From positions 1-37,016 of the forward strand of contig NZ_BBJP01000048.1 in the NCBI RefSeq assembly GCF_000739595.1: a DNA stretch of 37,016 nt, given 5' to 3'. The DNA comes from Halorubrum halophilum (GTDB taxonomy: Archaea; Halobacteriota; Halobacteria; Halobacteriales; Haloferacaceae). Below, piece after piece: positions 1 through 37,016 of this stretch (its first letter is position 1; every line of letters begins with the position of its first letter). The notes beneath the pieces were generated by a model that was not told the DNA's origin, made no database searches, and was given only the letters and a program-made list of their open reading frames with translations. Position numbers and translations under genes: made by a program.

Positions 1-242
1 TAAAAATAAAGATCAAGATAGTGTAAAAAATCCGCGTCTGGACGTGATTACTTGGATAATCACGACCACTTTGAAGTACCCCGACGCCGTCGGGGAAGCA
101 CGAATGCTGGAACCGACTACAGACCGCCGCTTCCCCCGGGGTAGAACCGCCAATAACGGGGTTCGAGATTTCTCTGACTCTCCCCTTCCGAGGTCGAGGC
201 AATGGAGAAGAAACGCATTCGATATAGGACTAATGACCTCAA

Positions 243-275
243 CATATATTAAGACGAAGCGCGAACGGTGTTGTA
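243..275 (+). promoter_or_regulatory. TATA box and leaderless start of the integrase operon
   Basis: An AT-rich element reading CATATATTA at 244-252 is centred about 27 bases before the ATG at 275. This is the spacing expected when a haloarchaeal transcript begins at the start codon. It supports 275 as the start rather than more upstream in-frame codons. Upstream, 79-95 holds a perfect 7-bp hairpin (CCCCGAC, 3-base loop, GTCGGGG) that could end a transcript entering from the left. The rest of 1-240 shows no gene, tRNA or attachment site I can support. Confidence 0.6.
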
Positions 276-814
276 TGTCCGAAGACGAATCGAACTCCGA
301 GGGCCTGATGGAACGTCAGACCACGGGTGAAGACCGTGTGAGGATGACCGCCCGGCAGCTTTCGGAGCCTCAGACGGCCAACTGGATCGCCTCAGAAGCG
401 GGCTGGTCACACGAGCCGACCAAACGCGTCCTCGATCGGCTCGTCGACGATGGCATCCTCCACCGTGACGAAAGCGGGACTCACACCACGTATTACCCTG
501 ATTACCGCCGCCAAGCGATGCAGGAGGCGATGCGGCTCCGAGACAGCGGGCACACTGTCGAGGAGCTCACGGACCGTCTCGCCGATATGAAGACGCAGAT
601 TCGCGACTGGGAGAATGAATTCGGTATTGAGTCGCCAAACCAGCTTCGCGGGACGCTCGCTGATGAGTCCCTTGACGCCGATGAAGAAAATCGCCGCCGT
701 GAGATTGCCCGCGAGTGGGAGCACCTGCAGCGGCGTATCCAGATCGTCGGCTTCGCCATCCGCGAATGGGACTTCCTCGCGCCGACGACAGAGCCTGCTG
801 AGGCCAGCAGCTAA
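275..814 (+). CDS. Winged-helix DNA-binding protein (DUF7342-like)
   Basis: This 179-residue acidic protein has a winged-helix fold in about residues 25-75, with a recognition-helix-like stretch (SHEPTKRVLDRLVDDGIL) followed by a wing ending in TTYYPDY. A long helical, probably coiled-coil region follows (about residues 80-165). It resembles the haloarchaeal DUF7342 family of TrmB/ArsR-like regulators often carried by mobile elements. It is the first gene of an operon with an unknown protein three bases downstream and the integrase after that. Its likely role, by inference, is to control integrase expression or act as the DNA-binding half of a two-gene module. The start at 275 is set by the TATA box spacing. 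Confidence 0.75.
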   Translation: MSEDESNSEGLMERQTTGEDRVRMTARQLSEPQTANWIASEAGWSHEPTKRVLDRLVDDGILHRDESGTHTTYYPDYRRQAMQEAMRLRDSGHTVEELTDRLADMKTQIRDWENEFGIESPNQLRGTLADESLDADEENRRREIAREWEHLQRRIQIVGFAIREWDFLAPTTEPAEASS

Positions 815-817
815 CGG

Positions 818-1279
818 ATGTCGGTCCCACACCCAGGTGGTGATCCGAATGCGAACCTCTACGCCCAATTGAAGCGAGACGTCCTCGACCGGATTCCTCA
901 GATCACGACCGTCGAGTTCCTTCCCGACGATATCGAGGCCAAGCAACTGCGAGCGGTTTTCGATCCGACCCGCCTTGAGGATCCTCCGACCGGTCCTGAA
1001 TCGCCGGAATTAACCGTCAAGTGGTATCGGCAGGCTCCACACGATTGGTTCCGCATCAACTACACCGACCCGAACACGGGCTTTCACGCTGGCTGGCACC
1101 AGGACGAGGACCACCCCGATCTCGGACGGACGCATTTCCAGTACTCAGCCGCCACTACGGAGGACCGTTGGGGGATCACATTCGAACACGAAACTCCCTC
1201 CCTGATCCTCTGGGAAATCGTCGAAACGCTCCTTGCGGACGTTCGTCCGACCTACCAGTACGCGCACGAAGAGTCATGA
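818..1279 (+). CDS. Conserved hypothetical protein between HTH gene and integrase
   Basis: This 153-residue acidic protein has no function I recognise. The N-terminal third is helical. The middle is rich in aromatic and histidine residues (KWYRQAPHDWFRINYTD, then GFHAGWHQDEDHPD) and looks like a beta-sheet core, followed by a C-terminal helix. The histidine/aspartate-rich centre faintly resembles TumE-type toxin-like proteins that pair with HTH proteins, but this is only a visual impression. It starts three bases after the HTH gene and its stop overlaps the integrase ATG, so the three are probably translationally coupled. Possible roles are a recombination accessory factor or the toxin-like half of a pair. 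Confidence 0.6.
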   Translation: MSVPHPGGDPNANLYAQLKRDVLDRIPQITTVEFLPDDIEAKQLRAVFDPTRLEDPPTGPESPELTVKWYRQAPHDWFRINYTDPNTGFHAGWHQDEDHPDLGRTHFQYSAATTEDRWGITFEHETPSLILWEIVETLLADVRPTYQYAHEES

Positions 1280-2520
1280 CTCCCGGTACACCTCGGAACC
1301 GTTCCGAACAGTCACTCACGAATTCCTTCGAGCGCTACCTCCAGGACAAGGGGAAAGGCCGCGGCGGCGACGGCGGGAACTATCGGCGAAACGCTGCCCG
1401 CGAGCTCAAGCGGTTCGCCGAGTGGGCCGCCGGCGACCGCGGCGACAATGACTGGACCGGGATCGTCCCCGACGACGTCGACCGCGACCCCACCTTCGAG
1501 GATCTCGACGAACGCGTCTTCCGCGAATACGCCCGGCATCTTGCTGGTGACCGTGGCCTCAAGCTGAACACCGTCCAAACCTATTACCGCTATATCTCTG
1601 CGTGGTGTGGCTGGTGTGTCAACGAGGGCTATCTCGAGGCGCATTACGCCCAGCGGGCGAGTGCGATGGCGCCACTACCGGAGGATGATGGCCGAAAGCC
1701 CGGTGACCAGCAGGCCTGGACGTCCGAACAGCGCCACGACCTCACCCGCCACGTCGACGGACGGGCCCACGACGCCGTCGAGGCGTACACGACACTCCCG
1801 GAGGATACTGACCCACTCGACAAGCAGAGAGCACACTACGCGGCACTGAAGGCGGCTCGTGACCGGGCTCTGGTGTTCGTCCTCGCCTACACCGCCGTTC
1901 GAGTCGGGGAGCTACTACGGGATCCGAACGACCCGCGCCGGCGCGGCGTCCGCTGGGAGGACCTCTCCCTTGACGACGGGAGTATGGACGTCTACCGGAA
2001 GAAACAGCAGTGGGACACCGCGAGTCTCCCCGATCCGGTGATCTCGCCGCTGCGGAGCTACCGCAAGCTGATGGACCCGCCGACGGAGCGCTGGCCTGTG
2101 TTTCCGACATTCGACCAACGGACGCTCGCAGAGCTCGTCCAAGAAGAGCTAACCGAACGAGGGGAACGCCCAGAAGCGATCACTAAACGCCGTGAAGAAT
2201 ACGCTCGCGACCTACTGCTTGCGCTCGATGCGGACATTCGGCCGCCGTCAATCACGACGGACGGCGCACGGTCGATTCTCCAGCGACTCTCAGAGGCTGC
2301 CGAGATCGACATCAACCATCCGAAACACGACTATCTTGCACCCCACGGCGGTCGACGTGGGATGGGTGAGGTCCTCGTCCGCGCGTTCGGGTACACCGTA
2401 GCAGCTCGGTATCTCGATAACTCCGAAGAGATGGTTCGCGAACGATACTCACATATCGAGGCTGGCGAGTTGGGGGACGTGGCCACGGAGGCTCTCGAAG
2501 AAATTGATGATGTCGGGTAG
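1276..2520 (+). CDS. Tyrosine recombinase (phage/ICE-type integrase)
   Basis: This 414-residue site-specific recombinase has an N-terminal SAM-like core-binding domain (about residues 15-130, including the segment LNTVQTYYRYISAWCGWCV) and a C-terminal catalytic domain. Catalytic residues can be placed: Arg209 in AVRVGELL, the H-x-x-R box at His357-Arg360 (HGGR), and the nucleophile Tyr391 in RERYSHIE. The domain therefore looks intact. The ATG at 1276 overlaps the stop of the preceding gene (ATGA), which fixes the start. Such enzymes integrate and excise plasmids, viruses or integrative elements, often at tRNA genes; no tRNA or att repeat was seen nearby. It probably mobilises the element that includes the ATPase gene downstream. 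Confidence 0.9.
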   Translation: MTPGTPRNRSEQSLTNSFERYLQDKGKGRGGDGGNYRRNAARELKRFAEWAAGDRGDNDWTGIVPDDVDRDPTFEDLDERVFREYARHLAGDRGLKLNTVQTYYRYISAWCGWCVNEGYLEAHYAQRASAMAPLPEDDGRKPGDQQAWTSEQRHDLTRHVDGRAHDAVEAYTTLPEDTDPLDKQRAHYAALKAARDRALVFVLAYTAVRVGELLRDPNDPRRRGVRWEDLSLDDGSMDVYRKKQQWDTASLPDPVISPLRSYRKLMDPPTERWPVFPTFDQRTLAELVQEELTERGERPEAITKRREEYARDLLLALDADIRPPSITTDGARSILQRLSEAAEIDINHPKHDYLAPHGGRRGMGEVLVRAFGYTVAARYLDNSEEMVRERYSHIEAGELGDVATEALEEIDDVG

Positions 2521-2831
2521 ATCGATCGCGTTGGCGTGTGTCGTCTATAACATCAAACGCTTCGTCACACAGTGAATCCCTCCACTTTACCCCGATTCAA
2601 CACAACCTATCAACCCGAATCGGTCGGAAATACGCTCCAAGAGACTATCTCTTTGGAATATTCGATTTCATCACAATATTGTGAGCCCTTTCTGTGCTCT
2701 ACTGGTCCATATATCGGGCATTCGTGACACGCTTGTGCGAGATATTTACCTTCCAATTTCAAAATAAAAGTCAAAGTATCTGTGTATATCTCCAAAAAAA
2801 TTCATATAATGTGCGATCGGATCTCTCAATC
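2521..2831. other. Intergenic region with promoter of the ATPase gene
   Basis: No gene is supported here. The region is AT-rich compared with its flanks. It contains a perfect 12-bp palindrome (CACAATATTGTG) at 2670-2681, a possible operator. A TATA-like TCATATAATG at about 2801-2810 lies about 26 bases before the ATG at 2832, consistent with a leaderless transcript. Reading frames in this stretch lack haloarchaeal amino-acid composition. Confidence 0.5.
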
Positions 2832-5800
2832 ATGCGACAGCCCTCACAAGAATCTGGGGCCTCAGACAACACGTCTGACGAACGCGATACAAAAAATCGA
2901 GGAGTAGAAAATACCGAAGAGTGCGTTACTGAACTAGAGGCTAGCCAGGAGTACATCAAGATCATCCCCGTCCGAGAAGAGGTCAACTCAGAGACCGTCA
3001 AACGTGAACTCTACGGACTTCACAGATACGGGACGGGCCGGAAGCTCCCGCTCGACATGGAGCTCCACTTCGACAGCATCGACGGCGTCTCCAACTTCGA
3101 ATTCATCATCTACAAGCCAGAAAACGAGGCCCAGTTCCAGTTCTTCCTCGGGCCTGGCGAACGCGGCGACACGAACTGTGATACTCTTGAGAGTACGACG
3201 CGCTCGCAGTACCCCGAGAACTTCGAGTTCGACCGGCAGGACTTCGACATCACGGATGTGTTCGAGGAGACGCCGCACATGGTTCGCTACGAGGGTGTCG
3301 AAGAACGACGGAAGGACTGGATGACGCTTCTCACCCGGTACGACACCGAAACGACGGATCGGTCTACCCTCTCAAACCTGCTTGAAAGCATCATCCAGAC
3401 CGATGACGCAGTCCTCTTCCAGGTCGTTTTCGAGCCGCGTTCAGACTGGTCACCGAAGGCGCAACGACAGAAGGGCCGCCTCAAGCGCGGCGTCCACACG
3501 ACTGGCGGCATGGTCGCTCGGAGTATCGTCGACGCTATCGTGGGCGTCTCAGATGAAGAAAAGCAGCAACGCCACCGGGGAGACACGCCCGAAGAAATCG
3601 GCGGGACCATCATGGACTCCCAAGTCGATGGGCAACGAGCCGGCCAGAGCCGAATGGGGCAGATCGACATGAAAAACCCTAGCCACACCTACAACGTCTC
3701 CCTCCGGGCCGCTGCCCAGACTGAACGCACCGCGAAAAACCTCCAAGACTCGCTCAGCCACCTGAGTGGGAAGTTCTACTCCATCGACGGTAAATACCTT
3801 GGCGAGAACGACTACGAGTACCGACGGATGCTAAACCACGGCATCACCTACCCGAACGGGCTCGAAATGGTGACCCGTCGGAAGCCAATTCTCGTCTGTA
3901 ACATGGAGGAGATCGCGAACTTCATTACCGTCCCATCGATCGACGCACTCCCGAAAGCGAGCCGGGGCGGAACGGGCGGCAAGCCCAAAGCGCAGTCGGC
4001 GCTCACCTCCCCCAACGAAGAAGTGTTCAGGGAATTCTCTGACGGGATGACCATCGGCCACGCGGTCACAGCTCTTCGCGATGACAACGACAACGCAAAC
4101 GAGATCAGCGCCATCGACAGCGTGAATCAATGGTGGCACGAGATCGACAAGCGCGACGCACTCGCCCTCTCCGCCGGCGACCTCACCCACCACTACGTCC
4201 GGGCAGCAACCACCGGGAGCGGGAAGACAGTCGCCACGATCAACGACATGCTCACTACCCACGAGCAACTCAATGGCCCAACAATCCTCATCGATCCCAA
4301 GGGCGGAGAGATGTGTCGGAACTACCTGCGATGCCATCGGACACTCTTTGGCGACCTCGAGGACGTCGAGTACATCAAGGTTCCCGAAGAAGACGGCAAC
4401 ATCCCCGGCATCCCCTTCTTCGACCTCAGACCGCTCACACGCTCCGCTGGCCGCGAACGTGAGACAGCCATCCAGGACCTCATTGACCACTACTTCCAAC
4501 TGCTGCGCTTCGTCCTCGGACGGGAGACGGTCGACCAAGCCTTCGTCGCAAACGAAATCCTGACCAACCTCATCAAGGGGCTCTTCGACGAAGAGAACGG
4601 CTCCGACTACTTCACGATCGGCGACCTACTGGACGCAGCCCGAGACTTCCAACACCACGGCCGGTCCATCGAGAACCTCGAAGAGGCAGACCCCGAGGAC
4701 CTCAACAAAGCACTGCCCCCCGCCGAAGACGAGCAAGTCCGGAGCTTCCTCAAGTCGCATCTTGAGAAAGAAGAGCGGCAGTTCATGAACACGACCGACG
4801 CAGTCCTCAACCGGATTCGAAAGCTCAAGGAGCGCGACTTCATCTGGGACATGCTCTCCTTCGAGGTTCCGGAGGAACACTGGAACAAGACAAAAGACTG
4901 GTACGACCGTGAGGAGGTCCCGATGCTCGACCTGAAGAACATCCTCAACGGCAACAAGGTCCTCCTGATGGACACTGGAAACCTCCGCGGAGAAAGTAGC
5001 GAGGTGTTCACTGTCCTGTTCCTCTCGCACCTCTGGACCTCCGTCCAGTCTCTCTGGACACCCAGCGGCGACGACTACATCGCCAACGTGATCATCGAAG
5101 AATCCGCGAACGTCGCCCGCAACGAGATCGTCTACAACGAACTGCTCCCCAAAGGCCGCGAGTTCAATCTCTCGCTCGGACTCATCATGCAGTACCCCGA
5201 GCAGGTCCTCGGCGAGGACCCACGCAGCAATCGGCGGGCGTACCAGGAGATCCTCAACAACGTCAACACGAAGATCATCGGGAACATTGCCACCGACGAC
5301 ATGCTGGCGAACTCGCTGTTCCACGAGGACTTAGACACTGACGAGATCAAAGATCGAATCGCTGGTCTCCGACGTGGAGAATGGGTTGTCCAACTCCCGT
5401 CCACGGGCTTCCACAAGCAGAAGCCAGAAATCCTCACGCTCAAACCACTCCCGATCCCGCCAGGGCACAGCGAAGGCCCGTTCGACGTCTCCCCGAAGTC
5501 CAAATTCGTCCGGGAGCGCAGCCGGAATCTCCACACCCTCAACCGGGACAGTGAGTACATCAACTCCAGCGCCGGCGCGAACTTCAGCTCGTCTGGGGAC
5601 GGAGATGACGACAACACGACCACCGACAGCGACACCACGAGTGACGATGGCGGACTTGAGCCAGAACAGCTGACTCTCCTGAAAACCATCTTCGACGCCC
5701 TTGCCGGGCAGGTAGACTTGTACGACCTCGGCCAGCCGATGACCAAACTTCACAACAGCGAGTACGCCTCAGATCTTGAAGATCAAGACCTCGTCGAGAA

Positions 5801-6326
5801 GGTTGCCCTCGGCCAGAACAAAGTCTACTACATCCCGACGAAGAAAGGCGAACTCCTCGCCGACGGGAAGTCTCTCTCCCCAGACGAAGGTGGTGAACTC
5901 GGTAACGAAAGCCCAGAGCATCACCTTGGCGTCCGGCTCTCTGCCGCATACTTTGACCAGCAGGGGTTCGACATTACACTCTACGGCGACATCAACGGAG
6001 GAAAAAACAAGACAGACACCTTCGCAGAAGCGACAAAGCAAACCTCTGGAGACCGCGACAAGCTCACTGAAGTCGAGATAAGTCCCGAAAAGAAACAGCA
6101 TGTCCTCGACGACTACGAGGCACTCAAGGAGGGATACGGAGATGCAGTCTGGATCGTTGAAAATAACGAGGAAGTAAGGACACTCCTACAGCAACTCGAC
6201 CAAGCCACAGATACAGACCTACCTTCAGGCCGTTCAGAAAACATTGAGAAAATCAACAAAAAGCTCGACGACGAAGGGATCAAAGAGATTCATACTTTGA
6301 ACTCACTCCGCAGCAAGATCGAATAG
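2832..6326 (+). CDS. TraG/VirD4/HerA-like conjugation ATPase, large
   Basis: This 1,164-residue P-loop ATPase has Walker A at residues 459-466 (ATTGSGKT), a conserved strand IDPKGGEM at about 487-494, and a Walker B-type VIIEESAN at about 753-760. These features match the TraG/VirD4/HerA superfamily, which pumps DNA at conjugation pores or in genome processing. The first 400 residues form a large domain without a known motif. After about residue 920 there is an acidic low-complexity linker, then a winged-helix-like part and a mixed region with TEVEIS that could be a degenerate nuclease fold (inference). The ATG at 2832 is chosen over an in-frame upstream start because a TATA box sits 26 bases before it. 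A role in conjugative transfer or DNA packaging is likely; no relaxase or pore gene is visible in the window. Confidence 0.8.
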   Translation: MRQPSQESGASDNTSDERDTKNRGVENTEECVTELEASQEYIKIIPVREEVNSETVKRELYGLHRYGTGRKLPLDMELHFDSIDGVSNFEFIIYKPENEAQFQFFLGPGERGDTNCDTLESTTRSQYPENFEFDRQDFDITDVFEETPHMVRYEGVEERRKDWMTLLTRYDTETTDRSTLSNLLESIIQTDDAVLFQVVFEPRSDWSPKAQRQKGRLKRGVHTTGGMVARSIVDAIVGVSDEEKQQRHRGDTPEEIGGTIMDSQVDGQRAGQSRMGQIDMKNPSHTYNVSLRAAAQTERTAKNLQDSLSHLSGKFYSIDGKYLGENDYEYRRMLNHGITYPNGLEMVTRRKPILVCNMEEIANFITVPSIDALPKASRGGTGGKPKAQSALTSPNEEVFREFSDGMTIGHAVTALRDDNDNANEISAIDSVNQWWHEIDKRDALALSAGDLTHHYVRAATTGSGKTVATINDMLTTHEQLNGPTILIDPKGGEMCRNYLRCHRTLFGDLEDVEYIKVPEEDGNIPGIPFFDLRPLTRSAGRERETAIQDLIDHYFQLLRFVLGRETVDQAFVANEILTNLIKGLFDEENGSDYFTIGDLLDAARDFQHHGRSIENLEEADPEDLNKALPPAEDEQVRSFLKSHLEKEERQFMNTTDAVLNRIRKLKERDFIWDMLSFEVPEEHWNKTKDWYDREEVPMLDLKNILNGNKVLLMDTGNLRGESSEVFTVLFLSHLWTSVQSLWTPSGDDYIANVIIEESANVARNEIVYNELLPKGREFNLSLGLIMQYPEQVLGEDPRSNRRAYQEILNNVNTKIIGNIATDDMLANSLFHEDLDTDEIKDRIAGLRRGEWVVQLPSTGFHKQKPEILTLKPLPIPPGHSEGPFDVSPKSKFVRERSRNLHTLNRDSEYINSSAGANFSSSGDGDDDNTTTDSDTTSDDGGLEPEQLTLLKTIFDALAGQVDLYDLGQPMTKLHNSEYASDLEDQDLVEKVALGQNKVYYIPTKKGELLADGKSLSPDEGGELGNESPEHHLGVRLSAAYFDQQGFDITLYGDINGGKNKTDTFAEATKQTSGDRDKLTEVEISPEKKQHVLDDYEALKEGYGDAVWIVENNEEVRTLLQQLDQATDTDLPSGRSENIEKINKKLDDEGIKEIHTLNSLRSKIE

Positions 6327-6530
6327 ACCTAAATTTAACTCAGTAGCCTGATCTTCTACACCCCGTACCCGCCTTCTATAGGGGAAAAATATGCTGGCCT
6401 CGTCTGAATGTAGCTATGTAGCATATCAGAAGAATCTACTGCCAACAGAGACGAAGATACGAACAATCCACCAGACAACCCAGACGGCCAACCCAATACC
6501 AACGCTAGCAAGGAAGAAGACGCACGAGAG

Positions 6531-7010
6531 ATGGCCTCCCCGGAGGACAATGCTCCCCCCGAACTAGTCATCGACAAAGTCGCTGAATCCCTCACCGATG
6601 AGGGCCACGATGTCTACCACGGACGCGAGTTCATCACCATCCGAGAAGATGGACAGCTCGCACCGAACTCTACAGTTGTCGAGCAGTATCTTGAGGACAC
6701 CAAAGCGATGATGCTCGCCTACAATGAGGACAGCAACGAGATCATCCTCGTCCCCCTCGAACAACGATTCGACCGGGCAGATGTCTACGGCTACAAACTT
6801 GGCGGGACGATCACAGGGCGGACCTTCGTCAAAGAGTACAGAATCGAGCATGACGAAACGGTTCGCTATCACCCGGAGTGGGATAACGACATCGGCGGCG
6901 ACCAAGTTGATGGTGGCTTCCGAGTCGACCTCGATCAAGACGGCGAGGTCGTCAATACAGATGCGTCTGAAGCCGACAGCACCACCGACGAGTCTGAAGC
7001 TGCCGACTGA
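6531..7010 (+). CDS. Acidic hypothetical protein downstream of the ATPase
   Basis: This 159-residue protein with very acidic ends has no recognised family. The middle (about 20-130) alternates charged and hydrophobic residues like a small alpha/beta domain. The start is uncertain: acidic codons continue upstream in frame to about 6414, and just before them an ATG at 6408 is followed directly by TAG. The protein may therefore be 5'-truncated, or begin at a non-ATG codon; 6531 is the first usable ATG. It lies about 200 bases after the ATPase gene on the same strand and may be co-transcribed with it. A role linked to the ATPase is only a guess from position. Confidence 0.55.
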   Translation: MASPEDNAPPELVIDKVAESLTDEGHDVYHGREFITIREDGQLAPNSTVVEQYLEDTKAMMLAYNEDSNEIILVPLEQRFDRADVYGYKLGGTITGRTFVKEYRIEHDETVRYHPEWDNDIGGDQVDGGFRVDLDQDGEVVNTDASEADSTTDESEAAD

Positions 7011-7445
7011 TAACTCCCGCACGACCACCAGAAGCCGGCCGTAGTCACAGCGTCGGCACCCCCTGGCCCTCCATTTGTTTCTCTCCAGAACCCAACCTCC
7101 GGGAGATGCTAGCAGTGGCTATCCCCAACTGATCACTGCCTGACGCAAGACAACCGACAGGCTCACCCCACGCCGGCCCACTCCTGAACACCCTCCCAGA
7201 CCCAGCGATCTCCCACACAACTCCTCACCCACGCCTGCCTCACTCTCGACGCAAAACTATCGGATGGCTCTCTTCAGGCTCACTATCCACTGGCCGTTGA
7301 GGTACAAGAAGCGTGTCCTATCCTCGCTCATCACCATGGAATCCCTCAAACTCGGAATCACACTTCCGAGAGTGATACCATCGAGTCGCTGTTTCGACCT
7401 AGTGAGATGGGGGTAGCATCTGCTATCGATTCCCCCGATTCAGCG
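7011..7445. other. Non-coding stretch after the ATPase module
   Basis: No gene is supported. The top strand is C-rich. At about 7412-7436 a G-run, the short inverted repeat TAGCA-TC-TGCTA and a C-run follow each other, which could fold as a hairpin. Nothing else is recognised here. Confidence 0.4.
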
Positions 7446-7468
7446 ACTTCTAACGCGAAAATGGAAAA

Positions 7469-7600
7469 CGACCCCCCGACTGTCGACGCAAAAATGGCTC
7501 ACGAATGGACAGCGACCCCCCGACTGTCGACGCAAAAATGACTCACGAATGGAGCGCGACCACCCGACCCTCAATACAAGGCTAACACACGAATAGAGCG
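7469..7600. repeat. 44-bp tandem repeat, three copies
   Basis: Three tandem units of 44 bp start at about 7469, 7513 and 7557. Each begins CGACC and ends near ACGAATRGA. The first two are nearly identical and contain the palindrome GTCGAC; the third has diverged. Frames through the repeat give no plausible protein. It may be a protein-binding array; nothing more can be said from sequence alone. Confidence 0.75.
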
Positions 7601-7808
7601 CAACCCATCCACGGAATATTCTCAGCAAGCCACACCAATACTGACTCTCTAGCTCTCAGCTATCGAAGACCAACTTGTGCCAGCGTCCCCACACCCTACA
7701 CCCCCCAAGTCGGCCCCACTCCCTGCGCGGTAGCTACCGGCTCGACCGCCGTACCACTCAGTGCTTCCTACCACATTTAGTATGGTTTCCACAGCCCAAC
7801 CAACCTTA

Positions 7809-8285
7809 TAAATACCAGACAGCACCGGGATTACGGTGATTTGTATATAGTCTCGTAAATACCAGATGGCACCGGTATTCGGTGGGTGGGTATTAATTAG
7901 CAAGTCCCGATCGAACGACCACCTCGCATTTGTCTATTTACCAGACGGTAGCGTGATACGGCCGTCTCGTATATAGTCTCGTAAATACCAGACGGCACCG
8001 GTATTGCGGGGGTGTGTATTAACTCTCAGAACACGAAGTGCGACACGCGAACCACCAGCATAAATACCAGACGGTAGCGTGATACGGCCATCTCGTATAT
8101 AGTCTCGTAAATACCAGACAACACGGGGATTGCGGCATTCTGTATATAGCCAGTGACCTTGATTCAAATTCTCCAGTAATACCAGACGGCAAGGCTATTG
8201 GCACCTCCTCTATTAATTTAGATATTCTATCTGTCTATTTCTGTAAATACCAGACAGCGGCGGGATTCGGGGGGTTCGTATATAG
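7809..8285 (+). repeat. Eight-unit direct repeat array with 126-bp periodicity
   Basis: Eight same-orientation units begin at about 7809, 7856, 7935, 7982, 8061, 8108, 8177 and 8244. Each starts TAAATACCAGAC or a close variant and ends about 42 bp later in GTATATAG or TATTAA. Units 1/3/5 and units 2/4/6 are each exactly 126 bp apart, and within a pair the units are joined by TCTCG. In units 2 and 4 the start also forms an inverted repeat AATACC-N10-GGTATT. No protein reads through the region. It could be an iteron array, a centromere-like site, or a set of TATA-bearing promoters pointing right; it is not CRISPR because spacers are short and related. Confidence 0.85.
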
Positions 8286-8399
8286 AATAGCACCCGCAAA
8301 ATCAGGCGTCGTTGTTCAGCCATACGCAGAGATAGCTTTAGAGAGCCTATAGAGCAATCTACTTTCCCCGTCGCAGTTCAGCCGAATTCACACAATTAG

Positions 8400-9560
8400 G
8401 GTTCAGGGGAGATGAAGTTCAGTGGATAGTCGCGTAGCGAACGATTCGGGCCGGAGCCAAGAAACGGGCGGGGGAAAGTGGGGGAGACGGGAGACGGACA
8501 AGGCGACGACTATCAGAGATATGATAATGGATAGAACCCTCGAAGAGCGGCACAGGAGACAGGGGGTATGAGGCGATGAACAGGGGCCGACGACAGGCAA
8601 GCAACGACCACCAGCAGAGGACTGGGGAAGAGCCATGACCAGTCCCGGCGACGAAGCGAGACAGCAACGACTGCGAGGTAACGGGAGAGCCTGACTCGGA
8701 GGACCGACGGCGACCGGGAGACAACCCGGGCCCGAAGATCGACGTCGGACCACCAACTGATCGATAGCACTCCAGAGGCGATCCACGACACCACCAACGA
8801 GACCGACCCGGCGGCGACAACTCGACGAGCGACGGGAAGCAAGAATCGACCAGCGGGGGACACCGACCAGCGACGACACCCCGATCCGAACAGCAACCAG
8901 CATCGAAGCCGACCGACGACCGAACTGGAAGCAAGACCGAACCGGCGGGGGCACGACGACATGGAGGGACCACCGAGACGACACGACACCCAACGGCGAA
9001 CAGCGGCGGCGGGGCGACAACAAGAGGCAGGGGCCAGATCACGATGCGAGAGTGGGGGCGGGGGCGCGGGCGGCGACGTCGAGAGTCGCGGTCGCGATGT
9101 GAGCGGTGCGGGGTGAGTGGGCGGGGGAGACGCGATCGTGACCGCACCGAGTGCGACGCGACGGTGGGGGATGGGGGCGACGACGACAGCGAGGCAACGA
9201 TACTGCGGGGGCGGCGAAACAACGGAGACGGTAGGGGCGACGGCGATGTCGACGAAGACCAAACAGCGAGAGCGACGCGACGGTGGGGTGGGGGCGGCGG
9301 GAGACACGATCCAAAAGCACCGCAGCGGGGAACAGCTATCGACGGCTGTTCAGCAGGGGACAGCGATCAGCAGGGGGCGAGGGAGACGGGAGGGGAAGAG
9401 ATAGAAGGTGAGGCGAAGAATCGATCCCCCCTGGGTTGCCGTAGGCGGGTCGTTCAGGACGGAGCCGACGTGGATGACCAGGGCGGGGCCAGATGGCGGC
9501 GCGGGGCGGGGAGTAGCCGGGGTCGGCAGATACTGACTTGATTGGGGGATAGCCGAGGCG
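8400..9560 (+). other. Long T-depleted, G-rich tract without a credible gene
   Basis: The top strand of this 1.1-kb tract is strikingly poor in T. In 8821-9060 I count 9 T against 71 A in 240 bases. G-runs of four to five are frequent, especially at 9050-9070, 9110-9180 and 9280-9300. Stop-free frames exist on the bottom strand in several phases at once, as the composition alone predicts, and their translations are arginine/serine/proline-rich and basic, unlike haloarchaeal proteins. I therefore treat it as non-coding. It follows the eight-unit repeat array and precedes a ribbon-helix-helix gene. A long purine-rich RNA or an R-loop/G-quadruplex-forming site are possible readings. Confidence 0.6.
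8871..8943 (+). repeat. Duplicated block, left copy
   Basis: This 73-base block matches 10033-10105 at 66 of 73 positions. Weaker similarity continues beyond it: AGCGGCGACAGGCGGCGACAA at about 10160 resembles about 9002, and GATGCGAGAGTGGGG at about 9043 resembles about 10207. All seven differences would change the amino acid in the one bottom-strand frame that looks continuous in both copies, so coding is unlikely. Confidence 0.75.
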
Positions 9561-9603
9561 GCTGACGAAAATCACTTACTACCCGGAGAGGGAGTGACAC
9601 CAT

Positions 9604-10011
9604 ATGGGAGAACGAATTGGAGCGATGGTAGATGACGATCTGAACAGCATTCTCGAAGCGATGGCAAACCACCATGACATCCCGAAGAGCAGAGTGATCG
9701 AACTGCTCCTCCGGGAGGGAGTCCAAGCACGCGAGATGCGATACCGGTTCGAACAACTGGACGCGAAGCTCGATCATCTTCTTGAGAACCTCGGCACAAG
9801 CACTACCGTCGCGAACACAGTCGAAGATCGATTCGAGACTATCAGCGAACGGCCGATGCCCGCCGGCGTCTCTGGTGTGGAGTTAGCCGACAGCCCACTA
9901 CCGTACTTTCAGAGCGCAGGGAGCTATCCAGATCGATCGGACGAGGAGGCAGTTGTCCGGGACCAAGTGTTCGACGAACGGGATGCGGTTAGGAAAACAG
10001 ACGACGACTAG
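9604..10011 (+). CDS. Ribbon-helix-helix (CopG/Arc-like) protein
   Basis: This 135-residue protein has an N-terminal ribbon-helix-helix region (about 1-43). A short strand with GERIGAMVDDDL is followed by helices around LNSILEAMANHHDIP and KSRVIELLLREG, the usual CopG-type layout that binds DNA as a dimer. A heptad-like helix follows (about 48-67, EMRYRFEQLDAKLDHLL), probably a coiled coil, then an acidic tail without recognised motif. A Shine-Dalgarno-like GGAGAGGGA lies about 10 bases before the ATG. It sits alone inside a non-coding region, between two copies of a duplicated block and right of the repeat array. By inference it binds these repeats and controls copy number, partition or transcription there. 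Confidence 0.75.
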   Translation: MGERIGAMVDDDLNSILEAMANHHDIPKSRVIELLLREGVQAREMRYRFEQLDAKLDHLLENLGTSTTVANTVEDRFETISERPMPAGVSGVELADSPLPYFQSAGSYPDRSDEEAVVRDQVFDERDAVRKTDDD

Positions 10012-10546
10012 GCGATCGACAGAGAACAGAATCGACGACACCACGATCCGAACAGCGACCAGCATGGAAGCCGACCGACGAACGAACTAGAAACAAGACC
10101 GGACCAGCGGCAACAGCGACCCTGGGGGGCACCTGTTACGACGCGAGACCCAATGATGAGCAGCGGCGACAGGCGGCGACAACAGCACCTACGGGTTACC
10201 GTCCCGATGCGAGACTGGGGAGTGGGGTGGTATGTTGACGACATCGAGTGTTACGAGGATGGTTCGAGAGTGGAGGTGGGGGAGACGACGGCGGCGGGAC
10301 ACCACGACTGTGGGAGCGACGACGCAACAGCATCACCACCAACATCAACGGACTGGGGGCAAAGAGAGTTGATCTCAGTTCTTGCTACCATAGATATCGT
10401 TGATTGTATATTCATCGTCTATGAGAAGTGTATTTTTAGCTACCGGTGGGAGTGGAGTGTGATTTAACAGGAAATTAAGACTACAGACAGATTCGACCGA
10501 TACAACCACTCAAAGACGCAAATACAGTGGACGAGATTTGTGACAC
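10012..10546. other. Non-coding region after the RHH gene
   Basis: The first 330 bases continue the T-poor, G-rich composition seen left of the RHH gene and include the right copy of the duplicated block. From about 10375 composition changes to AT-rich. Frames that stay open here give low-complexity products and none is accepted as a gene. Confidence 0.5.
10033..10105 (+). repeat. Duplicated block, right copy
   Basis: This is the partner of 8871-8943, in the same orientation, with 66 of 73 bases identical. The two copies bracket the ribbon-helix-helix gene, suggesting duplication of a non-coding unit or a composite site recognised on both sides of the gene. Confidence 0.75.
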
Positions 10547-10633
10547 GAATATAAAAGTCACACTCGCTCGTCTAGCGGAATAGCACGATCCGAGAGAACT
10601 CCCCCGGCGCTAGGACGCCGGAGGAATCGTGCT
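10547..10633 (+). ncRNA. TATA box plus strong hairpin; possible small RNA or IS200/IS605-type end
   Basis: A TATA-like ATATAAAA at about 10549-10556 predicts transcription from about 10578. Immediately downstream lies a nested inverted repeat: outer arms AGCACGAT (10582-10589) and ATCGTGCT (10626-10633), inner stem CCGGCG (10604-10609) with CGCCGG (10616-10621) and loop CTAGGA. Read on the bottom strand, the inner part resembles the C-rich/G-rich terminal hairpin of IS200/IS605 elements, which also ends the guide RNA of TnpB. No tnpB or tnpA is nearby, so it would be a remnant. The alternative is a structured leader or small RNA. Bases 10634-10927 show no convincing gene. Confidence 0.4.
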
Positions 10634-10927
10634 GCCAACCCAATGACAGCAATCCAAAACACCAGGGTCAGGAGTCATAACTCTGTCTCTCAGAACACTA
10701 CGCTCAAAACTGACCTAGTGACAGACACCCTCGTACAACTCGCACACCAGCGTGACAAAGCGCACAGCAGCGCCCACATCCAAACCATAGGTAATCAACC
10801 TCCCAAGCCGACCAGAGAGTCCCAGCCGTGGCGACAGGACACCCCGCATGAACCCCTCACTAATTACAGCTTGTCGAAGAGACGCCAGCCACATCGACGG
10901 ACGATCCCATCTACGGAGGCGAGCTAA

Positions 10928-11314
10928 ATGACAGACACGCCCGACGAGACGGCCTCACTCGCGGTTCCAATGGAACCAGATGTCGCGTTCGATGCGATTG
11001 GAAATAGTCGCCGACGCCGCGTCGTATTGTCTCTGTCACGCGCTTCCAAAGCAGTCCCCACTAACGAACTTGCGGTCGAAATCGCGGCCATCGAAAACGG
11101 GATAGATCCCAGCAAGGTCGGCAGCGACGAACGTACGTCGGTCTATATCGCGCTGACCCAGCAGCATCTCGAGACCCTCGATGAAGTCGGTGCAGTCGAC
11201 TACGATGACCGATCCAAGACCGTAACCGCGACAGACGCAACTGAACCACTCGCCGAATACATCCGCCGGCTCCAGACAGCCTGCTACAAACCAGACCGCG
11301 AGGAAAGCGCATGA
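10928..11314 (+). CDS. HTH protein of DUF7344-like type
   Basis: This 128-residue protein has a winged-helix core. It opens with FDAIGNSRRRRVVLSLSR, the hallmark start of haloarchaeal DUF7344 domains, and continues through TNELAVEIAAIE, VYIALTQQHLETLDEVGAVDYD and a wing. These features are known from many small haloarchaeal regulators. Its stop overlaps the start of the next gene (ATGA), so it heads a coupled three-gene operon that ends in a nuclease-like gene. It is probably the operon's autoregulator. The DNA target is unknown. Confidence 0.8.
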   Translation: MTDTPDETASLAVPMEPDVAFDAIGNSRRRRVVLSLSRASKAVPTNELAVEIAAIENGIDPSKVGSDERTSVYIALTQQHLETLDEVGAVDYDDRSKTVTATDATEPLAEYIRRLQTACYKPDREESA

Positions 11315-12003
11315 CTGAGACACAAGCCCGTGCCCTCGCGACACTTCGAGACATCGACGCCCGCTTCCATCGCCTGTTCGAGGCGGTCGATACCGCCGAC
11401 GGAACAGCAGCCACACCGTCCGCAGACCCTCTCGTCACACTCCGGCGAGCACGGTCGCAGATCGATGCTGCGCTGTTCGAACACCAGCGTCGAACAAATG
11501 ACGGTACACTCTCTGACGGTGGGTCATGTGTCCTCCAGTGGGACCCACCTCATACTCCACCACGACGACTTACCCTCGACCCAGACAGCGACGGTGACAG
11601 TTGGACCCGCCGTGAACTCGAGTGGACGGGTGAACGCTGGCGTATCTGTGGTCGCGACAGTGTCACCGACGTCGCGATCAGCGCACCAGCGGAACCACGA
11701 TATCCGGGTCCCATCGACCCGCCGACGATCGAGACACAGCTTAACTGGATTCGCGGTACGTGGACTCATCCGGATCCAGATGTCCTCGTCTTCGATGCGA
11801 CGGCGACAACTGAACAAGGTGTGCTTGGGGCCGTCGACGACGAATTGCGGTACCGAGAGGCCGGCAGCCCTCAGTGGGTCACCGTCACCGACGAAGCGGA
11901 ACTCTACCACCACATCCAGCAACAGGGCCAACCGAGCATCAAGGCGCTCTCAGAGACCACATTGACACGTCACCACTTCACCCCCAGCCCACTCACCCGA
12001 TGA
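11311..12003 (+). CDS. Hypothetical protein, middle gene of nuclease operon
   Basis: This 230-residue protein has no recognised family. The N-terminal 60 residues are helical and acidic. The middle looks beta-rich, with tryptophans and charged turns (WTRRELEWTGERWRICG). The C-terminal half contains RYREAGSPQWVTVTDEAEL. No signal peptide or membrane segment is seen. Its start and stop each overlap the neighbouring gene by an ATGA, so the product is probably made in proportion with the HTH and nuclease proteins. Position suggests a partner or immunity component, but no motif supports a specific role. Confidence 0.6.
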   Translation: MTETQARALATLRDIDARFHRLFEAVDTADGTAATPSADPLVTLRRARSQIDAALFEHQRRTNDGTLSDGGSCVLQWDPPHTPPRRLTLDPDSDGDSWTRRELEWTGERWRICGRDSVTDVAISAPAEPRYPGPIDPPTIETQLNWIRGTWTHPDPDVLVFDATATTEQGVLGAVDDELRYREAGSPQWVTVTDEAELYHHIQQQGQPSIKALSETTLTRHHFTPSPLTR

Positions 12004-13049
12004 GCGCAAACGAATCCCACCTCCCAGACGGGTACGCAAATCATCTGTGCTCGCTTACGGAGACACTCACATCACTCCGTGAAACGATCGAAGGCGACCA
12101 CACGCTCACAACTGACCAGCGGATGTTCGCCCGCCGCCTCCTGTATCTAACCAACCAGCCCATCAAAGAGGCCGAACGGATTCTTCCTGACCCAGATTGT
12201 GACGATGACTCGACCGACGACAATACACTAGATTCTGCCAGCGATTACGCGACTGCACTCACTCGCGTGGAAGAACAGTTATGCTGGCTGATCCGCTCAC
12301 TACAGGCTGCGTTGGCAGACGCCAACTACGACGAGGCACCCGCTGAGAAGTTCACAACAGCGCTTGAGTACGCTACAGCGCTACGAGACATCATTCCCGC
12401 GGTGCCGACAGAAAGCCCAGTCTTGGCCACTCAAGCGGATATCACTATTGGCGAAATCGACCCACATGTCGGGGGTCGTGGTGACAATGATGGGCGGTGG
12501 CTCGAGTACCAACTCGATCGGGCACTCAACCGTTGGGGATACGGGGCGGCAAGACGCCAGCACATCTTCAGTCTCGAGGTTGATGTCGTCGCTCGGCGAC
12601 GAACGAAACAGCAGGAACCCAGCGATTGGATCGTTGCCCAGTGTAAAGACTGGACGACGGACCCAATCACACCGCCAACACTCTTTCGGCTTTGTACGGT
12701 AGCGTTTGCCTGCCGTGCGATGCCAATACTCTGCCACACAACCGAGCTCACTCCGCGAGCCGAAAAACTAGCACGGGAACTTGAAATACGGGTACTCACG
12801 CTCAAGGATTTAGAGCGTGCAGAACTACCTGCCCCGCATGTAGCTAAGCCGACCACGGAGCTTAACCAGTGGGGGCCGCAGTATCGGGCTCGAGAAGCTC
12901 GCGGCTCGTTCCCACTAATGTTTCGTGGGGAGCCGGGGAAACACTTCAGTTACGTCCCAGGGTTTGCTCCCGTTGGAAATAGTGCCAACTACGAGCCGAT
13001 CGAAACCGATCGAGACGATGATGAGAACCATCCTGCTGCTGGTCATTAA
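12000..13049 (+). CDS. PD-(D/E)xK restriction-endonuclease-like protein
   Basis: This 349-residue protein has a helical N-terminal half (about 1-150) and a C-terminal Mrr/restriction-like nuclease core. The core reads GRWLEYQLDRALNRWGY (Glu169), then LEVDVVARRR (Asp195), then IVAQCKDW (Gln214, Lys216). This is the E...D...QxK arrangement of PD-(D/E)xK nucleases. The following helix and strand (MPILCHTTELTPRAEKLA) resemble the usual end of the fold. The ATG at 12000 overlaps the preceding stop and fixes the start. No methylase lies next to it, so it may be a modification-dependent nuclease, a defence effector or a recombination nuclease. DNA as substrate is inferred from the fold. Confidence 0.7.
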   Translation: MSANESHLPDGYANHLCSLTETLTSLRETIEGDHTLTTDQRMFARRLLYLTNQPIKEAERILPDPDCDDDSTDDNTLDSASDYATALTRVEEQLCWLIRSLQAALADANYDEAPAEKFTTALEYATALRDIIPAVPTESPVLATQADITIGEIDPHVGGRGDNDGRWLEYQLDRALNRWGYGAARRQHIFSLEVDVVARRRTKQQEPSDWIVAQCKDWTTDPITPPTLFRLCTVAFACRAMPILCHTTELTPRAEKLARELEIRVLTLKDLERAELPAPHVAKPTTELNQWGPQYRAREARGSFPLMFRGEPGKHFSYVPGFAPVGNSANYEPIETDRDDDENHPAAGH

Positions 13050-13215
13050 CCCCAGTGAAATAGAGAGTTGAGTAGCTAACCAGGCAGATTTGGATTTCTA
13101 TTCGCTCTTATGTAGAGCTGCGGAAAGACCCCATAACAAGGCAGTCGATGGTGATATCGACAGATGCGCCTGTGAGATTCAGCGATCTAACGATCCCGAA
13201 TGTATGAGCGGCCTG

Positions 13216-14617
13216 CATCCGTCTTTAGTTAAGCCTCACACCTCGGTTGTGTAGCGGTAGCGAGCGTCTCTTGTAAGATTGGTCGTTGCTGGTGGATCTT
13301 TTGAGCGTCTTCGATCAGCCGGTCGAGCAGCGGCGGCGGTGAGTAGCCGAGGAACTCACCGAGTTCGTGGAGAATGAGCTGGGCGTGCGACCGGAAGGTC
13401 GCCGCCCAGCGCTCTGTCGGAAACACAAGCTCATCATCCGCCTGCTCAGTGACTAGATCCAACAGATCGCGGCTTACAAGCAGCGACAGCAGCGCTGCGT
13501 ACAATAAGATCCTCACCACGTGTTCGTCACTCGTGTCGAACTCGTCCAATTCGTACTGCGTCTTCAGCTCCCGGAACAGCAACTCAACTTCCCACCGACA
13601 GCGGTAGATCTCCGCTAAATCCGCCGGAAAGAACTCCTCCCTAGCTAAATTCGTCATGTACAGGTGGTAGTCGTCGGCGTCCTCGTTGCGGACGCCGACG
13701 ACGCGAAATCGCTTCGTATCCAGCGACTGTGTCCCATTGTACGGCCCCCGTTTGAATTCGACTTCGACCTCCACATCGATGTATTTCCGGTCAAGGTCAT
13801 CGAGAACAGCTCGGAGCTGCTTGCCCTCTAAGGGAATGGCGCGGCCGCGCCATTCCCGTAATTCTGCCGTAATCACCGGGTTTGCGTTCTGCTTCAGCCG
13901 ACTCACGAAGTAGCCGTCGTTCTCGTCGATCAGCGCAAACCGGCGGTACTTGAAGTAGGCAAGATCGAACAACACGAGGCGATTCTCAAGCCACGGCCCT
14001 GTTTTGAACAAGGTGCTGTCGTGCGTTTTCTCGTTAGCAGTATCGAGCCGTTCAATCGTCTGCTCTGTGGCATTGTGGAGCAGGTGGAGCTTCGCTCCAG
14101 CCTGCTCCTCGTGGCGGGCTTCGAATTGGTCTGAGAGAAATTCGTGTAACCGCAACACCGTTCCATCAGCGATCATCACGTCTCTAAATCGGTCGATATC
14201 AGCGTCAACAGCGTTAGGAACAGCGACCTCGTCGAGACCGCGCTCGACGAGGTCGCGGAGATACTCTGCAAGCGTCGGTGTCAACCGCTGATAGAATCCA
14301 CCCGGAGAGATCGTCTCATCGGCAGTAGAGTTGTAACAGCGTCTAAACCCGGCGAGTGTTCGGCTTTCGCCTGCGGCGAAGCCGAACACGAACGCCCAAA
14401 CGAAGGCAGGGATCTGGAGCTTGCGGTCACGTTCGACCACGCCGAGTTCCTCGGCGTGCTCTTCGAGGAACTCAGAGGGAAACAGTGTAGTGAGTCGACG
14501 CATAATTCGAGATGAGGAGTCCTTGTCGTGCACAGACTGGACTTCCTCATTCCTTCCGAAAGATGCCTCGATAAGCCGCCGCTATCTCGCGGTTTCTCGC
14601 TTAACTAAAGACAGATG
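13216..14617 (-). mobile_element. ISH8-type insertion sequence (IS4 family), 1,402 bp
   Basis: Imperfect terminal inverted repeats bracket a transposase gene. The left end reads CATCCGTCTTTAGTTAAGC (13216-13234) and the right end, on the other strand, CATCTGTCTTTAGTTAAGC (14617-14599): 18 of 19 bases match. The resulting 1,402 bp agrees with the size I recall for ISH8. Ten bases outside each end (GAGCGGCCTG on the left, ATCAGCTGTC on the right) do not match, so no target duplication is visible. Just left of it, 13050-13215 is non-coding and holds a short inverted repeat (GTCGAT at 13144, ATCGAC at 13156). Confidence 0.9.
13229..14533 (-). CDS. ISH8-type transposase (IS4 family, DDE)
   Basis: This 434-residue DDE transposase excises and inserts its element by cut-and-paste. 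The first catalytic aspartate lies in DVMIADGTVLRL, the second probably in LVLFDLAYFKYRR, and the glutamate in the IS4 signature Y-R-x-R-W-E-x-E-x-x-F-R-E-L-K (YRCRWEVELLFRELK). All expected parts are present and the frame is intact, so it could be active. An internal ATG 10 codons later is an alternative start. It is encoded on the bottom strand, opposite to the nuclease operon on its left. Confidence 0.92.
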   Translation of the reverse strand: MHDKDSSSRIMRRLTTLFPSEFLEEHAEELGVVERDRKLQIPAFVWAFVFGFAAGESRTLAGFRRCYNSTADETISPGGFYQRLTPTLAEYLRDLVERGLDEVAVPNAVDADIDRFRDVMIADGTVLRLHEFLSDQFEARHEEQAGAKLHLLHNATEQTIERLDTANEKTHDSTLFKTGPWLENRLVLFDLAYFKYRRFALIDENDGYFVSRLKQNANPVITAELREWRGRAIPLEGKQLRAVLDDLDRKYIDVEVEVEFKRGPYNGTQSLDTKRFRVVGVRNEDADDYHLYMTNLAREEFFPADLAEIYRCRWEVELLFRELKTQYELDEFDTSDEHVVRILLYAALLSLLVSRDLLDLVTEQADDELVFPTERWAATFRSHAQLILHELGEFLGYSPPPLLDRLIEDAQKIHQQRPILQETLATATQPRCEA

Positions 14618-14685
14618 ATCAGCTGTCTTGCTCTTTATCAATACCTCTCGAACACTCGTCACAGTCGACGTCGACCGTGGCGGTT

Positions 14686-14725
14686 CTGTTAAAATCCTCA
14701 GATGCTGATAGTTTGGAGAGGCTAT
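14686..14725. repeat. Possible IS or MITE end remnant
   Basis: The stretch beginning GCGGTTCTGTTAAAATCCT and running to CTGATAG resembles one at about 27949-27984 (GCGGCTCTGTTGAAGTCCT to CTGATAG). Haloarchaeal insertion sequences often have ends of the type GGCTCTGTTGAAATCC. No matching second end was found, so this is a remnant at best. It lies between the ISH8 copy and the truncated gene at 14763. Confidence 0.35.
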
Positions 14726-14762
14726 GCTGGATACACAGCGCGTATCCACGCTTCAATGGATG

Positions 14763-15056
14763 TTAGGGTGGCTGTGTCTCAGTCTCTCGGATTGGGGTAT
14801 AGTAACGATGGAGCCAGTCTGCTAACCCGTCTAGTCCCGGAAAGAGGACCCGTTCTTCGCTGTTGAATCCGATGACAGCACGGTGATTACGATCGCTGAA
14901 GACGCGGTTATCTCGTTTTTCGTCGTCGATGAATTGGATCGATCCACCCAACGATCTCGATCCGTGCTCTCCCTGGCAAGAGTCCATCTCTACATTCTCT
15001 CGGCAGCGGTCCTGAACCGTGTACAGAATGACCCGATCCTGCTGCCTTCTGTGGAT
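14763..15056 (-). pseudogene. Probable truncated hypothetical gene
   Basis: A bottom-strand frame is open from 15056 to the stop at 14763. Its translation looks like a real haloarchaeal protein (for example VILYTVQDRCRENVE, then SIQFIDDEKRDNRVFSDRN and GFNSEERVLFPGLDGLADWL). The only ATG is at 14987, and protein-like sequence continues about 23 codons upstream of it until an in-frame stop just before mobA's end. This suggests the 5' part was lost. The family is not recognised. It lies on the mobA strand and next to IS-like sequence, consistent with damage by rearrangement. Confidence 0.4.
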
Positions 15057-15069
15057 TCAACAAAGCAGA

Positions 15070-15714
15070 TTACTCCCTTTGTCTCTCAGTGACGTGTTCA
15101 AGTTCTGCGACCGTGTTTATATTCGTTGTCGATAGCCGGATCAACTGCGGTAGTTCATTCAGCTCGGCGTAGTCGACATGGTCAAACTCGGCGAGAAACG
15201 CATTGAAACTACTCTCATCAGATACACTATTTCGGTGGCTGATGACCGCAGAGCGTCGGTAAACCGCGTGTAGTGGTTCGCGTCGTCCGCGCCGTGAAAC
15301 TGGGACGACTGCTTCAGGCGCTCTCTCAGCGTGATTCGCAACTCGTGTCCACAATTCCCTGACTGCTCTCGGATCCAAGAGCGGCATATCGCACCCGACT
15401 GCGAATATCCACGGTGTCGGTGCCGCCTCACATGCTGACAATAGTCCAGCAAGCGGTCCCGCGAGACTGCTGTCGTCCAACACGAACCGCACATCCCATG
15501 ACGGCGGGAGGGTCCTGCGAAGTTGCTCCCGTTGGGCCTCGGTTTGAACTGCGACAATTGGTGGCTGTGCTGTCGAAGCACGAAGCGTACCGAGTACTCG
15601 CTCGAGAAACGTCTCGCCGTCAAGCGTAGCAAGAGCCTTGTCTCCGGCGTCGAATCGACGACTGTTCCCACCTGCGAGAACCACGCCAGTCACGCCAGGT
15701 GATTCGCCACTCAT
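15070..15714 (-). CDS. mobA: Molybdenum cofactor guanylyltransferase MobA
   Basis: This 214-residue enzyme transfers GMP from GTP to molybdopterin to form the guanine dinucleotide cofactor used by DMSO-reductase-family enzymes. The N-terminal nucleotide-binding motif is clear: VVLAGGNSRRFDAGDKAL, matching LAGGxSxRMGxDKA. A metal-binding GCDMPLLD box follows in the middle (VGCDMPLLDPRAV). Length fits the family. Its ATG overlaps the stop of the upstream small Moco-binding gene (ATGA), so they form an operon. The cofactor it makes is needed by the DmsA-like reductase encoded 4 kb away. Confidence 0.93.
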   Translation of the reverse strand: MSGESPGVTGVVLAGGNSRRFDAGDKALATLDGETFLERVLGTLRASTAQPPIVAVQTEAQREQLRRTLPPSWDVRFVLDDSSLAGPLAGLLSACEAAPTPWIFAVGCDMPLLDPRAVRELWTRVANHAERAPEAVVPVSRRGRREPLHAVYRRSAVISHRNSVSDESSFNAFLAEFDHVDYAELNELPQLIRLSTTNINTVAELEHVTERQRE

Positions 15715-16196
15715 GCGGAGTATTCTTCTTCTCGGGATATTTCTTCGACAGATTCCGGGTCAGCACTCGGAGGGAGGTGTCGTGCTTCCAGTAGTGCGAC
15801 CGCCTTTACCGTTCGAGCGCCGTCGACACCAGGCGTGATAAACCGTGTTTCGTATGGTTCACACTCCAAAATTGGCGTGCCGTCACGAAAGAAGGCGAGC
15901 AAGCCGTCAAGCGCCGCGCGGATGTCAACACACATGCGATAGCCGCCATCACTTTCGACCACCAAATGAGTTGTCTCGTCTGAAACGTCGGCGGCAGAGA
16001 GCAGTTCGAGTACTGGAATTCCTGCCCAAGTTGCTGTGTTGCGTGTACCCGACGCACACTTGATTGTGACCGTTTTGGTCTCGATCGGAAGCATCGACAG
16101 TGCTTCACCAGATAACGACAGACTGCGATTCCCCGAGACAGTAATCGGGGTGGATAGTGAGGGAAGTTCGTGGAAACGAGTGTCTGGGGAATTCAT
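15711..16196 (-). CDS. Small molybdopterin-binding (sulfite-oxidase/YedY-like) protein
   Basis: This 161-residue protein resembles the oxidoreductase molybdopterin-binding domain. A possible ligand cysteine lies at Cys47 (TVTIKCASG), followed by TWAGIPVLELL, then VVESDGGYRMCV and FITPGVDGARTVKAV, the order seen in sulfite-oxidase-type domains. There is no signal peptide, so it should be cytoplasmic. It overlaps mobA by four bases. Whether it is an enzyme or a cofactor carrier cannot be decided. A TATA-like ATTTATATTTAC at 16265-16276 would place the transcript start near 16244, close to an in-frame TTG at 16247. A start there, 17 codons longer, is possible. Confidence 0.7.
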   Translation of the reverse strand: MNSPDTRFHELPSLSTPITVSGNRSLSLSGEALSMLPIETKTVTIKCASGTRNTATWAGIPVLELLSAADVSDETTHLVVESDGGYRMCVDIRAALDGLLAFFRDGTPILECEPYETRFITPGVDGARTVKAVALLEARHLPPSADPESVEEISREEEYSA

Positions 16197-16247
16197 TTGC
16201 CTAACAGTAAAGTAGTAGTTCTCAGCGACCCTGAGCCTGCTCCTCAA

Positions 16248-16399
16248 TAATTAACCTGATTAAGTAAATATAAATGTATAGTCTTGCCTCGGTCTGAAGA
16301 ATCTCATCTACCATGCGAACAGCCGCTGTGACGACCGAATGAGTCACCCTAACCCAGCGCTTCCGGACGCTATATATTAGCTTCCCTGTGAGTGAGAGT
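16248..16399. promoter_or_regulatory. Divergent promoter region between the Moco-binding gene and mobB
   Basis: Two TATA boxes face outwards. CTATATATTA at about 16369-16378 is about 26 bases before the mobB ATG at 16400, predicting a leaderless mobB message. The bottom-strand element at 16265-16276 serves the Moco-binding gene and mobA. No clear shared operator was recognised. Confidence 0.6.
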
Positions 16400-17131
16400 A
16401 TGAAAGTACTCGGCGTCGTCGGACCGTCCGACTCCGGAAAGACAACCACCGTCGCAGAGCTCGCGTCTCGCCTCAGTGCTCACGGGGCGGTGGGAACCGT
16501 CAAGCGCCTCACTCACGAACCAGACATCGATACCGATGGGAAAGACACCGCCAGGCATCGAGCGGCTGGCTCGATGTATACCGTCGGTCTCACCGACGAC
16601 GGAGGATGGTTCGGCACCGGCGACCAGCGAACGCTTAGCGACGTGCTCGACGACTTCGCAATCGAGTGTGACTACGCCATCGTCGAGGGGTTTAGCGACA
16701 GTCACCTTCCGAAGGTGTCGCTCGGCGATAGACCGGTTACAGCCCCGGAAGTAGTTACGGCCGCCAGCGCTGACGATCTTGACTTCGACGAGGTGACGGA
16801 CATCGTCGAGACCCTCCCCGCCTACGAGACACCGGCGTCCCTCGTGACCGCGCTCCGTGGCTCAGTCGGTACAAGCGCTTCCGGAAGTATCGCGACGAGT
16901 ACCGTACTGGAGGCCGGACTGGCTTCCACTGATAACGTGGAAACACAGGTCGAAGCGGCGGAACGCCGCCTCCGTTCGACGGACGGCATCCGTGACGCGC
17001 GCGTCCACCGTCAGCAGCCTCTCTTCGACGAACATGACGATCTCGTCTACGTGGTAGCACTGGCCGACGGCCCAACGAGAGCGAACGAGGCGGTCGGCGA
17101 GGCGCTCGATCAACTCGTTGATCGAGCCTAG
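16400..17131 (+). CDS. mobB: MobB, with a MoaE-like C-terminal part
   Basis: This 243-residue protein has an N-terminal P-loop GTPase-like domain of the MobB family (Walker A GPSDSGKT, residues 8-15; IVEGFSDSHLPKV further on), which assists the guanine-dinucleotide step of Mo-cofactor synthesis. From about residue 165 the sequence (VHRQQPLFDEHDDLVYVVALADG, then a helix) resembles the core of MoaE, the molybdopterin synthase large subunit. MobB-MoaE fusions are known in haloarchaea, but here the MoaE part looks short and degenerate. The ATG at 16400 is preferred over the GTG at 16388 because of TATA spacing. It converges with the Dms operon, leaving 116 non-coding bases between them. Confidence 0.8.
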   Translation: MKVLGVVGPSDSGKTTTVAELASRLSAHGAVGTVKRLTHEPDIDTDGKDTARHRAAGSMYTVGLTDDGGWFGTGDQRTLSDVLDDFAIECDYAIVEGFSDSHLPKVSLGDRPVTAPEVVTAASADDLDFDEVTDIVETLPAYETPASLVTALRGSVGTSASGSIATSTVLEAGLASTDNVETQVEAAERRLRSTDGIRDARVHRQQPLFDEHDDLVYVVALADGPTRANEAVGEALDQLVDRA

Positions 17132-17247
17132 CTGTCCGACGTCCGCGGCTCTCTCAAGAGAAGAGCAACTCACGGAAAAGCGGTACCTTCGTGGTGCCGA
17201 CTCGATCCCGCCGAGACGCCGTCGAGTTCGCAAGCCGAGTGGCTCAG

Positions 17248-17832
17248 CTATCCCACCACCTGCCGGGTTGTCGCCGCTAGCGCCTCATAGAACTGTTCAG
17301 ATGTCTTGTCCTCAACACGCTCCAAAAACGCTTCAGTCCACGTGTTGAGATGTTCGTCACAGAACTGTTCGAGCCGCTCATCGAACCCTTCTTCCGCCAG
17401 GTACGCGGCGAACTCTAACTCCGTCGCGATATGGTCTGGAAGGTCCGAATGGTCCTGAGCGGGCTGAACGCCAAACTCTCGATACCAGCGCGCGACCGCC
17501 ATCGTAGCGGGCCCCTTGACTGGACCGAGTTCGTCGGGGTCGTCGCGGTCGCGGTAGACGCTCTCGTACGGCGGACACGGCGGTCCTGCCGGGCCGATAA
17601 ACAGCCGCGTGTGTTCGGTTCGAAGGTCCTTGAGGTCTACCGATCCGAGGTCGCCGAACACCGGTTCCAACTCGCCCGCTTCGACGGCCGCGACGAGCCG
17701 GGGGCTGGGCTCCCGCCAACACTCGGCGAGGACCGCGTATGTCGCCGCTGCGTCCGACTGGAACGCGTCGCTTTCGTCGGTCCGTTCGGTCGACCGCTCA
17801 CGTTCGGTCGACGCGGTAGTTTGGTCCGTCAT
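17248..17832 (-). CDS. dmsD: TorD/DmsD-family chaperone for the molybdoenzyme
   Basis: This 194-residue, mostly helical cytoplasmic protein shows the TorD/DmsD pattern: a helix with YAVLAECWREPS, then LRTEHTRLFIGPAGPPCPPYESVY, and later DHIATELEFAAYLAEEG. Such chaperones bind the twin-arginine signal of a molybdoenzyme and hold it until cofactor is loaded. It is the last gene of the DmsABCD-like operon and its start overlaps the end of the membrane subunit gene by four bases. The natural client is the DmsA-like protein encoded upstream, which has such a signal. Confidence 0.85.
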   Translation of the reverse strand: MTDQTTASTERERSTERTDESDAFQSDAAATYAVLAECWREPSPRLVAAVEAGELEPVFGDLGSVDLKDLRTEHTRLFIGPAGPPCPPYESVYRDRDDPDELGPVKGPATMAVARWYREFGVQPAQDHSDLPDHIATELEFAAYLAEEGFDERLEQFCDEHLNTWTEAFLERVEDKTSEQFYEALAATTRQVVG

Positions 17833-19133
17833 TGGTCTTGTTTTCCGCCGTCAGTCGCGTACGATGGCTCAGCGTCGACTCGCTGAATCGGCACGTACTT
17901 CAGGCCGAGCGTGACGATAAACGCCCCGAAGGCGATAATGCCGAGGGTGACAGCGATCTCAACGAGCGTCGGGGTGTAGGCCCCTGCCGTCGCCCAGATA
18001 TCGGTCGTAATACCGGTGTACTCGCCGCCGAGCGAGATGCCGGGCGCAGAGTCGATGTTGGCGACCTCGTACCCCGTAAACACGAGGCGAATCCCCTCGA
18101 ACATCGTCCCGACGACCGCGAGCACGCTCGCGGTGAAGATAACTGATACGCGCTTTCGGAGAGGCGGGAGTGCCAGCATAGCGAGTGGGACTGCGCCACC
18201 GACGACGGTCCACAGCCAGAAGTACACCGAGTCCCCGATCAGGAAGTTACTCATGATGGCCCAGAACTCGAAGTGATCCGCCCAAGCGTGTGGTAGCCGC
18301 TCGGCCGCTAAGAGGTACACCACGTGGAACGCGAGGAAGATCCCGAGAATCTTCCCGAGGCTCGTGAGCTCCTCATGGTCGACCTCGAAGTTCGTGTACC
18401 GGTCCGCGAGGACCGACACGACCAGCAGCAGGCCGAGCCCGGAGACGAGTGCTTTCGCGATGAACACCGGGGCGACAAGCGGGCTGAACCAGTCACCGCG
18501 ACCGACCTGCGTTGCGAATATCCAGCCCGTCACCGAGTGGAGCGCGACCGCGGTCGGAAGCGCGACTGCTGCCGTCCAGAACATGAGCGTTCGATCGCGC
18601 TCACGGCCCGCCTCGGTGTCTTTGAAGCCGAGCGCGAGGGCCGACCCGCGCGCGGCCAGGTCACGTCGGGTCAAGAGCCACAGGTACCAGAGGTTTAAGA
18701 GTCCGTACAGCAGGACGATACCGAAGTCCCACACCATCGGTGACCGGAAGTCCGGCGAGGTGAAAAACTGGTATATCCGCCCCGGACGACCGATGTCCGG
18801 CAAGATGAGCAGTCCCGCGACGATGATACACGCGAGGCTGACCAGCACTCCGAGTCGGGCGAAGCCCTCGTAGCGGTGCGAATGGAAGAACTTCGGCGCG
18901 CTACTGATGATGAGTCCGCCTGCCGACAGCCCCACGAACAGGACGAACATCATGATGTACAGCCCCCACGAGAAGACGTTGCGCATTCCCGTGGCGATCA
19001 GCCCCGTCGTGACCTGGTACCCCCACGCAGCGATCCCAGCGGCCATGAGCGCGACAAGCAGGCCGATCCAGAGCTTGCCCTTTCCGCTGAACGAGGAGAT
19101 CGCAACGCGCGACGATCCAGTCTTCGCCGTCAT
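17829..19133 (-). CDS. dmsC: NrfD/DmsC-type membrane anchor subunit
   Basis: This 434-residue integral membrane protein has about nine to ten hydrophobic segments, typical of NrfD/PsrC family quinol-oxidising anchors of respiratory complexes. It would pass electrons from menaquinol to the iron-sulfur subunit. Conserved-looking loops include ISSAPKFFHSHRYEGFARLG and the segment around DIGRPGRIYQFF. The gene overlaps dmsB (TAATG) and is preceded by a strong Shine-Dalgarno sequence GGAGGTGA at 19141-19148, unusual among the many leaderless genes here. Membrane location is clear; the exact complex type (DMSO, thiosulfate or polysulfide) is not decided by this subunit. Confidence 0.88.
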   Translation of the reverse strand: MTAKTGSSRVAISSFSGKGKLWIGLLVALMAAGIAAWGYQVTTGLIATGMRNVFSWGLYIMMFVLFVGLSAGGLIISSAPKFFHSHRYEGFARLGVLVSLACIIVAGLLILPDIGRPGRIYQFFTSPDFRSPMVWDFGIVLLYGLLNLWYLWLLTRRDLAARGSALALGFKDTEAGRERDRTLMFWTAAVALPTAVALHSVTGWIFATQVGRGDWFSPLVAPVFIAKALVSGLGLLLVVSVLADRYTNFEVDHEELTSLGKILGIFLAFHVVYLLAAERLPHAWADHFEFWAIMSNFLIGDSVYFWLWTVVGGAVPLAMLALPPLRKRVSVIFTASVLAVVGTMFEGIRLVFTGYEVANIDSAPGISLGGEYTGITTDIWATAGAYTPTLVEIAVTLGIIAFGAFIVTLGLKYVPIQRVDAEPSYATDGGKQDQ

Positions 19134-19963
19134 TAGTCGTCACCTCCTGATTTCGCAGGCGTAGCGTACGGAATCTCGCCACCCTCAACCGAGTGGCTGC
19201 TACCACTCGACTCGCCACCAACACTGTCGGCTTCCTCCGACGGCACGTCGTCGTCTCCGTCGGACCACGGCGAGACATCGTCGAGTTCGCTCTCCATCTT
19301 GTCCGACGTCTGCGGGCGTCCCGGACTCATCTCGCCGCTGATGTAGTACGTATTCGGGTCCGTCCCGCGGTCTTCGAGCAGCTGGTCCGTCTCGTACTTG
19401 TCGATGTACTTCGAGACGGTGCTGCTCTCGTCGTCGAGGTCACCGAAGATGCGGGCATCGGCCGGACAGTTGACGACGCAGGCCGGATCGAGCCCCTCGT
19501 CGACACGGTGGCTACAGAACGTACACTTCTCGACGACGCCCTGCGGTCGGGCCTCCACGTCACCGGTTCCCTCCTCTGGCATGTGTTCGGGCTCGTCCCA
19601 GTTGAACACCCGAGCGTTGTACGGACAGGCTGCCATACAGTAGCGGCAGCCGATACACTTGTCGTAGTCGATCTCGACGATGCCGTCGTCGCGGGTATAC
19701 GTCGCGTTGACTGGACAGACCTTCACGCACGGCGCGTTCTCGCAGTGTTGACACGCCGTCGGCTGGTACTGCATGTCCAGTGACCCACTCCCGCCGTCTT
19801 CGGGGTAGCCGCCCGAGGGAGTGTCCATCTTCTCACCGCCCTCAGTGAGAACGCGGTTCCAGAACTGCCCCATCGGAACGTTGTTCTCCTGTTTACACGA
19901 CACTGCGCACGCTTGACACCCGATACACCGCTCCTGGTCGATTACGAGCCCGTGTTTTGTCAT
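19133..19963 (-). CDS. dmsB: DmsB-like 4Fe-4S electron-transfer subunit
   Basis: This 276-residue ferredoxin-type subunit has four cysteine clusters (CIGCQACAVSC, CQHCENAPCVKVC, CIGCRYCMAAC and CTFC with a later CVVNC), enough for four [4Fe-4S] centres. It relays electrons from the membrane anchor to the catalytic subunit. After about residue 200 comes an acidic, serine-rich tail beyond the usual family core. The gene starts two bases after dmsA's stop, with GGAGGTGA just before the ATG (19970-19977). No own export signal is seen, so it probably travels bound to DmsA through the Tat system. Confidence 0.92.
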   Translation of the reverse strand: MTKHGLVIDQERCIGCQACAVSCKQENNVPMGQFWNRVLTEGGEKMDTPSGGYPEDGGSGSLDMQYQPTACQHCENAPCVKVCPVNATYTRDDGIVEIDYDKCIGCRYCMAACPYNARVFNWDEPEHMPEEGTGDVEARPQGVVEKCTFCSHRVDEGLDPACVVNCPADARIFGDLDDESSTVSKYIDKYETDQLLEDRGTDPNTYYISGEMSPGRPQTSDKMESELDDVSPWSDGDDDVPSEEADSVGGESSGSSHSVEGGEIPYATPAKSGGDD

Positions 19964-19965
19964 CG

Positions 19966-22449
19966 TCAGTCACCTCCTGTGGGAGTCGCTTTGGCACCGC
20001 TCCCGCGCGGGTTGTCAGATCCGTATTTATCGGTGTCGACGTCGTCGGGTGCGGATTCGACCGCCACCCGCACGTCGTAGAACGCCATCGTCTGGCCGAC
20101 CTCACTGACCTCGTTGTGCGTGAGGTCTTGGAGGTGACCCTCGACGAAGTCGCGGCTCCACCACCCCTGATCGGTGTTGACCAGACCGGGCTGGAACGCG
20201 TCGTTGTACTTCGCCTTCACGACCATCTCGCCCCGGTCGTTGTACACCCGGACGTACTCGCCGTCGTCGATGCCACGGGCCTTCGCGTCCTTCGGGTGGA
20301 TGTCCAACTGCGGTTCCGGGTTGATCTCGCGCACCCAGTTCAGCATCTCGTACTGCGAGTGGATGCGGAAGCGACTGTGCTTCTGCATGAATATGAGCGG
20401 GTACTCGTCGGCCTTTTCGTAGTCGTCGGCGGTCCGATCCTCGAGCGGTCGCGGCACGTCGAACGTGACGCCCTCTTCGCTCGGGGCGTCGTCGTCGTAC
20501 ATCTTGATGCGCCCCGTCTCGGTGGGGAACTCGTCGGTGTACTTGACGATCGGGACGCTCTCTTTCTTTTGCGTCCCCTGCTCGAACAGCGTGTCGAAGT
20601 CGATGTCGTCGTCTCGGCCGGCGAGCTTCCGGAGCAGGTCTCGTTTCGTCTCCGGGAAGCGATCGCCGTACCCGAACCGCTCCGCGAGTCCGCGGATGGC
20701 ATAGTAGTCGTCTTTGGCCTCCCACATCGGTTCCTGTACCTTGTGGCGGTACCCGAGGTGTGGATGAGACCCCCAGCCAGAGACGATGTCTTCCTGCTCG
20801 AACCAGTGGGGAACCGGGAAGATGATGTCGGCGTTCTGGACCGTGTCCGTGTGGTGCATGTCTGCGACCACGAACAGTTCGAGGCTACTGATGGCCTCTC
20901 TGAACCGCTGTCGGTCGGGGAACTGGTTACCCATCATATTCGACTCGATGGAGTAGACGGCTCTGATCTCGTGTGGGTCGCCGTCGATCATCGCGTCGGG
21001 GTAATCGGGGAAGTACAACGACGGTCCGGGGTCGGCGTCGTCCGGAGCGGCCCAGTCACCGGCAGCGAGCGTTGCGCCACCGGAGTGTTCCGCGTGGATG
21101 TTCCCGTGCCGACCGTAGTCGCCGGTCAGCCCCATCAGCATCGCGTACGCCTGCCCGAAGATGTGGCCGTGTTTGTACCGCCCGATCGCGTAACTCGGGG
21201 CGATGCCACCGGGGCCGCGGGTCGCAAGCCACCTGATCGCGGTGCGGATGTTCTCGGCATCGACACCCACCTTCTCGGCGACCTTCTCGGGTGCGTAGTC
21301 CGCTACGTGGTCTCGAAGTCTCGTCAGTGCCGTCTCACACTGGATGCCGTCGACGGTGAACTCTCCGAAGAGCGCGTACGCGCCGCCGGTTTCGGGTTCG
21401 AGGGCAACCGGGCTGTTGCTGCCCTGCTCGACGGCGACGACCTGTTGTTCGCCGCCGTCTCCGAAGACGTCGCTCGCCTTGAGCAACTCTCCCGTGTCCT
21501 TACGGATCAGCGCAGGGGCGGTCGTCCGTGTCCGGAGGAAGTCCTCGTCGTACGTCTCGTCCTCGAAGACGGTGTGCATCATCGCGAGTGCGAGATGCAC
21601 GTCTTTGCCGGGCTCGACGGGGAGCCACAGGTCCGCTTTCGACGCCGTCGTCGTGTACACTGGGTCGACGACGACGAGCTTCGCCCCGTTCTCGACCGCG
21701 TCGAGGACCTTCGAGGCGTCCATCTGGAACTGACTGGCGAACGTGTCCGCCCCCCAGATGATGATGGTGTTGGCGTTCTCCCAGTCTTCGGCTTCGTTCG
21801 TCGGCGGGAGGAAGGCACCGACACCAGTAACGCGGTTGAAGCCGCGACCGACGTTGGTGTCGATACCCCAAGCGGATTGGGTCGCGCCGAACAGCGACGC
21901 GAGTCGCTTGAACGATTTCCCCGACTGCCCGTAGTTCCCCGACCCCTCGTGGAAGAGGACGCTCTCGGCGCCGTGGTCGGCTTTCAACGACTGCATCTTG
22001 TCGGCGACAAGGTCGAGTGCCTCGTCCCACGAGACGCGCTCGAACTCGGCGTCCGGACCGCGTCCCTGTGGATTGGGCTCGTCAGGCGACCAGTCCGCCC
22101 GCTTCATCGGGTACTTCAGTCGCGTCGGGTCGTACACGCGTTGCGTATGTGACAGCCCGAGCACGCAGGCTCGCTTGTACTGTTCGTCTTCCGGTGGATG
22201 TGGTTCGATCTTCTTCACCTGACCGTCGCGAACGTGAACGTCGATCGGACACTTCCCCCGACAGTTGGGAGAACAGACGGTCTGAACGACGTCGTTTTGA
22301 CCGACAAAATTCTCGAACCCGGAGGTCGACGGCTGATCTTCCTCGCTCTCGACCAGCGTCTGGAGAAATCCGCTCCCCCCGACTCCAAGGGCGGCAGCGG
22401 CTCCACCGGCCTTCAGTACGTCTCGTCTGTACGCTTTCCCGTCAGTCAT
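19966..22449 (-). CDS. dmsA: DmsA-like molybdopterin reductase catalytic subunit
   Basis: This 827-residue molybdopterin-guanine-dinucleotide enzyme of the DMSO reductase family carries a twin-arginine signal (RR at 8-9 in YRRDVLKAGG) and hydrophobic stretch. A [4Fe-4S] motif follows at Cys59-Cys63-Cys67-Cys95. The Mo-pterin domains follow (SWDEALDLVADKM, IIIWGADTFASQF, ADLWLPVEPGKDVHLALAMM) and a C-terminal pterin-binding barrel (YEMLNWVREINPEPQLDIHP). Operon order A-B-C-D and an upstream HTH-10 regulator match halobacterial dms clusters, so anaerobic DMSO/TMAO respiration on the outer face of the membrane is the best guess. Thiosulfate or polysulfide reductase remains possible, since the metal ligand was not identified with certainty. 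Confidence 0.88.
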   Translation of the reverse strand: MTDGKAYRRDVLKAGGAAAALGVGGSGFLQTLVESEEDQPSTSGFENFVGQNDVVQTVCSPNCRGKCPIDVHVRDGQVKKIEPHPPEDEQYKRACVLGLSHTQRVYDPTRLKYPMKRADWSPDEPNPQGRGPDAEFERVSWDEALDLVADKMQSLKADHGAESVLFHEGSGNYGQSGKSFKRLASLFGATQSAWGIDTNVGRGFNRVTGVGAFLPPTNEAEDWENANTIIIWGADTFASQFQMDASKVLDAVENGAKLVVVDPVYTTTASKADLWLPVEPGKDVHLALAMMHTVFEDETYDEDFLRTRTTAPALIRKDTGELLKASDVFGDGGEQQVVAVEQGSNSPVALEPETGGAYALFGEFTVDGIQCETALTRLRDHVADYAPEKVAEKVGVDAENIRTAIRWLATRGPGGIAPSYAIGRYKHGHIFGQAYAMLMGLTGDYGRHGNIHAEHSGGATLAAGDWAAPDDADPGPSLYFPDYPDAMIDGDPHEIRAVYSIESNMMGNQFPDRQRFREAISSLELFVVADMHHTDTVQNADIIFPVPHWFEQEDIVSGWGSHPHLGYRHKVQEPMWEAKDDYYAIRGLAERFGYGDRFPETKRDLLRKLAGRDDDIDFDTLFEQGTQKKESVPIVKYTDEFPTETGRIKMYDDDAPSEEGVTFDVPRPLEDRTADDYEKADEYPLIFMQKHSRFRIHSQYEMLNWVREINPEPQLDIHPKDAKARGIDDGEYVRVYNDRGEMVVKAKYNDAFQPGLVNTDQGWWSRDFVEGHLQDLTHNEVSEVGQTMAFYDVRVAVESAPDDVDTDKYGSDNPRGSGAKATPTGGD

Positions 22450-22684
22450 CTTCGAACCCCTCCGGCTTCGTCGGGCGTTCGTCTTCGCCGAACTCGTCCA
22501 GTACCGCTTCGTGGTACTTCTCGTGGAACTCGGCGTCAGTCAGCTCTCCATTTGAGACCCGAATCGCATCACGAGCCATCTGGACACCGAGATCAGTGTC
22601 ATATTCGACATCATCTAACATCGCTTCAGCTTCATCTTCCCACTCATCGATCGGCGTCAGTCTCGGCTGCTGTGGGTCACTCAT
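22442..22684 (-). CDS. Small protein preceding DmsA (ferredoxin-associated type)
   Basis: This 80-residue acidic helical protein contains no cysteine. It resembles a small haloarchaeal family found before molybdoenzyme genes and sometimes named after a 4Fe-4S ferredoxin N-terminal domain (segment DDVEYDTDLGVQMARDAIRV, then DAEFHEKYHEAVLDEFG). It overlaps the dmsA start by eight bases, so the two are coupled. A longer form starting at 22726 is possible because TATA-like GTATATAAG (22743-22752 region) lies just upstream. The position corresponds to dmsE in halobacterial clusters, but equivalence is not shown. Its function is unknown; it could be an assembly factor. Confidence 0.7.
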   Translation of the reverse strand: MSDPQQPRLTPIDEWEDEAEAMLDDVEYDTDLGVQMARDAIRVSNGELTDAEFHEKYHEAVLDEFGEDERPTKPEGFEDD

Positions 22685-22726
22685 GGCTCTATCTGTATGT
22701 TGTGAGTAGACTGCGATACGGCTCAT

Positions 22727-22864
22727 GCTGTATACTACAGTATCTTATATACTCCGCGAGTTCTCTGTGAACAATTGTTATGTTATATCATGGGTAAAAT
22801 ACAAGTTTGGTATTTCACACGCCTGATCGCCGCATACCGACGACTGTTCCGAGAGTCGGACAGC
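22727..22864 (-). promoter_or_regulatory. Promoter region of the Dms operon
   Basis: On the bottom strand a TATA-like element lies at about 22743-22752, predicting transcription from about 22722, just upstream of the small gene and dmsA. The segment separates the operon from the regulator gene, so it is the natural binding region for that regulator. A second AT-rich patch lies at 22776-22790. No inverted repeat of note was recognised. Confidence 0.45.
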
Positions 22865-23524
22865 TCACCTGAAGGCGGCGAGCGCGAGTTTCGATTCGAT
22901 CGAACTCAGTCGCTGCGACATTGCCGACTTCGTGATGTCTAACTCCGCAGCGAGCTCGCCGATGCTCGCCTCCCGCGGCGTCTCGTAGTACCCCGACGAA
23001 ACCGCCATCGCGGCCGTTTCTCGCTCGGTTTCGGTCAGCGTGGAGAGGTCGAGCGTAACGCTGTTCGACCGATCGCCGTCGACGGAGTCGACCCGCGTGA
23101 GACGGCGCAACGAGAGTTCGTCCGTCGCCTCTCTGAGGTCGTCTATCAGCGCGGAGAGGCAGTCGCGGTCCGGGAGAAACGCCCGAATGACAACGGCGTC
23201 GTCGGTGACCGCCGCGATCTTCGGCATACAGTCGTATTCGAAGAAGATGGGACAGAAGCACTCAGACGTGATCTCGGTTTTCGAGTGGCGAATTTCCGTG
23301 TCGGCGCGCCCAGATGGTGTTTCGTCGCCGCACTCATGTGTAGTCTCCGTGTGACACTTCCCGTCAGAAGACTGCCGATCGATCCGGTCTGCGTTCTGGC
23401 CGAAGACCTCAACAGGACAGGCGACCTCACCGGACGCGGAAAGCTCAAACTCGGCGTAGAGTCGATAGGTGGTCTCCGTACTATCGCTCGCTGCGGTCGA
23501 TGAGCGCTCTGTCGTTTCTACCAT
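22865..23524 (-). CDS. DmsR-like HTH-10 regulator with cysteine-rich N-terminus
   Basis: This 219-residue regulator belongs to the bacterio-opsin-activator (Bat/HTH-10) type. The C-terminal domain (about 165-215) starts LTETERETAAMAVSSGYYETP and holds the HTH (IGELAAELDITKSAMSQRL). The N-terminal 100 residues contain six cysteines (36, 57, 65, 89, 91, 99), including EC-F-C and a later YDC, suggesting a metal or redox centre that could sense anoxia (inference). It is encoded just upstream of the Dms operon on the same strand, the arrangement known for dmsR in Halobacterium. The start at 23524 (MVETTERSS) is preferred over one 10 codons upstream. Confidence 0.82.
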   Translation of the reverse strand: MVETTERSSTAASDSTETTYRLYAEFELSASGEVACPVEVFGQNADRIDRQSSDGKCHTETTHECGDETPSGRADTEIRHSKTEITSECFCPIFFEYDCMPKIAAVTDDAVVIRAFLPDRDCLSALIDDLREATDELSLRRLTRVDSVDGDRSNSVTLDLSTLTETERETAAMAVSSGYYETPREASIGELAAELDITKSAMSQRLSSIESKLALAAFR

Positions 23525-23608
23525 TATAATTTCACCAACGAGAGATGTAATCACTTGCGTTGTACGCTCTGTAAGCGACTGTACGGACGGAGCGAGCCAG
23601 TTTGCTGC

Positions 23609-23944
23609 TCACTCTGCGTCGACGATGTCGTCGATCCACGTCAGCACTGCCACCGCGTTTGGAAACCCGATTGTCGGCACAGCCAGTAGCGCGACGTGTC
23701 GCAGCGCCTCAGGGTCAACACCCTCCTCGAGCGCTCGTCGGACGTGTGAGTGGACAGCTCCTTCCGACCCAGAGCCAGCCGCCAGCGCCAGTTTGACCAG
23801 GCGCTTCTCTTCGCCCTCGATTGGACCGGCTTCCGAACAGGCTTTGCCTAAATCGGCGTACTCGTCCCACACCTCGGGAAATTCAGCGGCGATTTCACCC
23901 GCCGTCGACGGGAGTTCGTCGGTATCTTCGATGGCATCAGACAT
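23609..23944 (-). CDS. Carboxymuconolactone-decarboxylase-family protein
   Basis: This 111-residue helical protein matches the CMD/AhpD fold. It contains EKRLVKLALAAGSGSEGAVHSHVRRALEEGVDPEALRHVALLAVPTIGFPNAV-like elements: a helix after the residue block EEKRLVKLALA, the H-x-H/R helix, and the GFPNAVAVL end. The paired cysteines of AhpD peroxidase-type members are absent, so it looks like the non-redox, PcaC-like type. The substrate is unknown. It lies between the two HTH-10 regulator genes on the same strand; the link to molybdoenzyme respiration is by position only. Confidence 0.75.
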   Translation of the reverse strand: MSDAIEDTDELPSTAGEIAAEFPEVWDEYADLGKACSEAGPIEGEEKRLVKLALAAGSGSEGAVHSHVRRALEEGVDPEALRHVALLAVPTIGFPNAVAVLTWIDDIVDAE

Positions 23945-24035
23945 ACACGGACATCTAGAGAATACACATAAAAGCGACCCGAGTATTTCCATGACGTGAC
24001 GATACTGCCTCGGTCGGTTCGACGGACTCGAGCCG

Positions 24036-24434
24036 TCATTCCTCTTGACTAGACGCCATTGTCGGATCCAGTACCCGCCCGTGAGTCATCTCTTCGCCCA
24101 TTTGCCGGATGATTGTCGCCTCAGCACCGTGGAGGCGTTGTGAAATCGCGGACTTAGACACATTAAACTCCGCTGAGAGGTCTGCGAGTGTCACTTCCCG
24201 TGGCTCGGCGTAGTATCCGGCTTCAACCGCTCGAAGTAATGTCCGACGCTGTACCTCTGTCAGCTTCTCGGGAGAAATTGTTACCATTGAGCGCTCCTTG
24301 GTGCGGATATCACGAACTCGTATTCCGTCAATATCGAGATCCGCAATCGTACCTAAGACGGCCGCAATATCGACATTCGGATCGGTCTCTATTAGAACCG
24401 TATGCCCGTCGTCTCCCGCACCGTTCGTTGCCAT
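24036..24434 (-). CDS. Second HTH-10 (Bat-type) regulator, short
   Basis: This 132-residue protein has a C-terminal HTH-10 domain: LTEVQRRTLLRAVEAGYYAEPREVTLADL, then SAEFNVSKSAISQRLHGAE. The N-terminal 60 residues (TVLIETDPNVDIAAVLGTIADLDIDGIRV) form a short alpha/beta part without cysteines, so it differs from its larger neighbour. Small regulators of this kind near molybdoenzyme genes control them or the cofactor genes in other haloarchaea. Targets here could be the divergent Mrp operon or the Dms operon; this is inference. Confidence 0.8.
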   Translation of the reverse strand: MATNGAGDDGHTVLIETDPNVDIAAVLGTIADLDIDGIRVRDIRTKERSMVTISPEKLTEVQRRTLLRAVEAGYYAEPREVTLADLSAEFNVSKSAISQRLHGAEATIIRQMGEEMTHGRVLDPTMASSQEE

Positions 24435-24737
24435 TGGTAAACCCGTACGAGTACATTCCGCTGAAAAGAGTAAACTCGCTCCGCTAAATTATGTTAGTCA
24501 TTATATGCTTATGAATGACGAGACGGCTAAAACACCACCGTCGTGTGACAGAAGCTGCCGATGATTTCGGTGGATGGATTGTTCTCTGCTGTAGAAACTC
24601 TCGCCACACAGCGCCTACTCGAATCGCTCGCTCGGACCGGGCGGTACAGCAGTAATTCGTTAGAGCCCGCCTGATAGATTTAAAAACCTGTAATATTCAG
24701 GAATACGGCTTGGCCGCTCGAGATATTACACACGAAC
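24435..24737. promoter_or_regulatory. Intergenic region with promoter of the mrp operon
   Basis: No gene is supported. On the right, TTTAAAAA at about 24680-24687 is a TATA candidate that predicts a start near 24709. An imperfect palindrome CCTGTAATATTCAGG follows at about 24687-24701, well placed for a repressor. The rest shows short GC-rich stretches and an IS-like scrap (CTGTAGAAACTCTCG) too weak to claim. Confidence 0.45.
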
Positions 24738-24911
24738 ATGTACCGAGACCATGGTGAGTATAGGGCGCCTGAAGGCTCAGAGGCCTGTCTCGAGTCTGTA
24801 GCGTTCCACGACTGGCCGGTGCCCGCCGAGGGCACCGCCCGCGATATTACGGCCGACAACGACGGCGAAGTGCGGCAATCCGCCCCGCAGCCTAACCACG
24901 TGATCTACTAA
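24738..24911 (+). CDS. 57-residue protein coupled to Mrp
   Basis: This short gene starts MYRDHGEYRAPEGSEACLES and ends with PNHVIY; its stop overlaps the Mrp start (TAATG), so translation should be coupled. The composition is acidic and codon use is like neighbouring real genes. It has one cysteine and a central HDWPVPAEG. The family is not recognised. Its place directly before an Fe-S carrier and beside molybdoenzyme genes suggests a small partner in Fe-S or cofactor delivery, which is inference only. Confidence 0.55.
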   Translation: MYRDHGEYRAPEGSEACLESVAFHDWPVPAEGTARDITADNDGEVRQSAPQPNHVIY

Positions 24912-25966
24912 TGGCTACCCTTCAAAACGCGCTCGCACGGGTCGAGGATCCGGCCCTTGATGACGACATTGTTTCGCTCGGTCTCGTCGGAGACATCGAA
25001 TTCCATGGAGATACCGCCCACGTACCGCTCGCACTCGGTGCCCCGCACTCGCCGGTCGAGACACAGATAACCGAGGACGTTCGAGCCGCCGTTCGGGACG
25101 AGGGGTACGAACCAGTTCTCTCGGTCGAGATCGACGATACGACGCCCGCCGGCCAGATGGACGGCGCACCGAACGTGATCGCTGTCTCCTCCGGGAAGGG
25201 CGGCGTCGGCAAAAGCACCGTCTCGGTGAATCTTGCGACGGCGATGGCCGAGCGGGGGGCCAATGTTGGACTGTTCGACGCCGACGTGTACGGCCCTAAC
25301 ATCCCGCGGATGCTTGGCGTACAGGATGAACCGGGGAGGGCGGAGGACGACGAGACAATCAGACCGGTCGAGAGCCACGGACTCAAGCTGATGAGCATCG
25401 GCTTCCTCGTCGGTGACGACGATCCGGTCATCTGGCGGGGCGCCATGGTCAATAAGGTACTCACAGAGCTACTACACGACACCAAGTGGGGAGGTCTCGA
25501 CTACTTCATCGTCGACTTGCCTCCGGGAACGGGAGACGTACAGCTGACCTTGCTCCAGCAGATAGGGGTCTTGGGTGCGCTCGCCGTGACGACGCCGCAG
25601 GACATCTCGCTGGATAACGCCCGAAAGAGCGTTCGGATGTTTGACAAACATGATACGTCGGTACTCGGCGTCGTCGAGAACATGAGCGGGTTCGTCTGTG
25701 ACGAGTGCGGGACTCGACACGACGTGTTCGCGACCGGCGGGGGCCAGCGACTCGCCGACGAGTTCGATCACCCGCTCCTCGCCGAGATCCCGCTCGACCC
25801 CGCGATCCAACAGGGGTGCGAGGTCGGAGAGCCCGTCGTTTCCGACGGTAACTCGGAGCCGGCACGAGCGTTCCGAAAGCTCGCTGAACGGACGATGGAC
25901 CAAGTCGGTCGAGAGCGGCGACGTTCGCACGCCAACGGTGCCGTCGAAATTGGGCAGAACCAGTAG
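24911..25966 (+). CDS. Mrp/NBP35-family iron-sulfur carrier ATPase
   Basis: This 351-residue protein has an N-terminal MIP18/DUF59-like domain (about 1-85) and a ParA-type ATPase domain. The deviant Walker A is KGGVGKS (residues 96-102), with FDADVYGPNIPRML and DLPPGTGDVQLT typical of Mrp/ApbC. A C-terminal Cys263-x-x-Cys266 pair (VCDECG) is where the bridging Fe-S cluster binds in dimers. Such proteins assemble and hand over [4Fe-4S] clusters. The nearby DmsA and DmsB proteins carry several such clusters, so this copy may serve them. It lies between the regulator genes and the Mo-transport genes. Confidence 0.9.
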   Translation: MATLQNALARVEDPALDDDIVSLGLVGDIEFHGDTAHVPLALGAPHSPVETQITEDVRAAVRDEGYEPVLSVEIDDTTPAGQMDGAPNVIAVSSGKGGVGKSTVSVNLATAMAERGANVGLFDADVYGPNIPRMLGVQDEPGRAEDDETIRPVESHGLKLMSIGFLVGDDDPVIWRGAMVNKVLTELLHDTKWGGLDYFIVDLPPGTGDVQLTLLQQIGVLGALAVTTPQDISLDNARKSVRMFDKHDTSVLGVVENMSGFVCDECGTRHDVFATGGGQRLADEFDHPLLAEIPLDPAIQQGCEVGEPVVSDGNSEPARAFRKLAERTMDQVGRERRRSHANGAVEIGQNQ

Positions 25967-26077
25967 GCAACGGCACGCTGAAGCTCGCGCTCAGTCGAAG
26001 GTCTCCCTTCAGATCTGGCGTCGTAATTAGATATGACCGCGAATAACTTGGATATTGTCGAAATATAATCTTAAGCA

Positions 26078-26116
26078 GTTACTTCTCACGAAGTAGTAAC
26101 TTGAGAAGGTTATATT
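26078..26116 (+). promoter_or_regulatory. Operator-like inverted repeat and TATA box before the binding protein
   Basis: GTTACT at 26078-26083 and AGTAAC at 26095-26100 form an inverted repeat with 11 bases between, directly before the TATA-like TTATATTC at 26109-26116. That TATA box is about 28 bases before the ATG at 26141, consistent with a leaderless transcript. A repressor bound here would block initiation, and molybdate- or tungstate-responsive control is plausible. Confidence 0.5.
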
Positions 26117-26140
26117 CAACTGGTGTCTGAAGGCTTTCCT

Positions 26141-27061
26141 ATGCAATCGCGATCCCGTCGATCGGTCCTCGCGACACTCGCGGCCGGGGGCGGAGTCGGG
26201 GCTGCTGGCTGCCTCGGTAGCGGCAATTCTGTCTCCGTTCTCGCCGCCGGGAGCCTCGCGGTCGTCCTCGACGAACACCTCGGACAGCGGTTCGAAGAGG
26301 AGACGGGACTCGCCGTTCGCGGGGAATATTACGGCACCAACGCGGTGATGCGGATGGTCGAGGACGACCGGAAGTACCCTGACGTTGTCGTGAGCGCTGA
26401 CGCCAAGCTATTACGCGACCGGCTCTACGGCACTCACTCGACGTGGGACGTCTCATTCGCGTCCAACGCTGTCGGTATTGCCTACGCTCCCGACACACGG
26501 TTCGAGGAACGACTAAATGCGGGCGATCCGTGGTATGAGGTTGCGCGTGAGGCCGACAGCGGTAATTTCGCGATAAGCGATCCCGATCTTGATCCCCTCG
26601 GATACCGCGCCATCCACGCGTTTCGACTCGCCGAGCGGGAACACGGGCTCGACGGCTTCGCCGAGACCGTCACCGAGGCCGCCTATCGGGAGCCGGAGGA
26701 ACCACAGCTGCTCGCCGGCGTCGAAACGGGGAACCGCGCCGCCGCGGTCGTCTACCGGAACATGGCCGCGGACCACGGGCTTCCGTTTCACTCGTTCCCG
26801 GACGCGTACAACTTCTCGAACCCGGAGTATGCCGACCGGTACGCGGAGGTCTCATACACGACGGACGACGGGTACACGGCGACCGGTGCGCCGATCGTGT
26901 ACAACGCGACGGTGCTCGAAAGTGCGGACTCGCCGAACGCCGGGCGCGAATTCGTCAGATTCCTTGCGAACGCCGATAAGGCTCTCCGTGAGAACGGGTT
27001 CGAGACGGAGGAATTCCCGAGAACGCATGGAGAGGCTCCTATCGAGGTGAGCAGCGAATGA
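26141..27061 (+). CDS. Molybdate/tungstate-binding ABC lipoprotein (WtpA/ModA-like)
   Basis: This 306-residue extracellular solute-binding protein has a twin-arginine signal (RR at 6-7) and a lipobox AAGC ending at Cys24, so it is exported and lipid-anchored. Motifs of the WtpA/ModA family are present: VLAAGSLAVVLDEHLGQRFEE after the lipobox, EYYGTNAVMRMVE, and DPDLDPLGYRA. The DPDLDPLGYR region is typical of the archaeal tungstate/molybdate type. The ATG at 26141 is preferred over the GTG at 26123 because of the TATA box. Its stop overlaps the permease start by four bases. It would capture the oxyanion used for the Mo or W cofactor. Confidence 0.88.
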   Translation: MQSRSRRSVLATLAAGGGVGAAGCLGSGNSVSVLAAGSLAVVLDEHLGQRFEEETGLAVRGEYYGTNAVMRMVEDDRKYPDVVVSADAKLLRDRLYGTHSTWDVSFASNAVGIAYAPDTRFEERLNAGDPWYEVAREADSGNFAISDPDLDPLGYRAIHAFRLAEREHGLDGFAETVTEAAYREPEEPQLLAGVETGNRAAAVVYRNMAADHGLPFHSFPDAYNFSNPEYADRYAEVSYTTDDGYTATGAPIVYNATVLESADSPNAGREFVRFLANADKALRENGFETEEFPRTHGEAPIEVSSE

Positions 27062-27900
27062 GCCTTGTTGATGTAACTCGCTCAGCCACGAAATCACGAC
27101 GTGTACCCCCGCTGCTGGTCTTTGGAGTTCTCGGAGTGGTTCTGCTCGTGTACTTCGCGCTCCCCTTCGTGGTGTTCCTCGGCCGAACCGGATCGGTTCC
27201 CGTCGTTGAGACCCTGCTACAGACGACGAGCCGGACGGCGGTCCGGAACTCGCTCCTCACCGCGCCCGTCGCTACCGCGATTTCGACCGTGTTCGGCGTT
27301 CCGCTCGCGTACGTCCTTGCACGCAAGACGTTTCCAGGGAAGCGACTTGTTGAGGCGCTGGTCGTGCTTCCACTCGTCGTCCCGCCGGTCGTTGGCGGGG
27401 CGATGCTGCTCAGTGTGGTTGGGCGGTTCACACCGATTGGAGCGGCCGCGGCGCAGGTCGGGCTACCGCTGACGGATAGTCTCGTCGGCATCGTGCTCGC
27501 ACAGACGTTCGTTGCCGCGCCGTTCGTCGTGATTACCTCCCGCGCTGGATTCGGATCAATTGATGAGCGGCTTGAACAGGCGTCTCGATCACTCGGGTGC
27601 GGGCCGATAGCCACGTTCAGACGCGTGACGCTCCCTCTTGCGAGACGAGCGATTGTCGCAGGCATTATACTCACGTTCTCGCGGGCCATCGGTGAGTTCG
27701 GCGCAACGATGATGGTCGCGTACAATCCTCGAACGATACCCACACGTATCTGGGTCGATTTTATCGCCGGCGGCATCGACGCGATTGTTCCACTCGCACT
27801 CGCGCTGTTGGCGGTCACGCTCGTTGTGGTCGCTACGGTACAGCGGTTCGCCGGGGTGCCGACCGTGGTGGAGCAAGAAGCCTCGAACTCAATAGAATGA
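27058..27900 (+). CDS. Molybdate/tungstate ABC permease (WtpB/ModB-like)
   Basis: This 280-residue membrane protein has about six hydrophobic helices. The ABC permease EAA loop is clear: EQASRSLGCGPIATFRRVTLP, followed by IGEFGATMMVAYNPRTIPTRI, which is typical of ModB/WtpB. The gene is coupled to the binding protein by ATGA. The usual next gene, the ATPase (ModC/WtpC), is not present downstream; instead an IS-like sequence and an unrelated membrane protein follow. The transporter must borrow an ATPase from elsewhere or be incomplete. Confidence 0.9.
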   Translation: MSLVDVTRSATKSRRVPPLLVFGVLGVVLLVYFALPFVVFLGRTGSVPVVETLLQTTSRTAVRNSLLTAPVATAISTVFGVPLAYVLARKTFPGKRLVEALVVLPLVVPPVVGGAMLLSVVGRFTPIGAAAAQVGLPLTDSLVGIVLAQTFVAAPFVVITSRAGFGSIDERLEQASRSLGCGPIATFRRVTLPLARRAIVAGIILTFSRAIGEFGATMMVAYNPRTIPTRIWVDFIAGGIDAIVPLALALLAVTLVVVATVQRFAGVPTVVEQEASNSIE

Positions 27901-27948
27901 CCCACCGGTACAGGTCCGAGTGTTCCCTCAAATGCGACTCTGCGGCTC

Positions 27949-27984
27949 TGTTGAAGTCCTTAAGAGCTGATAGAATCGGCGTGC
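27949..27984. repeat. IS-end-like sequence after the permease gene
   Basis: GCGGCTCTGTTGAAGTCCT runs on to AGAGCTGATAG, similar to 14686-14725. It has the look of a haloarchaeal IS or MITE terminus. No opposite end was found. It begins about 50 bases after the permease stop, where an ATPase gene would be expected. Confidence 0.4.
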
Positions 27985-28055
27985 GAGATACAGAGGATAC
28001 ACCTGTCACAGACCGGTTGCGCTCAGTTATATTCCCACGCAGCGTTCAAGGCCGT

Positions 28056-28580
28056 ATGGTCACGTGGCAGCAACGCTCGGTGACGTGGTGGCGGGATATG
28101 GGTGCCGGGGTCGTCACGGCGGCGGCGGCACTCGCCGCCTCCCTCCTTTATTTGATCGTGGCGATGGTTGTCCCGTTACGGCTGTCGCCAGACGCGCAGT
28201 ACTGGGTCGGATACGCGCCACAGTTCGCGTTTGTCGCGGGATTTGTGCTGGGCGCAATCGTCTGGCGACGGGTCATGTCTCGGGTATCTACTCCGGAACA
28301 GGGGGCCTTCGTGGGTAGCGCGATGGCCCTCGGAATCGTGGCACTCGTCCCAATACTGGCAGGAGTGTACGTACTACTGTTTCCACTCCTCCTCAGTATC
28401 GTTACCGGGCAGGGGTTACACTACGCAATACAGCTCTATCCGGAACCGCTGTGGACTGCTGTCGATGTTACTCGAACCGTCGCTACTGCGTGGAGTCCGC
28501 TGGTCGGTGCCCTGCTCGTTCCCCTCGGAGCGGTCGCAGGGTGGGCCTCCCAGCGTCGCCGTCGGCTCAGTGGGCACTAA
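28056..28580 (+). CDS. Four-helix-type membrane protein, unknown function
   Basis: This 174-residue protein has about four hydrophobic segments (roughly 20-42, 52-70, 88-113 and 145-163) and ends in an arginine-rich cytoplasmic tail (ASQRRRRLSGH). No transporter motif was recognised. The start at 28056 is chosen because the TATA-like GTTATATTC at about 28025-28033 lies about 27 bases upstream (leaderless), and codons before it lack protein character. It follows the permease gene on the same strand but is probably transcribed separately. Confidence 0.65.
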   Translation: MVTWQQRSVTWWRDMGAGVVTAAAALAASLLYLIVAMVVPLRLSPDAQYWVGYAPQFAFVAGFVLGAIVWRRVMSRVSTPEQGAFVGSAMALGIVALVPILAGVYVLLFPLLLSIVTGQGLHYAIQLYPEPLWTAVDVTRTVATAWSPLVGALLVPLGAVAGWASQRRRRLSGH

Positions 28581-28757
28581 CTGTCTCGACTCGTGAACGG
28601 GCCGGTGTCCGCGGGCACGTTTGCCACCCACCCAACCGACTCACGCTCTGGGTTCAGCACGGCTCCGAGAATATATCACCAAATGAGGAATTCAAAAGAG
28701 CCTTTCCATAGAGTTGTAGCCAATTATTTGATTCCCACTAGTGATTTCCACTCAAGC

Positions 28758-28947
28758 ATGACCGGAATCGTGATCCTCCCCGCTGGTCGCGACGACGCGT
28801 TTGAGGACTACAAACAGTTCATCCGGGATGGGCACCCAATTGAGGATATTGAGTCCTATCTCGATGAGGAGGACCTCGAACTATTTCGGACGACATCTGA
28901 AACAGCCGGTCGAGAAAGAGTACGAACTGGCTGTGCGGACTGGACTA
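28758..28947 (+). pseudogene. Truncated gene start cut off at the orc1 end
   Basis: From the ATG at 28758 the frame reads MTGIVILPAGRDDAFEDY, then IRDGHPIEDIESYLDEEDLELF, a plausible acidic haloarchaeal N-terminus. Around 28905 good sequence seems to continue in another frame (EKEYELAVRTGLL) and then runs into the 3' end of the Orc1 gene on the opposite strand. It is likely a remnant with a frameshift, truncated where the origin module joins. The family is not recognised. Upstream bases 28581-28757 hold no gene. Confidence 0.35.
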
Positions 28948-30306
28948 CTAATCTCGCAACTGTCTCTTCACGACCTCCTCAAGTTCTTTCGCAGGAATCT
29001 CTTGGAGTCGCTCGTCCTCGCTCAATGTATCTAGAACAGCCCCAACGGGCTCGGTGAACTTGAAAACCAAGTGAACACCCGATTTGAATCCACCACTAAC
29101 CCGTTCGCTTTCCAGAACACCGTACGTTCCGGCCTTATTGATGTGGCTGTTGACTGTTTCTTGTGTGTAGATCTCCATGTCGCTTCCCTCACAGAGAATT
29201 TTGTAGATGTCGTACACCACAGGGCTCGGAGCCGCTCCTTCATTCTCTTTCGCGACAAGTGCGGCAGCGTACAGAGATAGTTTCTTTTGGACAGACATCC
29301 CGCCAACGATCTCAAGGACCCGATTCTTTACCACAGAGTCGTTTGCCGATCTGACGTGGTCCTGCGTTACCACCGTATCGCCTGCCCGGTTCGCGATCTC
29401 TCCAGCATCTCGTAGCAGGTCGATCGCGCGACGCGCGTCACCTTCGTTTTGAGCACCATACGCAGCCACGATCTCAATTACTCCGTCTTCGAGGGCGTCG
29501 TTTTTAAACGCATCTCGACGTCGTTCGAGAATTTCGATGAGTTCGTTGGCGTCGTAATCCGAGAAGTGAATTCCGTTCGGATTGTAGGAGCTGTCAGTCC
29601 GGCTGTCCAGGTTCTCGCGGAACTTCGGGTAGTTAGTGACAACCACCGTTGACAGCTGCGTATCAACATGCTGTTCAGACATGACTCGGCTCAAACTATA
29701 GAGTAGTCGAGAGTACGCCGGTTCGTCTGCGCCCGTACTGCCGGTCAGCGCGTCGATCTCGTCGAGGATGAACACGAGTGAGTCGAAGTGATCGTCGACG
29801 ATTTCGTAGAGCCGGGTGTATTTCATATCGGTCGAGACACCTGACCGAGGGACATCCCAAACCACGCCCGCTTTCCGCGCCGTCTGGTGGCCTAGCTTCC
29901 ACACAGCGCGGTCAAGCGTGTGAGACTCCATCGTTTTGAAATTGACTGCCACAAAGTCAAACTCAATACCGCTCTCCTGAGCTCGTTCTTTGACTTTGTT
30001 CGCGACGGCTTTCACTGTCAGCGTCTTGCCTGTGCCACTAGGACCGTACAAAAGCAGATCCGGCGGTCGCTCACCATCGAGAGTGTCCCGAAACGCCCGA
30101 GCTTCGGCAGCGAGTTGCTCGTCCCGGCCGTAGATCCGATCCTGATCGACAATCGTACTCGAGTCTACGAGGTCCTTGTTTTCGAAAACAGTCTGTACGT
30201 CGCCATCGAGGATGCTATCCACGACAGATGATCCGGATTCTTGTGACCCACCAGACTCGGTATCTGGCTGCCCCGAGTCGGGTTCGTCGCCTTGCATAAC
30301 GGTCAT
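28948..30306 (-). CDS. orc: Orc1/Cdc6-family replication initiator
   Basis: This 452-residue AAA+ protein marks and opens replication origins. An acidic N-terminal tail (1-45) is followed by the AAA+ domain with Walker A at residues 88-95 (GPSGTGKT) and Walker B FILDEIDAL (Asp182, Glu183). A sensor-like VVVTNYPKF and the lid follow, with a C-terminal winged helix (about 340-452) that reads origin repeats. Length fits the family. The first origin repeat is about 27 bases before its ATG, over the promoter zone, so it may repress itself. It is most likely specific for the repeat array next to it. Confidence 0.93.
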   Translation of the reverse strand: MTVMQGDEPDSGQPDTESGGSQESGSSVVDSILDGDVQTVFENKDLVDSSTIVDQDRIYGRDEQLAAEARAFRDTLDGERPPDLLLYGPSGTGKTLTVKAVANKVKERAQESGIEFDFVAVNFKTMESHTLDRAVWKLGHQTARKAGVVWDVPRSGVSTDMKYTRLYEIVDDHFDSLVFILDEIDALTGSTGADEPAYSRLLYSLSRVMSEQHVDTQLSTVVVTNYPKFRENLDSRTDSSYNPNGIHFSDYDANELIEILERRRDAFKNDALEDGVIEIVAAYGAQNEGDARRAIDLLRDAGEIANRAGDTVVTQDHVRSANDSVVKNRVLEIVGGMSVQKKLSLYAAALVAKENEGAAPSPVVYDIYKILCEGSDMEIYTQETVNSHINKAGTYGVLESERVSGGFKSGVHLVFKFTEPVGAVLDTLSEDERLQEIPAKELEEVVKRQLRD

Positions 30307-30332
30307 TGTGATCTAACCCCTAATAACCTTTG

Positions 30333-30843
30333 TCGAAATGAAGGGGGTAGAGTCGAAATGAAGGGGGTAGAGTCGATATGAATACCCCTCCGTCGAAATG
30401 AATTTCCTGCCTCTTTCATATCATCACACACCAACTTCGAAGTGAAGACCCCGCCATCGATATGAAATCTCAGACAGCAAGACAGACACCCCTTCTTCGA
30501 AATGAAATCCCACCTCAGAGCCCTGTCCGCAGTAGATCTTCTTCGAAGTGAGCACCCCTCCGCCGATATGAAGCCATCTAACCCAGAAATCGGCCCCATC
30601 CACACACCCCGTCATCGAAATGAAATACAAAAACACTGTATCCGAAACCGTCCACGAGATTTCATCGTGAGGAATGGTAGCAGGTTCTTCGAGATGAAAT
30701 GCTCGAACAAAACACTAATACTGCCGTATTAGACCGTACAAATTAGATTTAGAGCAATTTTCGCTGTGGAAGAACCAATTTCATATCGAAGACGGTGTGT
30801 GAGAGTCATCTTACTACTACGTCAATCTTCGATTTCATATCGA
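30333..30843. other. Candidate replication origin with Orc1-binding repeats
   Basis: At least 14 copies of a core like TCGAWATGAA lie upstream of the Orc1 gene. Forward copies start at 30333, 30353, 30373 and 30393 (exactly 20 bp apart), 30437 and 30457, 30497, 30543 and 30563, 30615 and 30689. Reversed copies lie near 30414, 30779 and 30833. Most have a C-run just before them; the first two have a G-run after. In between, 30700-30780 is AT-rich and holds a perfect palindrome CTAATAC-tgcc-GTATTAG at 30715-30732. Inverted repeat clusters around an AT-rich unwinding region next to orc1 are the usual haloarchaeal origin layout, though this repeat differs from the common ORB type I know. Confidence 0.8.
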
Positions 30844-30933
30844 ATATGGGGTGTGAGAGCTACCGATATTATCTCTCGTTGTCCGCTCATAGTCGATACG
30901 CCGTTTGTTTTCACATTATATATTCTCTTCATT

Positions 30934-31161
30934 TCACAGAACTAATCCGCTGTATAACCCAACTAATATCTCTCGATAATAGTCCACATAGTTGTTACAC
31001 ACGAACCAGTCACACCAGACATCACTTGGCTCCCCGTCGGTGGCAGGCCCAAGGGAGATCGTTGACGTCAGTTCGGCGTCGACGTAGAACCAGTCGGCAT
31101 CTCGGTCTACATGGTAGTATCAGTCAGGTCGGGAATTCTCTGGATAGACATCGTCAGTCAT
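30934..31161 (-). pseudogene. Small gene interrupted by a TGA codon
   Basis: The bottom-strand frame starts MTDDVYPENSRPD at 31161, meets TGA at 31120-31122, and then continues for 61 further residues of protein-like sequence (HVDRDADWFYVDAELTSTI, then SDVWCDWFVCNNYVDYYREI) to a stop at 30934. No alternative start follows the TGA. It lies 47 bases after the HVO_A0114-type gene on the same strand and could be its former partner. The family is not recognised. Decay by one point mutation is the simplest reading. Confidence 0.45.
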
Positions 31162-31208
31162 CGGTATCTCAGCGCTCAGGCGTTCGCCTTGCGCTCGCGT
31201 CCCGACGC

Positions 31209-31571
31209 CTATATGAGCGGGAGGTCCGCGTCGATCTCGTCGTACCACACGACGGGGCGCTTCGCGCTGCCGTTCTCTTCGAACTCCAGGAGCCCGTAGT
31301 CCGCCAACTCATTCACGTTGTCGAGGACCTCCAGTGGATTCCGGTCGATAAGGCGAGCGAGTTCTCGGATGCTCTCTGGATCGTGCTCAACAATTGCTTC
31401 GAGGAGTTCGAGGTTGGTCGACCGGAAGACGCGGCCGAACGTCTCGAGGTCTTCGATCGACAGCGTTGGCTCGCTGGGTTCGACATCGTCGCCGGCATCA
31501 ATTGCTTCGAGCCGTTCCTCGAGGCCGCTACGATCCGCGGACTTGATCCCGACGTGGAGTGTTCGGGTCAT
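31209..31571 (-). CDS. HVO_A0114-type HTH DNA-binding protein
   Basis: This 120-residue protein has a winged-helix domain in its second half (FRSTNLELLEAIVEHDPESI, RELARLIDRNPLEVLDNVNEL, ADYGLLEFEENG, ending VWYDEIDADLPL). This pattern belongs to the haloarchaeal HVO_A0114 family, often the DNA-binding half of toxin-antitoxin-like pairs with TumE-type proteins. No intact TumE-like gene is next to it; the broken gene downstream at 30934-31161 may be its partner or an unrelated remnant. It probably represses its own promoter. Confidence 0.8.
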   Translation of the reverse strand: MTRTLHVGIKSADRSGLEERLEAIDAGDDVEPSEPTLSIEDLETFGRVFRSTNLELLEAIVEHDPESIRELARLIDRNPLEVLDNVNELADYGLLEFEENGSAKRPVVWYDEIDADLPLI

Positions 31572-31707
31572 GATTGTTGTAGTGTGGGGCTGGGATTTCG
31601 ATTATGCGTCGATCAGCGTGCTCGGGTCACCAAGACGGCCGCCGTCGCGGTCGGACGGTGGTGAACCATCACCCCGGTTTATTCCTTCGCAATAAGTAGA
31701 AGAAGAC

Positions 31708-31866
31708 ATGAGCCGCGAAACCCCTGCCGACACCGACATCATTTCCGACGAGGAGCTCACCGCGCTGCTCGCCGAGGCCGAGGGGAGGACCCCTGAGGAG
31801 ATCGAGCGCGGTGCCGCCGAGATTGGGATCGCTCCCCCCGAGGAAGCGACTGTCGTTGACAAGTGA
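31708..31866 (+). CDS. 52-residue acidic protein
   Basis: This short gene encodes MSRETPADTDIISDEELTAL followed by a helix-rich stretch ending EEATVVDK. The high acidity and regular helix pattern fit a haloarchaeal protein. It is divergent from the HVO_A0114-type gene, with 136 bases between. No family is recognised; antitoxin-like size is noted, but no toxin partner is seen. Confidence 0.5.
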   Translation: MSRETPADTDIISDEELTALLAEAEGRTPEEIERGAAEIGIAPPEEATVVDK

Positions 31867-31978
31867 TATTGTTGTCTTAAGTAGAGTCACCAATTATCAC
31901 GTCGACGACGAGGGGGCGAATCGTAGCTACGATTCTCTTTACAACAACAGCCTGCCGTGAGGCGAATGTATTAACTGG

Positions 31979-32446
31979 TCAACTCCCCCGCTCAGCAACC
32001 GACAGATAGAGAGCATAGTTCCCGGTATACTGCTTGGTATCTCGAACTTTCGTCCGGCTCAGGTTAAGCTCGACACGCGTCTCGTCATCCTCAAAATCAA
32101 GGAGACACGTCAATAGGCCCGCGAACGTTTCCACGAATCTCGCATCGCCGGAGATTCGAATGTTCGAGATATCGGTCTCGTGAGTGCTGCCTTCGAACCC
32201 CGCCGGCTTCGCAAGAACTGATCTTTTCAGTTCCACTTGATTGGGCTTGTCGAGAGAGTTGAGCCACTTCACCGCATCTTTCTTGAGTATATGACCGCTT
32301 TTTGTTGACTGAAGCCCCTCAAGCGACGATACTAGATCTCCCTTCTCACGAGAAACGGTTGGAGCACCATCCGGAGCGCAGTTATCACAGCATTCCTCGG
32401 CATTACCTGGTGCGAGTAACACACCACAATCGGCGCAGAATGTCAT
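31979..32446 (-). CDS. Zinc-ribbon protein of unknown function
   Basis: This 155-residue protein has an N-terminal zinc ribbon with cysteines 4 and 7 (CADC), then 19, 20 and 23 (CCDNC). The rest is an alpha/beta region with a beta-rich end (DDETRVELNLSRTKVRDTKQ). No catalytic motif was recognised. TATA-like CTATAAGAT on the bottom strand at about 32472-32480 lies about 30 bases before the ATG. It is flanked by small accessory genes; a nucleic-acid-binding or regulatory role is a guess from the ribbon. Confidence 0.65.
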   Translation of the reverse strand: MTFCADCGVLLAPGNAEECCDNCAPDGAPTVSREKGDLVSSLEGLQSTKSGHILKKDAVKWLNSLDKPNQVELKRSVLAKPAGFEGSTHETDISNIRISGDARFVETFAGLLTCLLDFEDDETRVELNLSRTKVRDTKQYTGNYALYLSVAERGS

Positions 32447-32572
32447 CTGAATCCCAGAGGACGCGAATCTATCTTATAGCTATCGTAGCGGGGTGAGAAC
32501 GTCCCAGCGTTGCTGGAGTCCAGTTGCCGAAGGTGCCAAGATCAACGCCTGAAGACACTTACTGGGTGGCAG

Positions 32573-33811
32573 TTACCGAGAGAGACCGATAGCATGCTCC
32601 AAACGCCACGGATTGTTCAATACGGCTTGCTTGTCGTCTGTGCCACCAGTAGTGAGGATGCCAAGGTGGTAGAGCTGATACTTGAATTGGAAGTGGATGC
32701 CAGATTTATACACGGTAGGGTCAGCAAGCTCTGATTCAGCAATCTCTCCGTCAGCGGTGAGGACAGCATCACGACGATGTTGTGTGAAGAACACCTCAAC
32801 GGCGAGTGGCTGATTAATACGCGTAGCTTCCAGAGCGACATCGGCAAGCGTCGGCTCAGAGACCCCGTTTTCGTGAAGCCGTTCGAGTGCGGTGATGATG
32901 AGTCGCGTCGGCTCGTACTGGATAGCGACAGAGCGTGCGAGCTGTGCCCATCGCGGAGCGAGCTCAGTGAACCGTGTTCGACTACCAGTCCACGTGTCGA
33001 ACTCGGCCAGCGCAGCCGTGACACTACCGTGTTGATTGCGGGCGAATCGCACAACTTCTGCGCCAAGGTGTGTGAGTGAGTCCCCGTTGGGTTGATCGTC
33101 GACGAGGTTCAACAGAATCGCTCCGCGTCGCCCACCAGAAATGGCGTTGATGACATTTTCAGCGTAGACAGCGTCAGTGTCGCCGTCGGCAGCAAGCGCG
33201 AGCGCGTACCCCAGATAGTTTTTCGGGTGGTTTACCGGAAAGCTCCCCTCGGTGAGCTGGTGCGTGGATGCTTGTAGTCGCACCGCGTCGATCGTGGTTG
33301 AGAACTCACCGGCCCCAGTAACCCGAGCGGGCTCGACGACACGGGCCGATTCCGTATCGTCGACAGCGATAACACCGACGTTAAGATTCCGCGCTTGTGC
33401 GCGTGCTGCGTCGGTGATGCTGGTGGCCGGTGCCGCGACGTAGCCGAGGTTAACTTCAGGAAGGTGAGCGTGTGCCTGGGTAATACCGCGAGCGACGTCT
33501 GCGGCGGCCGGGTCAGCATTGTGACCTTTCGCTTCGATCACCGTGACTGGTTTCGTCGCCGCATCACCGTTCAGAACATCAGTGGCTGGCATCCCGACGC
33601 CGAGTAAGTCGGGTTCGCCGGCAGCGAGCCGGATCGTGTTATACGGCGCAAGCCGGTTACGAAGCGAATCAGGAATGGTCCAGCCGCCCCACGTGGATTG
33701 AGTGAACTGCGTCTCCGTGACCGCGTACTGATCCGGGCTCGTGTCAATATCGGGATACAGTGTGTCTTTCGCGGCAGCAAGCACCGTTGGCTCAGCGAGC
33801 GTGACTGCCAT
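32573..33811 (-). CDS. PD-(D/E)xK nuclease-like protein, 412 residues
   Basis: The N-terminal half has a pattern typical of PD-(D/E)xK nucleases: GEPDLLGVG with Asp68, then a strand PVTVIEAKGH with Glu93 and Lys95, followed by a helix and a strand (NLGYVAAPATS). The C-terminal half is helical and ends in a winged-helix-like part (SGIHFQFKYQLYHLGILTT). No helicase or methylase motif is seen. TATA-like GATATAGT at about 33836-33843 is about 28 bases before the ATG, so it is probably leaderless. It is divergent from a DUF6884 gene. A DNA-cleaving defence role is possible but not shown. Confidence 0.6.
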   Translation of the reverse strand: MAVTLAEPTVLAAAKDTLYPDIDTSPDQYAVTETQFTQSTWGGWTIPDSLRNRLAPYNTIRLAAGEPDLLGVGMPATDVLNGDAATKPVTVIEAKGHNADPAAADVARGITQAHAHLPEVNLGYVAAPATSITDAARAQARNLNVGVIAVDDTESARVVEPARVTGAGEFSTTIDAVRLQASTHQLTEGSFPVNHPKNYLGYALALAADGDTDAVYAENVINAISGGRRGAILLNLVDDQPNGDSLTHLGAEVVRFARNQHGSVTAALAEFDTWTGSRTRFTELAPRWAQLARSVAIQYEPTRLIITALERLHENGVSEPTLADVALEATRINQPLAVEVFFTQHRRDAVLTADGEIAESELADPTVYKSGIHFQFKYQLYHLGILTTGGTDDKQAVLNNPWRLEHAIGLSR

Positions 33812-33931
33812 TATCCTGTTTACTGACGGTCAGATGATATAGTTGGGGGGATCGGGACACTCGGTACGTAGAGCGTGTTGGCAGGCAGCTCATCAAATAC
33901 GATTATAGGATCGACAACACAACCGCCCCGT
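33812..33931. promoter_or_regulatory. Divergent leaderless promoters
   Basis: Two TATA boxes face outwards: GATATAGT at about 33836-33843 for the nuclease-like gene and GATTATAGG at 33901-33909 for the DUF6884 gene. Each is 27-28 bases from its ATG. The shared 120-base region could allow joint control. Confidence 0.55.
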
Positions 33932-34357
33932 ATGGAAGTCGGACTCATCAGCTGTACAAAGAGTAAGCGTGAGGAGGCGGCGAAACCGAAGAATCTGTAT
34001 CTTGAGTCGGCGTTTTTCAGGAAGGCACGGCAGTACGTCGAGGCAAATCACGATGCGTGGTATATCCTCTCCGCGAAACACCATCTGCTCGATCCGGACG
34101 GAGACCCGATCGAACCGTATGATGAGACGCTGAGTGGTGCGTCTGTGGATACGAAGCGAGAGTGGGCAGAAACCGTGTTTGAGCAGTTACGCAAAGAAGG
34201 CCTGCTTGGTGACGGGAATCGGCTCGTCTTCCACGCTGGACGAGATTACCACGAGGAACTCACACCGTTGCTTTCCGAGACGAGTGTTGAATTCACAGTC
34301 CCGACCGACGGGTTACAGTTCGGTGAAACCCTCGCGTGGTACAACGATCGCATTTGA
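33932..34357 (+). CDS. DUF6884-type protein
   Basis: This 141-residue protein starts with EVGLISCTKSKR, the hallmark of DUF6884-type proteins, followed by WYILSAKHHLLDPDGDPI and GNRLVFHAGRDYHEELTPLL. Proteins of this type occur in mobile elements and near deazapurine-related DNA genes; their reaction is not established. The start at 33932 is fixed by the TATA box. The divergent partner is a nuclease-like protein, which raises the possibility of a shared nucleic-acid role. Confidence 0.72.
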   Translation: MEVGLISCTKSKREEAAKPKNLYLESAFFRKARQYVEANHDAWYILSAKHHLLDPDGDPIEPYDETLSGASVDTKREWAETVFEQLRKEGLLGDGNRLVFHAGRDYHEELTPLLSETSVEFTVPTDGLQFGETLAWYNDRI

Positions 34358-34405
34358 ACACGGCGCCGTCATAACAGCTAACAGCTATTAGACATATCTG
34401 CCAAT

Positions 34406-35200
34406 ATGCCAACGGAATCGGTCAACGGGGCGAAGTTGTACTACGAATCAGATGGAGACGGAGTACCAGTTGTCTTCCTCCACGGCGTGTTAATGAGTAG
34501 CCGATTCTTCAGCGAACAGCAGTCGCTCAGCGATGACCATCAGCTGATCACGCTCGATTTTCGAGGACACGGTCGCTCGGAAAAGACCGAAACGGGCCAT
34601 ACACTCCCACAGTATGCCCGTGACCTAGAAGCGTTCCTTGACGCACAGGATCTTTCTGACGTTGTCCTTGTCGGGTGGTCGATGGGATCGCTTGTGGCGT
34701 GGGAGTACGTCCGCCAGTTTGGGACAGACCGGTTCCGGGGCTTCGTGAGTGTCGAACAACAGCCACTCGATCTTGAACAAGAGGATTACGAGCACGGTGT
34801 ATTCGGCTTTGATGAACTTCGCGGACTCATGGAGCTCGCACAAACCAGCCCACACGACCTGGCGTGGTCCCTTATTGACGAGATGCTCGTGGATGAACCA
34901 GATGCTGTCGAACAGATGCTCTTCGATGAGATCACACGAGTCCCACCACCGATCACGAGCGCGATTCTCTTCGACCAATCAGTACGCGACTACCGGGAAG
35001 TGGTTCCCGACGTAGATGTTCCTACCCTCGTGTGTCTTGGTGAAGACGAAACGATGCTAGAGAATGGTGGTGTCGAATACGTTGCCGACAAGACACCTGA
35101 CGCCCAGCTTGAGCGCTTCTCCAATAGTGGTCACTGTCCGTTTCTCGAGCAGCCTGAGCGGTTCAATCACGTCCTTTCGTCGTTCATCACAGCACGCTGA
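34406..35200 (+). CDS. Alpha/beta hydrolase
   Basis: This 264-residue cytoplasmic hydrolase has the oxyanion strand VFLHGVLM, the DFRGHGRS turn, and the nucleophile Ser92 in GWSMGS. The acid probably lies in CLGEDETM (Asp near 213) and the histidine in SNSGHCPFLEQPERF. It resembles the epoxide hydrolase/haloperoxidase-like branch, but the substrate cannot be named. The TATA-like element near 34380 fits a start at 34406. It converges with the 2-oxoacid dehydrogenase operon; acetoin-type acyltransferases often carry such a domain, but that link is weak. Confidence 0.85.
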   Translation: MPTESVNGAKLYYESDGDGVPVVFLHGVLMSSRFFSEQQSLSDDHQLITLDFRGHGRSEKTETGHTLPQYARDLEAFLDAQDLSDVVLVGWSMGSLVAWEYVRQFGTDRFRGFVSVEQQPLDLEQEDYEHGVFGFDELRGLMELAQTSPHDLAWSLIDEMLVDEPDAVEQMLFDEITRVPPPITSAILFDQSVRDYREVVPDVDVPTLVCLGEDETMLENGGVEYVADKTPDAQLERFSNSGHCPFLEQPERFNHVLSSFITAR

Positions 35201-35378
35201 TAAACCGCTCTACTGTGGTTTTACAGCGGCAACGAGGGGTGTTCGATAGATAATCCGTGATGCCTCAAGAGGTCAACCACCACGACGCCGAAGTCAACAA
35301 CCTCTCTAGGGCCCTCGAGTCTATCAAAACGGGGAACCCGCTAACACCACCGTCACCGGGCCTAGCAGGTCGGACGAC

Positions 35379-35420
35379 TTAACCAACAAAATCGCGCTGC
35401 TGTTGCTTTTTGTTGGTTAA
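35379..35420. terminator. 13-bp perfect stem-loop between convergent genes
   Basis: TTAACCAACAAAA at 35379-35391 pairs with TTTTGTTGGTTAA at 35408-35420, with a 16-base loop. It lies between the convergent hydrolase and lipoyl genes and may act as a two-way terminator. No other feature was found in 35201-35467. Confidence 0.5.
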
Positions 35421-35467
35421 TCGTCGAGAGTAGGACCTTTCTCGAGACGGGTCCGTGTGGAGGCTTG

Positions 35468-35755
35468 TCACTCCGTTCGGATCCACCCCAGCGTGTCACC
35501 GATCTCGAATGTATCGTCTTCACCGACGACAACCTCATCGAGTGTCCCAGCCACGGGCGCTTGAATGTCGACACTCACTTTTTCGACTTGGATCTCACAG
35601 AGGGTGTCACCCTCCTCGATCGACCGATCTTCACGGACGAACCAATCGACGAGGATGCCTTCTGTCTCGTCGACATCCGCCTCCCAGTCGCCGGTTGCGC
35701 GAATCGCAACCCGCATCCCTGTACCTCCGTCAGCGACTCGCCGTCGATCGGTCAT
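35468..35755 (-). CDS. Free-standing lipoyl-domain protein
   Basis: This 95-residue protein is essentially one lipoyl domain. The hairpin with the carrier lysine is visible (Lys59 in IQVEKVSVDI), with PVAGTLDEVVV after it and a start region RVAIRATGDWEADVDE. The ATG at 35755 overlaps the E1 beta stop by four bases, so it belongs to the oxoacid dehydrogenase operon; an internal ATG 13 codons later is possible. It would carry the acyl group on lipoate. The acyltransferase domain normally fused to it is missing. Confidence 0.8.
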   Translation of the reverse strand: MTDRRRVADGGTGMRVAIRATGDWEADVDETEGILVDWFVREDRSIEEGDTLCEIQVEKVSVDIQAPVAGTLDEVVVGEDDTFEIGDTLGWIRTE

Positions 35756-36780
35756 TCTGCGGAGACAACCTCTCGGACGCTCTCTTCAATATCGGCGACA
35801 TCCGGAATCACTCCGTTTTCCATCGGGCGAGCGTACGGGATCGGGACGTCTGGGACGGCGACCCGCTCGACGGCATCAAGGGCACCGAGATCGCGATCTG
35901 CGACGCTCGCGATGATCTCTCCGGTGACGCCGAAGGATCGATAATCCTCATCGACGACGACGAGTCGCCCGGTCTTTCGCACCGACTCGACGATCGTCTC
36001 GGTGTCGAGCGGAACCAGCGTCCGAAGGTCGATGATCTCCGCGTCGATACCCGCGGCTGCGAGCGATTCCGCCGCCGCGAGCGCACGATGGACGTGGAGT
36101 CCAAGCGTCACTACGGTGACATCGGCGCCCTCACGTTTGACGTCCGCTGACCCGAAAGGGATCGTGTAGTCGGTCTCCGGAACCGGCGTCTTCGGGCCGT
36201 CGGGCGCCGGCATCCAGCCGATGCCCATGAGCCGCTTGTGGAACAGGTACATCACCGGATCGTCGTCGCGGATCGCGTTGTGCATCAGCCCCTTCGCGTC
36301 GTACGCGGTCGACGGCACGACGAGTTTCAATCCGGGGATGTGTGCGAATGTTCCGTAGAGCGTTTGTGAGTGTTGAGCGGCGTCGTTGTATGTCCCGCCG
36401 ACCGCGGCCGTAAGGACGAGCGGCACGTTCACGTTGCCGCCGCTCATGTAGGTGTTCTTCGCGAGCTGGTTGTAGATCTGGTCCATCGCGACGCCGAAGA
36501 AATCGACGAACATCAGCTCCGCGATGGGCCGCATCCCCTCCTGAGCGGCACCGACAGCGGCGCCGAGATACGCAGTCTCGCTGATCGGCACGTCCATGAT
36601 CCGATCGCGGCCGAACTCGTCGAGCAGACCTTCGGTACTGTCGAAGATTCCGCCGTAGTCGGCGACGTCTTCGCCCATGTAGAACACCTCCTCATTGTCG
36701 CGCATCTCGTGGGCGATTGACTCGACCATCGCCCGACTCATCGTCAGCTCACGGTCGATGACGTCGTCCGTGTCACTCAT
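35752..36780 (-). CDS. 2-oxoacid dehydrogenase E1 subunit beta
   Basis: This 342-residue protein matches E1 beta subunits of branched-chain, acetoin or pyruvate-type dehydrogenases. Conserved parts include FYMGEDVADYGGIF, PISETAYLGAAVGAAQEGM, HSQTLYGTFAHIPGLKLVVPS and the C-terminal transketolase-type domain (IDLRTLVPLDTETIVESVRKTGRLVVV). It forms the thiamine-diphosphate active site with E1 alpha, decarboxylating a 2-oxoacid. It overlaps E1 alpha by eight bases. The actual substrate cannot be told from sequence. Confidence 0.92.
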   Translation of the reverse strand: MSDTDDVIDRELTMSRAMVESIAHEMRDNEEVFYMGEDVADYGGIFDSTEGLLDEFGRDRIMDVPISETAYLGAAVGAAQEGMRPIAELMFVDFFGVAMDQIYNQLAKNTYMSGGNVNVPLVLTAAVGGTYNDAAQHSQTLYGTFAHIPGLKLVVPSTAYDAKGLMHNAIRDDDPVMYLFHKRLMGIGWMPAPDGPKTPVPETDYTIPFGSADVKREGADVTVVTLGLHVHRALAAAESLAAAGIDAEIIDLRTLVPLDTETIVESVRKTGRLVVVDEDYRSFGVTGEIIASVADRDLGALDAVERVAVPDVPIPYARPMENGVIPDVADIEESVREVVSAE

Positions 36781-37016
36781 CGGCGGTCACCTCCGCGAGT
36801 TCGAACTCCGGTTCCTCCGTGGTCACGCCCGACGGCGGGTTAACGAACATATCGTCGTAGGCGTCCGCGGGGTCCGGCTGTGGCTGCTCTTTCGCCCACG
36901 CGATCGCCTCCTCGACCCGCGCTTCCGCATCCTCGCGCATCGCCGCGAGTTCGTCGTCCTCGACGCCGTGATCGCGTAGGTCCGATTCGATCCTTAGTAC
37001 GTGAGAGATGTTTTGG
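36773..37016 (-). CDS. 2-oxoacid dehydrogenase E1 subunit alpha, C-terminal end
   Basis: Only the last 80 residues are in the window, cut by its right edge. They read like an E1 alpha C-terminus (DDELAAMREDAEARVEEAIA, then a PDPADAYDDMFV end), which helps hold the heterotetramer. It ends within the E1 beta start, so both are translated together. The rest of the gene lies beyond 37016. Confidence 0.75.
   Translation of the reverse strand, partial: QNISHVLRIESDLRDHGVEDDELAAMREDAEARVEEAIAWAKEQPQPDPADAYDDMFVNPPSGVTTEEPEFELAEVTADE

Follow-up and report, generated by a model that had tools for sequence, protein, structure and literature searches.

The RNAs of the ROOL group, to which the long RNA of the Lactobacillus salivarius megaplasmid belongs, are about 520–660 nt long, structured and protein-free, and their function is unknown; in L. 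salivarius the RNA is encoded on the plasmid, and its abundance changes with megaplasmid copy number (PMC5643018, PMC12286853). GOLLD is an RNA of 800+ nt that occurs on mobile elements and contains internal disordered linkers (PMC12286853), while OLE, a conserved RNA of ~600 nt, is found in Bacillota with Oap proteins as partners (PMC9723947). The RNA predicted here for a haloarchaeal locus would resemble ROOL in being long, structured, protein-free and encoded on mobile elements, GOLLD in being a long mobile-element RNA with a linker comparable to the disordered ones, and OLE in its presence in extremophiles. It differs from ROOL, which belongs to bacteria and phages and is elaborately structured throughout, from GOLLD, which is bacterial, is carried by phages and prophages near tRNA islands and gave neither a sequence nor a model match, and from OLE with its Bacillota hosts and Oap partners. 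A cmscan search of positions 6300–11000 against Rfam 15, including OLE, ROOL and GOLLD, produced no match with E up to 1. Phage carriage near tRNA islands, as in GOLLD and ROOL, is not a property of this locus: there are no tRNA genes in the window, and viral contigs (searched with two exact patterns) and phage genomes gave no match to the RNA. By analogy, the haloarchaeal RNA would work like OLE, ROOL and GOLLD, but it belongs to none of them. Iteron-type plasmid control loci are similar in another respect, since there a repeat array lies by a small protein gene and its motif diversifies with the neighbouring protein; in the haloarchaeal locus, however, a predicted long RNA gene follows the repeats.

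The window analysed is a whole 37-kb contig (37,016 nucleotides) of a 3.68-Mb assembly, and its left 13 kb is plasmid-like. This part contains a tyrosine integrase, a large ATPase, the conserved protein ORF159, a repeat array, the T-poor tract, a gene of a ribbon-helix-helix-like (RHH) protein and a DUF7344 gene, then two genes without family match, the second of which (11994–13049) looks Mrr-nuclease-like to us, and an IS4 transposase. The same order is kept with 89.5% identity on the megaplasmid of Halorubrum ezzemoulense Fb21. The ATPase (2694–6326) has weak similarity to TraD/HerA/CedD and matched 144 plasmid records by tblastn, the genera being haloarchaeal among the matches listed. The noncoding stretch 10510–10780, located upstream of the DUF7344, ORF230 and nuclease-like genes, is ~75% identical to several plasmid records of H. 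salinarum NRC-1.

An earlier note on this DNA had described positions 8400–9560 as a strand-asymmetric, T-depleted and G-run-rich tract without a gene. Its base count for 8821–9060 (A71 C75 G85 T9) proved exact, and runs of G are indeed seen in the tract. T accounts for 96 of 1161 bases (8.3%) over 8400–9560, and the 240-base windows lowest in T in the entire contig all lie inside the tract. The asymmetry is real and exceeds chance, because in 800-base windows the tract contains 6.5% T, while the lower of T and A has a mean of 19.2% and a minimum of 11.8% in 3064 such windows of related haloarchaeal DNA taken outside such loci. Low U is in part normal for structured RNAs of haloarchaea, since the RNase P RNA encoded in this genome, used as the composition control instead of 16S rRNA, which was not found in this assembly, contains 11.1% U. 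The true limits of the feature are ~8375–9570, with the strongest T depletion in its less conserved interior. In most copies the interior contains 5–14% U despite sequence divergence; outside Halorubrum, including Halobacterium copies, its T content is 12–14% and reaches 23% in a single copy from Halobacterium, so that the degree of depletion varies. The comparison with relatives proposed earlier gave a composition that is kept and an interior sequence that has diverged to ~60% identity.

DNA comparison over 391 Halobacteria genomes revealed two strongly conserved islands, block A (8379–8558, + strand) and block B (9405–9530, + strand), which are preserved in constant order across ~10 haloarchaeal genera. 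Lack of conservation in relatives, named in the earlier note as evidence against function, was thus not observed, both ends of the tract being strongly conserved. The covariance model R1, built from block A, matched 25 of the 391 genomes, distributed over ten genera; the carriers include species of Halorubrum, Haloarcula, Halobacterium, Haloplanus, Natrialba, Halopiger and Halosimplex. A sample of 247 genomes drawn from the phylum gave no match outside Halobacteria; in it only the genome studied here responded to the model, with four copies on three contigs. A description of this RNA was not found in the literature searched. It is best read as belonging to plasmids and integrated, plasmid-derived elements of Halobacteria. 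At two loci, one from the genome studied here (L102, C37) and one from Halobacterium sp. KA-4 (L106), two RNA units stand in tandem, 1.4–3.6 kb apart.

Block A has the properties of a structured 5′ domain, with helices P1–P4 and the core ACACAATTAGGG, which is invariant in nearly all copies. Helix P1 (AGGGUUC/GAACCCU) is practically invariant and P2 is weakly supported, while P3 (GGAUAGUC/GACUAUC) appears in other lineages as GGGUAGUC/GACUACC, GUUAGUC/GACUAAC or GGGAGUC/GACUCCC, and P4 (CGC-GUA-GCG) is replaced by CAC/GUG or CGG/UCG. Pairing is maintained in 96.3% of helix cells versus 23–49% in slid controls, and compensatory changes were registered in two helices, with double-sided changes at 4 pairs and in 17 cells; 0–2 of 500 shuffles came as high, and the covariation score surpassed all 500. 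The covariance analysis suggested in the earlier note thus supports RNA structure in block A. G-U pairs are far more frequent than A-C combinations in these helices (24 versus 3), which identifies the + strand as the RNA strand. The compensatory changes stem from few lineages, an inverted repeat at the DNA level could contribute to them, and folding of the single sequence was not significant (z −0.8).

Block B, the conserved 3′ domain, contains two CAGGNCGGRGCC motifs and a terminal GCCG/CGGC hairpin, which turns into GCCA/UGGC in Haloplanus. It is highly conserved; its covariation is weak, and single-sequence folding was not significant here either (z −1.4). Between the blocks lies the U-poor, fast-evolving interior (8559–9404, + strand) with a moderately conserved subsegment at ~8990–9110 in Halorubrum. 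For positions 8560–8990 the predicted fold had no advantage over shuffled controls (z +0.8), and RNAalifold found no convincing covarying helices in the interior. The span from A to B ranges from 0.6 to 1.7 kb across copies; short forms of ~610–640 nt (L044, L048, L074) keep both ends and have one motif hairpin in block B instead of two or three. In a subfamily to which the window does not belong (L052:10529–10780, L053, L061, L070, L097) an additional conserved block, ACTCAGC..AACGGGRTTGTC..ACCC..GTCCCACGGCCAAGT, follows block B on its 3′ side.

Taken together, compensatory changes in block A and the absence of a conserved reading frame make it very probable that the tract is the gene of a long structured noncoding RNA, predicted from sequence comparison to run on the + strand from ~8375 to 9530–9570 (~1.2 kb); of the interpretations offered earlier, that of a long RNA turned out to be the best, as the region is noncoding, retains its composition and shows covariation in block A. 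An unusual coding sequence for a low-complexity basic protein, which the open frames of 160–270 aa on both strands might suggest, can be disregarded with near certainty. In comparison with the closest relative (locus L049) substitutions are distributed as 65, 62 and 64 over the three frame positions and 14 of 14 indels are off frame; in other relatives the majority of indels are off frame as well, and all six frames are interrupted by stops in every relative tested. Any protein common to the tract and its relatives was ruled out on these grounds. The RHH gene next to it showed normal codon periodicity in the same comparison. The view of the earlier note that the tract holds no protein gene is supported. 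In plasmid records the tract is nearly always annotated without a gene. Strand-biased mutation of a non-functional tract would be a purely compositional explanation, and it agrees with substitutions being mainly A↔G and rarely C↔T (106 versus 29) and with the retained composition of truncated copies that are joined to part of a chemotaxis receptor. Such an artefact is nevertheless very improbable, since the ends are conserved across families, the ACACAATTAGGG core in particular, and flanks and other intergenic DNA are free of the bias.

Two other readings, both improbable, accept that the locus is functional. One of them assigns the tract to the RHH mRNA, as its long 5′ leader or a cis-regulatory region, in line with the location of RHH 60–400 nt after block B in many loci and with the presence of block A in copies adjoining distant RHH homologs located by protein search. 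However, the RNA blocks are intact in Halorubrum saccharovorum, H. coriense, H. persicum and Halobacterium noricense, where RHH is missing or reduced to a remnant, and the RNA is also kept at loci where ORF159 is absent or broken. Besides, a leaderless promoter that would belong to RHH itself is predicted after block B at 9566–9581 (+ strand, CGAAAATCACTTACTA), with a ACTTACTA box that is kept in L049, L050 and L055 and centred ~26 nt before the ATG at 9604; an own promoter ~26 nt before the ATG is what is expected for a leaderless haloarchaeal gene. Persistence of the blocks without RHH or ORF159, together with this predicted promoter, speaks for an RNA in its own right and against an RHH leader. 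For the RNA itself we infer a TATA promoter directly upstream (8336–8354, + strand, TTTAGAG...CTATAG), with spacing fixed in 25 block A copies: in nearly all of them the CTAT box precedes GCCGAA by 33–35 nt and the invariant ACACAA by 43–45 nt. With this spacing, a TATA box would place the transcription start on the first bases that are conserved. According to the other reading, the locus acts in cis as DNA, that is, as a plasmid origin or centromere with the blocks serving as protein-binding sites. It draws on repeats adjoining a small protein gene, on the strand-asymmetric G-rich DNA and on two complete plasmids in which the RNA unit is 1.4–6 kb from orc1/cdc6 and has ParA within ~14 kb. Against it stand the nested helices with compensatory changes spanning a 77-nt loop, the excess of G-U over A-C and the fixed TATA-like spacing. 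Priming of replication by the tract, also considered in the earlier note, found no backing, as the cumulative GC-skew extremes of two complete plasmids, uninformative in themselves, did not point to an origin here. The repeats alone could be a cis element beside the RNA gene.

These repeats form an iteron-like array of 7–8 imperfect units, AATACCAGACGGCACCGGTATT and its relatives, found by repeat search at 7811–8290, between ORF159 (6531–7010, + strand) and the RNA. Many loci have an ORF159 homolog upstream of the RNA, and at the loci tested an array was present in the same interval with a motif that differs from locus to locus (TAAATACCAGACGG, TAATGACAAGACGG, TAATCACCAGACGGC, GGTATACGCAGA and others). 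Shared repeated 8-mers track the identity of ORF159 (Mantel p 0.0005), and their association with RHH (p 0.04) or block A (p 0.06) is much weaker. In the pair formed by the 57-kb plasmid of H. ezzemoulense (Hez_p57) and G072, identity reaches 95% for RHH and 90% for block A, whereas it is only 42% for ORF159, and no repeat is in common. Since repeats follow ORF159 both in the Mantel comparison and in this pair, ORF159 probably binds them and is the candidate partner of the array. RHH was rejected in this role in favour of ORF159, as its identity failed to predict repeats in the decisive pairs, and a likeness of TACCAGA between repeats and the P3 strand of the RNA was dropped because it fails across loci. 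ORF159 and its repeats may thus be interchangeable as one module located in front of a stable RNA. ORF159 had no family match, its AlphaFold models from two runs (pLDDT 37 and 41) were too poor for use, and comparison of RHH and ORF159 with PDB gave chance-level matches only. The RHH-like protein (9604–10011, + strand) has a conserved C-terminal tail, visible in alignment, and codon-periodic substitutions. Its assignment to the RHH (CopG) family is tentative: weak similarity to RHH_1 (PF01402) was detected with E<1 in 4 of 15 relatives (best 0.0092), and the protein of the window itself does not reach this level. We know of no repeat array or ORF159 and RHH genes associated with ROOL.

Based on these data one can assume that the RNA would consist of two conserved domains, a structured one at the 5′ end and another at the 3′ end, joined by a U-poor, little-structured and fast-evolving linker of ~0.3–1.25 kb. 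Depletion of U may allow the long untranslated transcript to escape termination at U tracts and may also keep the linker from pairing. ORF159 bound to the repeat array would control the RNA promoter, an assumption for which we see the chances as evenly balanced. The RNA itself might serve to maintain or control the element, working as a scaffold or an RNP. The vicinity of orc1/cdc6 and ParA in the two complete plasmids suggests that it contributes to plasmid maintenance, a role that rests on neighbourhood and is put forward tentatively. Somewhat doubtful, but conceivable, is the broader scheme in which the new large-RNA family, ORF159 and the matching repeats constitute an exchangeable module of plasmid identity or maintenance, with the RNA as its conserved effector and ORF159 with the repeats as its specificity part. 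OLE, ROOL and GOLLD are known from bacteria and phages, and a counterpart on archaeal plasmids, without an Rfam entry, would bring this kind of RNA into another domain. To our knowledge, no large noncoding RNA family has previously been reported on archaeal mobile elements, and this one would be the first. The culturable carriers Haloarcula sinaiiensis, Halorubrum ezzemoulense and Halobacterium noricense make the predicted RNA testable at once, and the association of ORF159 with the repeat motif offers a concrete handle on the specificity of haloarchaeal plasmids.

Partial forms of the locus were also registered. In the window, repeat search and DNA comparison revealed after the RHH gene a remnant second copy of the tract interior (10033–10350, + strand), which is partly nearer to the type of Halorubrum sp. 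BOL3-1. In L049:20986–23500, L057:4485–7000 and L112 RNA units are truncated after ~820 nt and continue into part of a methyl-accepting chemotaxis gene. The truncated unit of L049 is followed downstream by DUF6788 and TRAM-domain genes, and in NZ_CP034942 a T-poor tract at ~5.9 kb is flanked by the same genes.
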